Shown here in pieces: positions 1 to 64,000 of a stretch of 64,000 nt of DNA. Source of the stretch: Tachypleus tridentatus (Eukaryota; Arthropoda; Merostomata; Xiphosura; Limulidae); NCBI RefSeq assembly GCF_004210375.1, contig NC_134831.1, positions 1,922,001-1,986,000 on the forward strand. The letters are read 5' to 3'. A program made the position numbers and the translations under genes. Under the pieces are notes generated by a model. The model made no database searches. It was not told the origin of the DNA and worked only from the letters and a program-made list of their open reading frames with translations. Within the stretch, counting starts at the first letter, position 1; every line of letters begins with the position of its first letter.

Positions 1-729
1 TTCACAATATTTTCCGAAAGAAGGGGGAACGACATCTTCCAAAGAACATCGTCCCTACAGTTAAACACGAAGGTGGCTCGATCACGCTATTGGGTTCCTT
101 CAGCTCTTCTGGTGTAGGCAACGGAATCATGAAAAGAAGAGTACGTTGATATATTAGGCACTTATACCAAGAAGGATGCTCGGAACTTGCGGCTTGGACG
201 TCGTTGGATCTTTCAGCACAACAATGACCCTAAGCACACATCGAAATGTGTGTAATCCTGGTTGCAGAGGAACCATATAAACGTTCTGAAGTGGCCATCG
301 CAGTCACCCGATCTCAAACTAATTGAAAACGTTTGGCATGAGTTGAAGATCAGGGTTCATCAGCGTCATCCGAAAAACTTCCAAGAGTTGGAGGCCTTCT
401 GTAAAGAAGAATGGAAGAAAATACCAGTCGAATACTGTCAAACGATCGTGGAGGTCTATGAGGAGAGATTGCGCCAAGTAATTCACCTGAAAGTCTGCAC
501 AACTGACCATTAAAGTAGACACACGAACATTTTCTGCCCCTCCTATGTTTGGTTATTTGTTTATAAACAGTTTATTTGTCGCTCAATATACCTAAAAATT
601 TATGTAGATGTGAGTTAGTATAATATTTATGATATACTGTACTTTCATTATCCTAATCATAATACTTTTTAAGTTATAAGGAAAAACTACTCACGATGCA
701 GGGGTACGAACACTTTTTGTCGTAACTGT
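1..729 (+). mobile_element. Tc1-like DNA transposon, 3' part, decayed
   Basis: The sequence encodes the second half of a Tc1-type DDE transposase. From about base 60 the frame reads VKHEGGS, then at about 212 HNNDPKHTS, and at 292-340 WPSQSPDLKLIEN, followed by the usual HELK tail, ending in a stop at 511-513. The glutamate in IEN is the third catalytic residue of the DD34E triad. The second aspartate, normally in QDNDPKHT, appears as asparagine, and a stop interrupts the frame just after NDPKHTSKCV, so the copy is dead. The final ~30 bases before 730 (GTACGAACAC...) look like the right inverted repeat, followed by TA. The left end lies outside the window. Confidence 0.85.
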
Positions 730-731
730 AT

Positions 732-3430
732 ATCACTTCATTAATCAGTTACTTATTTTTCTAAACCTATGTGTTGACATTTTTTAAAATTCTTCTTGTA
801 GGTTCATTATTTTTAAAAACTTTTCAGTTGAATGAATACATGACGTTAAGCTGATTATTTTGTAAATTTCACATAACAAATCCTTACTATCTTCTTCAAA
901 TTACTTTACTCAGCAAGACACAAAATTCTGTATCATTATCCTGCTAAAATTCAAAGCAATGGTTTATTAATGTCAATCTACTGAAGGCACATTCTTCATA
1001 ATTCTCCCAACTTTGACAATATTTCACTTTTGTCTTCTGTATAAATGATCGAAACAATGTACCTGTTATAAAAGTATTCTTTCTTACTGTAAAAGCTGTA
1101 ACTTGTATTATTATAATTTTTGATCATTGTTAAAATGATTGTTACGTTCGTGTGACATGCGAGTGTTGTATGGAATAAATTACATTTTAAGGCTCTCCTT
1201 GACTCTGTCGCAAGTTTAGAAGTTGTTGATTTTAAAACACACATCATAAGATAGGGAAACGTTTTTTTTTTTTTTTGTTGACGAAAAAACCCAGCAATAC
1301 CTTACTGCAGCATTTATTGAACTGTTGTGAATATTTATGAGAGTTTTGACTGGTCATGAAAGATGCATTTGGCACATTATTTAGAGTGGCGACAAATCTC
1401 TGTCGCCCAGATAAAAGCACTAAAGTTTCGAAATAAAGTGTTAGTTATGGGGAAACTTGTACATGCAAGCGTTCTAAATGAACTTCGTGTATAAAATGCA
1501 GTCTTTGTGGATGATCTGGTGCTTTTTAATAATCAAAATACAGAGTTACACTGTAAATGTGGGGGAAAGCAACCAATTGTAAGTGAAACACACATTGAAC
1601 AAGGAAAAAACAATGATTTTGATGAGAATGAATTGAATTTCAAGATTGTAATGATGCTAATTAATATAAGAATCCGAATGTGAAGTCCTTAGTCTCTTAA
1701 CTAAAGAGTAGACATTAAAGAACATTACAATATGAAAATACAAAGATTTAATGAACATGAAACTATTGGTTAAGTCTCTTAGTTTTGTTTACTACCAGGT
1801 TTTTTCTGTGTGGTTGGACATCCAATCGCTTGTAGCTTCGTTATTTAATTTTAAAACCATAAAACAACAACAACAAGTGCACAGATTTATTTTTTAACTA
1901 GATCAACCCCTAAACACAACCCTTTAGACATTTTCGCGTCGATACTTTTCAGGTTAGTACGATATAATGTTGGCCGGACGTGTGAGGAATGTGTTAAACC
2001 TAAATTTAACTATGTATAAAAACATTCATCATGTACTAAGTTTCGTTTTCGAAAGGCAGATAGTTTTGAGATATATAAAAATACTGTAGTTAAGAGAACA
2101 GTTATGATAAGAAGAATACCAAACTGTTATTAAAGATATAAAGTAGACATGCTGGTGGAACACATAAGTGCAAACGTTTTTGGCTTTCATGAGATCACCA
2201 AAATTCAAATCTTCGCACAATGACGTTTCTGTTAGATAATACAACCAAGTTGTTTAGACACTTATGAGTCATTGCTCTTCTTATGTAGGTCTTTATAAGT
2301 GTTAGCTTGGAAAATCATTAATTACTTGATGCAACAGTCACTGAGATAGTGAGAAGAAACCGAAGAGCAATCCTAATATTGGGAAGTATGTTGATTTGTC
2401 TTGAGGGAAAGAAAATGCATCATTTTTTATGGCATTTTTCTTGAGTAACTCAGAAAAATATATTTAAATTTTTTTCTTTTCAGTAATTTTGTAGTTACCA
2501 ACGTCACGATTTCTATAATTTATGATCAGTTCTTGTATTTCAGTTGCACATTTGTTTACCTCTAACTTCGCTAACTATTGAAATTCATACATAAAACTAA
2601 ATATATTATGGTGTGTTTCAGCTGTTCAATTCTGTTGCAAGTAGCTGCGTCCATTACCCTATTGAATCAGTTTATATGGTAAACCCGATGTACATCTGTG
2701 ACAGATTAATCATCAGTAAACATATTCCTTCTTCGTATTTCAGTGTCCTTGAAAACTGCATCTTTCTGTAGGTCATTTGCAAATTATCTTACAACAGTCA
2801 CTTTTAAAGCTGCTTTCTAAGTATCATTTTAACTTCATGCATGTGCTCTCTAAAATCTGGAGTTCACTCGGTATGCCCATGGTGTCAGTTGATAATGTTT
2901 CAAGCTAGCTTGCTGTCAAGAGAAGTGTACCTTTCTATCAACACAGAATTAACTCGTTCTTCGTGAACATTGATAAAATATTCAGTTCGAGACTAAATAG
3001 AAGGCTCAGTATAATTTTTAAGTCTGTAAAACTCTCTATACAAACCATTATTTGTAATAACCTTTGGTATAAATTGTGTTGTTGTTTGTAAATGCTTTTT
3101 CTCTCCAAGAAATTTCTACCGTGAGATATTTCTCCACTTTCAAAGACGGAATTAAGCTGCTGACCAATGTCTAAATTTTAACATTTCCCAAACCACGACC
3201 ACCTGGCATCATCAAGATGTTTCTGCTCAGTCCACAGAATGTACTCTGAGTCTCATGAACCTCCTCCACACCTATGCTGTTTGTAAATGTCTTTACTGTA
3301 TACTTCAAAACTTCGATCCATACAACAGCATTCAGCTTGAGATTACATTTTCCTTCCTCATTGGTCCATGTTTGTTTCAAAATAGATGATCTGTCATTGT
3401 TTCTTTTGGACTTCATATCTAGTTATAGAT
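732..3430. other. Unassigned AT-rich stretch
   Basis: I see no gene, RNA or recognisable transposon here. The open frames are short, lack family resemblance, and carry no convincing splice context. There is a T-run near 1262-1276. The last ~250 bases, from about 3170, may be the eroded upstream part of the LINE that starts clearly at 3440, but I cannot show this. Confidence 0.5.
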
Positions 3431-3439
3431 GGCAGAATT

Positions 3440-4240
3440 GGGTCTGTCTTTAGATGACGTTCTGTCTTCACTGGTCAGACCATCTCACCATGGCTTATTT
3501 CCATCTCCAAATGTGGCCTTTCTTTCAGTCATCTGAAGAAGTCCTAATTGGAAATACCGTCTTCTATTTGCGAAACATCTTTCAAACCATTAGTATAAAT
3601 GGTAATATTGTTTGGTGGCTGCACACAGATTCCCCTCTACAGTTTTTATGTTCACTGCAGAATTTTATGCCATTTCTCTTGCCCTGGATTCCATAGAAGT
3701 TATGCAGTACACGAACTGTACTATTTATTCTGATTAACTCAGCTGGAATCACTTCACGTCAGTTCTCATCGATATTGAAAACTGACTAGCCAATTTCTCT
3801 CTATCATCTACTTCTATTCAGTTTTTCTGGATACCAAGCCTTGTCGGTATTTGCTGGAACGAGCTTGCTGACACCTCAGCTAAGTCTGCTCTGGTGTCAT
3901 CACTGCTGTGCCTGTTCCATACATGGAACTAAGATCCTGTATTCCAGGAGTAGCTCCACTTCAGTTAACAGTCGATTTGAAGAGAGCATCGTGATAACAA
4001 GCTTTTCCAGACCAAATCCTCTTTGTTCTTTGGCCGTCGTGCTTCTGTAAGGATCAGAAAAGGAAAGTCGTCCTGGCTAGATTACACATTGGTCACATAT
4101 CTTTAACCCATCGTTTTCTTTTATCTGTGACTGATACACCAGTGTATGGTCTGTATGACACTCAAGTCACAATTGATCACAATTTACTGACGTGTCGTTG
4201 TTATGACCATGAGTGACGGCACTATTTAAGGTATGTTTTT
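3440..4240 (+). mobile_element. LINE ORF2 fragment with RNase H domain (I/Jockey-like)
   Basis: At about 3621-3734 one frame reads through an RNase H core with TAEFYAISLALDSIE and then TIYSD, which match the catalytic E and D segments of LINE RNase H. Further on (3828-3900) comes WIPSLVGI and NELADTSAKSAL, the classic 'WIPSHVGI.GNE.AD..AK' end of the domain. At 4055-4180 comes VVLARLHIGH, LTHRFLLS and a Cys-rich tail (VYGLYDTQ, IDHNLLTC). This order is typical of non-LTR retrotransposons with a C-terminal RNase H, such as the I clade. The frame shifts several times and contains stops, so it is an old 5'-truncated fossil. The exact clade is not decided. Confidence 0.75.
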
Positions 4241-4879
4241 ATCATGCTTTCTCCCCTGACGTTAGATAGCGTCATTGGCGATTGTGAATCTGTCAACCTC
4301 TGCTGTAACTTTAAATTTTTAACGGCTATTGGTCTTTCTAATTCTACTTAAGTTTATACATATTTTAATTATTTCACTTTTATATTCATTTTTACTGGTT
4401 GTTTGACACAGATAGCCTTGTTGATTTGCGCAAATAAACGCCAAAGAACTAGCTAATCAACCTGTACTTTTTATAATTCAAACATGTTAAAAAATAGTTG
4501 ATGTGATACGAAGATCCATTGTCATTTATCATCATTTTTAATGAATTTAAATCATTTAGTTTCATAAACCACGTGTTGTGGTCTTTATTTTATGTACTGA
4601 GTTTTGAATATCTCATGACCAGCAGTAATCAGCCACCATCTTCCCTAATACCTCACCAACATTTCCCTGACTTTTTGATGAAATCATTTCCCTTGTTCTT
4701 CACAGAAGACAGTAAGATTTTCAGTCAAGTAGTCAATATGCGAGTGTAAAAATGAACTTTCAAGCTCATAATGCAACCCAGCTGTTTGAATTTATAAAGC
4801 ATGTTAGTGACATAATTTAAGTTCTGTTGTTTCCTTTAAAAATGTCAATAATATTTTTATTGGCAAAACATGCTTCCTT

Positions 4880-6530
4880 TTCATCACAACAGGATGACAA
4901 CTGGAACAATCTGTGCAATTCTATAGGTTAGTCTCTCTCCGACCATGCATTATTTTGGAGCAAATCCAGTAGTAGCTTATCCAAAATCAAATGCAATAAC
5001 ACCACAGCGACTATTGACAGGAAACAAACCCAATTATTTACCGATTGCATGAAGAACACTTTTGTCACACCAAATATCCCATACTTCGACTCAACACACT
5101 TCACCCATGTTAATCAATTGATAAACATCAACCAGGACATCCCACTGCACGGTTCCACGTTGAAAACAATTAAACCGCTTACTCTTCAAGACATACACAC
5201 GCCAAATGTTTTCAACAGAAATTAAATTCCTGGTGAAGAAAGTACAACGTACGACACCTGGTGAAGATGGCATTTGTAGTATTGCACAAAGAAATCTCTC
5301 TTACCCTAACCTAAATAATTTAGTATTGATATATAATCTCTTTTTTTCATCTGGATACTACCCAAAAGTTTGAGAATCAGCTACTATTAAGATAATATCC
5401 AAGACAGAAAACAACCTCAGCAACCCTAGTAATTATAAATTGATTAGTCTACTCAACACCCTAGGCAAACTTATGGAAAAAGTGATAACAGGATTAATTT
5501 TCACCTAGAATCCAATAAATTCTAAGTAACAACCAAAACGCTGGTAGAAGAAACGGGCAAACAATAGACCATTTTGTTAGACTATAAGAATCTGTTTATT
5601 GTGGATTCAATCTCAAATAATCCACAGTAACCACTATTCTCAACATTCAGAAAGCCTTTGATTCAGTTTGATACAGTGGCCTCAGATTTAAAACGCACAC
5701 CATTGGTTTACCACCTCAGTGGGTCCAATGGATATCAAGTGTTATCACCATCCATTCAGCTGAGGTCAAAGTTCACGAATCAGTATTCAGTCCTTTCAAC
5801 TTAACTGCCAAAGTACCCCAAGATCAGTACTTAGCTCAGTCCTTTACAACATCTAGTCAAAGATATGACCTTTCTCCATTAACTACACGTTAATACCACA
5901 ATATGCTGACGATACAGCCACATGGAACACTTCCAATAACCCACACGCTGTCACAGTCAGAATCCAAACGACATTTAACAGTGCATCACTTTGGTGTAAC
6001 AAATGAAGCATTGCTCTGAATCCTACTGAAACACAATCCAAAGTTTTCCGTCAAGAAAGTAAACAAAGTCATTTAAAGACATTAAACTATGTTTAAACAA
6101 CACTAACATTAACTTTACCAATGTCATTAAATGGTTAGTTCTAACATTTGTGCAGAACTTATCACGGAAGAAGCACTTTAATAACAAAACAAGAACTAGA
6201 ATCAACTTCCTGAAAGGCAGTTCCTAAAGTGGACCAAACAAATGCTGCACAGCTAAAATCATTCTAACTATCTATAAAGCATATATCAGGGCCCTTGTTG
6301 TGTATGGCAATTCTGCTACTTGTAACAGGACTGATCATCTTCATTAAAGACCACAGAATCTCCAAAGCCAAGTTATCAAAATCACATTCAAACAACCAAA
6401 ATACAATTCACGGATCTATCTTAACTTACTAACCGAAATGTACAGAGCTGCTTCGTTTACTTTCCTCTAGATATTAAAAACATATTCAGAGTCAAATAAC
6501 ATGTTTAGTTAAAACACATTCTCCTGGGCT
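4880..6530 (+). mobile_element. Jockey-like LINE reverse transcriptase, decayed
   Basis: The region reads as a degraded LINE ORF2. In order there are the endonuclease-RT linker (about 4890-5160), an RT entry motif resembling KTPGEDGI (5220-5275), NYRLISLLNTLGKLMEKV (5430-5490), AFDSVW-like and GLRF (5640-5690), VPQ..SVLS (5812-5845), the catalytic PQYADDTATWN (5900-5933), and a thumb segment with LNPTKT-like text (6015-6035). The motif order and spacing fit Jockey-clade RTs. Many frame changes and stops mark it as inactive. It lies ~650 bases after the RNase H fragment on the same strand, but the two probably belong to different elements. Confidence 0.8.
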
Positions 6531-6639
6531 AAATATATCTTTTTTTTTAATGTGATAAGTAACCTTACCTAAGGTAGTATAACCACACAACCTTTATTAT
6601 ATACTAGTAATCATTCTCCTGTTTTCATCTCTGGGCATT

Positions 6640-7344
6640 TCACAGGTAGAATATTCGGCACCTGCCCAGTAAAAGTGGTTTTCTTTGGGCACTTTGCCAA
6701 ATGCTAGTTATTTTTCTGCTGATGTCAGAAATATCTGGTATGCAGCAAAATATGGTTTTGTGATTTTTTAATTCGTGGGATATGTTTACTTTTGTTAGTT
6801 GACTTTGCTTTTTGTGTAGGCGTGTGCGTGTGATGTTTTCTACGATTTGTGGAGGAAACTTGTTCATGTTTATGAAGTATTGTTTTATTTTGTTTAATTC
6901 ATCGTTAATTTTATCTGGTGAGCATATCGTGTCGTCTACATATCTGTACCAGTATAGTGGTGGATGTAATGCTGTGTTAATTGCTTGTGTTTCAACTTGT
7001 GCCATAAAAATGTTTGCTAGAACTGGTGATACTGGGTTGGACTTGCTAAGGCCATTTGTTTGTTTATAGTTGTGGTTGTTGAACATAAAGTTTGTCTTCA
7101 TCGTAATGAATTCTATGAGGGTTGGTAATTGGTTGCTGGGAATGTCTATTGATGGGTTAGGGTCTCGGATATAGAGTTCTAAGGTTATCTTGCAGGCTTC
7201 AGGGGTTGAGACTTCTGTAAAGCAAGATATAACATCAAAACTAGCCATTAAGGCTTTATGATTAAGTTGATTAAGATTAGACTTGAAATTAAAAGAGTCT
7301 TGGATGAATGAAATGGTGATGTTACACATGTGGAGAATGACCAT
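6640..7344 (-). mobile_element. Penelope-like element reverse transcriptase fragment
   Basis: A 234-codon open frame encodes the central RT of a Penelope-like retroelement. Visible motifs are ASFDVISCFTEVSTPEAC (RT motif A, carrying the first aspartate), a KQTNGLSKSNPVSPVLANIF segment (motif B; family form QTDGV.MGSPLSPVLAN), and YRYVDDTI (motif C, catalytic DD). The downstream PDISDISRKI resembles the thumb motif of the family. No GIY-YIG domain follows on this strand, so both ends are missing. The frame as supplied opens at a non-ATG codon inside the domain. Two Penelope-like C-terminal tails occur near 45-46 kb and may be the same family. Confidence 0.85.
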
Positions 7345-7519
7345 GCTACATATATAGGAAAGAATGGGTGGTTGGTGGAGTGTCTAAAGAAACAGGTACA
7401 CACTTACAGGGCAGTATTGAATGAGAATAGCAGGTCAAAACAGATAAGTGGTGCACCTGAATTAGTTCATGGTGTTATAACTTCAGACACCACAAGCAAT
7501 GTAAAAAAATATATTTTTT

Positions 7520-9145
7520 GAAAAATAATATTTATTTTGTACTACTAACATATGTGTGGTAATTGGACTCACCTGTACCAATATTTGCTGATAGTATCAC
7601 TATCAGTTCTTACAATATTGTAAACATCACTACATTTCCAAGTACAACTTAACATTTTTGTTATGAACGTGATTGAAGTTTAATGAATTAAGATCATGGA
7701 AACATACAATTAGTTACTAATATTTGATGTGGTCACTAAAATAGTTTTTGTACATCATGGATTCTGGAGTATTAACTACTGTGGAATTCAGGATTCTTAA
7801 CCTCTGGAAATAAAATTACTCTTTTTTTTTTCTTCTATTTTACATGAATCGAGGAAACAATTTACCTAAACGTCTTTGATATCCAGGAACAGATTCCCTT
7901 ACCCCTACTCAGATATGAATACAGTTAGTGAAGTTTGCTATACCAAATATTTATTGTGAATTACATCTTTCATTATTATCTGTATTTTCTCATACAATAG
8001 TTTTCATGATATGAATTTAGTGCATCTCAGCTCACCATTGTTTTATTATATCACTTGTTTAAAGAATTTCCATTCTAATGTAGATACTTCTGGAAAAACA
8101 ACCAATCTGTAATTAACAAATATTTAAGCTGTCATTATGATATAATATTGAATGACGGTAACACAATTAAAGCAAAATAGGTTTAATCAAAATCATTCTC
8201 TAGACACATTTATACCTGTTTATTGTTATTTATCAGGCTTTAAATACAATCTTGCCTATTAGTTGTGAGTATCATATGACAACATATTACCTAGTATAAT
8301 CATTTTAGTGATATCGATTTATTTATATTTACTAATAACCGTTGTTATGTATAATTTATTAGTAAAACTACTTGTAACGATTTTGAAGGCCATACTTGGT
8401 GGCGAAGTATACAACTAAGGTTGCTCCCTCAAAACATCCATGTAAGTCTAGTATGACTCACTTCAAAGTAAAACTGTTTAGTTTTACGTACCAACAAAGA
8501 TCATAAAATTACCCTAAAAAGAGAGATGCAAAGAAAGTACAGAGTTTGTCAGAAATACAAGAACATTAAGCAACGAATATATAACATCATAATATCAAAC
8601 CCACACAAGTCAGCACACAATTTATGAAATAAACACAAAGACAGAAGTGAAAACTCCACACAGCCCACACAAATATCAAAACTGACAACTTTAACTACTT
8701 AAAACTCAGACATATATCTGTGCAAAAACTGCGTTCCCATCAAACAGAAAAAGCAGATAAAACAGAATAAGCAAGCAGGGAAAAACCAGAAAACAACGAC
8801 AAAAAAACACCTAAATAAAAACATAAATCTAGCAAATAAGTAATAGTTGGCCTCTTTGATTAACTGTACATTAGAAGCATCCAGAAACATCTTAAGAGAA
8901 TTCACCCACAAACATCAGAATACCCAGAAAGAGGTAACATTACTTTACTCTTTGAAATAACAATAAAACATTTTACACCGATAATCACATACTTAATTAG
9001 AAGAATTATGATTTTTTCCTGTTCAAAACCAAATAATCACCTCATATCGTAGCTTATTGCACTAACTGAATTATCGTATCGAATGTGTAAATATTTATAT
9101 AGTATCTCATGCAAAATGCGTATATAATATACCGCTAATAATATA
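7520..9145. other. Unassigned AT-rich stretch
   Basis: No coding or repeat signature is recognised. The sequence is AT-rich with short frames only, and it ends at the TA target site of the Tc1 element starting at 9146. Confidence 0.5.
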
Positions 9146-10294
9146 CTCTTCAGAAAAAGAAACGCAAAAGGCAAAATCTGAGACACATTGTTAACAAGTT
9201 TATTCCGGGTAGTTCTGTATGACATGTGTGAAACTTTGCACATTCACTGCTGAACATCCAAAGTCTGCAAAGGCGAAGTCCACGCTCACTAGTTGACGTT
9301 TAACGTCACTCAACGTCAATAACGAGTATGCCCCCCGTGAGCATCAATAACTGTTTGGCATTTCCTGCCCATGGAAGCGATGACATGACGAATCACATCC
9401 TGTTGAATGGCTGTCCACTCAGCCTGCAAAGCTGCTGCAAGCTGAGATAGAATCTGCGGTTGAGGTTGTCGCCGTCGCAAATGTCGGTCCAACTCGTCCC
9501 AAAGATGTTCGATGGGGTTTAAATCTGGTGATCTGGCCAGGGAAGAACGTTGATGTGGTGTCTCAAGAAGACAGTGGTGAGTCGGACTGTGTGAGGACGG
9601 GCGTTGTCATGTTGAAAAAACGTCGTTGCCGTTCACCATGATGGGTTGGACATGGGGCCTAAGAATCTCGTCGACGGTTGCGTACGGTTTGATCGGAAAT
9701 CCTACGCAGCCCTGGTATGGTTGAGGTAGTAGACGTCGCAGTGGTGGTCCTACCCCGAAGGTGATGTAACCGGATGTAGCGATCTTGTGCGGGCGTGGTC
9801 ACACGAGGTCTGCCAGATCGTGGACGGTCACAAGGTGATCCATGTTGTTGGTGACGATTCCATAGCCTTGTGATGGTGCTTGGGTGGACATTTACAGCTC
9901 TGGCAACATCTAATTGAGATTCGCCTGCTTCCAAACGACCAATGGCGTTGTTGCGTTGTGTTTCAGTCAGTCTTGGCGTAACTGTATTGCGTGTCGGTGG
10001 CTTAACACTGAGCTATGGAAACCGAGAACCTGTCATTTTTATAGGGATTTTGCACATGTTGCACTTGCAGAACATGCAGATCTCTCAAACAAATTTATTG
10101 GACACGAATGCGTTTTGGCAAAAAATCCGATGTTTTCCTCCGTTTTCAATGTGCACAACTTTTATTGTAATTTTGGTCTGACAATCAGTGCCTTAACACG
10201 TGTAACATCACATACTCTGAGCTTGTAACGTTATTACATATATTTCTCTTCAAAATAACAAAAATATCCCTTTTGCGTTTCTTCTTTTGAAGAG
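9146..10294 (-). mobile_element. Tc1/mariner element, internally deleted, both TIRs present
   Basis: The ends are matching inverted repeats: CTCTTCAGAAAAAGAAACGC at 9146 and, on the other strand, CTTCAAAAGAAGAAACGC ending at 10294. Both are flanked by TA, the Tc1/mariner target. On the minus strand the frame gives the paired helix-turn-helix N-terminus (TETQRNNAIGRLEAGES, STITRLWNRH, DRPRSGRPRVTTP) and then jumps from RRISDQTVRNR directly to RPHVQPIMVNGND near 9659. It goes on to SPDLNPIEHLWDELD and a C-terminus ending in DAHGG. The segment carrying the first catalytic aspartate is therefore deleted, and a further break follows. The copy could move only with transposase supplied by another copy. 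Confidence 0.9.
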
Positions 10295-10499
10295 TATATT
10301 ATAATAAATGATAATTTACTAGTGATCTATTTGAAGTGTCATGAACGACCGAATGAAGCAAAAGCACTAAATATTAATGTATCACATTCATGACCATGGT
10401 TCATATAATAGAAATAGAAACAACTTCAAAATATTTTATTTCTAACTATGTTTTCGTGAATGTTTCACTATCGTTTTTCAGTTTAAAATACATGAAGGA

Positions 10500-11010
10500 A
10501 GAAGAGGTCTAAATTGTACTTGACCCTTCCATATTGCACCTTAATTGTCAGCACCAGGGTCATATCACTGCAGTCTGTAAATCTCTCCCACGTTGTGTGG
10601 GTTGTGGTAAAAACCATCATAACACGTAATATCCAAGGAAGCACGAAGATCTGTACTGTTGTAAATTTTTAAGTAAATACATGCGGTAAACTACAAAGGA
10701 TGCAGTAGATATAAAGAAATTAAAATCACAAAATACAACATACATCACAACGTTACCCAAACAACAGCAGAAATTAGAAACAGAAACATAACACAAACAT
10801 CAATAAAAACACCACTGCTGTCCGCAGCAGGTAACAACAAACAATGTTATATAATAACCAAAGTTATCCTCCAGTAAAGACAAACATGGAAATAAAACCA
10901 AAGAAAAACACAAAACAACCACAAAATATACCACAACCTGAGATATCAAAACACCAAGCAATGCTAATATTAACCCTGAAAATAACCAAGTAATTGAAGC
11001 AGTAAAAATA
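10500..11010 (+). mobile_element. LINE ORF1 fragment (zinc-knuckle, Jockey type)
   Basis: At about 10540-10660 the frame reads CQHQGHITAVC and then PRCVGCGKNHHN, which is the tandem CCHC-type zinc-knuckle pattern of the nucleic-acid-binding ORF1 protein of Jockey-like LINEs (family form CQ.FGH....C...PRC..C...H). In a shifted frame NYKGC..YKEIK follows (10690-10725), which is the characteristic segment just downstream of the knuckles. The rest is polar, Asn/Thr/Lys-rich text with stops. It is a fossil. It may belong with one of the ORF2 relics nearby, but strands and distances do not prove it. Confidence 0.75.
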
Positions 11011-11013
11011 AGA

Positions 11014-11156
11014 CCTATTCGTTGGTAAAATAGTAGTTCAAGTGTTGGCGGTGGAGATGAGAGAATTGCCTTCTCTCTAGTCTTACACTGCTAAATTAGG
11101 GACGGCTAACGGAGATAGCCCTCGTGTAGCTTTGCGCGAAATTCAAAAGCAAATAA
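11014..11156 (+). repeat. SINE-A, 5'-truncated
   Basis: This is the 3' half of SINE-A, starting at the CTATTCGTTGGTAAAA segment and running through CTAGTCTTACACTGCTAAAT and the terminal GTAGCTTTGCGCGAAATTC. The tRNA-like head is missing. It lies directly after the LINE ORF1 relic. Confidence 0.9.
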
Positions 11157-11402
11157 TTAGAATAATTTTAGGAGAATGCGAAGTTTAACATGCTAATTTA
11201 GTTAATGCATGTTATGCCTTCCCATAATTAAAAGAGGAAACACTATAAAGCTGGCAAAATATTAGACAGAATGATATATAATTATAAAACAAACCAGCCC
11301 AATTAGGTTAAAGTCAGTAAAAGGCTATAAACTCTATGAGTATGAATGTTTAACTGATAAAGTAAAACTGACAAACAGGATTAGGATATATAAAAGAAAA
11401 TT

Positions 11403-11445
11403 CTACACCCCCCAATAGCACAGCGAGATGTCTGCTGATCATCAA
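11403..11445 (+). repeat. SINE-B head relic
   Basis: AATAGCACAGCGAGATGTCT resembles the A-box end of SINE-B (see the copy at 19684). Only ~40 bases can be matched, so this is a weak call. Confidence 0.4.
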
Positions 11446-11520
11446 AGCTGTTTGATTGTGTTGGATTAAGTCATATATCTTGTGATATACGATTATGATA
11501 ATGAAGTAACTGTTTGATGA

Positions 11521-12078
11521 TAGTATTATTACTTTGAGAAACATTCATTATGTACGGATTATGATGATAGTATTATTACTTTGAGAAACATTCATTATGT
11601 ACGGATTATGATGATAGTATTATTACTTTGAGAAACATTCATTGTGTACGGATAATGATGATAGTATTATTGCTTTGAGAAACATTCATTATGTACGGAT
11701 TATGATGATAGTATTATTGCTTTGAGAAACATTCATTATGTGCGAATTATGATGATAGTATTATTGCTTTGAGAAACATTCATTATGTACGGATTATGAT
11801 GATAGTATTATTGCTTTGAGAAACATTCATTATGTACGGATTATGATGATAGTATTATTGCTTTGAGAAACATTCATTATGTGCGAATTATGATGATAGT
11901 ATTATTACTTTGAGAAACATTCATTATGTACGGATTATGATGATAGTATTATTGCTTTGAGAAACATTCATTATGTACGGATTATGATGATAGTATTATT
12001 GCTTTGAGAAACATTCATTATGTACGGATTATGATGATAGTATTATTACTTTGAGAAACATTCATAATGTACGGATTA
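11521..12078. repeat. 47-bp minisatellite, 12 copies
   Basis: The core TTTGAGAAACATTCATTATG recurs at an exact 47-base period twelve times; the cores start near 11532, 11579, 11626 and so on to 12049. Units differ at a few fixed sites: TTATTAC or TTATTGC before the core, and GTACGGATT or GTGCGAATT after it. The last unit decays at its right edge. There is no coding potential. Confidence 0.97.
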
Positions 12079-12339
12079 CAATATGTAAAAGAATTTTTAC
12101 TTTTTATTGTTCATGGGCAGAAAGTGTTATTTCCCAATTGCTTAGCCTAAACTAAATGGAAAAGTCCTATTTTTCTCTTCAAACTTTGTTTTTGTGACAT
12201 GGGTAATGAAATTTTTAAGTTTACCCATTTTCAAGAACATTCCAGGTGGATTCAGTGCTAAGTAGCTGATAGAGAATTTTCTCGAACTTACAAGAATTTT
12301 AAATAATTTTCTAAAATGTAGAACTTCACTCATCAAGAT

Positions 12340-13265
12340 GGGCTCTGCTTTTGCAACAATATATCCGGTCCGTGCGAGGCAGTTGGAATTTCCTGTTACC
12401 CGAACGAGTGGCGCCTCTTCATTGATAGCTCATCCAAAAGCCTCAAAACTGTATTGCTCCATAACGGGAATAAGTATCCGTCTCTCGTCTCTTCCTCTGG
12501 CTAATTCAGTGCACCTCAAAAAGTAATACAACAGTATAAAAACTTTGCAAGAAGCCTTAAAGTATGATGAGTATGGCTGAGATGTTGTCGGATACTTCAA
12601 AATGGTGCCATTCCTGATGGATCTCCAAGGACGCTTTACCAAGTTTCTCTGTTATCTTTCCCTTTGAGACAGCAGAGACACCGCAGCGCACTACAATATG
12701 AAGCACTGGCCACAATGGACCGAGCTCTCTGTGAGGAAGCACAATGTCAAGTGTGAGTCAAAAGGTGTTGCTCCCACCATTGCACATAAAATTGGGTCTT
12801 ATGAAACAATTTGTCATAGTTCTTGATAAGGAATCTGCAGCCTTGAAGTACCTTCGAGATTTCTTCCCTAAGCTGTTTGAGGCAAAGGTCAAAGCTGGTA
12901 TCTTTGTTGGATCACAAATAAAGAAGAGCTTGGAGTGTACAGAATTCCTCAAGAAGCTCAGTTGGAAGAAAAAAAAAGCTTGGGACAGCCTTGTCGCAAT
13001 CGTTTGGGGCTTAGTAGGTAATCACAAGGTCGAAAATTATGTGGAACTGGTTGAGGCTTTGGTGAAGAACTACATCAAAATGGGCTGCAGGATGTCCCTG
13101 AAAGTCCATATACTTGACGCTCATCTTGATAAATTCAAGGAGAACATGGGAGCACACTCAGAGGACCAAGGCAAGCGCTTCCACTAAGATATACTGGACT
13201 TTGAACGCCACTACCAAGGAGCGTATAATGAAAACATGATGGAAGACTATTTGGGGGCTGATACG
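12340..13265 (+). pseudogene. C-terminal half of a multicopy arthropod protein family
   Basis: An open frame at 12744-13187 encodes VLLPPLHIKLGLMKQFV, then FPKLFEAKVKAGIFVGSQI, VGNHKVENYVELVE, GCRMSLKVHILDAHLDKF, and NMGAHSEDQGKRFH. The reading continues past a stop with DILDFERHYQGAYN and MMEDYLG. I recognise this as a protein family present in high copy in many arachnid, crustacean and other invertebrate genomes, usually annotated as uncharacterised. Upstream (12440-12740) are eroded matches to its middle part (LPLANSVHLK, KHWPQWTE). How the family multiplies is not known to me. Stops and shifts mark this copy as dead. Its N-terminal counterpart is found at 46.2-47.0 kb. Confidence 0.75.
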
Positions 13266-13269
13266 TGAA

Positions 13270-15890
13270 AGTGATTTACATTATAGTTGCAAATCTCGAA
13301 AAACTACTCACTTATAAACATTTTTGTATAACTTTAGTATAAATACATGTAAATCTTGATTCATTTGTTGTTTTATTCAGACCTTATGTAAATGAAAATG
13401 TGCAAATTTGCCCGTTTTACATGAAAAATAGGTTAATTTCTAAATTTCGTTATCCAGGTCACAAAAACAAAGTTTGAGGGGAATAATGGGGATTTGCTGT
13501 ATTTTTAAAACATAAACGATTAAGAAATAACACATACTATCCAGAAATAAAATTTGTGTTACATAGTGGTATATTTTTTATTAGAAGTTAGTGTTTTTTT
13601 AACAATTACGTTAAAAAATGCACTTTTAGCACCAATTCGACTATTAAGTATAAACTAAAGAAGCCTTTTATTTTGCTACTGCTGATTATTTATGAAATAT
13701 GCAAGAAATGTACAGTAAACAAAAATGACACAACTACAAAATACCGTCACACCTGATCTAGCGAAATCCGAGTGTTTTTATTGGCAGTCATATGCTTGAC
13801 TTTAAAAATAACACCAAAATACCTAAGAACGTATGAGTGAAAGCAAAGAAGAATATGTTATTATGTGTCAACCACGGTACATGTACCATATTCTGTGCTG
13901 ACGAGGCCTATCGCCCAAAACAATAGCTCATCAGGTTGGTTGGGTAACCATAGACATAAATTATTTATTTACGAATTGCGATTTTGAGACATATAAAGTC
14001 TTGTTGGATTTAACCACACACTAGGTGTAGACTAATGGTTAAAGTGATGGTATAGAGATGTGAGAACTCGAACAGCCATAACACTAGTCCACACACTTCA
14101 CACTTGTTGTGTAGACTTTATTACTGTATTGGTAAATCACACTATTTGAATAAAAATAATCATTTAGATAGTAAGTACTGTTGATTGGTTAATCCCCAAT
14201 AAGGATAATTAAGTCTGAGACCTCAGGGTTATTGACCTGGTTATTTAGTCCATGAGTCATGTTATGTACTGTTTTCAAAGAAAATACCAAATACTATTAA
14301 CTGATCAGCGGTAATTTGCGGATATTGGCAGAGCGCGTAAATTCAATGATGTAACTTTGCACTCGATAACCTGCCAAATGAACTTTTTTTTGTACACAGT
14401 GCTCAGTAGAACAATTTAAATTATAGTTCTCTGTAACTCTCGATATTTCGACTTTAATAAATCTTGCCTGCTTTTAGAGTGTTTGACGTATTTTAGAAGA
14501 TACGAGAAACGTATTAGATTATTTGTTTATGGCAAAGCTACTATGAGACTCCTCCGTTCCAAATTTTGAGCTGTTGAATACAAGAAACGCAGCTAACTCT
14601 CTGACAATTCTGTAGCAACGAATAGTGGGATTGATAGTCACGTTATAACGCCGACACAACTAAGAGAACAAGTATGTTCGATGACAGGTTTACAACCTAC
14701 GACGTGCAGATTATCGTAAAAAGGATTGTTTTACATAATTTACTACTACTGATACTAAAATACACAAATAATTAAGCTTTTTTTGGTCTCCAAAACCTTA
14801 GGATTACGACATATGGCGGTTTTTCTCATGTACATTTCAAATTCGAACGGATGTTATCGTTCCTATAATTTCAACAATAATAAACTGATAATCTCATAAC
14901 ATTTTGTATATGTAAGAAAAATAAAAAGTATTTCTGCTTCGTGTTTCTGATACAGTATTTTTTTTTCATTCATACTACCTATGGGTTGTTTACTCTTTTT
15001 TAATTTTCTAACCATTCTTCGCGATTTGTTTAAACTTTGTAGTGCTGTCCTCTAGTGATACAAATCATTACTACTCTGATCACTCTAGTTTTTTTGCATT
15101 TGATTACTGGCATTCTTGTCTTGTACTAAATATAATGACAACAAATGCCATCTAATATTTCAAATTATCGCGTGAAACCAGTATTTAGTGGTAACTAAAT
15201 TCTAAAATAAAAGTTATATAGATCTTAACTGTACTAACATATCGCCAGTAAACTACCAGCAGCACTCTATTCAACACAAATAATTTTGCTGTTTTTGAGA
15301 AGTTGGTATGTCTAAGATACACCCGCTGTTTCACTTTTCATACGTAACTTGGAACAGTCTTGGATCAAACGTGAAAAACATATAAAAACATCATTATCTA
15401 TCGTCAGTTAAAGAAACAAATCATTAAAACTTTTTCTACTGGAATTATCAACAAATGTATCGACTTTTTAAGTACCTTAGTTATACTACCCGACTTCCAA
15501 ATTCACGACAATTCTCTTGTTTATCAAAAACAAAATAAACTTATTACTTTTTCATTTGTGTTAAACTAGCAGCTGGAGTACCCGCCCTCTGGACAGAAGC
15601 TATGCAAACTCAGAATTAATGAAAGTTCGCTCTCTCTCTCATAGTTATTTGTGTATTAGTATTTATATACCCAGGTGGGTCAGGTTTTGTAAACCTCTTC
15701 TTCCTTCCTTTGCATTTGTTTCAGCAACTGCCAAGTGTATTTATACATTGTACACGAGGGCCAGAGTATCCCCCACTTACTCAGGCCCCTATCAGGGCAA
15801 TGTGCATGAATGATCTACATATAGACTTGGTGCAAGTAAATCACTTCTCTTTATAGTTCCATAATTATTTGCACTTTCATTAGATAGATA
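13270..15890. other. Unassigned AT-rich stretch
   Basis: No gene is seen. Apart from the SINE-A fragment at 14591-14716 I recognise no repeat. A 15619-15813 open frame has no family resemblance. Confidence 0.5.
14591..14716 (-). repeat. SINE-A internal fragment
   Basis: Reading the plus strand, CAACGAATAGTGGGATTGAT, GTCACGTTATAACGC and GAGAACAAGTATGTTCG follow the order of the SINE-A middle part in reverse orientation. Both ends are eroded. Confidence 0.7.
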
Positions 15891-15894
15891 TGAA

Positions 15895-16911
15895 CTATAA
15901 AACATTCACATGAATCCCTTTCACTGTTGTTTTTATTGTTGCTATGTCTCCATTTGTGAGTCTTTTTAGGTGTGTCCAGAATTGTTTCGGATCTGTTTTT
16001 TCATTTAGTTGGGAGCAGAAATCGTCCCATTTTTCTTGTTTTAATAATTTTACTTCTGCTCTGATTCGGTTTCTTATTTTATTTATTTGTGTTTTTAATT
16101 CTCTGTATCTTGTCTCCATCTATTGTCTTCTTAATTGACGTCTATGCTTGATTAGTGTTAACAGTTGTTTGTGTGGTTTCCATGTATTGTTTATAGTTTT
16201 ATGTTGTTGTTTTTGTATTACTTTTTTTACTGCGGTTTGAAGGCACTCCGTGATTATTTGACAGTAATTATCAATATCTATTTTACTTTTAGCTGTTTTC
16301 ATAATTTTGTTTGGTAGCCAATGGTCAAATTCTGTTTGGAATTTTTTCCAATTTACTTTTTTGTAATCAAATTTTTCTTTTCTATGTATTGTATTTTTAT
16401 GGGGGGTTGAGATAGAAGACACACCATACAGTTAAATGATCACTGTCTACATCTTTTCCCACATTAAATTTTACTAGTTTTCAGCTCATTTTATACGAGC
16501 TTAGACATACGTCTAGTACATCACTGGTATAAGTGGCATACGTAGTATGCGTAGGCGTGTCGTCATTCAGGAATACTAAGTTGTGTTCATCTATAAATTG
16601 GAGAAGTCTTTCATTTGCATTTGTTGAATTGTATCCAAGGTTGATGTGTTTACTGTTTAAATCTCCTATTAAAATTGTATTTTAATTGTGGGAAAAGATG
16701 TCAATTAGATTTAAGTCTATTTGTTTTGTGGGTGAACAATAAATTCCTGCTATTGTAACAGTAGAACGATTATTTAACAGGATATCGGTAGTTATATGTT
16801 CATTGTTGCTGCTGATTTGAATTTCAGTAACTGATAGATTTGTTTTGTGTAGCAGCAACATTCCTCTATTATTATCCTGTTTATCTAATTTGTCTTAATG
16901 AAAGTTTATCT
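15895..16911 (-). mobile_element. Jockey-like LINE, endonuclease and linker part
   Basis: On the minus strand, 16905 to 16430 encodes an AP-type endonuclease: AGIYCSPTKQIDLNLIDIFS, TILIGDLNSKH, LVFLNDDTPTH, YTSDVLDVCL, and VDSDHLTVW, which carries the SDH catalytic motif. The next two open frames (16422-16120 and 16119-15895) give the lysine-rich linker before the RT, with WKKFQTEFDHWLPNKI and FWTHLKRLTNGD. The RT itself is absent. Several breaks show it is inactive. A SINE-A has inserted at its 5' side, and the duplicated site GTTTATCT is at 16904-16911 and 17190-17197. Confidence 0.85.
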
Positions 16912-17189
16912 GAGGTTTGGTTTGTTTTGAATTTGGCGCAAAGCTACGTGAAAGCTATCTGCGCTAGCCGTCACTAATTTAGCAGTGTAAGAGTAAAGTG
17001 AAGGCAGCTAATCATCACCACCCACTGCCAACTCTTGGACTGCTATTTTACAAACGAATAGTAGGATTGACCGTCACATTATAATGTCCCCGCGACTGAA
17101 AAGGTAAGCATGTTTGGTGTGACGGAGATTCGAGCCTGCAACTCTCGGATTACGAGTCGAGTGCCTTAACCACCACGCCATGCCGAGTC
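16912..17189 (-). repeat. SINE-A, full length, inserted in LINE
   Basis: This is a complete copy: tail motif TTTGGCGCAAAGCTACGTGA at the left and the tRNA-like head at the right (minus strand GACTCGGCATGGCG... with B box in GGCTCGAATCTCC). An 8-base target duplication GTTTATCT flanks it (16904-16911, 17190-17197). Confidence 0.92.
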
Positions 17190-17269
17190 GTTTATCTTAG
17201 AACAAGAAAGATTGCTTCCCTTATTTGTAATGGTAAAAAAATGCAAAAATGCCCATAAAAACTGCAAAA

Positions 17270-17600
17270 AACACACAAAACGTGAAACTGCCAGTTTGGA
17301 TGTATTTCAGCATGAGCCCAACAAGTCTTCGTGCCAAACTTGGTTAAGATCCATCAACAAGGGGAGAAGTACTGGAATAAAATACAAAAACACCCGCAAA
17401 ACCCGAAAGAGCCATAATAAATAACTGAATAAACTTTCATAGCAAATTTGATGAAGTTCCATCTACAGGGGGCAAAGTCGTGGTAGAAAAAAAACTTCCA
17501 TAAAAATCGCAAAACTGAAAATGTTATGCACTCCCGCATGTACCTAATGAGTTTCCATACCAATTTGTTGAAGATCCATCCGCACTCCGCGAAACAGTTA
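17270..17600. repeat. Degenerate ~110-bp tandem repeat, about three units
   Basis: Three related phrases recur: TGCCAAACTTGGTTAAGATC (17331), AGCAAATTTGATGAAGTTCC (17442) and ACCAATTTGTTGAAGATCC (17559), each followed by CATC(A/T/C). The spacing is about 111-117 bases. The last unit runs into ACGGACATATAACAGACTGT (17612), a phrase type I have seen at the ends of old invertebrate dispersed repeats. Confidence 0.65.
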
Positions 17601-18251
17601 CACGGACATATAACAGACTGTACTATTGTATTTATGTAGACTCGTGTCTTAATGAAGAAACTATTGCTCACACAAAACAAGTGAATATTAAATATGTATA
17701 TATATAATGCAGTTTGTCCTTGAATAGGCTCGAGCCTACAACACTGTATGTTACACTGTGACCTTAACCTAGTATTACTTATCAGTAATAGTATTATTAG
17801 ATGCACCACAATGTTCAAACTGGAATTCTTATCTTCATTACAGAGAATCAAAGGCACGAAACAAATGACAACCTTGACACACACAGATTTTACAGTTGTG
17901 CCTATGTGGGCCAAGATTGTCGCCATTGTTTCTTACAACTTGTCTCGTCGTGTTTGTTCGCAGTGGATAAGATAAGAGTTGCAGTTCGAAAGTTGTTACG
18001 CATCTTATAATAATAACAATATAAAAATTTTCTTCCAATAATAAAAGTATCAACGGGTTAGAAGGTTCACTCAAATGTTTCTCCCGACTTGGTTTGTGTT
18101 TCTGATATCTATACTTTATATGGTTGAGTTTTTTTTTTTATAATTTGCTACTATCAAACATCGACAGTGTTTGTGTTCTAGATAGATATACAGGCGCTGA
18201 AATAAGTGTTACCAACCAACTATATTTCCTTCAGAAATCTAATAACTTATA

Positions 18252-18330
18252 AAGGGCTAACCTCGGCTCTGCCCTACACGGGTATCGAACCCAGGTTTTT
18301 ATCAGTATACATCTGTCACAGGGAGAGGGG
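18252..18330 (-). repeat. SINE-B relic
   Basis: CTCTGCCCTACACGGGTATC and GAACCCAGGTTTTTATC match the reversed B-box half of SINE-B (tail side GGGCTA...CTCTGCCC). The tail and head ends are eroded. Confidence 0.65.
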
Positions 18331-19683
18331 GCGCATATTTATCAAGGGAAATGAGATCAAGATATTTTTTTGGAAATATTCGCCCCTTTAAGTTAGGTGT
18401 TCGCTATATTTAATTTTAGCATTAATCAAACCGCAGTAGTCATAGGCATACAGGAGGATTGGGGGTGGGGGAGGATGATAAAAATTCCCAAATGAACATA
18501 AAAAATCCTCGAATCATCATACTCTCTGCTTCTAATTTTGCCCGAATGAAAACTGAAAATTGGCTCGAATAGTTGTATATATTGTAGGCCTCCTATCTCA
18601 CTCGTTCGTAGTAGTTATCTTTAGTACCAAGCAGTATTACCGACATAAGTAATACGTCAGTTATTACTCATTACTGAAATTAAAAACAATAATAATTTTA
18701 TTACCAATTGCTTATAAATCACTAACACGTGATATTGATTTCCTTTAATACTTATATCATGTTGAGAAATTAATATTCTATTTCAAATTACTCCACAACA
18801 ATATAAAGATCAATTAATGCTAATAATGAACACAAGTAAAGCACCTTATACTTGACCCTCAGAAGATTTTTTACCCTCATATTCATATTAATCAGACAAT
18901 ATTTTCAAAATGCATTATTCTTCCTTCGGTACCTTTTGTAAGACCTCAAAAGTTATTTCCAACTACAAAATGAAGTTCTTATTACAAATTAGAACTTCAA
19001 CAAAGAAAGGAAAACCAAAACAGGACACACCGAGAAGGAAAATAAAAAAAAAAAGAAAAATTTTATCGCCATCTAGTGATAAGTGGAACTAAAGTTTAAA
19101 GTTTAATAAATGGTACAAATTGAATATTATTAGTAGCATTAAATAACATTAATATGTAAAAATAAACTAGCGGAAACAACTCGTTAAATTTAGATTCGAA
19201 GTAATAATAACAATACTAATTAAAACGTAATGAGCTATGGTCGTATTTAATTAATATTTACTAGTTTTATGTGTACCATGGATCGATTGAGCTACCGTTC
19301 CACATTATGTATTCTTTAGTGCTGAAACTCTTACGAATATTCTGTTAAATAATGTAGTTTGTATCCTATTGCCTTAGGACGACAAAATGTTTATAAGTCA
19401 TCGTGATAACTCATGGGCTCCAGTGAAAGTTTTACTTCGAATGTGCAAAATCGATTCGTTTCACATACCAACATAATAACACGTACCTTGCATAGTGTTT
19501 CAAATTCAAAATATGTATTCAAGTGGCGCTGTTTCCCACTGTTCCCTCAGTCTAACATACTTCTCAGTTGATGTATTAAGAAATATTAAGAAAATCATCG
19601 TTTGTAATAAGGTGACCAAAATTTGTTAACCAAACCAGGAGAGCTAGTGTGTAAAACTTTGCACCTGTAGTCCTCACACCCCT

Positions 19684-19803
19684 TCAGTGTCACAGCGACA
19701 TGTTTGTGGGTTTAAAACGCGAGAAACCGGGTTTCGATATCCGTGGTGGGCATAGCACACATAGCCCATTGTATAAGTCTATACTTAACTACAAACAAAC
19801 AGA
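19684..19803 (+). repeat. SINE-B, nearly full length
   Basis: The copy starts near CAGTGTCACAGCGACATG (A-box region), then GAAACCGGGTTTCGATATCC (B box), GTGGTGGGCATAGCACACAT and AGCCCATTGTATAAG, ending in ACAAACAAACAG. It is short (~120 bp) and tRNA-derived. Confidence 0.8.
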
Positions 19804-20331
19804 CAGCAGTCATTACAATTCCAGATATAATCATTGTTGGTAAAGTTTGCTGTAGTAGTGACAACTGTACGTCTCTGATAAATGACACGTCTATGATTTT
19901 GTTGTTCCGAAAAAGAATAGCAGAAGTATTCTACGATATACTGAAGGCCGTAACCATGACGACTACGTACATTAGTATACGGTATTAAAGGACAATTATT
20001 TCGAAACGTTTTTAAGCGCAACTAAGTGAAGTTATTTTACTGCGCTATTTAAAGAACATTAACCTGCGGTACACCATATTTAAAATGGTAAAACAACAAA
20101 CAGTTACTTCATCATATCTTATGATCTTATGTGTTGACTTGTACATATTTCGTTATTTATGTTAATAGATTTTCTAGCCTTCTAAGGTTCGTGCGGTAAA
20201 ACAAAAGTAGATGCCAAGTCATTCTTATTAGTCTCTGTAACGGAGTACGGATTCATGTTTACCGGTTAAGCAAGAAAAATGCTTATGTTTCGTCAGGTAC
20301 AAACCTTGCTTTCTAACTAATTAATTGTATG

Positions 20332-20413
20332 GCAACTATGACAAGCAGAAAACCTATTACAGATAAGCTGTGCAACTATGACAAGCAGAAAACCTAATTC
20401 CGGATAAGCTGTG
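20332..20413. repeat. 40-bp tandem duplication
   Basis: GCAACTATGACAAGCAGAAA begins at 20332 and again at 20372. The two units are almost identical, so this is a recent local duplication. Confidence 0.95.
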
Positions 20414-21334
20414 CATACTTTAACATCCAAAGCTATAGATTAAACGCAAAAACAAAACAACAAACGACCATGGCCTTGTGGTTAACTTTTTGTTTCGAAG
20501 AAGGAAGTGTTCAGTGTTCGAAACATGACGACACTAAATACATTTGGTACTTTAAGCGCGTTATAAAACTGGTTGTAAATCATGTTATTGAGTTCTAAGT
20601 CATGTAGGTGCTCTTCGTTTGGTAAATAGTTTAACATTAAGGACTGCTTTAGATGAACCTTAGGGTATCTCTATGTACTATTTGTATATGCAAATAATGT
20701 ACTCGGCAAGATTGAGAATTTGAATTCCATGATTGAAGGCCAAAAGCAGTGAAACGACAACCTCAATATCCTAAAATAGTGTAAACGATTCCCTATTTAC
20801 TGATTTTGTAAACAAGCACTCGCCTTTTATGTAATTCCTTTTTTTTTGTAGAGAAAACAGTAGAGGTTTCTTTTTTTTAAAAAAAAGACCTCATTCACCC
20901 AATTTTTTGTGCTAACTACGCTCCTGCACCTTATGGACGAGTTGCCGAATAGTAAACGCTTTGATTTTCACTCACAATGACACTCTTTATGAAACAAATA
21001 TATCGTTTACATGAAATCTATCGAGTCTGAATGATTTCAGCGAAAATAGATTGGTTTCGCATCGAATTTCCCATTTTTAATAACTGGGATAATTTAGCGT
21101 TCTCTATACCGCGTTAACGTTGCACTCGGAGATCGGCGGAACGACTGCATCATTCGTATTAAGTTTTTATGTGATTCTACGTTGGTTTGGTGTTTTATAG
21201 GGCAAAACAACTAGGCTATCTACGTCAGCCTAACGTGATTTTATGTTTGATATATTTAATCCAAAAAGTAATCAAACACTTATAATTCTTTTCAGCCGAT
21301 GACATTTTTACTGCATTCTCTTCTGTTGAACACG

Positions 21335-21405
21335 ATTCATTGTTTGGAATTAAGCACAAAGCTACACAATGGGCTATCTATACTCTGCCCAGTACGGGTT
21401 GAACA
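21335..21405 (-). repeat. SINE-B tail fragment
   Basis: AATTAAGCACAAAGCTACAC followed by AATGGGCTATCTATACTCTG and CCCAGTACGGGTT is the SINE-B 3' half in reverse orientation. Confidence 0.7.
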
Positions 21406-21484
21406 CGAACAAACTTTCTTCAAACGCATGAACTGCATTCAGCCGAACTTTAAATTCACCAGTTAACATGAAAACACAATTGTT

Positions 21485-21764
21485 TGGTTTGGTTTGTTTT
21501 GAATTTCGCGCAAAGGTACACGAGGGCTATCTGCGCTAGCCGTCCCTAATTTAGCGGTGTAAGACTAGAGGGAAGGCAGCTAGTCATCACCACCCACCGC
21601 CAATTTTTGTCCTACTATTTTACCAACGAATAATGGGATTGGCTGTCACATTATAACGTCCTCACAGCTGAGAGAGCGAGCATGTTTGGTGTGACGGGAA
21701 CTGGAACCCGCAATCCTCGGATTAGGAGTCGCGTGCCTTAACCATCTGGCCATGCCCGGCCAAA
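21485..21764 (-). repeat. SINE-A, full length
   Basis: This is a complete reverse copy from TTTTGAATTTCGCGCAAAGG to CATGCCCGGCCAA. The flanks AACACAATTGT (21474) and AACACAGTTGT (21765) form an 11-base target duplication with one difference. Confidence 0.95.
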
Positions 21765-21779
21765 CACAGTTGTCTTTTA

Positions 21780-22583
21780 TTAACCTTGACTTTAAAAAAA
21801 TCTGACCCACTCACACATACACAGCCCAAAAAAAATTCACCGTTAGGACATTCGTAGTGGCCTCTACATTCTCTGGAGTTTCGTCCATGAAACCAATAAA
21901 ACAAAATTAATTATAAAAACTTTATCAACATACTATCAAGCCTCCACACAATGAACTGGCTGCATAGGTGGCGAAATAAACCTTACATGAAACATGCCTT
22001 TATTTAAATAAATAAATTTCCTTAAGCTATTGATGAAAATTTCTCACATAACCACCACAACACAAACCTTAAATTTCAACTGACGAACAAATTCGATACT
22101 AATAAATCAAACAACATAACATCAAAGTATAGTTGTACTATGCATTCTGGAAATGACTTCAAAAATAACTCGCATTTGGACAAAACTTGTCATTAAACAT
22201 AAAATTACTATCTACTTTAAGTTCACTTAAAAATTTGGCCCTGAACTGAAGTTGTTACTAAGTAAGTTATGTGGAATCGCACAGTATCAATGTATAATAT
22301 CTACAGAAAATACTAAGTCAGAGAAACCAGAAGGAAGTTTTAAACCAGATTCACTGAACATTGTAATAATAACAATAACTTTACTTGATACAATTTCAAC
22401 TAAAAAAAATCAAACATTGTATGTCTTTCGGAAACGCTGTATCAAACATCAACAAACGCAAGATCAAAGAAGTTATCTTAATTAAACAAAACACCCCTAA
22501 GCTAAATCAAGTTTCCAGGGTACCAAGATACCTTTACTAAGTCGTTATGCAATCTCCTATCATGTGACATCTTTGTTTCGAAC
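21780..22583. other. Unassigned AT-rich stretch
   Basis: No gene or named repeat is recognised here. The open frame at 22252-22485 has no family resemblance. Confidence 0.45.
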
Positions 22584-22652
22584 TGTACATATGTACTCCC
22601 GTGTCTTTACAGTAGCAATGTTAAATTTGTAATAAATTCATGATTACCCATC
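22584..22652 (+). repeat. Inverted-repeat arm of a fold-back unit
   Basis: A 69-base segment beginning TGTACATATGTACTCCCGTG is present in reverse complement at 23509-23575 and as a partial direct copy at 23459-23493. See the complex at 23396-23602. Confidence 0.85.
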
Positions 22653-22908
22653 CAACTGTGTCCAGACTTCACTATTCTTTGTGTAATTCAGTATATAAAA
22701 TGTAGGCCTGCACAAATATTAAAAAAATATATAAAAATTAAGAGACAAAAATTGTATTTTTAGAACTTTGTATATTAAGTCTTAGATGCGCTAATATCAC
22801 TATAAAAAACATAAATTTACTACATCTAAGCCAATTTTTTGCTTTCGTATATCCAACTGGTGTCTATGCATCTCTGTATATCATTTATTTTTCTGTAATA
22901 TAATAAAT

Positions 22909-23195
22909 GGCCCGGCATGGCCAAGCGTGTTAATGTGTGCGACTCGTAATCTGAGGGTCGCGGGTTCGCATCCCCGTCGCGCCAAACATGCTCGCCCTTT
23001 CAACCGTGGGGGCGTTATAATGTGACGGTCAATCCCACTATTCGTTGGTAAAAGAGTAGCCCAAGAGTTGGCGGTGGGTGGTGATGACTAGCTGCCTTCC
23101 CTCTAGTCTTACACTGCAAAATTAGGGACGGCTAGCACAGATAGCCCTGGAGTAGCTTTGTGCGAAATTCAAAAAACAAACAAAAACAAACAAAC
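22909..23195 (+). repeat. SINE-A, full length
   Basis: The head GGCCCGGCATGGCCAAGCG is followed by a B box GGGTTCGCATCC and the full body to the CAAACAAACAA tail. The flanks AATATAATAAATGG and AATATTATAAAGG are a likely imperfect target duplication. Confidence 0.95.
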
Positions 23196-23395
23196 AATAT
23201 TATAAAGGTTTGGTATGTGTGCGAGACCATACCTTCGTGAGGTGTAAAACTGGTAGTGTTATATGTAGATATATGCAAAGGTAACAGTTTCATATTTTTT
23301 GGTATGCGACATATGATTTATTAACGCGTTGACGGATTTGTTGCATTGGTGTTACTAATTTAATATTCAAAACTTCACATGCATCACATTAAAAT

Positions 23396-23602
23396 CAGTA
23401 ATATAATAACATATTGTATTATAGTACAATACATAATACAATATGTTATTATATTACTGTACATATGTATTCCCGTGTCTTTACCGAAGCAATAACATAT
23501 TATGTATTGATGGGTAATCATGAATTTATTACAAATTTAACATTGCTATGGTAAAGACACGGGAATACATATATATCAGTAATATAATAACATATTGTAT
23601 TA
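23396..23602. repeat. Nested fold-back repeats
   Basis: A ~26-base arm CAGTAATATAATAACATATT (23396) is inverted at 23433-23459 and repeated directly at 23577. Between these lies a second inverted pair: ACATATGTATTCCCGTGTCT (23461-23493) and its complement (23542-23572). The block can fold into two adjacent hairpins and shares its second arm with 22584-22652. Confidence 0.9.
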
Positions 23603-24096
23603 CAATACAATACAGTGTAGAATCGTATAATACACTAAAGTATAGTATAGTACAGTTCACCACACTGTATTAGTGAACGTTCTTTTGTATAAATTACTGT
23701 ATTCTGTAATGTTGTACAAATTACGTATTTTAATTCTTTCTTGATTGAGGTCCTTTATCATCCTATGTAGTCATTCCAGGATTGTGTAGGTGGCGCTCAG
23801 GGTTCATGATATACTACAAGTTGCACAATTTTCACTACGTCCTTCAATATATGTATTCTTGTAATCCTAAGCAGGATTCAATCAGCCTATAAGCTCCGAA
23901 GAAAGGTGCATGTTGAATATGATAAAATAGTGTTGATTACTGCTAAAACATGGCACATATTTTGTATGAAGTAAATAATTTGTTGTATTGAACATAGACT
24001 GGAAAATTCTCGTTGTTACCTTCAGAGACAAAAATACGTAACGTAACATCTAATAGAAGGTGAAAACTGAACCAATCTTGCCATCCATCAAGGGGC

Positions 24097-24362
24097 CCAG
24101 CCCAGCCTGGCCACGTGGTTAATGCGATCGACTCATATTATGAAGGTCGTGGTTTTCTATTCCCGTCACACCAAACACGCTCGCCCTTTCAGTTATGGGA
24201 GTGTTATATTGTAATGGTCAATTCAACTTTTCGTTGGTAAAAATGTAGCCCAAGAGTTGGAGGTGGGTGGCGATGACTAGCTGCCTTCCCTTCTCTGCTA
24301 AATTAGGGACAGCTAGCGCAATGGTCCTCGTGTAGCTTTGCGCAAAATTCATAAAACAAACA
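24097..24362 (+). repeat. SINE-A, diverged
   Basis: The head CCCAGCCTGGCCACGTGGTT is changed in the anticodon region, and the body is recognisable through GCCCAAGAGTTGGAGGTGGG to GTAGCTTTGCGCAAAATTC. Confidence 0.9.
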
Positions 24363-24367
24363 CATCA

Positions 24368-24545
24368 TACATCAAGAGACGAGTTATGTGGTTCGGACAC
24401 CTAAATTCTGTATCACAAAGAGCATTTAATACCAAAATAAACGAATGGAATGCAAAAGGACGACCACTCAGATGGTGGATTGGATATGTACTCAGGAGAC
24501 AAAGAAATGAGCAAGATAGAATTCCCTGGATTTCTCCTCAACATT
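24368..24545 (+). mobile_element. LINE 3' end fragment
   Basis: The frame reads SYIKRRVMWFGHLNSVSQ and then KINEWNAKGRPLRWWIGYV. This matches the common C-terminus of many LINE ORF2 proteins, of the form RRL.WFGH..RM......K..EW...G.R..GRP...W. It abuts a SINE-A on each side (left end at 24362, right from 24562). Confidence 0.75.
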
Positions 24546-24561
24546 GCAAGACTCGTTTCAG

Positions 24562-24793
24562 CTTGTTACGAATTTCGAGTAAAGCTACAAGAGGGCTATC
24601 TGTGCTAGTCGTTCCTAATTAAACATACAAAAGGAAAGACAGTTAGCCATTACCACCCACGCCGAATACTTTAACCAAGAATCCAATAATGAAATCTCCC
24701 CACAGCTGAAAGGACGAGCAAATTTGGTTGGACGGTGATTCAAACCCGCGGCTCGAGAGTCGAGCACCCCAAACACCTACCCATGCTGAGCCT
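24562..24793 (-). repeat. SINE-A, diverged reverse copy
   Basis: TTTCGAGTAAAGCTACAAGA, CTATCTGTGCTAGTCGTTCC, ATTACCACCCAC and the head-side GATTCAAACCCGCGG...CATGCTGAGCC follow the SINE-A order in reverse with many changes. Confidence 0.85.
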
Positions 24794-24799
24794 GTGCAA

Positions 24800-25880
24800 A
24801 GCATAAAAGGAAGGGGAAATTAAACAACACTGACTGGAAAAATCCCCACCAAAAACTGATCATTTAGTGTACCTATTTTTAAAAAAAATCTAAAAATATG
24901 AAATTAAATCTGAAAACGATGTAAACTAAAAATATATATTATTAGGTTGCCAAACAGTTAGGATTATTATAAACTGATTTAGCTGATGCCTTTCAAAGTT
25001 CCCAAGCAAGCTTATCAAAGTACAATGCATTACTACACACACACACACAGTAACGTTACAATAGTGGCTAAAGTAGCAAATAGCATATCTCATAATGAAT
25101 TCACCCATTACGTGAACGTTAAAACATAGTAAAAGCAAGGAAAGGGTACAAACAGTCCAACAGAAATAACAGGTCTAAGAAAAGTTTTCCTCAACTTTTT
25201 TATTTTTATTTTGATAACCCCAAAACATAAAATTATAAAAACAGAATAAAATAGAAACACAATGACAAAGACGGACACAGGATATACTAACATTACAACA
25301 ATGAATGCGAAAAGAAAAATAAAAGCTGTACACGTGAAATTCCTTTCAAATATTCTTGATGTTTTTTGGTAGCTCATTGTCCACAGTCCACGTGAGTCTA
25401 CAAATAGAATTTCTTTGGTGTCAATTTGGATTCAAAACAACAAAATGGTGAGCGAAAAGCCATTCTCTGTGGTTCTTTCCGATATACAATAGCAATCAAC
25501 TACATATATAATTTTTAAAGAAGAATTGAAAGGTGTTCGTCAACCCCAAAAATTTAAAAGAACTGGACGGGATACAGCAAGAACTCTTTTTTTTTTTTTT
25601 TTAAGATGGGGAAATGCTTTACTAAACGTTACCTTATGTCACAGTGTTATTGTAGTATTGTAGTTCATTTTGTTATTAATTAATGTATTTAATACTTAGA
25701 AGTACGCATGAAATTAATAACTCATACTTTAAGATTTCCGTTTATTTTCAATACAAATACAACGTCAGTCACCTTATAAATAATAACAAAATTTAAATAT
25801 CAGATAAATCACAAATCTCCTACAAAATCACATACCCAAAGTAATCTTATTCAAGAGTTAATTTGTAGCTCTTTTATCAA
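24800..25880. other. Unassigned AT-rich stretch
   Basis: A short CA microsatellite (25037-25049) and a T-run (25586-25602) are visible. The open frame at 25108-25377 is rich in Phe/Val/Ile, as expected from AT-rich DNA, with no recognisable domain. Confidence 0.45.
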
Positions 25881-25899
25881 TACTGCAGAATGTATATTA

Positions 25900-26340
25900 A
25901 ACTGAACACAGTTTATTTGTTCAGAGAATATTATATTGCACACAATTTACCGTTCACAGAATATGTATATTACACTGCACACAAATTACTGTTTACAGAA
26001 TACTTATATTATACTGCACACAAATTACTGTTTACAGAATACTTATATTATACTGCACACAATTTACTGTTTACAGAATACTTATACTGCACACAATTTA
26101 TTTCCTAGAGAATATATGTTAGACTGTAGACATTTTGTTTACAGAATATTTATTAGACTTAGTGTGTGTGCGTTTTCTTATAGCAAAGCCACATCAGCTA
26201 GCTGCTGAGCCCACCGAAGGGAATCGAACCCCTGATTTTAGCGTTGTAAATCCGTAGACTTACTGCTGTACTAGCAATAGGCTATATTAGATTTAGAGGG
26301 AACATATATTTACTGTTTATAGTACGTTAGACTGTAGGCG
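25900..26340. repeat. 39-bp tandem array, interrupted by a SINE-C
   Basis: The unit TTATACTGCACACAAATTAC plus TGTTTACAGAATACTTATA recurs 4-5 times with a 39-base period between 25930 and 26095. More diverged units lie on both sides, including one beyond the SINE (26305-26340, TTTACTGTTTATAGTACGTT). As 39 is a multiple of three, open frames run through it as a 13-residue repeat (LLFTEYLYYTAHK); this is a by-product of the period. Confidence 0.9.
26162..26284 (-). repeat. SINE-C, full length
   Basis: The plus strand shows the tail GTGTGTGCGTTTTCTTATAG, CAAAGCCACATCAGCTAGCT, the B box complement GGGAATCGAACCCC and the A-box side ACTGCTGTACTAGCAATAGG. The flanks TATTAGACTTAG and TATTAGATTTAG are a 12-base target duplication. 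Confidence 0.92.
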
Positions 26341-26894
26341 TTTCATTTTTCACAAATCACTTGTTTGTTAACATAAAGGAGTTTATTTAGGTATTATATA
26401 AAAATCAATTATGAAGTGCCCCCATATATTATGGAATTTTATGTGCAATTTACTGTTAAATAGATAAGAATCACTAAGTTATGTGCTGAAGCAGGGGCAA
26501 CTACCATTCATACAAGTTTCACGATTTGTACCCTAATTTCAGACACAGGGCTAAGGGATTTACATACTAAAATATTGGTTGGAATGCTTCTATGTAGAAT
26601 GTGCTAATAATATATTGAAACAAATTTATTATAAAATAATTTGAAAAAATTCTGTAACTAACTTTCTCAAGAGCTACGAAATTCACAACCGACCAGATAC
26701 ACTTACAAATAATAATGCTCCAAGAGCACACACATTAACTTTTATAAGACCCTTTCACCTTTAACACAGGCACCTAATTATATTCCGATTAAAATTCTAC
26801 GAGATAAATAAATCACCTTGAAAATTAATAACTGTCTTACAGTTAGCATATGTGCACTTTTTGTAAGTAAAATAAATGTTAATTAATAAAAAGA

Positions 26895-27150
26895 AGGAAT
26901 CCTCAATAGCTGCGCAACTTAAATTCTTTTAGAGAAGATCTGAGTAAATTAATTTACGAGGCTTACCTCCCCTTTTTTTTTACCAGCTGTATTTTTTTTT
27001 TTTTGTAAGCCAGCAATATCACGCATGGAATCGAAAGAGCTTGAACTTTTGAGTCCAAAACTGTAACTCAAATCAGTCAAGAAATAACAGCTGTTATTTA
27101 AACGTTTGTACTTGAAAATCTCGAAACCATGCTACGAACCGTTATGCCGC
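26895..27150. repeat. Dispersed repeat, copy 1
   Basis: The segment shares ordered phrases with 56465-56850: GGAATCCTCAATAGCTGCGC, AAATTCTTTTA, AGTCCAAAACTGTAA, and GTTTGTACTTGAAA. The family is unknown. No coding sequence is seen. Confidence 0.65.
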
Positions 27151-27812
27151 GGCTGAAAAATATGCCTATGATATATACTCTGAAAAGAAATGCAGAAACT
27201 GGTGTAACTGGATATATCCAGATAAATACGGTTACATTACATAATAATAAAGTTATTAGTTGTTGGTCAAAATATAGTTACTGGAGTATCTTTTATATAA
27301 AATACAGCTAAAGAAATACAAACCTAAATACATGTTTATACTTACACATTGACCCAGGTTCAGAAAGTCTGGTTGTTTAGTACAACGTATTATATACTTC
27401 TCTTTCCAATATTATGAATGGAAAAACAAATCCGCTATAATTTGGTCAACCACAACATATATAACGATTAAAAACAAAAACAAACAGACAAATATTAATT
27501 ATAACGCTCACCAGTAAGGGCTCAAAACGTATTTGTTCATTTTTGAGTTTGATATTAGACAAAAAAAGTGAGATTATCCACTCTTACATTTCACATTTTC
27601 AGTTTTAAAAGCATTGCAACTTTTAAATTTATTCTCGTGTTCTGAATTACAGACGAAATCTTCATACACATTACTTGTACCTGTACAAAATGTACGTACG
27701 TATGATAATAATGAGCAGTCATTCACTCGTTAAACACTATCATACTTGGCACATGAAGAAGCTCATGATATGGGTTAATATTTCTAATCCCCTTGTCATG
27801 TATTTTGTGATG

Positions 27813-28057
27813 TTGAATTTCGCGCAAAGATTATCGAGGGCTAATAGCATTGGCCGTCCATAGTTTTTAGAGGCTAGACTAAAAGGGGAAGGCAGATGCT
27901 CAACACCATCCATATTCAACTCTTTACCAATGAATAATGGGACTGATTGTTACATTATGACGACCCCAACGGCTGGGAGAGTATGTTCGGAGGGGTTTTG
28001 AATCGATGACTTGCGAATTATGCATTGAGCACTTTAACCACCAGATCCAGTCATGAC
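27813..28057 (-). repeat. SINE-A, diverged reverse copy
   Basis: TTGAATTTCGCGCAAAGATT opens the tail side. Later come ATGAATAATGGGACTGATTG and GAGAGTATGTTCGG, and the head side TTTAACCACCAGATCCAGTC closes it. Parts of the middle are missing. Confidence 0.88.
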
Positions 28058-28064
28058 ATATAGA

Positions 28065-29630
28065 CGCCATAGTTACGAAAGCTAATACACACAAAGTTGT
28101 GTAATCAGCTGGAACATAGGAATGCTTTTCCATGTGTGAAGAACCTTGTATCTGATGAGGTACACCTTATGCAGCAACTGATTGCAGATATTTTCAAGCT
28201 ACGGCACATAGCTGTATCACACCAAAATTTTAGCAATAAGACAGAGTAAGCATATTACCTTGATGTTGAGTTACAGCATAACTGGATTATGAAATGTCCT
28301 ACATTTGGCAGTAAGAAGTCTTCTACAGATATTTAAAAAGTAATGCCTGTAATAGTAGATCAATTTTGACCTTAATATTTATTGGGATCACAGACGTCAC
28401 TAATTTGGTTTTGCTTCATCAAAAAGCAGTTTTTCATCTTCTACATTTGTATGATTGAAAATTAAGCAAATATCAAAATATGGAATTATTTCATACCTCA
28501 TTATTCTGTCCAAGAAATACTATATGTGAATATAGCAAAATAAGACAAATTAATCAGTCTTGGTACTAATATCACGAATATAAATTCCTTTAAAACGTAG
28601 CACTATATTCAGAGTACTAACAAAGTCCTAGTGCCTATATTTGCACATTAAAATATATGGTTTTGTATATCAACAATGCCCTATTTAGTGAAAGTATATA
28701 AAAAAATGCTAAATATGTGTACTTTGCAAGATATTACTACCACAAAGTAAGTCTTTAAACACAGGAGGTCTGGACAAAATATATCCTACATCTTTTAATG
28801 GTGAAATTTTTAGACATGCTAAAATAACAGAAATAGAAAACAATTTACAAAAAATTAAATAAATAATAATAATAATTGATTACTATCAACGTTCTGTTCA
28901 ATCAATGAATATCCCACAGCAAACGAATGTATAGAGTAGAAGAAAGTGTAATCAAAACACAAAATAATTCTTCTCCTAGGTATAAATAATTTAATATCGC
29001 TTAGCTTTAACCCAAAAATTATGTAAGAAAACAGCAACATCCTTATTATAAAAATTATGAAAATTTAAAATTCCATCAAAAGTCAACAAAATTTAACACA
29101 AAATGTACAAACAAAAAAAACAAAGTACCCACTCCACACCATGGAATGTTATCCTTTCTTAAACAATGAAGACACACATATGCAAGCAAACTTTAAGATT
29201 TTAAAAACATAACTTCAACTCACGACTAGCCAAGATCAACTAAACATTCATATGAAAGAACAGACAAACAACTGTCCTTTTCCTAAACTGTATTCAAATG
29301 TAATTGTACTCATGATGTGCAAGAAATCTTAGAAGTTAACATTAACAACAAGAAAAACATGCAAAACTTTTATTTCCTTTTTTCCCCAATTCTATGCCAT
29401 TTGTTTAATCTTCAAAGCTGGAATGAATTGTAACACCACCTGTAGTTTATACCATTCTGTGATATCTGTTTATATGTACACACTGCACACACACAATTTA
29501 AGTAGTTTAAACAAGAGTTACCAATTTATTTGAAAGTTTTGCTTTTAATGAAAGACAGAAGGGCATGTGTGTGTGTGTGTATATATATTGGGATCAAATG
29601 TATAATTTTCAAAATTACAAAGAACAATGT
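28065..29630. other. Unassigned stretch downstream of the kinase gene
   Basis: No second gene is supported. The part nearest 29637 would be just beyond the kinase polyadenylation signal. A GT/AT microsatellite lies at 29567-29590. Confidence 0.5.
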
Positions 29631-29636
29631 TATATT

Positions 29637-29642
29637 TTTATT
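29637..29642 (-). terminator. Likely polyadenylation signal of the kinase gene
   Basis: AATAAA on the minus strand lies 76 bases past the stop codon of the sphingosine kinase. Another AATAAA further down (about 29525) is an alternative. No transcript evidence is available, so the choice is inference. Confidence 0.5.
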
Positions 29643-29717
29643 ATAAAATAGAAAAAATATATATATACTGGACTGATCAATGTCACACTGAGAAACCACA
29701 TTGATATACTTATTTGT

Positions 29718-32700
29718 TCATCGAGTCATTATCCTGGCAAGGGATGGCAACACCTCAGCTTGTAAAGGAACACAGTCGACAACCTCTCCGTCAACTGTCA
29801 TGTAACCTTCTGTAGAAAATGGTTCCAGTCGAAATGCACGAACAGGTATCATAGTTACATATGGAATATCCACATGTTTACCATTTTGTAGTGAAAGCAA
29901 GAAGTTTATCACTTGAACTCTGGAAACACCTGCCTGGATAATGACTAACCACATCAACCCATCATCTAACTTGGCATTTGGGGCAAAGAACACGTCAGTA
30001 CCAAGATGAGTTTGATGAGAAGCATACACCATAATGAAGTCCCCTTCAACAACAACCCAGTTAGATGGCAAAGGTTGGTTAATTGGTGGCAGCAGTGAAC
30101 TTTGAGCTGCATCACTACACGTTTTTTCAGAAGAATTTGGAATGTCATAAGATTCACCATTTACAGTTACAGCAGACAGTTGAAGAACGTCATTCCAACT
30201 AGCTGTTTGTCCAGAGCTTGTTTCAATTTGCTCAGAACATGCTCCAGCAGGATGTACATCACTTTGGTGGGTCACCGTTACCTCATCACCCAAAAAATAT
30301 GTCCTTTCTGGTTCTACCATAAAATCTGATGATGAATTTGAATTTTCTAGTGAAGAAGAGTCAGAAATCTTTTTATTCGTAAACAGTTTACTTACACTTT
30401 CTTTACTTGTCTCTTCTTCGAAGGTGAAATTCAAACTTTTTGACCTCACCAACTGTTGGATTTTTTTTTTAATTGAATCTTTTCTTTCTTCATGAGAAGT
30501 TGTTACGTATTCACTGCCTCCAGAAGTAGAACTTCTCTTCATCCTGTGCTGAGATGTCAGTTGTTTCACTGCATTTGGCAAATAACCATCAAGAGGTAGA
30601 TAGGAAAGCCTTCCACTGTACTTTCTCAAACCTGCCAGAAGATAGAAAATATTTGCTAGATCTTTTACATATGCATTAAAAAACTATACATCTAACTGTT
30701 TAGAACACTATTAAAACTGCTCTGGAATAAAAACCAACAGAATCTATTTCATTATGCCACAATTTATAAACATATATAATGAAATAAACAGCTTCAAAAC
30801 TATTATTTACATTAATTGTTAATAGGCAATTAAAAAACAATGATCTTATTATAAAAATAAACATTAAAAAGTTCTCTGCAAAATCAATTTTAAATCACAT
30901 TTGTCATCTTAAAGTCATAATATATATTGTCTGCAGCAGTAGCTCCAAAATGCATTGGAGATATCCCATTTACCAGAAAGGCTGATGTTAAAACTAGCTG
31001 ATAATCAAGGAAAATCAATTAAGAGTATGGAGTTCAGTGCTTACACCCACAATGTCTCAACTGCTACTGGCTTTCACTGTCTGCAGCCAGTCGTGGATAG
31101 AAAAAGACAGTTACCCCTAAAAGCTGTTCTAATTCTCATAGTAAAACAAAATGAAACCACCCTAAAATATCTACTACATGTTATATGTCACTACCAACCT
31201 CTGCCCATTACAAATGAAATGAAATAATAAAAGATCTTAAACAGAACTAGAAACTTCACCTTAATATTTCTTATGTAGTTCATACTCCCAACCTCTTCCC
31301 TTTCTTTTGAAAATTTATTCAAGTATAACATGGGAATACTCAGATAAGCCCAACTCCTTGAAGATAATCTTTCCATCTCAGTTGTACTGAAAAATTTGAA
31401 TTTTATAAACTTATAGGTATTCAATCTAGTGACACAAAAGGTATATTTATTATCAAGAATTTACGTGTAAAAATATTTTCATATTTATTATACAGCAGCA
31501 TGAAAATTTTGTTTTATTCATTATGACTAAGAAATTTAAAATGAATTTTGCAAAGGCCTTCTTAGTGTCTATGTTTTTAACATATACAACACACACACAC
31601 ACAGATCAGAGGTACTTCTACCTATATATAGATACACACATAGTAGGGTCAGATTTATCTACAGTACAATATAAAAACAGAAAAAATATATTTGTTTTAA
31701 CATAAAAAGCTGTAATCCAGGATTACAATATGCATGCAACAACAGAAACTAAAATTTTTTTTTAGAAACGTTTATACAAACAAGGAAAAAAAAATGTTGA
31801 AAAGTTTTATAAGAGAACTGCACGTCTAATAAATTCTTATTGAGTGTTTTGGTTTAATAACTTGTAATGAACAACCTAAACAATGAAAAATGGACTTACC
31901 AATAGACCTAACAATAGCCCATAAACCAAACCTAGCCTCTCCTATTGCTCGCAACTTTTCAGACTCAATGTCAATATCAGCCATAATACCCCAACCAATA
32001 GAAAGAAAGGAATACAATGTTTCTTTTGCTGTGGACACACGGACCAAATCCATTGGAGACACCCTTCCATGAATTAAATTCAATACACTTGAGATGACTG
32101 TTTTTCTACCATATGGCTCCCTATGGAAATTTAAAAACTTTTTACCAAAAAATTTTAATATTCATGTATTCATTCAAGAAGTAACCAACTTTTCAGTTGT
32201 ATACAAAATGTTTCATATAATCAGTAGTTTATTTTTGCGAGTGTCAAGAGTTCTAGTACTTAAGAATATTTGACACTTCTTTAAAGTGCTGGCCTTATCA
32301 CTCTTGATGGCAACTCATTTCCTATCACAGCATTACCTAGTTAGAAATATAAATTACAAATGAAATGAAAGTCTCATATTTGTGTCCTCTTATTATCTTC
32401 AGAATGTAGTGCAAAGAAATCAGAAGCCTTTATTCTTTCAGTATCCTTGAGAATATTGTAAATTTCTATAAAATTACCATTTATCCTTTTTTTTTTTTTT
32501 TTAGAAGAGATAATATGTTAAGAGACACTATCCTACCCCTGTAAGGAAATCCTTTCATTCCTAGAATCATCCAAAGTAGCACTTCTATAAATTCTTATTA
32601 GAGAATATCATTTCTTTGGTACAACCAAAACTGTACACAGCATTCCAAGTCAGGCCTAACTAATGATTTACATAGATATAATTACTTCTTTTGACTTGTA

Positions 32701-35700
32701 ACTAACATGTCTATTTTATAAATGTAATCTCAAATTAAATTACCTTTACCACTGAATATTAACTTATGAAACTAGTTTATGTTACTTTGAGTTTCATTTT
32801 TACAATTGATTATTGCAGAGAAACTTGTTTCATCATTTTGTAGGCTAACTGGAATTAGAAAATTTACGAATACAACAGGTGCACAACACATTTTATGATA
32901 ATATGTAACTAAAATCATGAAAAGTTCAGGTCTTTACAAAACCAGTGCTAAAATTATGATCTCAGATCATACTTGAACAGATCTCATTGAGTACATTCTA
33001 AAAACATAATTTTACTTTTGTGTTATCTAATAAAAGATACAATAAATTAACAACATTTTCAAGAGGGGAACTACTTTTTCGTCCCCCCCCCCCTGTATAT
33101 ATCCAAAATAAAGGTTACATGGTGTTTCATATATGCATCCATGAGTGTGAACAGTTAAGAAAACACTATTATTCTGGTAAACTATAGTTCATCAAAAAAA
33201 ACATACCCTTGAGCATAGCTAATTGCCCTGGCAAGTCCATTTCCAGATCCACCTGGTATAATTCCAACTGGAGTCTTGATTGCTGTGGTCCAATCACTTC
33301 TTTCCATTATACCATTGAAAACCTCAAAAAAAAAATTGTTTGAAAAAATAAAAACTAAGTACACTAAATGAGAAATGAAAGACTGAGTTAGGTAAAACCT
33401 CCTATGTTCATGTGTTCACCACATTTAGTAAGAAATGCAAATCTGAGTCAGATAAGCACCAATATCAATGTGCTTACCACACTTGAAAACAAATGCAAGA
33501 TTGTATTATCCAAAATCTCCAACACCCATATTACTTCCACACTTAATAAATGGAAGTCAGAATCATGTACATTTTCCAATGTTCATGCGATTACTAAACG
33601 TTATGAGAAATGTAAGTCTGAGTTCAGTAAAATCTACGCTACCCATATGCTCACCATCTAAATACCATTGTTAAAAAGCCTAGACCAATTCACAAGAACA
33701 AAAAAGAGAAAACACCAACAATTAAACATGTATTCCTTACAATCTTCCTTTTCTTTTATTGTCAAGGACAGTACTAGTTTTGTTAAGCTGCTAACAATTA
33801 CAAAGTTCAATAGATTCTACAATCAAGTTGAAAATGAATTTCATAAAATGTACACACATTAAAAAAAGTCAATACCATGTTAGCAGTGTACATAAGTATG
33901 CAAACATACAAGTTCATGTTTTGTGACATAACATTTAACAACATAAACAAGTAAATCCTAATGTTAACACAACTTACATTCAAATGTAAATCTCAAACAG
34001 ATACAAAATAAAATTCATTCTTTAATTTTATGTACATTTTCAAATATATATACACAAGCAAGCAAATCCTGGTGTTAATTTTATACACACTTAAAATAAA
34101 ATGTATGGATGGATATATCTTTTACCTTTATACATCTGTTTTATGAATTACTTAGAATTATTGTCCAATGTATTAGCAAAATAAATAAAACAGATGATTT
34201 ATTGTATACCTCATATAAAAGACCATCACCAGAGACCACAACAACCCCATTCCATGCTGCTAGATTTTGTGTTTTGACAAAGTCTCTTGCACAGTTGGAA
34301 CGGTCTGCAAATAGAAACAGAAAACCACATGTGCCATGCTTATGAAAGTTCAATAAATTTTTAACTCATCATCTGCACAATAAAAAAACAAAAAATAAAA
34401 CAGCTGAAAGAAAAAAATTAAAAAGTTAGGAAATTATCAACCAAATTTCAAGTAAAGAATAAAACACATCATAATAGACACTAATTAATGTTTTGTAATG
34501 GTCATAGTAGTGCATTCAGAACAAAATATATTAACATTATACATAATTTTTATTTGTCCTAAAAATACACATGCACTTAATTTCAACAGGAGCAAACAAA
34601 AGGCGGATGGAAATATAGTTTAGTAGATATTTTGTACAACATATTAAAAGCTTATCATAATTTTTCGAAAAGCCTAACGTTAGTTCGTAGAAAAAAAACT
34701 ATATTTATTGATAATATTAAGCATCGTAGACATTATCCACATCTAAACTAAATCAAAAACGCACACAAGTTGGTGTTAATTTATTTCTATCGAATACAGG
34801 CCGTATTTAATGAAGGCTTACCTAATCTTTGGACTAAGGTAAGTGAATTTAAAAATTTCTGAGCTGCGATTATAATCGTTTTGTATTATTCCAGAAATGT
34901 GTTGTTTGAAAAATTAATCTTGCAATAAAGATACTGATTTGGTAGCAAATGCTTTGCGGGTCTCTGTCTGCTAGTTAATTATAATACTTTTTATTTGTCC
35001 TGAAAATGCGCGCGGAAAATTCATTTAAACAGATGTAAACAATATACAGTTTGTTGCAACAACGTATAAAAACTAAAAAGGTTTTTTAATGTCATTTTTA
35101 ACATTAGACCGTAGAATAATCTTTAAAAGTTTACTGATAGTATTAAGAAGGTAAAGTTTATATCCAAGTTGAAGCAAAACAATGTACATAACTTACAATA
35201 TTAATTTAACTTTTCTTGATAACGAGAAACCCACTTGACATAAAAATGTATCTCAGAGCGGCTGGTATGGGTTTTAATACATTTATTGTGGCCCGGCATG
35301 GCCAAGTGGGTTAAGATGTTCGACTCGTAATCCGAGGGTCGCGGGTTCGAATCCCGTTCGTACCAAACATGCTCGTCCTTTCAACCGTGAGAGCGTTATA
35401 ACGTGATGGTCAATCTCACTATTCGTTGGTAAACGAATAGCCCAAGAGTTAGCGGTGGGTGGTGATGACTAGCTGTCTTCTCTCTAGTCTTACACTGCTA
35501 AATTAGGAACGGCTAGCGCAGAAAGCCCAGAGTAGCTTTGCGCGAAATTCAAAACAAACAAACACTTTTATTGATAAGCAGAGAACAACGTTTCGACCTT
35601 CCTTGGTCATCTTCAGGTTAACGTTGTTCTCTCCTTATCAATAAAAGTGTTAATACCCATAATTTAGTTCTATCTATTATAGGATGTATTTAATAAATGT

Positions 35701-38700
35701 TTAACAAATGTTAGACCTTAGATGTGTGGATTTAAAGACTGTGGTGTCTGCGATTAGAATTATTTTGCACTGTTGTAAAAATCCTGTATATAAAACGTAC
35801 TGTTGCAATAGAGATACAAATTTTATTGCAAATATTCAGCGAGTTAATACGCCCAACATCTATCTAAATATGCATGCGCGCGCAAGTTATTTCAATGGAT
35901 GTAAATAAGAGGCGGATGTAAGTATACTTTAATATACATTTTGTAAAAAAGCATGCTAAAAGCTTCAAGTTTTTAAAACTGACTAAAGTCAGATCGTAGA
36001 ATAACATAAGTGTATTCACTAATAGTATTAAATAAAATAAAGCTTAATTCTACCTAAGCTAAAGTAAAAAGCAAATCAAAACATAAGATATAATGTTATC
36101 TCTTGTTTGAATATAGGCCGTACTTAATAAAAGCTTAACTATTGTTTGGTCCAAAACAAATTGACAAAGATTTCTGGTTTTGCGATTAGAAATATTTTGT
36201 GCTATTCTACAAATCCAATATTTGAAGAAGTACTGTTACAATAAAGATACTAATTTGACCGTAAATGTTTTGTGGGTTCCTGCTAGCTATAATAATATCC
36301 AGGTTATGTTTATTCTAATAATTTACTATTTAATATGCATGGACTTTAACCAACAAAACTCTAATGAATATATATACTTTGGTTAAAGAGTTTGCACAAT
36401 GACACATTAAGGGCTAAACTAATAAAAGCTTTTTAAAAGGTCTAACGTTAGGCAGTAGAATAACAAATTTATTCACTGATTGTATCAAATGCAATAAATC
36501 CGTGATGACGGAATTAAAGTTTTAATATCCATACCAGCCGTCTAGAGAATATAAATGCAATAAAACTTAGCCCTAAGTTAGCTAAAGAAAAAAAAAAAAA
36601 GTACAAAAGTTAAAGTGTTAATTTATACCTTTATTGAATATCGGCTGTACTTAATAAAAACTTAAATAATGTTAGGCCTATGATAAGTGGACTTTAAAAC
36701 ATATTTTCTGCTACTTCACATAATTTCATACTTTCTTTTGAATAGAGACAATGCCTACCTCATACTATCATACATATACGTTAAAACAAACTCTTCCAAA
36801 CATAATTTAAAATAGACTTTTGTGAAAATTTCGTTTTTATTTCATGATAAACTGCTCTATTATAATTATTTTTTTACACATTATTGTTGAGAACTTAATC
36901 TCAATACTAGAAGCTAGAAACCAAATGCAGTAATTCATGCAAAGACAATGTATTATACTATTATAAACTGTTAATTTTGTAAACAATTTCACTTTTTCTT
37001 GTATATATTTTTTTTAAATATACTCACAGACAAGAGTGAAATTAGCAATTGTTAGGATGCTTTCAAATTATTGTCATAAACACAAAATAAAATGTAGAAA
37101 GGCATTCAATGTTAAGCAGTTGATAATGCAATGTATAATTACCAAAATCTGTTGAGTTAGTGAAATAACTCATGTGATGCTTGAGGTATTTCACTACACC
37201 CAGCCTCCTCCCCCCAACAATGAAACTCTAGAACTATACCTGTTAAAGTACTTAAAACACTGAGCTTAACATTTTGCAGAGGATCCCATTGTCAATTTAT
37301 TCATGATGATTTGGGAAAACATGGGACTTATTGGTCCATCTCAGCTGTTCCATCCTCTAAACTAAACCTGTTTGTAAGTAAATTTGAAAAAAATAAAATA
37401 AAGCCAGCCCTTATCATTCAGAGTTATCAAATTTTATCTTAAACTCTCTTAAATTTACTGCCTCCACAACATTTGAAGGCAACTCATTCCAGAGGCTAAC
37501 CACCCTAGCTGATGATGACTCCTACCTTACCAAAATTTATACTTGTGTCCCTTAGTCCTACTATTCTCACTGTTAAATGTGAAAAAATGACAATCTTAAA
37601 AATCTCAATAATATCATCCCCTAACGTAAGAGAAAACAATTTAAGATTTCAGCCTCTCCTCATATGAGAATCCCTCTATCCTAGGCACCATTTTATTAAC
37701 CCTCTTCTGAACCCTTTCCAACAATTCAATGTCTTTCCAAAGGTAAGGAGACCAAGACCAAACACAGTATTCCAAATGTAGCCTAACCAGTTATCTATAC
37801 AAGGAAATTATAACCTCTTTAAACTTGTATTCAATATTTCTACAGAAACAACTTAAAATCCTATTTGACATAGCATTACAACACCACAGTTTGAATGACT
37901 TTAGAGACTGGTCAACTATTGCACTAAAATCCTTCTTTTGTGGCAGTAAAGTTTATTTTCATCCAAATTATATTTATAATTCAAATTATGATAACCCATA
38001 TGCATTATCTTGCATTTATTATAATTAAAACCCATTTGCTATTTATTTTCACAACACACTAAATGATCTAAATCCTTTTGTAAATTAGTAGTATCCTATT
38101 CACAGCTAGCAATACCTAATACCTTAATATCATCAACAAATTTAAGTAATTTATTGACCATTCTTTCATCAGTGTCATTGATGTAAATCAAAGAGTAAAA
38201 GTCCTAAGACTGAGTCTTGAGGTGCACCACTTGTGACATAATCCAGTTTGACTGAATTACATTTGAACAGTTCTCTGCTTTCTTCCATCCAGACACTTTT
38301 ATTAAATTTGCTGACTTATCCCCTACATCTATAGAAATAATTTTGTTACAAACCTTTTTTTGTGATACCTTGCCAAAGGCTTTTTGAAAATCCAGATACA
38401 TCAAATATACACTCTTATCCTAATCTACATAAACAGTAATGTTTTCAAAGAATGTCAAAGATTTATAAGGTATATTGACTATCTGATGCAATTCTAAACT
38501 TTGTTAAATGACTTTAAAAAACATTTTTTACCAGCAAGTGGTTTGAATATCCAGTTTTAACCTCCTTCAGAACCCTAGGGGGAATATCTAACCCAGGAAT
38601 CTTATTGTTCTTTAAAATTTCCTGTTTTTTCTCACCCAGCTCAGAATTAATGGAGTCATCTAATCTGATCTTGTTTCCATCCATCAACTGTTCAGGATGC

Positions 38701-41700
38701 AAAATACTGCTTAAAGCTTTGTTAGTAAAAAAAACAACAACAAAAAAAGCAAAATTTAATAATCCATCCATCTCAAAATTATCAGAAAAAAAGCCTTCCT
38801 TTACTCTCTCTCAAGGAAACTATTCCATCCAAACATTTTATTTACCCTTAGTGTATTTAAGGAAATCCTTTCTGTTAATTTTCACATTTTCTGCCAAAAT
38901 GTTGTGATACATCCTTTATGATGTTCTGATTTCTGTTTCACCAACTTCCTTAATCTTCTATAATCTTGTTATACCAGCCAATTTAAATTTCTTTAAATCT
39001 TATCTCAAACTATTAATGAGCCAACCTGGTTTTCTACTTCCAGCTACCCTTTTTTTTTCCCTATAAGAATTACATTTACCTTTCATGTTTAGAAATTTAT
39101 CTTAAAAATTTTTCCACATCTGTTTGGGTAATTTTATGGGGTCTACAAACAAAAGGCTTGTGATAACATCTGTCTAGCTGTTTGGGAAGAAACAGTTTGA
39201 GTTACTTATCTGCTCTTATGTGTAGGATGTATGGTGTAGCTGAGTAAATGCACGATATTTTGTTAACAACAGGTCTTCTTTCCAATGTTCAACAGGATTC
39301 ACCTAGGAGGAGTAGCCAATTTCATGAATGTACGAATGGCTGGTCAAATGTGATTTTTCACGTGTAGTTTGGATGTTCATAATACTGAACACTGTAGATA
39401 CCTTTATTTGTTTGATAATACTGAGTACAGAATATTAAGTAACTCCTAATTTTCAGCATGATTGTACTAGTCAGAAAGTAATACTGTATAAACCAAGTAA
39501 GTGTATGCAGCCACTTATAAGCCAGCAAGATTAAAGTATAAATTGTTTCTTAACTGTAAATAGTTTAAGAATGGAACATTTTCTAAGAGGGATTTCTTGT
39601 ATTTATGGTTTAACTGAGAAAATTGTTGCAACCAAAACCAAATGTCTGTGACAACTTCAATTATTTCACGTGGTAGAGTGTAAAAAAATACATAATATTG
39701 TGATTAGGGGTAACTACAATATTACGTGGATGCAAATAACATCCACCAAGAAAACAATTGATCTAAAGACTCGGGCAGTTCATAGATTAATAAAAATAAT
39801 TCCTATGAAAAATGTTTTAGATATCGAGAATTGGACCAAGTCTAGCATTTTTATGTACATCTTCGAAGTACTTACAGATCTGATCAAAAATTAGATTATT
39901 CAGAAAAAAACAACATTAACATAGTTAATGACTAGGAGAATCACAATACCACTTTATGTTTTTTAAAAAATAAGATACTATAGTGTGTCATTTTAAAGAA
40001 GCAGTTGGTTTACGTTATAAAGTTTAACTAGGAGTACATCTTACATGTGATATAGACTTGTAGGGCCAATAACTATTACCAAGTTTTGAAGGTTATTTAA
40101 ATGTTCAGTACACTAAGTTACGACCTTTTGATTATGATATATAAGATATTGTAACACTCTGGATGGATGTTATCTGCTTGAAACTTGAAGTCCTGATAGA
40201 CCAGTGTCAAGACATAAATGGGACTCCAGTGTTCAAGCTTTATTCTTCAACATGACAGATTTTACTAATTATTTCAGACTACAACAGTAGACATCTGAAC
40301 AAGAATTATGAGCTGTAATGCAAATTATGGGGTTAATCATTACTGGTAAGTTACTTTCAAGTTTGTGGGGGATGGGAGGGTGAAATGTAAGGTTTATCTG
40401 TTTGGGGTATACAGTCTTGATAGCTTACTTGGTCAAACATTAGTCTCAATAAAATTGACCCAGATTTTTTGTTGGGTGTATTGGTTATTTTAATGAAATA
40501 GAATGGATATAATGTATGTAAATATAATGAAACCTATTGATCTGTGTAGTTTAGGTAACCTAATGCTACCCTAATAGTTGTTCTGCAGCAGTGTAAATTA
40601 ATGAGCTTGTACCAATCATTCACAGTTTAGTTCTTAAACTTTTAGTGTGTGAGAACTCAGATATATCAGGATACAGTGGCCATGGCTAGCTTGCTTCAAG
40701 TTAAGAGAAATAAGTTGTTTATCAAACCTTCAAGATGTATCATTAGTACAATGCACAAATTTTCACTATTGCTTACATTATTCAAGGTGCACAGAACAAG
40801 GTTCAAATGTTATGTAATGCTCAGGCCAGACATTGCTGCCATGGCAACTGGCTGTTTCTCGCATCATACTATATTCTGTTTACGCGTGTCCCATGATTAC
40901 AACACTGACTGGTAAGTGTTGTCAAGATGAATTATAGAGCACAAAGTTGTATATTAGTTTAACCCTTATAAGCAAACCTGGGGTCCAAATGGATTCCAAT
41001 GACTATCTTGGTTGTATATCTTTTTGATGTAATTGTTACAAATTTATATCAATTCATGTAATTATCAAGCATAAATCCTGGATCAATATAATACTATTGT
41101 TTTTGAAACAGAAAGATAAAGCATGAGGCTATAGTCTATTTATTTGGGGTCCAAGTGGATTCCATGCTATCACTGACCATCCCTATACATGTAGTTCAGT
41201 AACTGCATATAACATATGAAACAGATTTCTGTATATTTATTTCACTATAGAGACTGTATACAGGATAATTCATCAATATTGCTATCTGGTGTGTTTGCTT
41301 ATGACATCATTGTGGTGAACATGTATATACATCTCATTCCTCAACAAATGTTCTCTGTAATGACTACTTACAATGTCCTATTTTAAAGAAACCTTGTTTG
41401 ATAATTATTCTAAATTGATTGCTTATTGGATTTTTAATCTTTAGCCTTCTTTAACGATACATTTGTATTGAGGTCTGGTCAAATCCAAAGTGACCCACAA
41501 TACTCACTTTGTTTTTGTCGAAACATATTTTGCAGTAATGTGTTAATCTCATCCTATCTTGGTGAATAATGATTTAAATACAGGAGTATAATAAAACCTT
41601 ACCATTTGTTGTACAATCTTTGTATAAGGAATGGTTTAATACCACTTATCCATATACTGAGGAACATCGTAATTTCTTAATCTGTCAACATATTTCTTGT

Positions 41701-44655
41701 ACAATACATATATTTCTATGTTGTTTACATTGCATGCTAACCCTAACATAAAAGTTGTAATGTAATTAGTTTTAGTAATTTCAATCCAGAGTTTACTAGA
41801 ACAGTAATTTTGTGTTGAGGTCCAGTTGAACCTGAGGTGTTGCAAAAAGTAAGGGCTGATGAGGGTTAATATAGAAATCTTATTGAGAGAAAAAAACAAA
41901 CAAAAAGGTATGTACTCCTACTAGCACAGGAATAAACTGCTAATACATGTCACAAAATAATTTGAATATCTAATGGCCTGATAATGTTTTTGAATGGTTG
42001 ACAATAATAATGGCCAGTACACATGAAACCGAAGTTACAGATTTTAAATGCAACATGTAGACATGCAGAGCCTAGGGAAAACGAGGTAAGTAACATATGT
42101 ATGTATGTATACAGCATATGTAATTTAAAGAACTTAAAAAGTGAAAACAGACTAAAATATAAAATATGTTAGTCTTGGGAATATATACTTGGCTAGAATG
42201 CGAGAGATACTGTAATAGCCTGAACATTATTGACATCATGAGTTATGCTAGTGAATTTAAAATACACAGACTAAGAAAAATAACTGTACTTTTGAAGTAA
42301 TTTGGCAAAACACAGTAGCCCTGATATAACATTAAAGCCACTGGGAGTTCCAAAAAGTAACATTTCAGAGCACTAAATACAAACACACTCCTTCACCAGC
42401 ACAAGTTTGTTTTAAAAATGGGCAAACATTTATGAAAACAAATAATTTCACATTAAAGTAACAATGTAACAAAAAAAAATTCAGGTAGTGCAGCAAGGAT
42501 TTAAACAAAATTTAAGCCTTAGATCAATCAAGGTTGTATTAGAGATACATTAACACAATGTTTGAAACTGTCCTAGTTACATTCATTTAGGGAAAAAACA
42601 ACAACAACTGATTACAGTCTAGTGAACACAACAATTCCTAGCAGTTTATTAAACATTTTTCTAACCTATATGTACAAGATTGTTTGTGGGTTCATAACTT
42701 TGCTGGTTACAGGTTACCTAATAATTTAAAATACACACATGAAATTAATACTGTAATTAACCCCAGTTAAAAATACTGCTTAAGTCTTCTTTCTATTGTA
42801 CATAACAAATAAATTATTTAAATTTTTTAGCTTATCCTAGAACTAGGAAATAAAATTCATTAACTATAAGCATCAATTATACCAATTAGTGCCACATAAA
42901 ATAATCAATAAATTGATAATAAACAACAATTTTCAATATTATTATCCTTTTTGATGATTTGAAACTATCCAGTAATCAAAATTTTGCCATTATTGTTTTC
43001 ATCAAATTCAGACTTTTTCAGCTGAATCAATTAGTGTCATGACTGTCAAAAATATTAAACTAATCAAACTTAGAGTTTCAGATTATTATTATTCCAACTA
43101 TTCAAGTAATCAAAATATTGACATTATGTTTGTTTGCTATTAAGCACAAAGCTATCTGTATTCTGCCCATCACATTTATTTAAACCCAATTTTTAGTGTT
43201 ATAATTTCTGTTTTTATCCATATGATGAGAAAATTTAATTAAAAGGCCTGTTGAGTAATTAATTAGCAAAATTATACTTACTGCTGGCTCCAGTGACATA
43301 ACAGCCTAAACCAAAAATATTTATTTGAAGACAATACGACTTTATACGTAAGACTCCTTAAATCCAAGAGGACACATTCAGTATCTGATTGAAAATATCA
43401 ATTTACCTGTCAGGCAGTATGAGCATAGGATAACACTTATGTGCCTTTGGCTGAAAACTAATCCATGTTATTATCCTCCCTTTACAAATACACCAGAAAT
43501 TTGATAAGGTATGGTAGTAATTTTTAGGACATCAAGAAAATAAGCCAGCAGAATGTGCAAAAATTATGAGTTTAGAAAGAGGTAATTTGTAAAATGTAGA
43601 AAGAATAATTCTCCTCACCTGTAACAACAAGCTTGTATTTAATATCACTCTCAGCTAGAACAGGGACAACACGCTCTCTAAAAACTTCCAGAGCTTTTCC
43701 TGGCCCACTTCTTGGATTAACAAAAATTAACAGATTTCTCTGAGGAGGCAGTTCTTGGATACCTTAAAAAAAAAAGTTTATATATGTAGTTGAAGTGTTA
43801 CATTTGATTTTGAAAATTTTATTTAATGGATTAGGGGGCCCTTTGAAATCAAATGGTTTTCTGACATATTTTAATGCAGCTTAAATAGTTTAAAAATAAA
43901 ACAGATGACATCCTAGCTTATGTTTGCATTCTATTTGCCATTACATTAATAATGTTATTCTTACTAAAGGGTCAAAAATGATAAATAACACTAGTTCATA
44001 TGAAGTCTGAGCCACAGTTACATCTTATGATGGTAATAAGATTTTCAACTATGTTATAAATTAAATCTCTTTTGCAATTAGTTTATTTGAAATTTCTCTG
44101 CAGTTTTTGATTATCTCAAGGACACGTTTTGAAATTGCGTTATTGTGAGACTAAACATCGTGAATGCTTACACGTGCAACAGTACAAGTGCTCACCTTGA
44201 AGATAAACAGTTTCACCAGATTTCAGTAACAACAACAGAGCTTTCTGCCATCTTTTAGCAACGTTCACATTTTCTTCCTCTTGTTGATGTTTTTTTATTT
44301 CCAAAGTGATAGTTTCCCGCACTCGCTGTAACTGCTTTTGAAGTTTACCCCTTAAACGTAAAGGATAACAATACAAACATAGATATATTGAACGATCTAA
44401 CGAATCAGCATCTTTTAGAGTTGTTTTTTTTTCTTTCATTATATGGCACCCCACTACGTCACTTATTTTGATGACAGTTTCTTCATAGCGATTATTTTTT
44501 GTAGGTGAAGGATGTACCAAAATGATATTCTTTTGAGTCAGTTTAACGTTGACGACACATTTCGTATTATGCAATACGAACATGTCTTCTAATAAAGCAG
44601 ACGTTGATGGCATTGGTGAGCAAGAAGAAACATATTCGCTTTCCAAACCTTCCAT
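29718..44655 (-). CDS. SPHK: Sphingosine kinase, six coding exons
   Basis: The protein phosphorylates sphingosine with ATP to sphingosine-1-phosphate in the cytosol and at membranes. Coding exons run 44655-44196, 43762-43619, 34304-34210, 33322-33207, 32120-31900 and 30631-29718. All introns are GT-AG, and the sum of 1950 nt keeps frame (649 residues). Motifs in order: ATP-site NPRSGPGKAL (~170), LVVTDR (~200), SGDGLLYEVFNG (~224), PGGSGNGLA (~257), GWGIMADIDIESEKLRAIGE (~310, with the substrate-contacting aspartates), DDGLMWLVIIQAGVSR (~568) and the C-terminal VDGEVV (~625). A Ser/Thr-rich, low-complexity insertion fills ~372-530, as in SPHK2-type kinases; vertebrate SPHK1 is much shorter. 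The start is the first in-frame ATG; the frame extends upstream only with non-ATG codons. Intron 2 is ~9.3 kb and holds repeats. No frame break is seen, so the gene looks functional. Confidence 0.95.
31900..32120 (-). CDS. SPHK: Sphingosine kinase exon 5 (catalytic-domain core)
   Basis: Listed separately because its acceptor is easy to misplace. The upstream open frame begins inside the exon, but the acceptor TTTCCATAG at 32121-32129 lets the split glycine codon continue as EPYGRKTVISSVLNL. It then encodes HGRVSPMDLVRV and GWGIMADIDIESEKLRAIGE. An alternative acceptor at CAG (about 32096) would break the frame. The donor is GTAAGT at 31899. Confidence 0.9.
32280..32720 (-). mobile_element. 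CR1-like LINE 3' fragment in intron 4-5 boundary region
   Basis: The minus-strand text shows LKGFPY-like and SLNILSL segments and a following ILKE, which resemble the 'L.GLPYEERL..L.L.SLE.RR' region at the end of CR1/Jockey RT proteins (compare 37600-37700). It lies just upstream of exon 5, within intron 4. No open frame remains. A T-run at 32490-32504 interrupts it. Confidence 0.6.
33368..33665. repeat. Degenerate ~60-bp tandem array in kinase intron 3
   Basis: About five units start with a phrase like AGAAATGCAAATCTGAGTCA (33430), AGAAATGTAAGTCTGAGTTC (33605), or GAGAAATGAAAGACTGAGTT (33370), each ending in a TTCATGTG..CACCACATTTA-type phrase. Divergence is high, so this is an old array. 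It starts only ~45 bases upstream of exon 4, and gives rise to the open frames at 33404-33661. Confidence 0.75.
35222..35660. mobile_element. Fold-back element split by a SINE-A
   Basis: Long arms AACACTTTTATTGATAAGCA (35561-35592) and the complement at 35619-35651 surround a centre with TTTCGACCTTCCTTGGTCAT and CTTCAGG. The arm continues to the left of the SINE as CTGGTATGGGTTTTAATACA (35259-35280), matching TTAATACCCATA at 35651. I associate this 'GTTTCGACC...GGTCATCTTCAGG' centre with the ends of Penelope-like elements, but no coding part is present. A second fragment of it lies at 36499-36548. Confidence 0.75.
35289..35561 (+). repeat. SINE-A, full length, inside the fold-back
   Basis: The head GGCCCGGCATGGCCAAGTGG with an intact A box and B box GGTTCGAATCCC is followed by a nearly consensus body and an AAACAAACAAAC tail. 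The flanks ACATTTATTG and ACTTTTATTG form the target duplication. Confidence 0.95.
36495..36550 (-). repeat. Fragment of the same fold-back family
   Basis: The minus strand reads GACGGCTGGTATGGATATTA followed by AAACTTTAATTCC, matching GCGGCTGGTATGGGTTTTAA at 35255-35275. It sits in the fourth ~430-bp unit. Confidence 0.7.
36750..37265. other. Intronic AT-rich sequence, nothing recognised
   Basis: This is part of intron 2 of the sphingosine kinase gene. I see no repeat family or exon-like frame. Confidence 0.5.
37270..39110 (-). mobile_element. CR1-like LINE, RT to 3' end, decayed
   Basis: The minus strand gives SPELGEKKQEILKNNKIPG-like and PPRVLKEVKTG (38570), MYLDFQKAFGKVS (38400; motif A), VTSGAPQDSVLG-type text (38200-38240), KFVDDI (38130; motif C), then PHLEYC.QVWSPYL-type (37770), PRI.GFSYEERLK (37680) and SSKVV.AVNL.. 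text (37470). Order and wording match CR1-clade ORF2. A deletion lies between the PPRVLKEV and motif A segments, and stops are frequent. The element sits in intron 2 on the same strand as the gene. Confidence 0.85.
39120..43120. other. Intronic sequence of the kinase gene, mostly unassigned
   Basis: No exon or RNA gene is supported. The phrase GGGGTCCAAATGGATTCCA (40980) recurs nearly unchanged at 41146 (GGGGTCCAAGTGGATTCCA), which hints at an old local duplication. A TATG microsatellite is at 42097-42110. Confidence 0.5.
43125..43215 (-). repeat. SINE-B relic
   Basis: TTAAGCACAAAGCTATCTGT, ATTCTGCCCATCACATTTAT and TTAAACCCAATTTTTAGTGT keep the SINE-B order in reverse, with several deletions. 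It lies in kinase intron 2. Confidence 0.65.
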
Positions 44656-44734
44656 GACAAAATTCAATGAAACTATGTACACCTCACTTACAAAGGGATG
44701 TACTTTGTTAAATAAAAGTTTATTAAACAAATGA

Positions 44735-45175
44735 AAGTATGAAACATAATGTACGCAAAACTCTAATTTCTTTAAAAACAGGACACTACCTTACCAAATC
44801 TCACCTATCTCACTTTCTAACACACATTAACTGTTTCACAACACACGAAACCATGTCGCGTGACTTAAAAAATTGAAACTGTAGGTGGTGCTACCATCAC
44901 ACCGTTATGTAGTGGTTTCTATTTTGTTGTTATTATTTACATTGTTTTCTTCTATTATTTGATCAGCTTTACGTTTATTTTCCTTATACGTCATCTCACT
45001 TGCCTTCTAATATTTATTATTAAACATTACACAGGCAATTTTTATATTAAAGAAAACATCATAAGATCACCTAGCGGTAAGTTCATTTAATTAATTAGTT
45101 GCTTGTGCACACGCAATTGGCTGTTTATACTCAAAATCGAAATGTGAAGTAACTAGTCATGTATAAGAACAAATA
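44735..45175. other. Upstream region of the kinase gene
   Basis: This would hold the kinase 5'UTR start and promoter. I see no TATA box at a convincing distance and no clear initiator, so the transcription start is not placed. Confidence 0.4.
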
Positions 45176-45181
45176 AGTTCA

Positions 45182-45800
45182 TGTTATAAAGATAAACAGC
45201 TTTATTAATAACAAATTAAGTAATGAAGAACAAACATAAATTTACAAAAATGTGAAGTTAATTATCCCAACTAATTTGACGTACCATTACGTCATTTTCA
45301 AGGATGTACTGTGTGTGTACAGCGACGTCTTGCGAGTGTTGTTTTCTCCGTCTGATTTCTTCAGAGATATTCCTCTGAAAAATGTTTTCCTTGACGGATC
45401 AGTTTGAAAGCCTATACCATTGTTTATAAGTTTGTCTGAATTCTTGTGTATTTCAGTAGCTTCTCTAATATTTATTTAGGTTATGTAATAAATAAGTTTC
45501 AATTTTATGAATTTGATTATTTAATCATTTTGGTAGAGGTGAGCGGCGACTTCTGATTTTTCTATTTCCAAACGGCGGTGATGATTTCTATGTTCTTACG
45601 TTTAACGACCGTTTAGTTTGGCCTATGTATAGTTTGTTGCATAAGCACTGGATCAAATATTTTCTAGAAACTATTCATGAGTTTTTTTTTCCTTTATTCA
45701 GTTTACTTTATATGTAAAAACAGCTCGTTTGGGTTGAAAAAATATTTTACGTAGAGTGTCGGAATGTAGAGGGCGGTGTTAGATGTTTTAATATATAATT
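45182..45800 (-). mobile_element. Penelope-like element 3' part, second copy (GIY-YIG relic)
   Basis: On the minus strand TLRKIFFQPKRAVFTYKV (45757-45700) is followed by CNKLYIGQTKRSLNVR (45640-45590), the Y-x-G core of a GIY-YIG nuclease, and then by INNGIGFQTDPSR and a basic tail (SLKKSDGENNTRK). This matches the C-terminus of Penelope-like proteins, where the nuclease nicks the target. It is decayed and lacks the RT. It directly follows the other GIY-YIG tail on the same strand. Confidence 0.75.
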
Positions 45801-45823
45801 TTATATTATTTATATTATTAATT

Positions 45824-46230
45824 TTAATATAGGTATAAAGGTGTTCCTTTGTATTGGTTTATTCTTGGTTTAAGTTGTATAAGTAAGGCTTCTTTAATTT
45901 TGCGTTTGTTTATGTTTGTTTCTTTATTTAGTATTTGAGTGTTTTCTATGGTTATGTTGTGTTTATTTGACTTCCAGTGTTCGAAAACGTGTGAAGGTGA
46001 CTTTTTATGTTCTTTGAATCTGGTTTCCATTTTTCTACTTGTTTCTCCAATATAGAAGTCGTAGCAGTTATCACAATGTATTTTATAAATAATGTCGGTG
46101 TGATGTTTGTCAGTGTAGTTTTTACACAGTATAGACCTCAGTTTTATGCCTGGTTTTTGAATGAATTTGGTATTAACTGGAATGTCATATTTTATTACTA
46201 GTTTTTGCCAAATGACAAAGTGGCCAAATA
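45824..46230 (-). mobile_element. Penelope-like element GIY-YIG tail, first copy
   Basis: The last ~130 residues of a 334-codon open frame give KLVIKYDIPVNTKFIQKPGI, then IYKIHCDNCYDFYIGETSRK, METRFKEHKKSPSHVFEHW and KRKIKEALLIQLKPRIN. This is a complete-looking GIY-YIG endonuclease module of a Penelope-like element, including the Y..IY..G core, the arginine/EH helix and the KEALLI glutamate. The RT is missing; instead the frame is joined upstream to an unrelated protein (next entry). Confidence 0.85.
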
Positions 46231-46978
46231 GACACCACTCTTGCGGGTCATGGTCACAACCCAAAGCAGAGAACAATCCTTCGATGCCAACACAGAAACA
46301 GAGACTGTCAACTTGTGCAAAGAATTTGGTTATATTATCTTGGCGGCTTCGAAAAACAGAAATTTTCGTACCTGGTGACAGCAAACACCATTCCTGCAGT
46401 CTCGAACCCAGCAATTCGGCTTTTATTTTTGACAGATTCAAATCTTTGACCAGATGGTTTAATTCTGACTGTGTTATGAGATGTGGATCGCCTGAGAAGC
46501 ACGGTTCAAAATCCGGATCATTGTTACTGCCAGTTTCCTGCATTGCCGTTTCTTCATCTAAGGTCCATTCCTCTGGTGGTTTCGGAATTGGAATACTGTC
46601 GTCATGTGACACGAGTCTCATTGCTGAAGGCAGATTAGGGTATTCAATTGACTTCTTGTTTTTGTCAGGGAAACCAGACACATTAGTCAAACAGAAGTAA
46701 CAGTCCGTCACATGGTATTCTGTTCTCGCCGTATTATCGGGACAGCAAACGGCATTATCTTTCGAGTGCGTCTGAGCCAAGCTCTCAGACAGACAGCACA
46801 TGTCGCACAACAAATGTGAGGCGCTCATTCCTGGTCTTGATCACCAATTTTACAGCCAAAATACAGATGATATGCTTTCTTCATAAGAGCAGTCACTGAG
46901 AGTCTCTGATGAACAAGCTTATACTCGCCACAAATATAGCAGAATGTATCATAGCTGTTACGACATTGACGAGACATA
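46231..46978 (-). pseudogene. N-terminal half of the multicopy arthropod protein family
   Basis: The frame starts at the ATG 46978-46976 with MSRQCRNSYDTFCYICGE and KKAYHLYFGCKIGDQDQE, then HICCATC. After a frame change it continues as DCYFCLTNVSGFPDKNKKS, YPNLPSAMRLV, PIPKPPEEWTLDEE, LITQSELNHLVKDLNLSK, AELLGSRLQEW and FSALGCDHDPQEWCLF. Paired cysteines (CYICG, CCATC, CYFC) suggest metal binding. I recognise it as the front of the family whose back half is at 12.34-13.27 kb. The copy has a stop and a frameshift in its first 60 codons, and stops matching where the Penelope-like tail begins. Confidence 0.75.
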
Positions 46979-46984
46979 TTGACC

Positions 46985-47540
46985 AATACCAATCATCCTG
47001 TAAAACGTGTATAACCTAACTTATTTGTTACAGTGCTACTGAGGCAATGCTATATTCTGAAACAATACGTAAACACTATAAGGTCTATATTAATCCAATG
47101 AGCAGCATCTGTGTATGCAAGCCACTTTTATAGCCTGCCCGAGCTGCGTACTTCCACAGAACAGCTTCCAACCTGGCCTGATTTTATGCCTGGACATTGT
47201 TCATAGGTCTCTTACAGAAACGAAAATTTTTGGACACAAATATAAGAAAAAAATGACAAAACTGAAATTTTCGATGAAACGGTACGTGATGGGCAAATTT
47301 GAATGTGATTTTCGTGATCAGCAGCCAGAAATCTATAAGGAACACCCAACAGTGTTCAAGAAGCAAAAACTTTGTTGTGCAGTGTAATTCAACCGACAGT
47401 GAAGCATGAACCGGTATAAACAAACCAGATTATTAATTCTGACATCATAGTTATGATAATTATTTGTATTTCATACAATTTATTTCAAGCAACATCGTGC
47501 TGTTTACTTAAAAAAAAACAACAGGAAAATAGTATTAGAT
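46985..47540. other. Unassigned stretch
   Basis: The open frame 47115-47387 (90 codons) has no resemblance I can name and no splice context. It may be the upstream noncoding part of the multicopy family copy. Confidence 0.4.
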
Positions 47541-47551
47541 AGTTCTGACAG

Positions 47552-47826
47552 CTTGGTTTGTTTTGAATTTCGCGCAAAGCTACTCAAGGGCTAGCTGGGC
47601 TAGTCGTCCCTAATTTAGCAGTGTAAGACTAAAGAGAAGGCAGATAGTCATCATTACTCACCTCCAACTCTTGGGATACTTTTTACCAACGAATAGTGGG
47701 ATTGACCGTCACGTTATAACGCTCCCACGGCTGAAAGGGCGAGTATGTTTGGTGCTACGGGTATTCGAACACAAGACCCTCAGATTACGAGTCGAACGCC
47801 TTAATCCACCTGGCCATGCCGGGCCG
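47552..47826 (-). repeat. SINE-A, full length, perfect target duplication
   Basis: This is a complete reverse copy. The flanks GTTCTGACAG at 47542-47551 and 47827-47836 are identical, which marks a fairly recent insertion. Confidence 0.96.
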
Positions 47827-48635
47827 GTTCTGACAGATATTGGCGAAACTGGAAGACCCTCTTCAATGTTTAGCTCTTGACAAATGTTTCACGATGATTA
47901 CAAATGTTGTTTTTCCTGTTTTGATATAGTATATGAAACCAGTGTAATAAATTTTCCCTGACAAATATTGGCATGGCAGTAATATGTTAAGAGTAATTTC
48001 AAATTAAATGTAATGAATGGTAGTTTTAAACAAATAATATTCTGTTTGGAGCACAGTTTCAAACTCATAAACATTTCACAAAAGGCTTGAGGGAGGGGGA
48101 AGCAGAGAAGACTGATTTTGTATTAGATCCCTAATTCAACTGAAAGTTCCATGCTGATTTACACACATGTATTAACATTTTCTGTCTAAGCATATTTCAC
48201 AGAAAGTGTCATTTGGGACTCCTTCCGAGGAAGAGGAGGGGGTGAATATTTTTGTCGGTTCCTCATATGATTTGCCTGTTCAGAATTCGTATTTTATTAA
48301 TACCACATTCATCATATACAAACATATTGATCAACTGCCAAAAACAATTAAATTTGGATTTTTAATTGATTATATACAAGAAGTTCAGATATTTTTCGCA
48401 ATCTTTAAAATACGAAAAACTCGCTGCTTACAAATATGCCATGAAAAACATTATATCTGAGTGTGATCCAAGTTTTGATCATCTTAATGAAAGTGAGGTA
48501 AAAAAAGCTTCACGTGTACAATGCAGATTTTTAAACATTTCAATTTTTTTTGTGGCTTGTCTTAGCAAGTTCTTGACTCGCAATTTGGGAGTCGTGGAAT
48601 AGGTCTCCATCTCCGAATATCTTTGACTTTTGAGC

Positions 48636-48735
48636 TTCGAGGGCGTTATAATGTGACAGTTAACTCTGTTTGTAAAAGAGTAGCCTAAGAGTTAACATTG
48701 AGAGGTGCTGACCAGCTGCTTTCCCTTTAGTCCAT
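48636..48735 (+). repeat. SINE-A internal fragment
   Basis: GAGGGCGTTATAATGTGACA, TAAAAGAGTAGCCTAAGAGT and TGCTTTCCCTTTAGTCC keep the order of the SINE-A body. Head and tail are missing. Confidence 0.85.
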
Positions 48736-48739
48736 GGAT

Positions 48740-49120
48740 GGCCATCTTATATATAATTATGGATCAGGCTATAGTCGTGTGGTTAAAACTATGTGATCGT
48801 GTAAAGAATGCTCATAATATTTGATGTATCTAAATTTTATTTCCTAAACATCTGTTTAAAGTAATATTATTTGATAGCATCTTCTCAGTATATTTTATTA
48901 TTAAAACTGTTTCCCGCATGTGTTGTTTTAAGTGTAAACGTTTTTGTACGTCAGAAGCCACATAGTACTCTCTCTTCACCTAAATTTTGAAATAAGTAAA
49001 ATTTAACTATGTAGTTTATACATCTAGAGTGAAACGAAACATCAACTGACGAAATACACCCATTCGCCTTTTGGTAATATTATTTAAAAGTAAAAAAGAA
49101 ACACGATAAATCAACAAAAC
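48740..49120. other. Unassigned AT-rich stretch
   Basis: This lies beyond the putative 3' end of the cysteine-rich gene. No feature is seen. Confidence 0.5.
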
Positions 49121-49124
49121 AAAA

Positions 49125-49130
49125 TTTAAT
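49125..49130 (-). terminator. Possible polyadenylation signal (ATTAAA)
   Basis: ATTAAA on the minus strand lies 81 bases beyond the stop codon of the cysteine-rich gene (TGA at 49213-49211). It is the common variant signal. The choice is inferred from distance only. Confidence 0.45.
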
Positions 49131-49210
49131 TATTCTACTGTACTTTTCAACAATATCGTTTTAAATTATTTTTCGCGACATTTGCTCGAAGACAAACTAA
49201 ATGTTGGTTT

Positions 49211-49442
49211 TCAACAATTTAATAATGAACAAGTTTCATGACTCGGGTTGTATTTGCAGTTGACGGCACAAAGATACTTTCTGGCACAGTTGCCTCCTCT
49301 TCTTCCGTATCTGTTAGCTCTTCTGTTAGTTTCTCCCCGCAAGGACTGCCAGCAATCGCTGATCGCTACCGCAGTTTGTCTGGACCTCAGATTCTGATCA
49401 CAGTTAAATACAGCGTTGTAGTTGCCCTGACAGTGAAAATAC
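49211..49442 (-). CDS. Last exon of the cysteine-rich gene (no internal ATG)
   Basis: Listed alone because it carries most of the evidence. It is 231 coding bases on one open frame with eight cysteines (HCQGNYNAVFNC, AISDCWQ, GGNCARKYLCAVNC, ETCSLLNC), richer in G+C than the flanks. A random AT-rich frame would not be expected to keep this composition. The exon begins one base after AG at 49443-49444 and completes the glutamate codon split by the intron. Confidence 0.7.
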
Positions 49443-52400
49443 CTTAGACAAAAAAAAAATAAAAAATAAAATTACACAAGTTGAGAGAGATTATAGTGTG
49501 TACTTTAGTATGTTATATTAAAACGATTTCGAAACCTCGTCACGTCATTGCAGTGGATATTGCGACATGCAGTTATGCTCTTGGTAACAATCGTGAACCT
49601 TGACAATACCTACACAATTTAGTTTTTGTTGCGACAGGTCTCGACGCAAGTTTGTCATGTTCAAGGCACAGCTTTCCTTTCCTAAGCTTTCCATAATCTA
49701 TCAAGTATTCGAGGGTGAGGATTTTATAGCTCCCGTTTCAACTGTCCAGTTGCCCTGAAATCAGAAGATACTGCATCTGGTGACTTGAAAAACATGCCTG
49801 TCTGTAGAGTAGCATTAATACATACTTAATTTTCTATGTATCTGAGGTATACGACGCTTGTATATGAGGCACGACTGGAAGTCTTAACTTGGGAAACTCG
49901 TACCTGCTGGTCTCGTTTTTAGACAAAGATCCTTCTTGATTATATTGCTTACTTTTGTCTGTGGCATGGTTTTGGCTTTTTTGTTGACTTTTGTGTTGGT
50001 ATATTCTCTCATGTTAGAAGACAAGGGTCTTTGCATATGACAGCTAGTGTACGACTTCTTGCAAGTCTTGTTCTGTATGGTCTTGATACTTCAAATTGAT
50101 CTATATTTCTTTGTTTCTCAATATCATTAAGTATAAAGGATATTCCTGTCTTGAAAATTCTAAATCGTCAATGGAGTGCATCTATATTATCTGAGTGTAT
50201 AAAGATTTTGCGCTGGAAAAAGCTGTCACAACCCTTTCAAAAAGTGATTAGTTTTCAGTATCATTATACTACCTTCTAAACATCAAACAATGTCAATATG
50301 AAGGTCTGATATATGTATTAAGCTGCGACTTTTATATTGGTTGTAGTTATCACACGATTGATTGATTATTATTTTCAAAATCATTTTAATACAATGTATT
50401 AGGTCTTCCATACAAGCGGTTCTTTTATGTATAAAACACACAGTTTCACCCATTATTCTTGGGGTTTAGTACAATATTATTTCCTAAAAATGGGTTTGTT
50501 TGATCTTTTACTTGATGACATCTGACACAAAATGATGACCTCTGTATGTGAATCCATACATCAACTTTTTTTCACAACGCCATTAAGGTTATTTCCATAA
50601 TAATTATACTCATAATTTAAATTGTAATATCCAACATCCATTACTTTTCATTTATTGTAATTAATGTTAAGTAATTGGAGCTGGGAGTTGAAATGACGAT
50701 GTCATTTTTAAGTCAATGAATGACAGTTAAATTGTATATTTATATTATGAAAATAACATGGCCAATAATACTCACCTAATTCGTAATAATATAATATAAT
50801 GTTTATTAGAAGGACAGTGGAGGTAATTCGTTTGTTAGTTCCAATAATTTCCTATGTGATTATTTTGTTTTCCGATTTAAATTTGTTTTTTTTTGTGCCT
50901 TTAATCAAGAGAACCATTTCTACTTTATGAATATTTTCCTGCGTCGTGGGAATTTATGGGAATTCTTCAGTGTCATGATAGAGAAGTTTGATAGAGAGGT
51001 TTTCTTTATGGATACTTTCCTGTGTCATGGTAGTTTTCTTTATGGATACTTTCCTGTGTCATGGTAGTTTTCTTTATGGATACTTTCCTGTGTCATGGTA
51101 GTTTTCTTTATGGATACTTTCCTGTGTCATGGTAGTTTTCTTTATGGATACTTTCCTGTGTCATGGTAGTTTTCTTTATGGATATTTTCCTGTTTTGTTG
51201 AATCTGTTTTAAGTCTAAAGTTTTTGTTATGTTGGAATATGGTGTTGGTTTGTTGTTGTTTTTATGTGAATTACCTATCTTTTCGATCGTGCGTAAATTT
51301 TTTTTATCTTGTACAAGAACCGTGATGCTATCACTAGCGATGTTTGAGTTGACCGCTATCACTTATCAGTTGTTTAGTATGTTATGGTTAATAATATTTT
51401 TCATGGAGAAACACATTAAAACATTTATTGGTCAAACTCGGGCTACTGTGAAGAGTTGCTAATCAAAATGCCGTAATTAATTTATTTCTTAATATGAATG
51501 CCACAGATATTTTAATATTTCGTTTCTGACTTCCAATATGGCTGCACCAATAAAAGTCAGAGATTATCCACGATCATGAAACTCGTATTAGTTTTACTCT
51601 TTAATTTAGAGAACTTAATATATACAGGGGTCGCCCTAAAACATGTATACACACGTTGAATGATTATAACTCACTCAAACTTTCTTTTTTTTACACATGC
51701 AACTGATTTAAAGTAATGACAAAAGCAAGACTAAGTTTTAAGAAAAGGAAATTTACCTTAAAGTGTTACTGGAAGTGTGAGAACGTAGCTAAAGTGTAAA
51801 GACGGTGTAGAAGGGAGTTTCAAACAGATCCACCAACGCGACTCACCATTACTCGCATCAGAGATAAGTTTGAAACAAATGGAACTGTTCAAGACGTCCA
51901 TAAAGGGCGTTCTGGAAGACCGCGGTCGTACACCAGTCCCACACGAGAAGCAAAGCTGTTGGAAAGTCTCCACCGATCTCCAAGAAAATCTGTTTGGCCA
52001 ACAGCCTATGAGACAGGAATCCCAAAATCGAGCATTGAAGCGCGTTCATTGGAAAAGTTTTATTCCGGCATTAGTCCACGCCCTCAATGAAGATGATCCT
52101 GACCAGATAGTTGAATTTTGTGAGTGGTACCTGGCAAAAGCTGCAGTGGATGTACAGTTTCAAAACAAAATTTCCTACATGTTCACCAGACCTTACACCT
52201 CTGGACTATTTTATTTATGGGGATACGCCAAAGATAAAGTTTATAGCACAAAACCTGCAATAGTCAATGAGCTGAGAGCAGCAATTGAAAGAGAATGCAC
52301 CCAAATACAAAAATGAAATGATTCGTGAAGTTTGTAATTCCACCCGTCCGCATTATCAGCAGTGCCTGGATCAGAACGGTCATCAGTTCGAACACCTGCG

Positions 52401-52858
52401 ATAACTCAAAAGATTCTACATTTGTCTTATTAAAATTCGATTATAAAACCTAGATATATGTTAATAATTATTGTATTTATAATCATTCAAAGTGTATATA
52501 CATTTTTTGGGCCACCCTGTATATATATATATATATGATTCTCTAACATATAGAAAATATGAGGCATAGTTACTAAATACATACTGGAAATCTGAAAATT
52601 AATCAGTAATTTCGACTCATCAACTAAGAGGTTCACTTACTCGTCACAGTTGATACATTTTCTAGTAGTCATTTTGTATAAACTTTTAAACATCTCTTTC
52701 GTAGCGCAGCGAACGTCTTTGTCAAACAAGGTTGAGAAACCCATACTTCTGAAAATACAGCTGTTAAAGGCCATCCATCTTATTTGACAGTCACCGAGAT
52801 CTGTGATTATATACAATACTGACAGCGGAAACAGGAAAGGCATGGCGACGCATTTCAT
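49211..52858 (-). CDS. Secreted cysteine-rich protein, two coding exons, family unknown
   Basis: Coding exons 52858-52638 and 49442-49211 join in frame to a 149-residue protein. Exon 2 opens after an acceptor TACATTTCAG (52872-52881) and ends at GACGA|GTAAGTG, an almost consensus donor. The last exon follows TTTTTTTGTCTAAG and has no ATG, so it is only visible by splicing. Residues 1-23 are a signal peptide (MKCVAMPFLFPLSVLYII), followed by DLGDC. The mature part holds 13 cysteines (near 24, 33, 50, 68, 71, 77, 87, 103, 125, 131, 135, 144, 149) and a basic stretch ANRYGRRGGNC (~115-125). The rich cysteine content, the signal peptide and the intact frame suggest an extracellular disulfide-bonded protein, perhaps immune or hormone-like; I cannot name a family. 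The start is the first ATG after the splice acceptor. Confidence 0.72.
49450..50990. other. Intron 2 of the cysteine-rich gene, unassigned part
   Basis: No repeat family or extra exon is recognised between the last exon and the 34-bp array. Confidence 0.45.
51000..51197. repeat. 34-bp minisatellite, 5.8 copies
   Basis: TTTTCTTTATGGATACTTTC plus CTGTGTCATGGTAG repeats at an exact 34-base period from 51000. Five units are identical, and the last is truncated and diverged (GGATATTTTCCTG). It lies in intron 2 of the cysteine-rich gene. Confidence 0.97.
51625..52519 (+). mobile_element. Mariner-like element, internally deleted
   Basis: Inverted repeats CAGGGGTCGCCCTAAAACAT (51625) and, on the other strand, CAGGGTGGCCCAAAAAATGT (ending at 52519) are each flanked by TA. 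The coding part has the N-terminal DNA-binding region (KCYWKCENVA, DPPTRVTITRIRDKFETNGT, GRSGRPRS, RKSV..TAYETGIPKSS), then DPDQIVEFCEWYLAKAAVD, then jumps to SPDLTPLDYF and WGYAKDKVY, then NELRAAIERE and CLDQNGHQFEHLR. The catalytic core between these is deleted, so this copy has no transposase of its own. It sits in intron 2 of the cysteine-rich gene, on the opposite strand. Confidence 0.9.
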
Positions 52859-52870
52859 AGTGACAGGTTT

Positions 52871-53602
52871 CTGAAATGTACAAAATAGTTAAATAATTTT
52901 ATTTTGTAATATTAGATATTGTTATCAAAATATTCTCAAATCCAATGCTACGAAGTGGGCTATCTGAGTGGCGCCCAATGTGTGTAGAGAACCACAATTT
53001 TTACTGTCATTTTTACTATCGTAAGCCCAAACACCTACCGCTGAACCACAAGGGTGGAGGGTGGATATTTGAGATTATTATTATAGATAATTATTAATCA
53101 GGGATTTTGAAACAAACATTTGTAAGAATCATTCCTAAATTATAAATAGTCATATGTACTAATTACTCTCGTTATTTTACTCTACCACTGCACGTTTTTA
53201 TTTATTTTCTATTTACTTTTTCGACGGTTTCCAACACTCAATGAATAATAAAAAAGTTGAAACACAGAACCCATGAGATTCCAAAACCAGAAATACGTCA
53301 TATACAATTCATTTTTAAAAGCCAGTCTTAGTTTCAGACCTAATCGAATAGTTTCTACTTTAATGCCTATTAACAACCACCGTGACTCAGCTATAAGTCT
53401 GAGGACTTGTAATGCTAGTAACTTGATTTTGATACTCGCGATTGGCAGACCAATAATAACACATTTGTAGTTTACGCTTCACAACAAAGAAACAATGCCA
53501 ATTAAACTATATTTAATATTGTGCATCTTTATGCACTTATTTCTTAAGATTAACATGACTTAGTTTCCACAGAATTACGAATAATTAAAAATAATAATTT
53601 AC
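52871..53602. other. Intron 1 of the cysteine-rich gene
   Basis: The intron is bounded by the donor AAG|GTAAATT at 53602 and the acceptor TTTCAG at 52872. Its only recognisable content is the possible SINE-B relic at 52947-53060. Confidence 0.55.
52947..53060 (-). repeat. Probable SINE-B relic
   Basis: GAAGTGGGCTATCTGAGTGG, CGCCCAATGTGTG and a head-side ACACCTACCGCTGAACCACA resemble the SINE-B order in reverse. It is heavily diverged. Confidence 0.5.
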
Positions 53603-53664
53603 CTTTTCAATAAAATCAGCAGCGTAAAAAGAATAATGATTATTTTCGCAAGATATCCATGAAA
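53603..53664 (-). other. Putative 5'UTR exon of the cysteine-rich gene
   Basis: The exon runs from ~30 bases below the TATA box to the donor GAAAAG|GTAAATT. It contains a six-codon upstream frame starting ATGGATATCTTGCG and ending TAA, so it does not encode the protein itself. Its 5' border is inferred from the usual TATA-to-start distance. Confidence 0.5.
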
Positions 53665-53690
53665 TGTCAAGATCTCCTTTCAAACGCTCG

Positions 53691-53697
53691 TTATATA
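53691..53697 (-). promoter_or_regulatory. TATA box of the cysteine-rich gene
   Basis: TATATAA on the minus strand, in the context GTCGGTATATAACGAGCG, lies ~90 bases before a good splice donor and within a locally GC-richer segment. This is a textbook spacing for a short first exon. Confirmation would need transcript ends. Confidence 0.55.
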
Positions 53698-53704
53698 CCG
53701 ACAC

Positions 53705-54415
53705 CGCCCTCTAGTAACAAAGTTTTAAATCGTTCTCATAATAACTTGACCTCTGAAACGTTTACAGTTTACAAGAGTTCTTAACTTTAAAAAAAACTTG
53801 TACAGATATTTTATAAGCGTATATACTTTCATTGAAAATTGTAGACCGAACAGTTTACACTTTCAAATAAATCATTTTATGGTACTTACAATATCGTAAA
53901 GTATAATTTGTAAAGTCGAAATTAATTACCACGATTTTCGTGAAAATATACAAAATAGATTTGCCCATATAAGCAAATCATGCAACTGATGACACTGCTT
54001 TTAAAATTAAATTTTCGATAACAGCGTTCAACTACAGGTTACCACTACTTGTTAGTTCCATAAGTGGTGGAACTAGGGTGACGCTGACGAAGAGTGCCCC
54101 CCATTAAATCTGGCTCCTGTAATGAAGTTTATCTTTGACTGGATAATAAAGATTGGTGTACAATTATCAGATAATGCGTTGTTTATGCTTTGAAGTCAAT
54201 GATCACAGTTAAGATAGAAAATATGGTTTTCCTAGTAATCAGGTCACATCCCAACCCCTCCCTCCTAGAAAAAAATATTTTTCAGTCTTTTATGGCCATT
54301 TGTTATATTTATAAATTTCCTTTCTCTGTGTAACGAATAACTGAAAGAAGATTGAATTTACCTGTTCCATAACTAATATAGAATATATATTTATTTGTGT
54401 ACATGGTACCTCCCC
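53705..54415. other. Upstream flank of the cysteine-rich gene
   Basis: No repeat or second gene is recognised. Regulatory sites cannot be named from this sequence alone. Confidence 0.4.
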
Positions 54416-54417
54416 CC

Positions 54418-54616
54418 AAGGCTCGGCATGGCCAGGTGGGTTAAGGGGTGCAACTCGTAATCCGAGAGTCGCGAGTTCGCATCCCCGTCGCGCCAAAGAT
54501 GCTCGCCCTTTTAGCCGTGGGGGCGTTTTTATGTGAGGGTCAATCCCACTATTCATTGGTAAAAGAGCAGCCCAAGAGTTGGCGGTGGGTGGTGATAACT
54601 AGCTGCCTTCCCTCCA
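54418..54616 (+). repeat. SINE-A, 3'-truncated
   Basis: Head GGCTCGGCATGGCCAGGTGG and body run to CTAGCTGCCTTCCCTCC, where the match ends abruptly. The junction is with a decayed mariner. Confidence 0.92.
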
Positions 54617-54619
54617 CAT

Positions 54620-55378
54620 GTGTTGGTATGGTGACCCAAGACCAGTTACTTGTACTGACCAATTCAACTACATTTTGTGTTTTCCTTTTGGAAATCATAC
54701 ATTAAAATGCCACAGCGCGATGTTGAAGAAAGAATTTGCATAGTGGAATATTATTTTATGAATAAAGCATTTAAAAGAACAATCAACAAAGTGTAAATTG
54801 AACACTTGAGTAGGAACGTCTTGAAGTACGTATTGAGGATAATGGAAACCATTCTGAACATATCATACAGAGGAATTTTTTGTAAAACACTGTTACGTAC
54901 GTACGTTAGATATAAGCGTCGGAACTGGGAGTGTTGTAACACCCTCACTTTTACATATTTGTGTGTGTTTGTTTCTAGCAAAGCCACATTGAGCTATCTA
55001 CTGAGTCCACAGAGAGGAATCGAGCTCCTGATTTTAGCGTTTTAAATCCTTAGAATTACCGCTGTACCAGAAGGGGCCTTACATATTTGACTTATGTTGC
55101 AACTGTAAATTATACTGTTATATTAATTTTTCTGGGGACACGTCCCCCATAGATTGAGATATCTTTGGCAGCACGAGAGCTGCTTTTAATTTGTCACTGT
55201 AGAATATGTAAGTCCAGCCAAGCACCCCTACCTTGCATATTCCTACCTACTGTAAGGTGTAAATAACATACTTGAAGGGATTTTGTTATTTTATGGAAAA
55301 ACTGAAAGAGTAAGAAACAATTTTTTATGAATGTATGTTATTCATATTTCGGTATACACTTTTGGGGCACCCTGTACA
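54620..55378 (+). mobile_element. Decayed mariner-like element with right TIR
   Basis: A frame at 54703-54780 reads MPQRDVEERICIVEYYFMNK, which resembles a transposase N-terminus. Further on (54900-54945) RYKRRNWECCNT resembles a mariner C-terminus. The right end at 55350-55376 (TATACACTTTTGGGGCACCC then TGTA) matches the TIR of the mariner at 52519. A SINE-C sits inside it. The catalytic core and the left TIR are not visible. Confidence 0.6.
54957..55077 (-). repeat. SINE-C inside the mariner relic
   Basis: TTGTGTGTGTTTGTTTCTAG, CAAAGCCACATTGAGCTATC, TGAGTCCACAGAGAGGAATC and the head-side ACCGCTGTACCAGAAGGGGC follow the SINE-C order. TACATATTT before and TACATATTTGACT after are consistent with a target duplication. 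Confidence 0.92.
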
Positions 55379-55384
55379 TTCATT

Positions 55385-58300
55385 TGGTATTTTTCAAAAT
55401 GTCTATGCAGTTTCTGTATGTAGTTATTTACATCCGTGTTCTATGTCCCACGATCGTATGCGTGCGCAAATTCTTAACATAACAATGGCTACCCCAACTG
55501 TAACATTTGTTCGTATGTCATTAGACGCAAATGCGAGTTTCAGATTAGACTTCTTGGAAGGCAGTCGATTCAAACACGTAACATAGAAACTTAAACTTGT
55601 AGTAATGTACAATGTAAATGAACATCTGGTTAAACTGTTTATTACTTGTGGTATATCTGGCTCTTTCTTCGTCTCGCTAGTGTCCTTAAGCCTTATATTT
55701 TCTTAATTGTGTCTCCTGTTTTACTATGGCTGGTTTCCTTGATGTGAGAAATACTTCTAGCTTAGCGTAGCACATTGGATTATAAACTACTCAAAACTAC
55801 AATTCCTAAATTATATTTGAGATATATATATATATATATATATATATGACTTCCTTAATATCCAATCGGTTAAAATCAAAGGACTGTTTTTGCTGAAGTG
55901 TCTCAAGGACCTGTCAGAAGTCCCATCCTTTACACATACTTTATGTAGATGACTTAGGTTTACCATCTGAAGTTCAGTCACACACATCCGGCTCAGTTTA
56001 AAGATGACATTGCAGAATTCAGTTCTCAAGAAGCCTACTTCAGGTAAAGCAATTTTGAACATCACATCCAACAGCTATATTAAAGCTCCTTCCTTCCAAA
56101 CACCTAAACACCTACATGAACAGCTAAACTAAATACATACTTTGTTAACATATTATAATCCCTTAGAATACTACTTGTCAAAATAAAAATATCAAGCTAC
56201 AGAATTAGTGGATACTCCAGCTTAGAATGTGGATGTTAAGTACGTTTGAACATTTAGCAGCAAAAACTCAGAATTACAACAAAATTATATATATATCGAA
56301 GTTAAAGAGCTCCACAAATATATAAAAAATCAGTACTTTAGAGATATATTTCACAAACTACCCACAAATTATTTCAAGAAAACAAATGACAGAAACTTAA
56401 TAATTTATTCTTTCACACTTTTCTTCCTGGTTGTCAGAGTTTTCTTTCACCGCATGACTTCTGTGGAAAAACAAGAGGGAACCTTCAATAGCCGTACCAC
56501 TTGAAATTCTTTTATGCAGGATTAAAGTAAATTAAGGTAAGAGACCTTTTTGTTTTCCCTTTCTATTAGCTTTTTTGTGCTTTAGCAACACCTGGCGTGG
56601 GGCCCGCACATACTCGATTCGATTTTATTACACATCAGAATCTTTATCAGCCTATCCTCAAACTGAAATCATTTTTAATCTATGAGACCATGGGCATGGT
56701 CGAATATACCAATCGAAAGGATTTCGACTTCCCCAGTCCAAAACTGTAATTAGACCTTAAATCGTGACGAGATGACGGAAGTATGAGCTAAAAGTTTGTA
56801 CTTGAAACAACAAAAAAACTCAGAGCTATTCTGTGAGCCGCTAAAAACCAACAACAATAGTAGACGAAAAAAGAGGGTAGGAAGAGAGCTATAACCCCGA
56901 GTGAAAGAGAGTTTGAGTCAGAGAAAGGTTAGAAAACATAAAGTTAACCGTCGTAAGAGTGAATAGCCAACGGTTGATAGATTAAAGTGAGATTAACAAT
57001 TTTCTTTCTTTTTTAGGAGAATAACTTGTCTTATTAAAGAATGTTTAAAGGTAATTGAATTTTCCTATGTGAACTTTGACCAAAAGCAAACTATTATTTA
57101 AGAGTAAGCCTATATGCAAGAAGCTGACCTTTACTGGGAATAGGCCTAAATACGAAAAAACAAATGAGTATCGAAAGTTTATGAAATAACTGTGGTAACT
57201 ACGAGGCAGCGTAAGTGAATTATACACTGATGGCGTTTAAGATGAAAATAGAGAAAAATATTTTAGCTTATCAACTGAATTGTAAAGTAATTAAATTGGC
57301 CTACATAGAATAAAAAGAGAACTACAATATTTAAGATACAACTTGTTTTGAATATATTATTATAAAACGAGTGGAGTGCGTGGTGATCAGTTATTGTTGA
57401 ATTTATCGCTAACAAGTCACAGACACTTACTGTAAAAGAATCCTTAACCAAACACATACATAGCCTATCTGAGTATCTGTGCATGGCAATCATTAATTGT
57501 GAATTGATAGGTTGCAACAGCGGTCCTCGACGTTTTTATTTGTCATGGAGTTTTTCACGCACCAAAGACAATTTCGTGAAGATTCTTACTGACAAGATGA
57601 GAGCTTACAGAGTAAAAACGAAACGGCACAGACATTAAGTAAATATGTAAATTAATGAAAATCTTAAATAAGATAGTTTCATTTAACTAAAACTTGAGCA
57701 CGCATGGTACATTCACAATTCTCTGTGTTTTAGTGAGATTTTTTATTCTGATACTTTCAGAGACTTTGGCTACATAACAGCTCCAACTTAATATGCATAC
57801 CATAATGTGCTTGCTTTCTGTGCATTGATTATTAGAAAACAGATAAGCCTTCTTGGTTTTCATATATTTCAAGAAAGGTTCTGTGGTTTTTATACTAAGG
57901 TTTCCGACATAAGTATACAGATTGTCGACAGTTTTATGTTTTAAATATAGAAACACTATAATTTACTGTCAGGTTTCCGTTTGTGTGCAATCATCTGTTA
58001 CGTTAGAAAATATTCTTGACCTGTGTGCCTTATGTTTTTGCTAAAGGTGGAAAGAACCTCATCTTAAGGTCAGTAACGTTCGTGCACACACAATGTTTTT
58101 GGCACAGTTGACTGAATCTTTTCCATCTACTGGAAAAGAGCCATCAAGAGACACAGGTATCGTTGTTTTCGATTTTTAGATATGTGGTTAAAAAAATATA
58201 TATTCTCGTCTTTTGTTGCGAAATCGAATGCAAGCACAGATTTTATACAACTCAACAATATCAGTGCAATTTGCTTTAACTTTATTGTTGAATAAAATAC

Positions 58301-58715
58301 CCGCCATCTATCGTTCAGTAATCCACCTAAGCTTTTGTCTACCAGCCACGTGTTATAGATGTTTATTTACTTGGACAGGTGTGTTGGATATGCGCAGCGT
58401 GAACCGAATAAGTGTTGTTTTTCATTACACATTTGCTACCAGTTCTGCAGTGATGTCGTCGTAGCGAGATCTACCAGAACTGATATTTGGAAAGTTTTAA
58501 ATCATAGTTTTTGGTGATATAAAAGCAACACGTATTCCTATTAAGAGGAAACTGAACAAACATTCAGTGGTATTGTTATCATTTTCAAGGAGGTTATTGA
58601 TGGAACTGTCATGACTTTAGTGATCATCCATTATCCAATATTATAAAAATGTGCTATTCAAGGTCTAGAAGTGAATGTTGTTTGGTTTTAAAAAGTACGA
58701 CTAAAATCTCCATTT
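55385..58715. other. Unassigned intergenic stretch
   Basis: No supported gene. An AT microsatellite lies at 55824-55847, and a dispersed repeat at 56465-56850. A sequence at 57517-57560 (CAGCGGTCCTCGACGTTTTT) resembles the start of a hAT-type transposon but no partner end or transposase is seen. A patch around 58325-58490 is GC-richer with a CACGTG, but carries no clear exon. Confidence 0.4.
56465..56850. repeat. Dispersed repeat, copy 2
   Basis: It shares GGGAACCTTCAATAGCCG, TTGAAATTCTTTTA, CAGTCCAAAACTGTAA and GTTTGTACTTGAAA in the same order with 26895-27150, plus ~110 extra bases in the middle. The family is unknown. Confidence 0.65.
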
Positions 58716-58728
58716 ATTTGTTTACTTT

Positions 58729-59000
58729 CGCCCGACATGGCCACGTGGGTTAAGGCGTTCGACTCGTAATCGGAGAGTCGCGGGTTCGAATCACGGTCGC
58801 ACCAAACATGCTTGTCCTTTCAGCTGTGGGGGCGTTATATTGTGACGGTCAATCCCACTTTTTATTGGTAAAAGAGTATCCCAAGAGTTGGCGGTGGGTG
58901 GTTATGACTAGCTGCCTTCCCTCTAGTCTTACACTGCTTGGGGACGGCTAGCACAGATAGTCCTCGAGTAGCTTTGTGCGAAATTCAAAAACAAAACAAA
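58729..59000 (+). repeat. SINE-A, full length
   Basis: The head CGCCCGACATGGCCACGTGG keeps the A box and the B box GGGTTCGAATC. The tail is CAAAAACAAAACAAAC. The flanks TTGTTTACTTTC and TTGTTTATTTTC form a near-perfect 12-base target duplication. Confidence 0.95.
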
Positions 59001-59277
59001 CTTGTTTATTTTCAAGTTCTACCACCATGAGGCATAGAGGTTGTAAGATGGCTAAAACTGTTAGGGTTAATGAATGTGGTTGCATTTGTTATCCATTTCC
59101 AGTTTTCAACTTTCGATGTCTTGTTATAAGCTGTCTAAAGTTCTTTGTTTTCAATAATTTTATTCTTTACATTAATATTATTGTTATATATATTTTAACA
59201 TAAAATATTTGTGTTCTACTAAGACCAACACACAAATATCTGTGAACTTTTCATCCCACTGGTCATGCAAACTCCAT

Positions 59278-59548
59278 CTGGTCCAGCATAGCCAAGTAAT
59301 TAGGGCGCTCGACTTGTAACCTAAGGGTTTCGGGTTCAAATCCCCATCACACCAAACTTACTTGCCTTTTCAGCCATGGGGACATTATTATGTAACGGTC
59401 AATCCAACTATTATTTGGTAAAAGAGTAGCTTAAGATTTGACGGTGAGTGGTGATTACTAGCTGTTTTTCCTCTAGTCTTACACTCATAAGCTAGGAATG
59501 GTTAGCGCAGATAGCCCTCGTATAGCTTTTGCGCTAAAATTCAAAAGA
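59278..59548 (+). repeat. SINE-A, diverged
   Basis: The head GGTCCAGCATAGCCAAGTAA and B box GGGTTCAAATCCCC are followed by a body with AAAAGAGTAGCTTAAGATTT and the tail GCTTTTGCGCTAAAATTC. It lies 278 bases after another copy in the same orientation. Confidence 0.93.
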
Positions 59549-60239
59549 AATAAAATAATGAAAGACAGGTTTGCGTGAAATAAAAAAAACACAAATCCCA
59601 TCTAGCGTCAATAAATGCAAACTAAATAAAATCATATGTTATGGTGATGTTTTGTCTTCTAAAGAGCGAAACCTTTTTTCACACATTTCCCCATAATGTG
59701 TTGTCACCTCGACCATTCATGATACACAGAGGTCTCAAGCTTCTCTATCAGCCTCAATTACTTCTGTAGTAATTCCGGAGGGGGGGGGTCTATACCCTAA
59801 CTAATCTCATTGGGGTAACCACCCGCGTATATAAGTGGATCTATAAAGTTTGGCCTTACTAACTTTTGAGTAAGGTACTAACACAGGAGGGGTCCTGAAA
59901 AACGTCGTCCAATGCTGTATTCGTGCTTAGCAATAAAAAAACTTACTGCCAATCATATCCTGGTGACCTGGAATTTTTTTCTTCTCTTCAGCTTTCTTTT
60001 CTACCTTGTTAATATGGGGACAAAGTCAACTGGATAAGAACACTATCTCAAGTTTGTCTGTCAAGTTCAGTCCTATAACTGTGGGAGGAATTAGCTAGAC
60101 ATACAAATAAAACTATAAACTGAATTAAGGTAAGATACCACAGGAAACCACTATGTTACATAGCGTTCTTAGGGCGCTATCCATGCTTTATTTCTACTTT
60201 CGAAATGTGGCAACATTATTCATTGGCGAATTAAAACTT

Positions 60240-60514
60240 GTTTGTTTTGAATTTGGCCCCAAGCTACTCGAAGGCTATCTGCGCTAGTCGTCCCTAATTT
60301 AGCAGTGTAAGACTAGAGGGAAGGCAGCTAGTCATCACCACCCACCGCCGACTCTTGGGCTACTCTTTTAGAAGAAACGAATAATGGGGCTGACCATCAT
60401 ATTATAACGCCCTCACGGCTGAAAGGGAGAGCATGTTTGGTGCGACCGGGATTTGAACCCACGATCCTTGGATTACGAGTTGAACGCCTTAACACCCTTG
60501 GCCATGCTGGGCCC
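60240..60514 (-). repeat. SINE-A, full length, perfect 12-bp target duplication
   Basis: The copy is complete in reverse. GAATTAAAACTT is identical on both sides (60228-60239 and 60515-60526), so this is one of the youngest insertions in the window. Confidence 0.97.
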
Positions 60515-60529
60515 GAATTAAAACTTCAA

Positions 60530-61615
60530 AATCAATAAGTGTTCTACTTTATACAAGAAAGAGCCTGTTTTATAACCAGTTATATCTGTAGTTCGTTGAT
60601 ATACATGATTCATTATCATCCATTCGCAGGGTTTACTATACTATAAGTTAACATCGTCTAGTATTTAAAAGGTTATATTGTACTATAACTTAAACTTTTC
60701 CAGTATTTATTAGGTTGTATTTTTTTAAAGTCAACCTCTTCCAGTATTTAAAAGGTTATATTATATCATAGGTTAAAGTCTTCCAGTATTTAAAAAAGAT
60801 GTATCAGTTTAGTTTTCTTGCGATTATCATTAATATCATATCATGTTCCGATGTTAACCTCTCACTGTGAATTTACATCTAATGTGTTGGTTAACTTAGA
60901 TCTGTTGCTGATTATGCACGTGAAAATCTAAAATTGACTTAGAGCTTCTCTTGGTTTGTATTATGAGAAGTTCTAAGTCAGTTATAGACTTTCACGCAAA
61001 GATAAAGCAGTACCTCTAATCAAAGGTATCTGCTTTTCTCAGATAACTCAAAGAAATTTTACGTTTGAAAACGATTAGTAAGTCATGGTGTAATGGGATG
61101 GTCATCGGAGTCAGCAATGTCATTCAGTGCGAGACTCAATTTAGCCAGTTAGGCCTAGATATGAAGACCAAAACAAGAATTGCAGACTGTCTATTCTGAA
61201 AGAACATAGCCAACTGAGGAAGAAAGATACAACCACAGGTGAGAGGCGGTGGTAAATATCGAACTTTGGTAGCATAATGGAGAGAAAGTTTCTTTGCTTT
61301 TATCACAAAGTACACAATCCTTTCCCTATTCGCTGGACTATAAGTGTTATCGACAGTTCCAGAAGATTCCCATTAAAAACTAGGAGCAATAGCGCCATCT
61401 ATAACTTAATTTCTTTGAAACACGAGGAATGATTTTATTTGGTGTGAAATAAGAGAGCCTTTTCTTAAATTGTTCAGTATTCCCGTACATTAAGTCACTG
61501 GGGGAGGCTGAAAAAATATAAATGTTCTAAAACTGCAGAACTATTTCTCTTTCAAAACAATCCACCTTTTCTAAAATAAACCGATAATGCTCAGTTTTCA
61601 GAAGAGGACCGAAAA
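60530..61615. other. Unassigned stretch with a hairpin
   Basis: It contains the hairpin at 60919-60996 and, at 60600-60800, four loosely repeated phrases of the type (C/T)AGTATTTA(A)AAGGTTATATT. No gene is seen. Confidence 0.5.
60919..60996. ncRNA. 78-nt hairpin, pre-miRNA-like
   Basis: Arms 60919-60950 (CGTGAAAATCTAAAATTGAC...) and 60965-60996 (...GTCAGTTATAGACTTTCACG) pair over 32 positions with 28 Watson-Crick pairs, two G-U pairs and two mismatches. The loop is 14 bases. Size and mismatch pattern are compatible with a microRNA precursor; a small fold-back transposon is equally possible. Expression is unknown. Confidence 0.4.
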
Positions 61616-61619
61616 CGCT

Positions 61620-61728
61620 GGGTTTGTGTGTGTGTGTGTTTTCTTATAGCGAAGCCATATCGGGCTATTTGCTGAGTCCACCGAAGGGAATCGAACTTCT
61701 GATTTTAATGTTGTAAATCCGTAGGGAA
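61620..61728 (-). repeat. SINE-C, head-truncated
   Basis: A TG-rich tail (GTTTGTGTGTGTGTGTGT), CGAAGCCATATCGGGCTATT, TGAGTCCACCGAAGGGAATC and GTAAATCCGTAGGG are visible. The match stops before the A box. Confidence 0.92.
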
Positions 61729-62269
61729 CCCGAAGATGCTGCGATTTTACAGAGAATACATCTTCAATCTAACTAACCTGAAGACAACATCTTCAACATT
61801 CATTGTAAATATGCAACGGTTACCAAGTTTTCTCCATGGATTTTTACATATGACGGTATTTTTGCAAAAGTTTCCTATGAATCTCTTCTTTATTATTGCA
61901 AAAATTGAAATTTAAAATTTAAGAAACAAGTAAACTATCATAACCTTTTCTAAGATTTGTGATATTTATCTTGAAGTTCAATTTGGAGTTTTGTTCATAT
62001 TAGTTAAGGGTTAAAAATGGAATTTTAAACCTGCATGCTTACATGAAATAAATAACGAGTTTAGAGATGCACAAGGTTTAGGTTTAGCTGCCACTTTTTT
62101 CAACTACTGCCCAGAAATAAAACAAATAATTGGCAGTATCTGACTCTTACTTTTAGAACGCACCCACGACTGAAATGTGAAATATATCAGTAGTATCATG
62201 TCTCGAACATTACACTGTTACACTTTATCATCTGCAACTTGACGTGCTGCCGCTAGGCTGCGCTCAAAC

Positions 62270-62390
62270 AAGTTTGTGTTTTCTTATAGCAAAGCCACAT
62301 CGGGTTATCTGCTGAGTCCACTGAGGGAAAATAAACCCCTGATTTTAGCGTGTAAATCCGTTGACTTACCGCTGTATTAGCGGGGGACTC
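62270..62390 (-). repeat. SINE-C, full length
   Basis: AAGTTTGTGTTTTCTTATAG, CAAAGCCACATCGGGTTATC, TGAGTCCACTGAGGG and ACCGCTGTATTAGCGGGGGA span the whole unit. A run of 26 A lies ~40 bases away (62429-62454) but is separate. Confidence 0.93.
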
Positions 62391-62950
62391 AGACAAGTTT
62401 AGGAATGATATCAAAGCCGCAAGCTCCAAAAAAAAAAAAAAAAAAAAAAAAAAAGTTGGTTTGAGTTATTTTCGATAAAGAAGAATATAGAAAAAAAATA
62501 GAGTCCTATTCAGAAAGATCGGGAGGAAGTTTATAGATTTACCACGCTAAAATCTGTGGTTCAGTTTCGCGCGGTGGAGAGAGAGCAGGTAGCTCATTGC
62601 ATAGCTATGTGCTAAGAAAACAACAAGGTATAGCAGGCCAATAAGCTAATACATGTGTCATTCGTAATATCTGAAATAATCAATAAATATTTTCCTTTAT
62701 TTTTATTTCATCACCGAAACTACAAATTAGAACAAAATGCTTTCAAAGTTTGGCCAGTGGGCGTCGTTGCGACCATTCGTCAGGGAGATACTCCATATTT
62801 CGTAAGTTAAGAGACTTAGAACCTTGATGGCGTAAAGTTCAGATAAAACGTTTATAAGTGCGTCAGACCCGTGTGTCCACAACTTTTAAAGACAGGGGAT
62901 TTAACAAGTAGTTAAAAATGCGATAAATAATGAGCTAGGAAGGTTAAAGA

Positions 62951-63057
62951 CTTTGTTCTGGTTTCTAGTTATAGGTTTTAGATCACTGTACCGCGACGTA
63001 CAGAACTCCTTTGTTCTGGTTTCTAGTTATAGGTTTTAGATCACTGTACCGCGACGT
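62951..63057. repeat. 58-bp tandem duplication
   Basis: CTTTGTTCTGGTTTCTAGTT begins at 62951 and again at 63009 and is followed by the same text to CCGCGACGT. The ~49 shared bases are identical, so it is recent. Confidence 0.96.
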
Positions 63058-63107
63058 CCGCCATTTATAAAGGTGCTGTACAAAAAGGGAATCCATATCT
63101 TTGCCTT

Positions 63108-63169
63108 CGTATTTGTGTTTGTATTTTTCTTATAACAAAGTCACGTCGGGCCATCTGCTGAGTCCATCG
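63108..63169 (-). repeat. SINE-C tail fragment
   Basis: GTTTGTATTTTTCTTATAAC, AAAGTCACGTCGGGCCATCT and GCTGAGTCCATCGATG match the tail half. It is cut off where the next SINE-C starts. Confidence 0.88.
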
Positions 63170-63298
63170 ATGTGTATGTGTGTCTGTTTTCCTATAGCAC
63201 TGCCACATTCGACTATCTGCTGAGTCCACTGAAGGGAATCTAACCCCTGATTTTAGAGTTATAAGTCCATAGGCTCACCGCTGTACTCCCGAGGGACT
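63170..63298 (-). repeat. SINE-C, full length, next to a second copy
   Basis: GTGTATGTGTGTCTGTTTTC, CACTGCCACATTCGACTATC, TGAGTCCACTGAAGGGAATC, and ACCGCTGTACTCCCGAGGGA cover the unit. The preceding fragment suggests one copy inserted into the other. Confidence 0.92.
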
Positions 63299-63624
63299 TT
63301 TGTCTTCATTCAGAGTATGAAGTTTTAATCTGAACATTTTAAACAAATTTTTAGCTGAGTATTAAAGTAACGAATATTTTAAAGGATTATTTAACTTTGG
63401 ATTAATAGCATATTGTAGACTGAAAGTAGAGAAAGCAATCAAAATGTATATTTAAGAAAAACCATCATCGCAGCATGGGGGAAAAACACAAAATATAAAA
63501 TTATATCCAGCAGACGACAACGCTGCCGAATATTATCCTAGGAATGAATGTATTAGTTACATCGAAATTATGATTTTATTTCTATTTTCTCGTTGTATTT
63601 ATTTTAATGGTTCAATTGTAATTG

Positions 63625-63835
63625 GTCCGGCATGGTCAGGTGGTTAAGCCACTGGACTCGTAATCCGAGGGTCCCGAATTCGAATCCCTGTCACACCAAA
63701 GATGCCCGTCCTCCCACCCAGTTGGTGGTGGGTGATGATGACTACCTGCCTTTCCTCTAGTCCTACACTCCTAAATTATGGACGGCTAGCGCAGATAGCC
63801 CTCGTGTAGCTTTGCGCAAAATTCTAAAAATTATA
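63625..63835 (+). repeat. SINE-A, internally deleted
   Basis: The head GGTCCGGCATGGTCAGGTGG and a B box GAATTCGAATCCC are intact in outline. From CCCGTCCTCCCACCCAG the match jumps to the GTTGGTGGTGGGTGATGATG part, so ~65 bases are missing. The tail ends GTAGCTTTGCGCAAAATTC. Confidence 0.93.
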
Positions 63836-64000
63836 TTAACTTTCTTAAGACATCTTTTTTTTTTTTGTAGCACTCTGAGTGTTGGATATACAACACCGTT
63901 CATTTTAATAATCATTATTTAATTCATTTAGTGATCTAATATTTAAGGAGTATTTAGTTTTCACAACAAGAGTGTTAAAAGTACTTTAAACATTGTGAAG

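What the first reader, a model, noticed from the sequence alone, without database searches (positions are those of the whole stretch)
49125..53697. Hidden gene for a secreted, 13-cysteine protein
Seen: a TATA box, a donor-ended leader exon, an acceptor followed by an ATG and signal peptide, a near-consensus donor, and a last exon with no ATG that joins exactly in frame and carries eight cysteines in 76 codons. A gene finder that relies on ATG frames would miss it. I cannot match the cysteine pattern to a family I know; the basic GRRGG-containing loop and secretion suggest an extracellular, possibly immune or signalling role (inference).
Basis: partly seen in the sequence, partly recalled or inferred. 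Interest (0 to 1): 0.78.

Follow-up and report, generated by a model that had tools for sequence, protein, structure and literature searches.

The report
Cysteine-rich serum amyloid A gene
The "hidden" gene is an ordinary spliced gene, one of four found in what is very probably a horseshoe crab genome, for a secreted relative of serum amyloid A, a blood protein that vertebrates make during infection, here with about twelve conserved cysteines where the classic amyloid A protein has none.

Summary
The gene is real and its family can be named. Exons 52870-52641 and 49442-49211 (minus strand) splice into a 149-residue protein. It matches serum amyloid A, Pfam PF00277, at E 6.9e-7 and 30.0 bits, 0.8 bits under the curated cut-off. 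Three paralogues in the same genome score 40.6-61.3 bits, over it; paralogue C finds human SAA1 in the PDB at 1e-10; 0 of 10 shuffles match SAA. Coagulogen in the genome points to a horseshoe crab. Three of the genes form a ~30-kb same-strand cluster. Likely role (inferred): an infection-responsive haemolymph protein stabilised by disulfides. Tick SAAs are already in print (PMC9128142, PMC5627281), so this is a new member of a known kind. Open: whether the cysteine-rich form is chelicerate-wide. No expression data were available; the leader exon rests on sequence signals.

The parts
53691..53697 (-). TATA-like box TATATAA
   Evidence: Read directly; no transcript evidence
53603..53665 (-). putative non-coding leader exon (5' end guessed from the TATA box), donor G|GTAAAT
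   Evidence: Donor read directly; no similarity to paralogues' upstream DNA; an acceptor just before the ATG in 4 of 4 genes implies a 5'UTR intron
52641..52870 (-). exon 2: 12 nt of 5'UTR, ATG at 52858, signal peptide, N-terminal part with five of the 13 cysteines (Cys24, 34, 51, 68, 71)
   Evidence: Splice signals and frame; homologous exon in three other loci, E 2.8e-19, 1.0e-16, 3.7e-8
49443..52640 (-). intron 2, phase 2, GT-AG, 3.2 kb
   Evidence: same position and phase in paralogues B, C, D
49211..49442 (-). exon 3: SAA core motif YFHCQGNYNA to the cysteine-rich C-terminal tail, stop TGA
   Evidence: three homologous exons at 62, 62 and 46% identity; SAA profile match
49125..49130 (-). 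polyadenylation-like signal ATTAAA
   Evidence: Read directly

Best explanation
The gene encodes a serum amyloid A (SAA) of a horseshoe crab, one of four paralogues (A here; B and C just upstream in the same cluster; D on another chromosome). SHOWN: intact spliced frames, homology to SAA over most of its length, conserved cysteines, coding sequence under constraint, tandem cluster. INFERRED: the signal peptide is cut after Cys24; the mature protein of about 125 residues keeps the SAA helical bundle; six disulfides tie the helices to each other and to a basic C-terminal tail of about 25 residues. It circulates in haemolymph, responds to infection or injury, and binds microbial surfaces and/or lipophilic or polyanionic ligands as reported for vertebrate SAA (OmpA, retinol, heparan sulfate). 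Vertebrate SAA forms fibrils only when not held on HDL; disulfides would let the arthropod protein stay folded without a lipoprotein partner. The confidence given is for the identity (a real gene for an SAA); I put the haemolymph-immune role at about 0.6.
For: SAA profile: A 30.0 bits, E 6.9e-7; B 56.9, C 61.3, D 40.6 bits against a cut-off of 30.8; 0 of 10 cysteine-preserving shuffles match SAA, two of them match other families below cut-off. Paralogue C against the PDB: human SAA1 1e-10, SAA3 2.4e-9, with aligned DKYFHxxGNY, AExISDxRE and DSxADQAANxxGRxG blocks. Gene A against the PDB: best hits are SAAs but weak, 0.01. Genome-wide, PF00277 finds exon 3 of B, C and D, two over the cut-off. 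Cysteines conserved 13 of 13 in 4 of 4 genes. dN/dS for A-B: 0.33/1.35 in exon 2, 0.24/1.20 in exon 3. Exon 3 folded alone is mostly helix, mean pLDDT 71.4. Literature passages: SAA in tick haemolymph (PMC9128142, table); tick SAA gene raised by Babesia (PMC5627281); prawn SAA-5-like raised at four of four time points of a virus infection (PMC12018387, abstract and passages); sea-cucumber SAA raised by LPS on Northern blot (PMC2702171).
Against: Gene A itself falls 0.8 bits short of Pfam's cut-off and was not found by the genome-wide PF00277 search; it lacks four residues and most of the ADQAAN motif. The part before residue 48 and the tail after residue 125 lie outside the profile match. dN/dS is less strict for A-C in exon 2 (0.43/0.82). 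A structure search with exon 3 alone gave no PDB match at E <= 0.001. In ticks, knockdown of SAA lowered parasite infection, so there it helps the parasite rather than protecting (PMC5627281); in mussel gills SAA appears with a negative value after bacterial exposure (PMC7772429); the sea-cucumber change was not significant on microarray (PMC2702171). No expression, disulfide or ligand data were available here.
Confidence: 0.9

Rival explanations
1. The gene is SAA by descent but has been recruited to another secreted job (for example antimicrobial, cuticle or egg protein), with the cysteines marking a changed function. Compatible with the identity above; a rival to the proposed role.
For: A has the weakest SAA score of the four; calculated charge of the mature chain about +11 for A and +10 for B against +3 for C and +4 for D; N- and C-terminal segments lie outside the SAA domain; SAA-domain proteins of unknown function occur in tick saliva (PMC3244413, section passage).
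Against: The YFH/Y..NY core and the cysteines are kept in all four; tick and prawn SAAs respond to infection (PMC5627281, PMC12018387).
Confidence: 0.25
2. Gene A is a decaying or unexpressed copy; B, C and D carry the function.
For: Lowest SAA score, 4-residue gap and altered ADQAAN block.
Against: Open frame and intact splice sites; 13 of 13 cysteines kept; dN below dS in A-B and A-C for both exons and in A-D for exon 3 (ratios about 0.2 to 0.5, dS near saturation; A-D exon 2 not computable).
Confidence: 0.07
3. Chance: splice signals around unrelated open frames, no gene.
For: 26 of 1,074 downstream AGs also give 70 or more open codons.
Against: Both exons conserved in three other loci with the same intron position; joining raises the SAA score from 16.2 to 30.0 bits.
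Confidence: 0.01

Closest known systems
Vertebrate serum amyloid A (SAA1-SAA4; Pfam PF00277)
   Same: Small secreted protein; DKYFHARGNY and DSxADQAANxxGRxG blocks align (paralogue C); genes clustered (human: 160-kb region, PMC6117975 passage).
   Different: 12-13 conserved cysteines against absence of cysteine in the amyloid A protein (PMC6117975 passage); extra N-terminal stretch and a cysteine-rich tail of about 25 residues; one coding intron here, 4 exons/3 introns in human SAA genes (PMC6117975 passage).
Tick serum amyloid A
   Same: Chelicerate SAA; a Haemaphysalis flava haemolymph entry listed with 152, which I read as its length in aa (PMC9128142, table passage), close to the 149-157 aa here; gene raised by Babesia bigemina, knockdown cut infection by 66 and 86% in two Rhipicephalus species (PMC5627281, passage).
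   Different: Sequences could not be obtained here, so shared cysteines are untested.
[quoted passage not shown]
   Same: Arthropod SAA, raised in a virus infection (PMC12018387, abstract and passages).
   Different: One shrimp SAA is listed with amphioxus SAA-5-like as its match at 1.32E-34 (PMC6953826, table passage), which suggests a more canonical sequence than here (inference).

Membership tests
Serum amyloid A (PF00277) | Significant homology to the SAA domain | tested here: met
   A: E 6.9e-7, 30.0 bits, 0.8 bits under the curated cut-off of 30.8; B, C, D 56.9, 61.3, 40.6 bits, over it; 0 of 10 shuffles match SAA
Serum amyloid A (PF00277) | YFHxxGNYDA core block | tested here: met
   YFHCQGNYNA in A, B and C; YFYCRANYDT in D; aligned to SAA1 YFHARGNYDA
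Serum amyloid A (PF00277) | ADQAANxWGRSGK block at helix 4 | tested here: inconclusive
   Clear in B and C (ADQAANRYGRNGG); partial in A (RRANRYGRRGG) and D (VDQETVKYGRNGG)
Serum amyloid A (PF00277) | Signal peptide, secreted | tested here: inconclusive
   Hydrophobic N-terminus in 4 of 4 genes with a (-3,-1)-compatible site after Cys24/27 (judged by eye); no predictor was run
Serum amyloid A (PF00277) | Four-helix bundle | tested here: inconclusive
Serum amyloid A (PF00277) | Acute-phase induction; lipid, retinol or heparan sulfate binding | not testable with these tools
   No RNA-seq or binding data
Defensin/knottin-type antimicrobial or venom peptide (considered for the cysteine pattern) | Match to a cysteine-knot or defensin profile | tested here: not met
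   Pfam scan to E 10 lists only SAA and a weak CBM_14 at E 1.3 (HMMER filters drop most matches above about 0.1)

The most novel reading that the evidence does not exclude
Chelicerates carry a distinct class of SAA in which six conserved disulfides staple the helical bundle and a basic C-terminal tail: an amyloid-resistant, lipoprotein-independent version of vertebrates' main acute-phase protein. In horseshoe crabs a gene cluster with exon-3 exchange (B and C 79 of 80 residues identical in exon 3, 47 of 76 in exon 2) diversifies it.
Probability: 0.35. Interest if true: 0.5.

Novelty: new member of a known kind. Interest (0 to 1): 0.33.

Why it matters
SAA is the classic vertebrate acute-phase protein and the precursor of AA amyloid, yet its basic function is still debated (PMC6117975, abstract). 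A disulfide-rich arthropod SAA would help separate features needed for its ancestral job (the YFH..GNY core, the helix-4 block) from features tied to HDL binding and amyloid formation. Horseshoe crabs are a classic model for endotoxin responses (recalled), so induction by LPS is easy to test.
Full report
Observation. The described structure is in the sequence with minor coordinate corrections: TATA 53691-53697, leader donor after 53603, exon 2 52870-52641 with ATG at 52858, donor GTAAGT, acceptor TCTAAG, exon 3 coding 49442-49211, ATTAAA 49130-49125 (sequence). The joined frame is 149 residues with 14 cysteines: Cys3, Cys24 and twelve more. As a control, the in-frame join alone is not impressive: 26 of 1,074 AG dinucleotides within 20 kb downstream of the donor give 70 or more open codons.

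What makes it real. The window lies in a 2.17-Gb genome (G000:C7:1922001-1986000) that could be searched. Exon 3 and exon 2 each have three homologous loci, with all other hits above E 1 (the tool scores only its best candidates). They assemble into three more genes: B (C7:1993593-1986638), C (C7:2000790-1999582) and D (C8:34972720-34978177); the outer ends of C and D come from the tblastn. A, B and C lie on one strand within about 30 kb. All four have the same phase-2 coding intron and give proteins of 149, 156, 156 and 157 residues. Identity of A to B, C and D is 56, 56 and 41%. The 13 cysteines from Cys24 on are kept in 4 of 4 genes. Substitution counts show constraint: dN is below dS in all 11 of the 12 pair-by-exon comparisons for which dS could be computed (A-D exon 2 could not). 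For gene A: A-B 0.33/1.35 (exon 2) and 0.24/1.20 (exon 3), A-C 0.43/0.82 and 0.23/1.05, A-D exon 3 0.38/1.47. Most dS values are near saturation, so ratios are rough. An AG acceptor lies 12, 12, 5 and 16 nt before the ATG of A, B, C and D, which points to a shared 5'UTR intron. The leader exon of A shows no similarity to the other copies, holds a 6-codon ATG frame and remains unproved.

Family. Pfam lists serum amyloid A for A at E 6.9e-7, 30.0 bits, over residues 48-125, just under the curated 30.8. B, C and D score 56.9, 61.3 and 40.6 bits. Exon 3 of A alone scores 16.2 and exon 2 alone nothing, so the splice restores a continuous match. None of ten cysteine-preserving shuffles matches SAA; two match other families below their cut-offs. 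In the PDB, A's best matches are SAAs but weak (0.01), while C reaches human SAA1 at 1e-10 and SAA3 at 2.4e-9. In that alignment of paralogue C, helix-1 residues pair with SAA1 from D16 on, DKYFHCQGNYNA with DKYFHARGNYDA, ISDC with ISDA, and DSGADQAANRYGRNG with DSLADQAANEWGRSG. Cysteines thus stand where SAA1 has Y29, S32, A38 and A61 (mature numbering of human SAA1 is recalled). By position the remaining mature cysteines are one in the N-terminal lead-in (Cys34 of A), one in the helix-1 region (Cys51), one in the helix 2-3 turn (Cys87) and five at or beyond the end of helix 4 (Cys125 to Cys149); helix limits are from PMC6117975 (figure legend passage).

Organism. Coagulogen (PF02035) gives 19 matches, best 100.2 bits. 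Coagulogen is the horseshoe-crab clotting protein (recalled), so the genome is very probably a horseshoe crab. The species was not determined; the assembly size is near the 2.06 Gbp of Tachypleus tridentatus (PMC7011531, abstract start in the listing).

How it most likely works (inference). In all four genes the residues before the likely mature start (GDC, GEC, GYC, SYC) fit the -3/-1 rule with Cys at -1, so the mature chain would have 12 cysteines and a calculated pI of 8.3-9.3. Human SAA is a four-helix bundle with a tail wrapped around it; SAA binds HDL, retinol and OmpA of E. coli and can act as an opsonin (PMC6117975, passages). The exon 3 model is mostly helix (mean pLDDT 71.4; the other four models 33-61), which fits the fold without proving it; database searches with this half-domain were uninformative. 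I propose a disulfide-stabilised, soluble haemolymph SAA that responds to infection and binds microbial or lipid ligands. The identity is near certain; the role is a reasoned guess at about 0.6.

Known relatives. Tick SAAs are in print: salivary SAA-domain proteins of unknown function (PMC3244413, section passage; PMC4261526, table passage), a haemolymph protein listed with 152, read as its length (PMC9128142, table passage), and a gene raised by Babesia bigemina whose knockdown cut infection by 66 and 86% in two species (PMC5627281, passage; also PMC3712896, passages). That last result means the tick SAA favours the parasite, so a plain protective role does not follow. Prawn SAA-5-like genes rise at four of four time points of a virus infection (PMC12018387, abstract and passages). 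A sea-cucumber SAA is raised by LPS on Northern blot though not significantly on microarray (PMC2702171, passages). SAA was among ten genes checked by qRT-PCR in a prawn WSSV study (PMC12840910, passages). In mussel gills after a bacterial bath SAA is listed at -629.5 in a table of changed genes (PMC7772429, table passage), so invertebrate SAA is not always raised. Whether any of these have the 12 cysteines could not be checked, as I had no such sequences.

Extra finding. B and C share a 1.2-kb block of 91.5% identity around exon 3 (C7:1985727-1986930 and 1998719-1999874). Exon 3 is 79 of 80 residues identical while exon 2 is only 47 of 76: a recent exon-3 exchange between otherwise old duplicates, by gene conversion or partial duplication.

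Verdict. Ordinary as a gene and moderately interesting as a cysteine-rich SAA.

Noticed in passing
C7:1985727-1986930 and C7:1998719-1999874 (L016, L017), just right of the window: 91.5% identical 1.2-kb block around exon 3 of SAA paralogues B and C, while their second exons are old (47 of 76 residues identical): gene conversion or partial duplication of one exon.
   Followed up: partly
29721-30683 (-), perhaps also 44143-44790 (-): Neighbouring gene with a YegS C-terminal kinase domain (57.5 bits; sphingosine-kinase type by recall); the second ORF may be its N-terminal part but has no Pfam match at 0.001.
   Followed up: partly
6643-7383 (-) and 45827-46840 (-): Reverse transcriptase fragment (RVT_1, 35.1 bits) at the first; the second, a 338-aa ORF, looks GIY-YIG-like to the eye but has no Pfam match at 0.001.
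   Followed up: no
51789-52313 (+), inside intron 2 of the SAA gene: Open frame of 175 codons on the other strand with no Pfam match at 0.001; likely remnant of a mobile element (guess).
   Followed up: no
G000 C7 19.2-20.5 Mb, C11 9.0 and 42.9 Mb: Besides the best coagulogen locus (C11, 9.0 Mb), further coagulin-domain matches, several in clusters (19 matches in all), suggest a larger coagulogen-like family.
   Followed up: no
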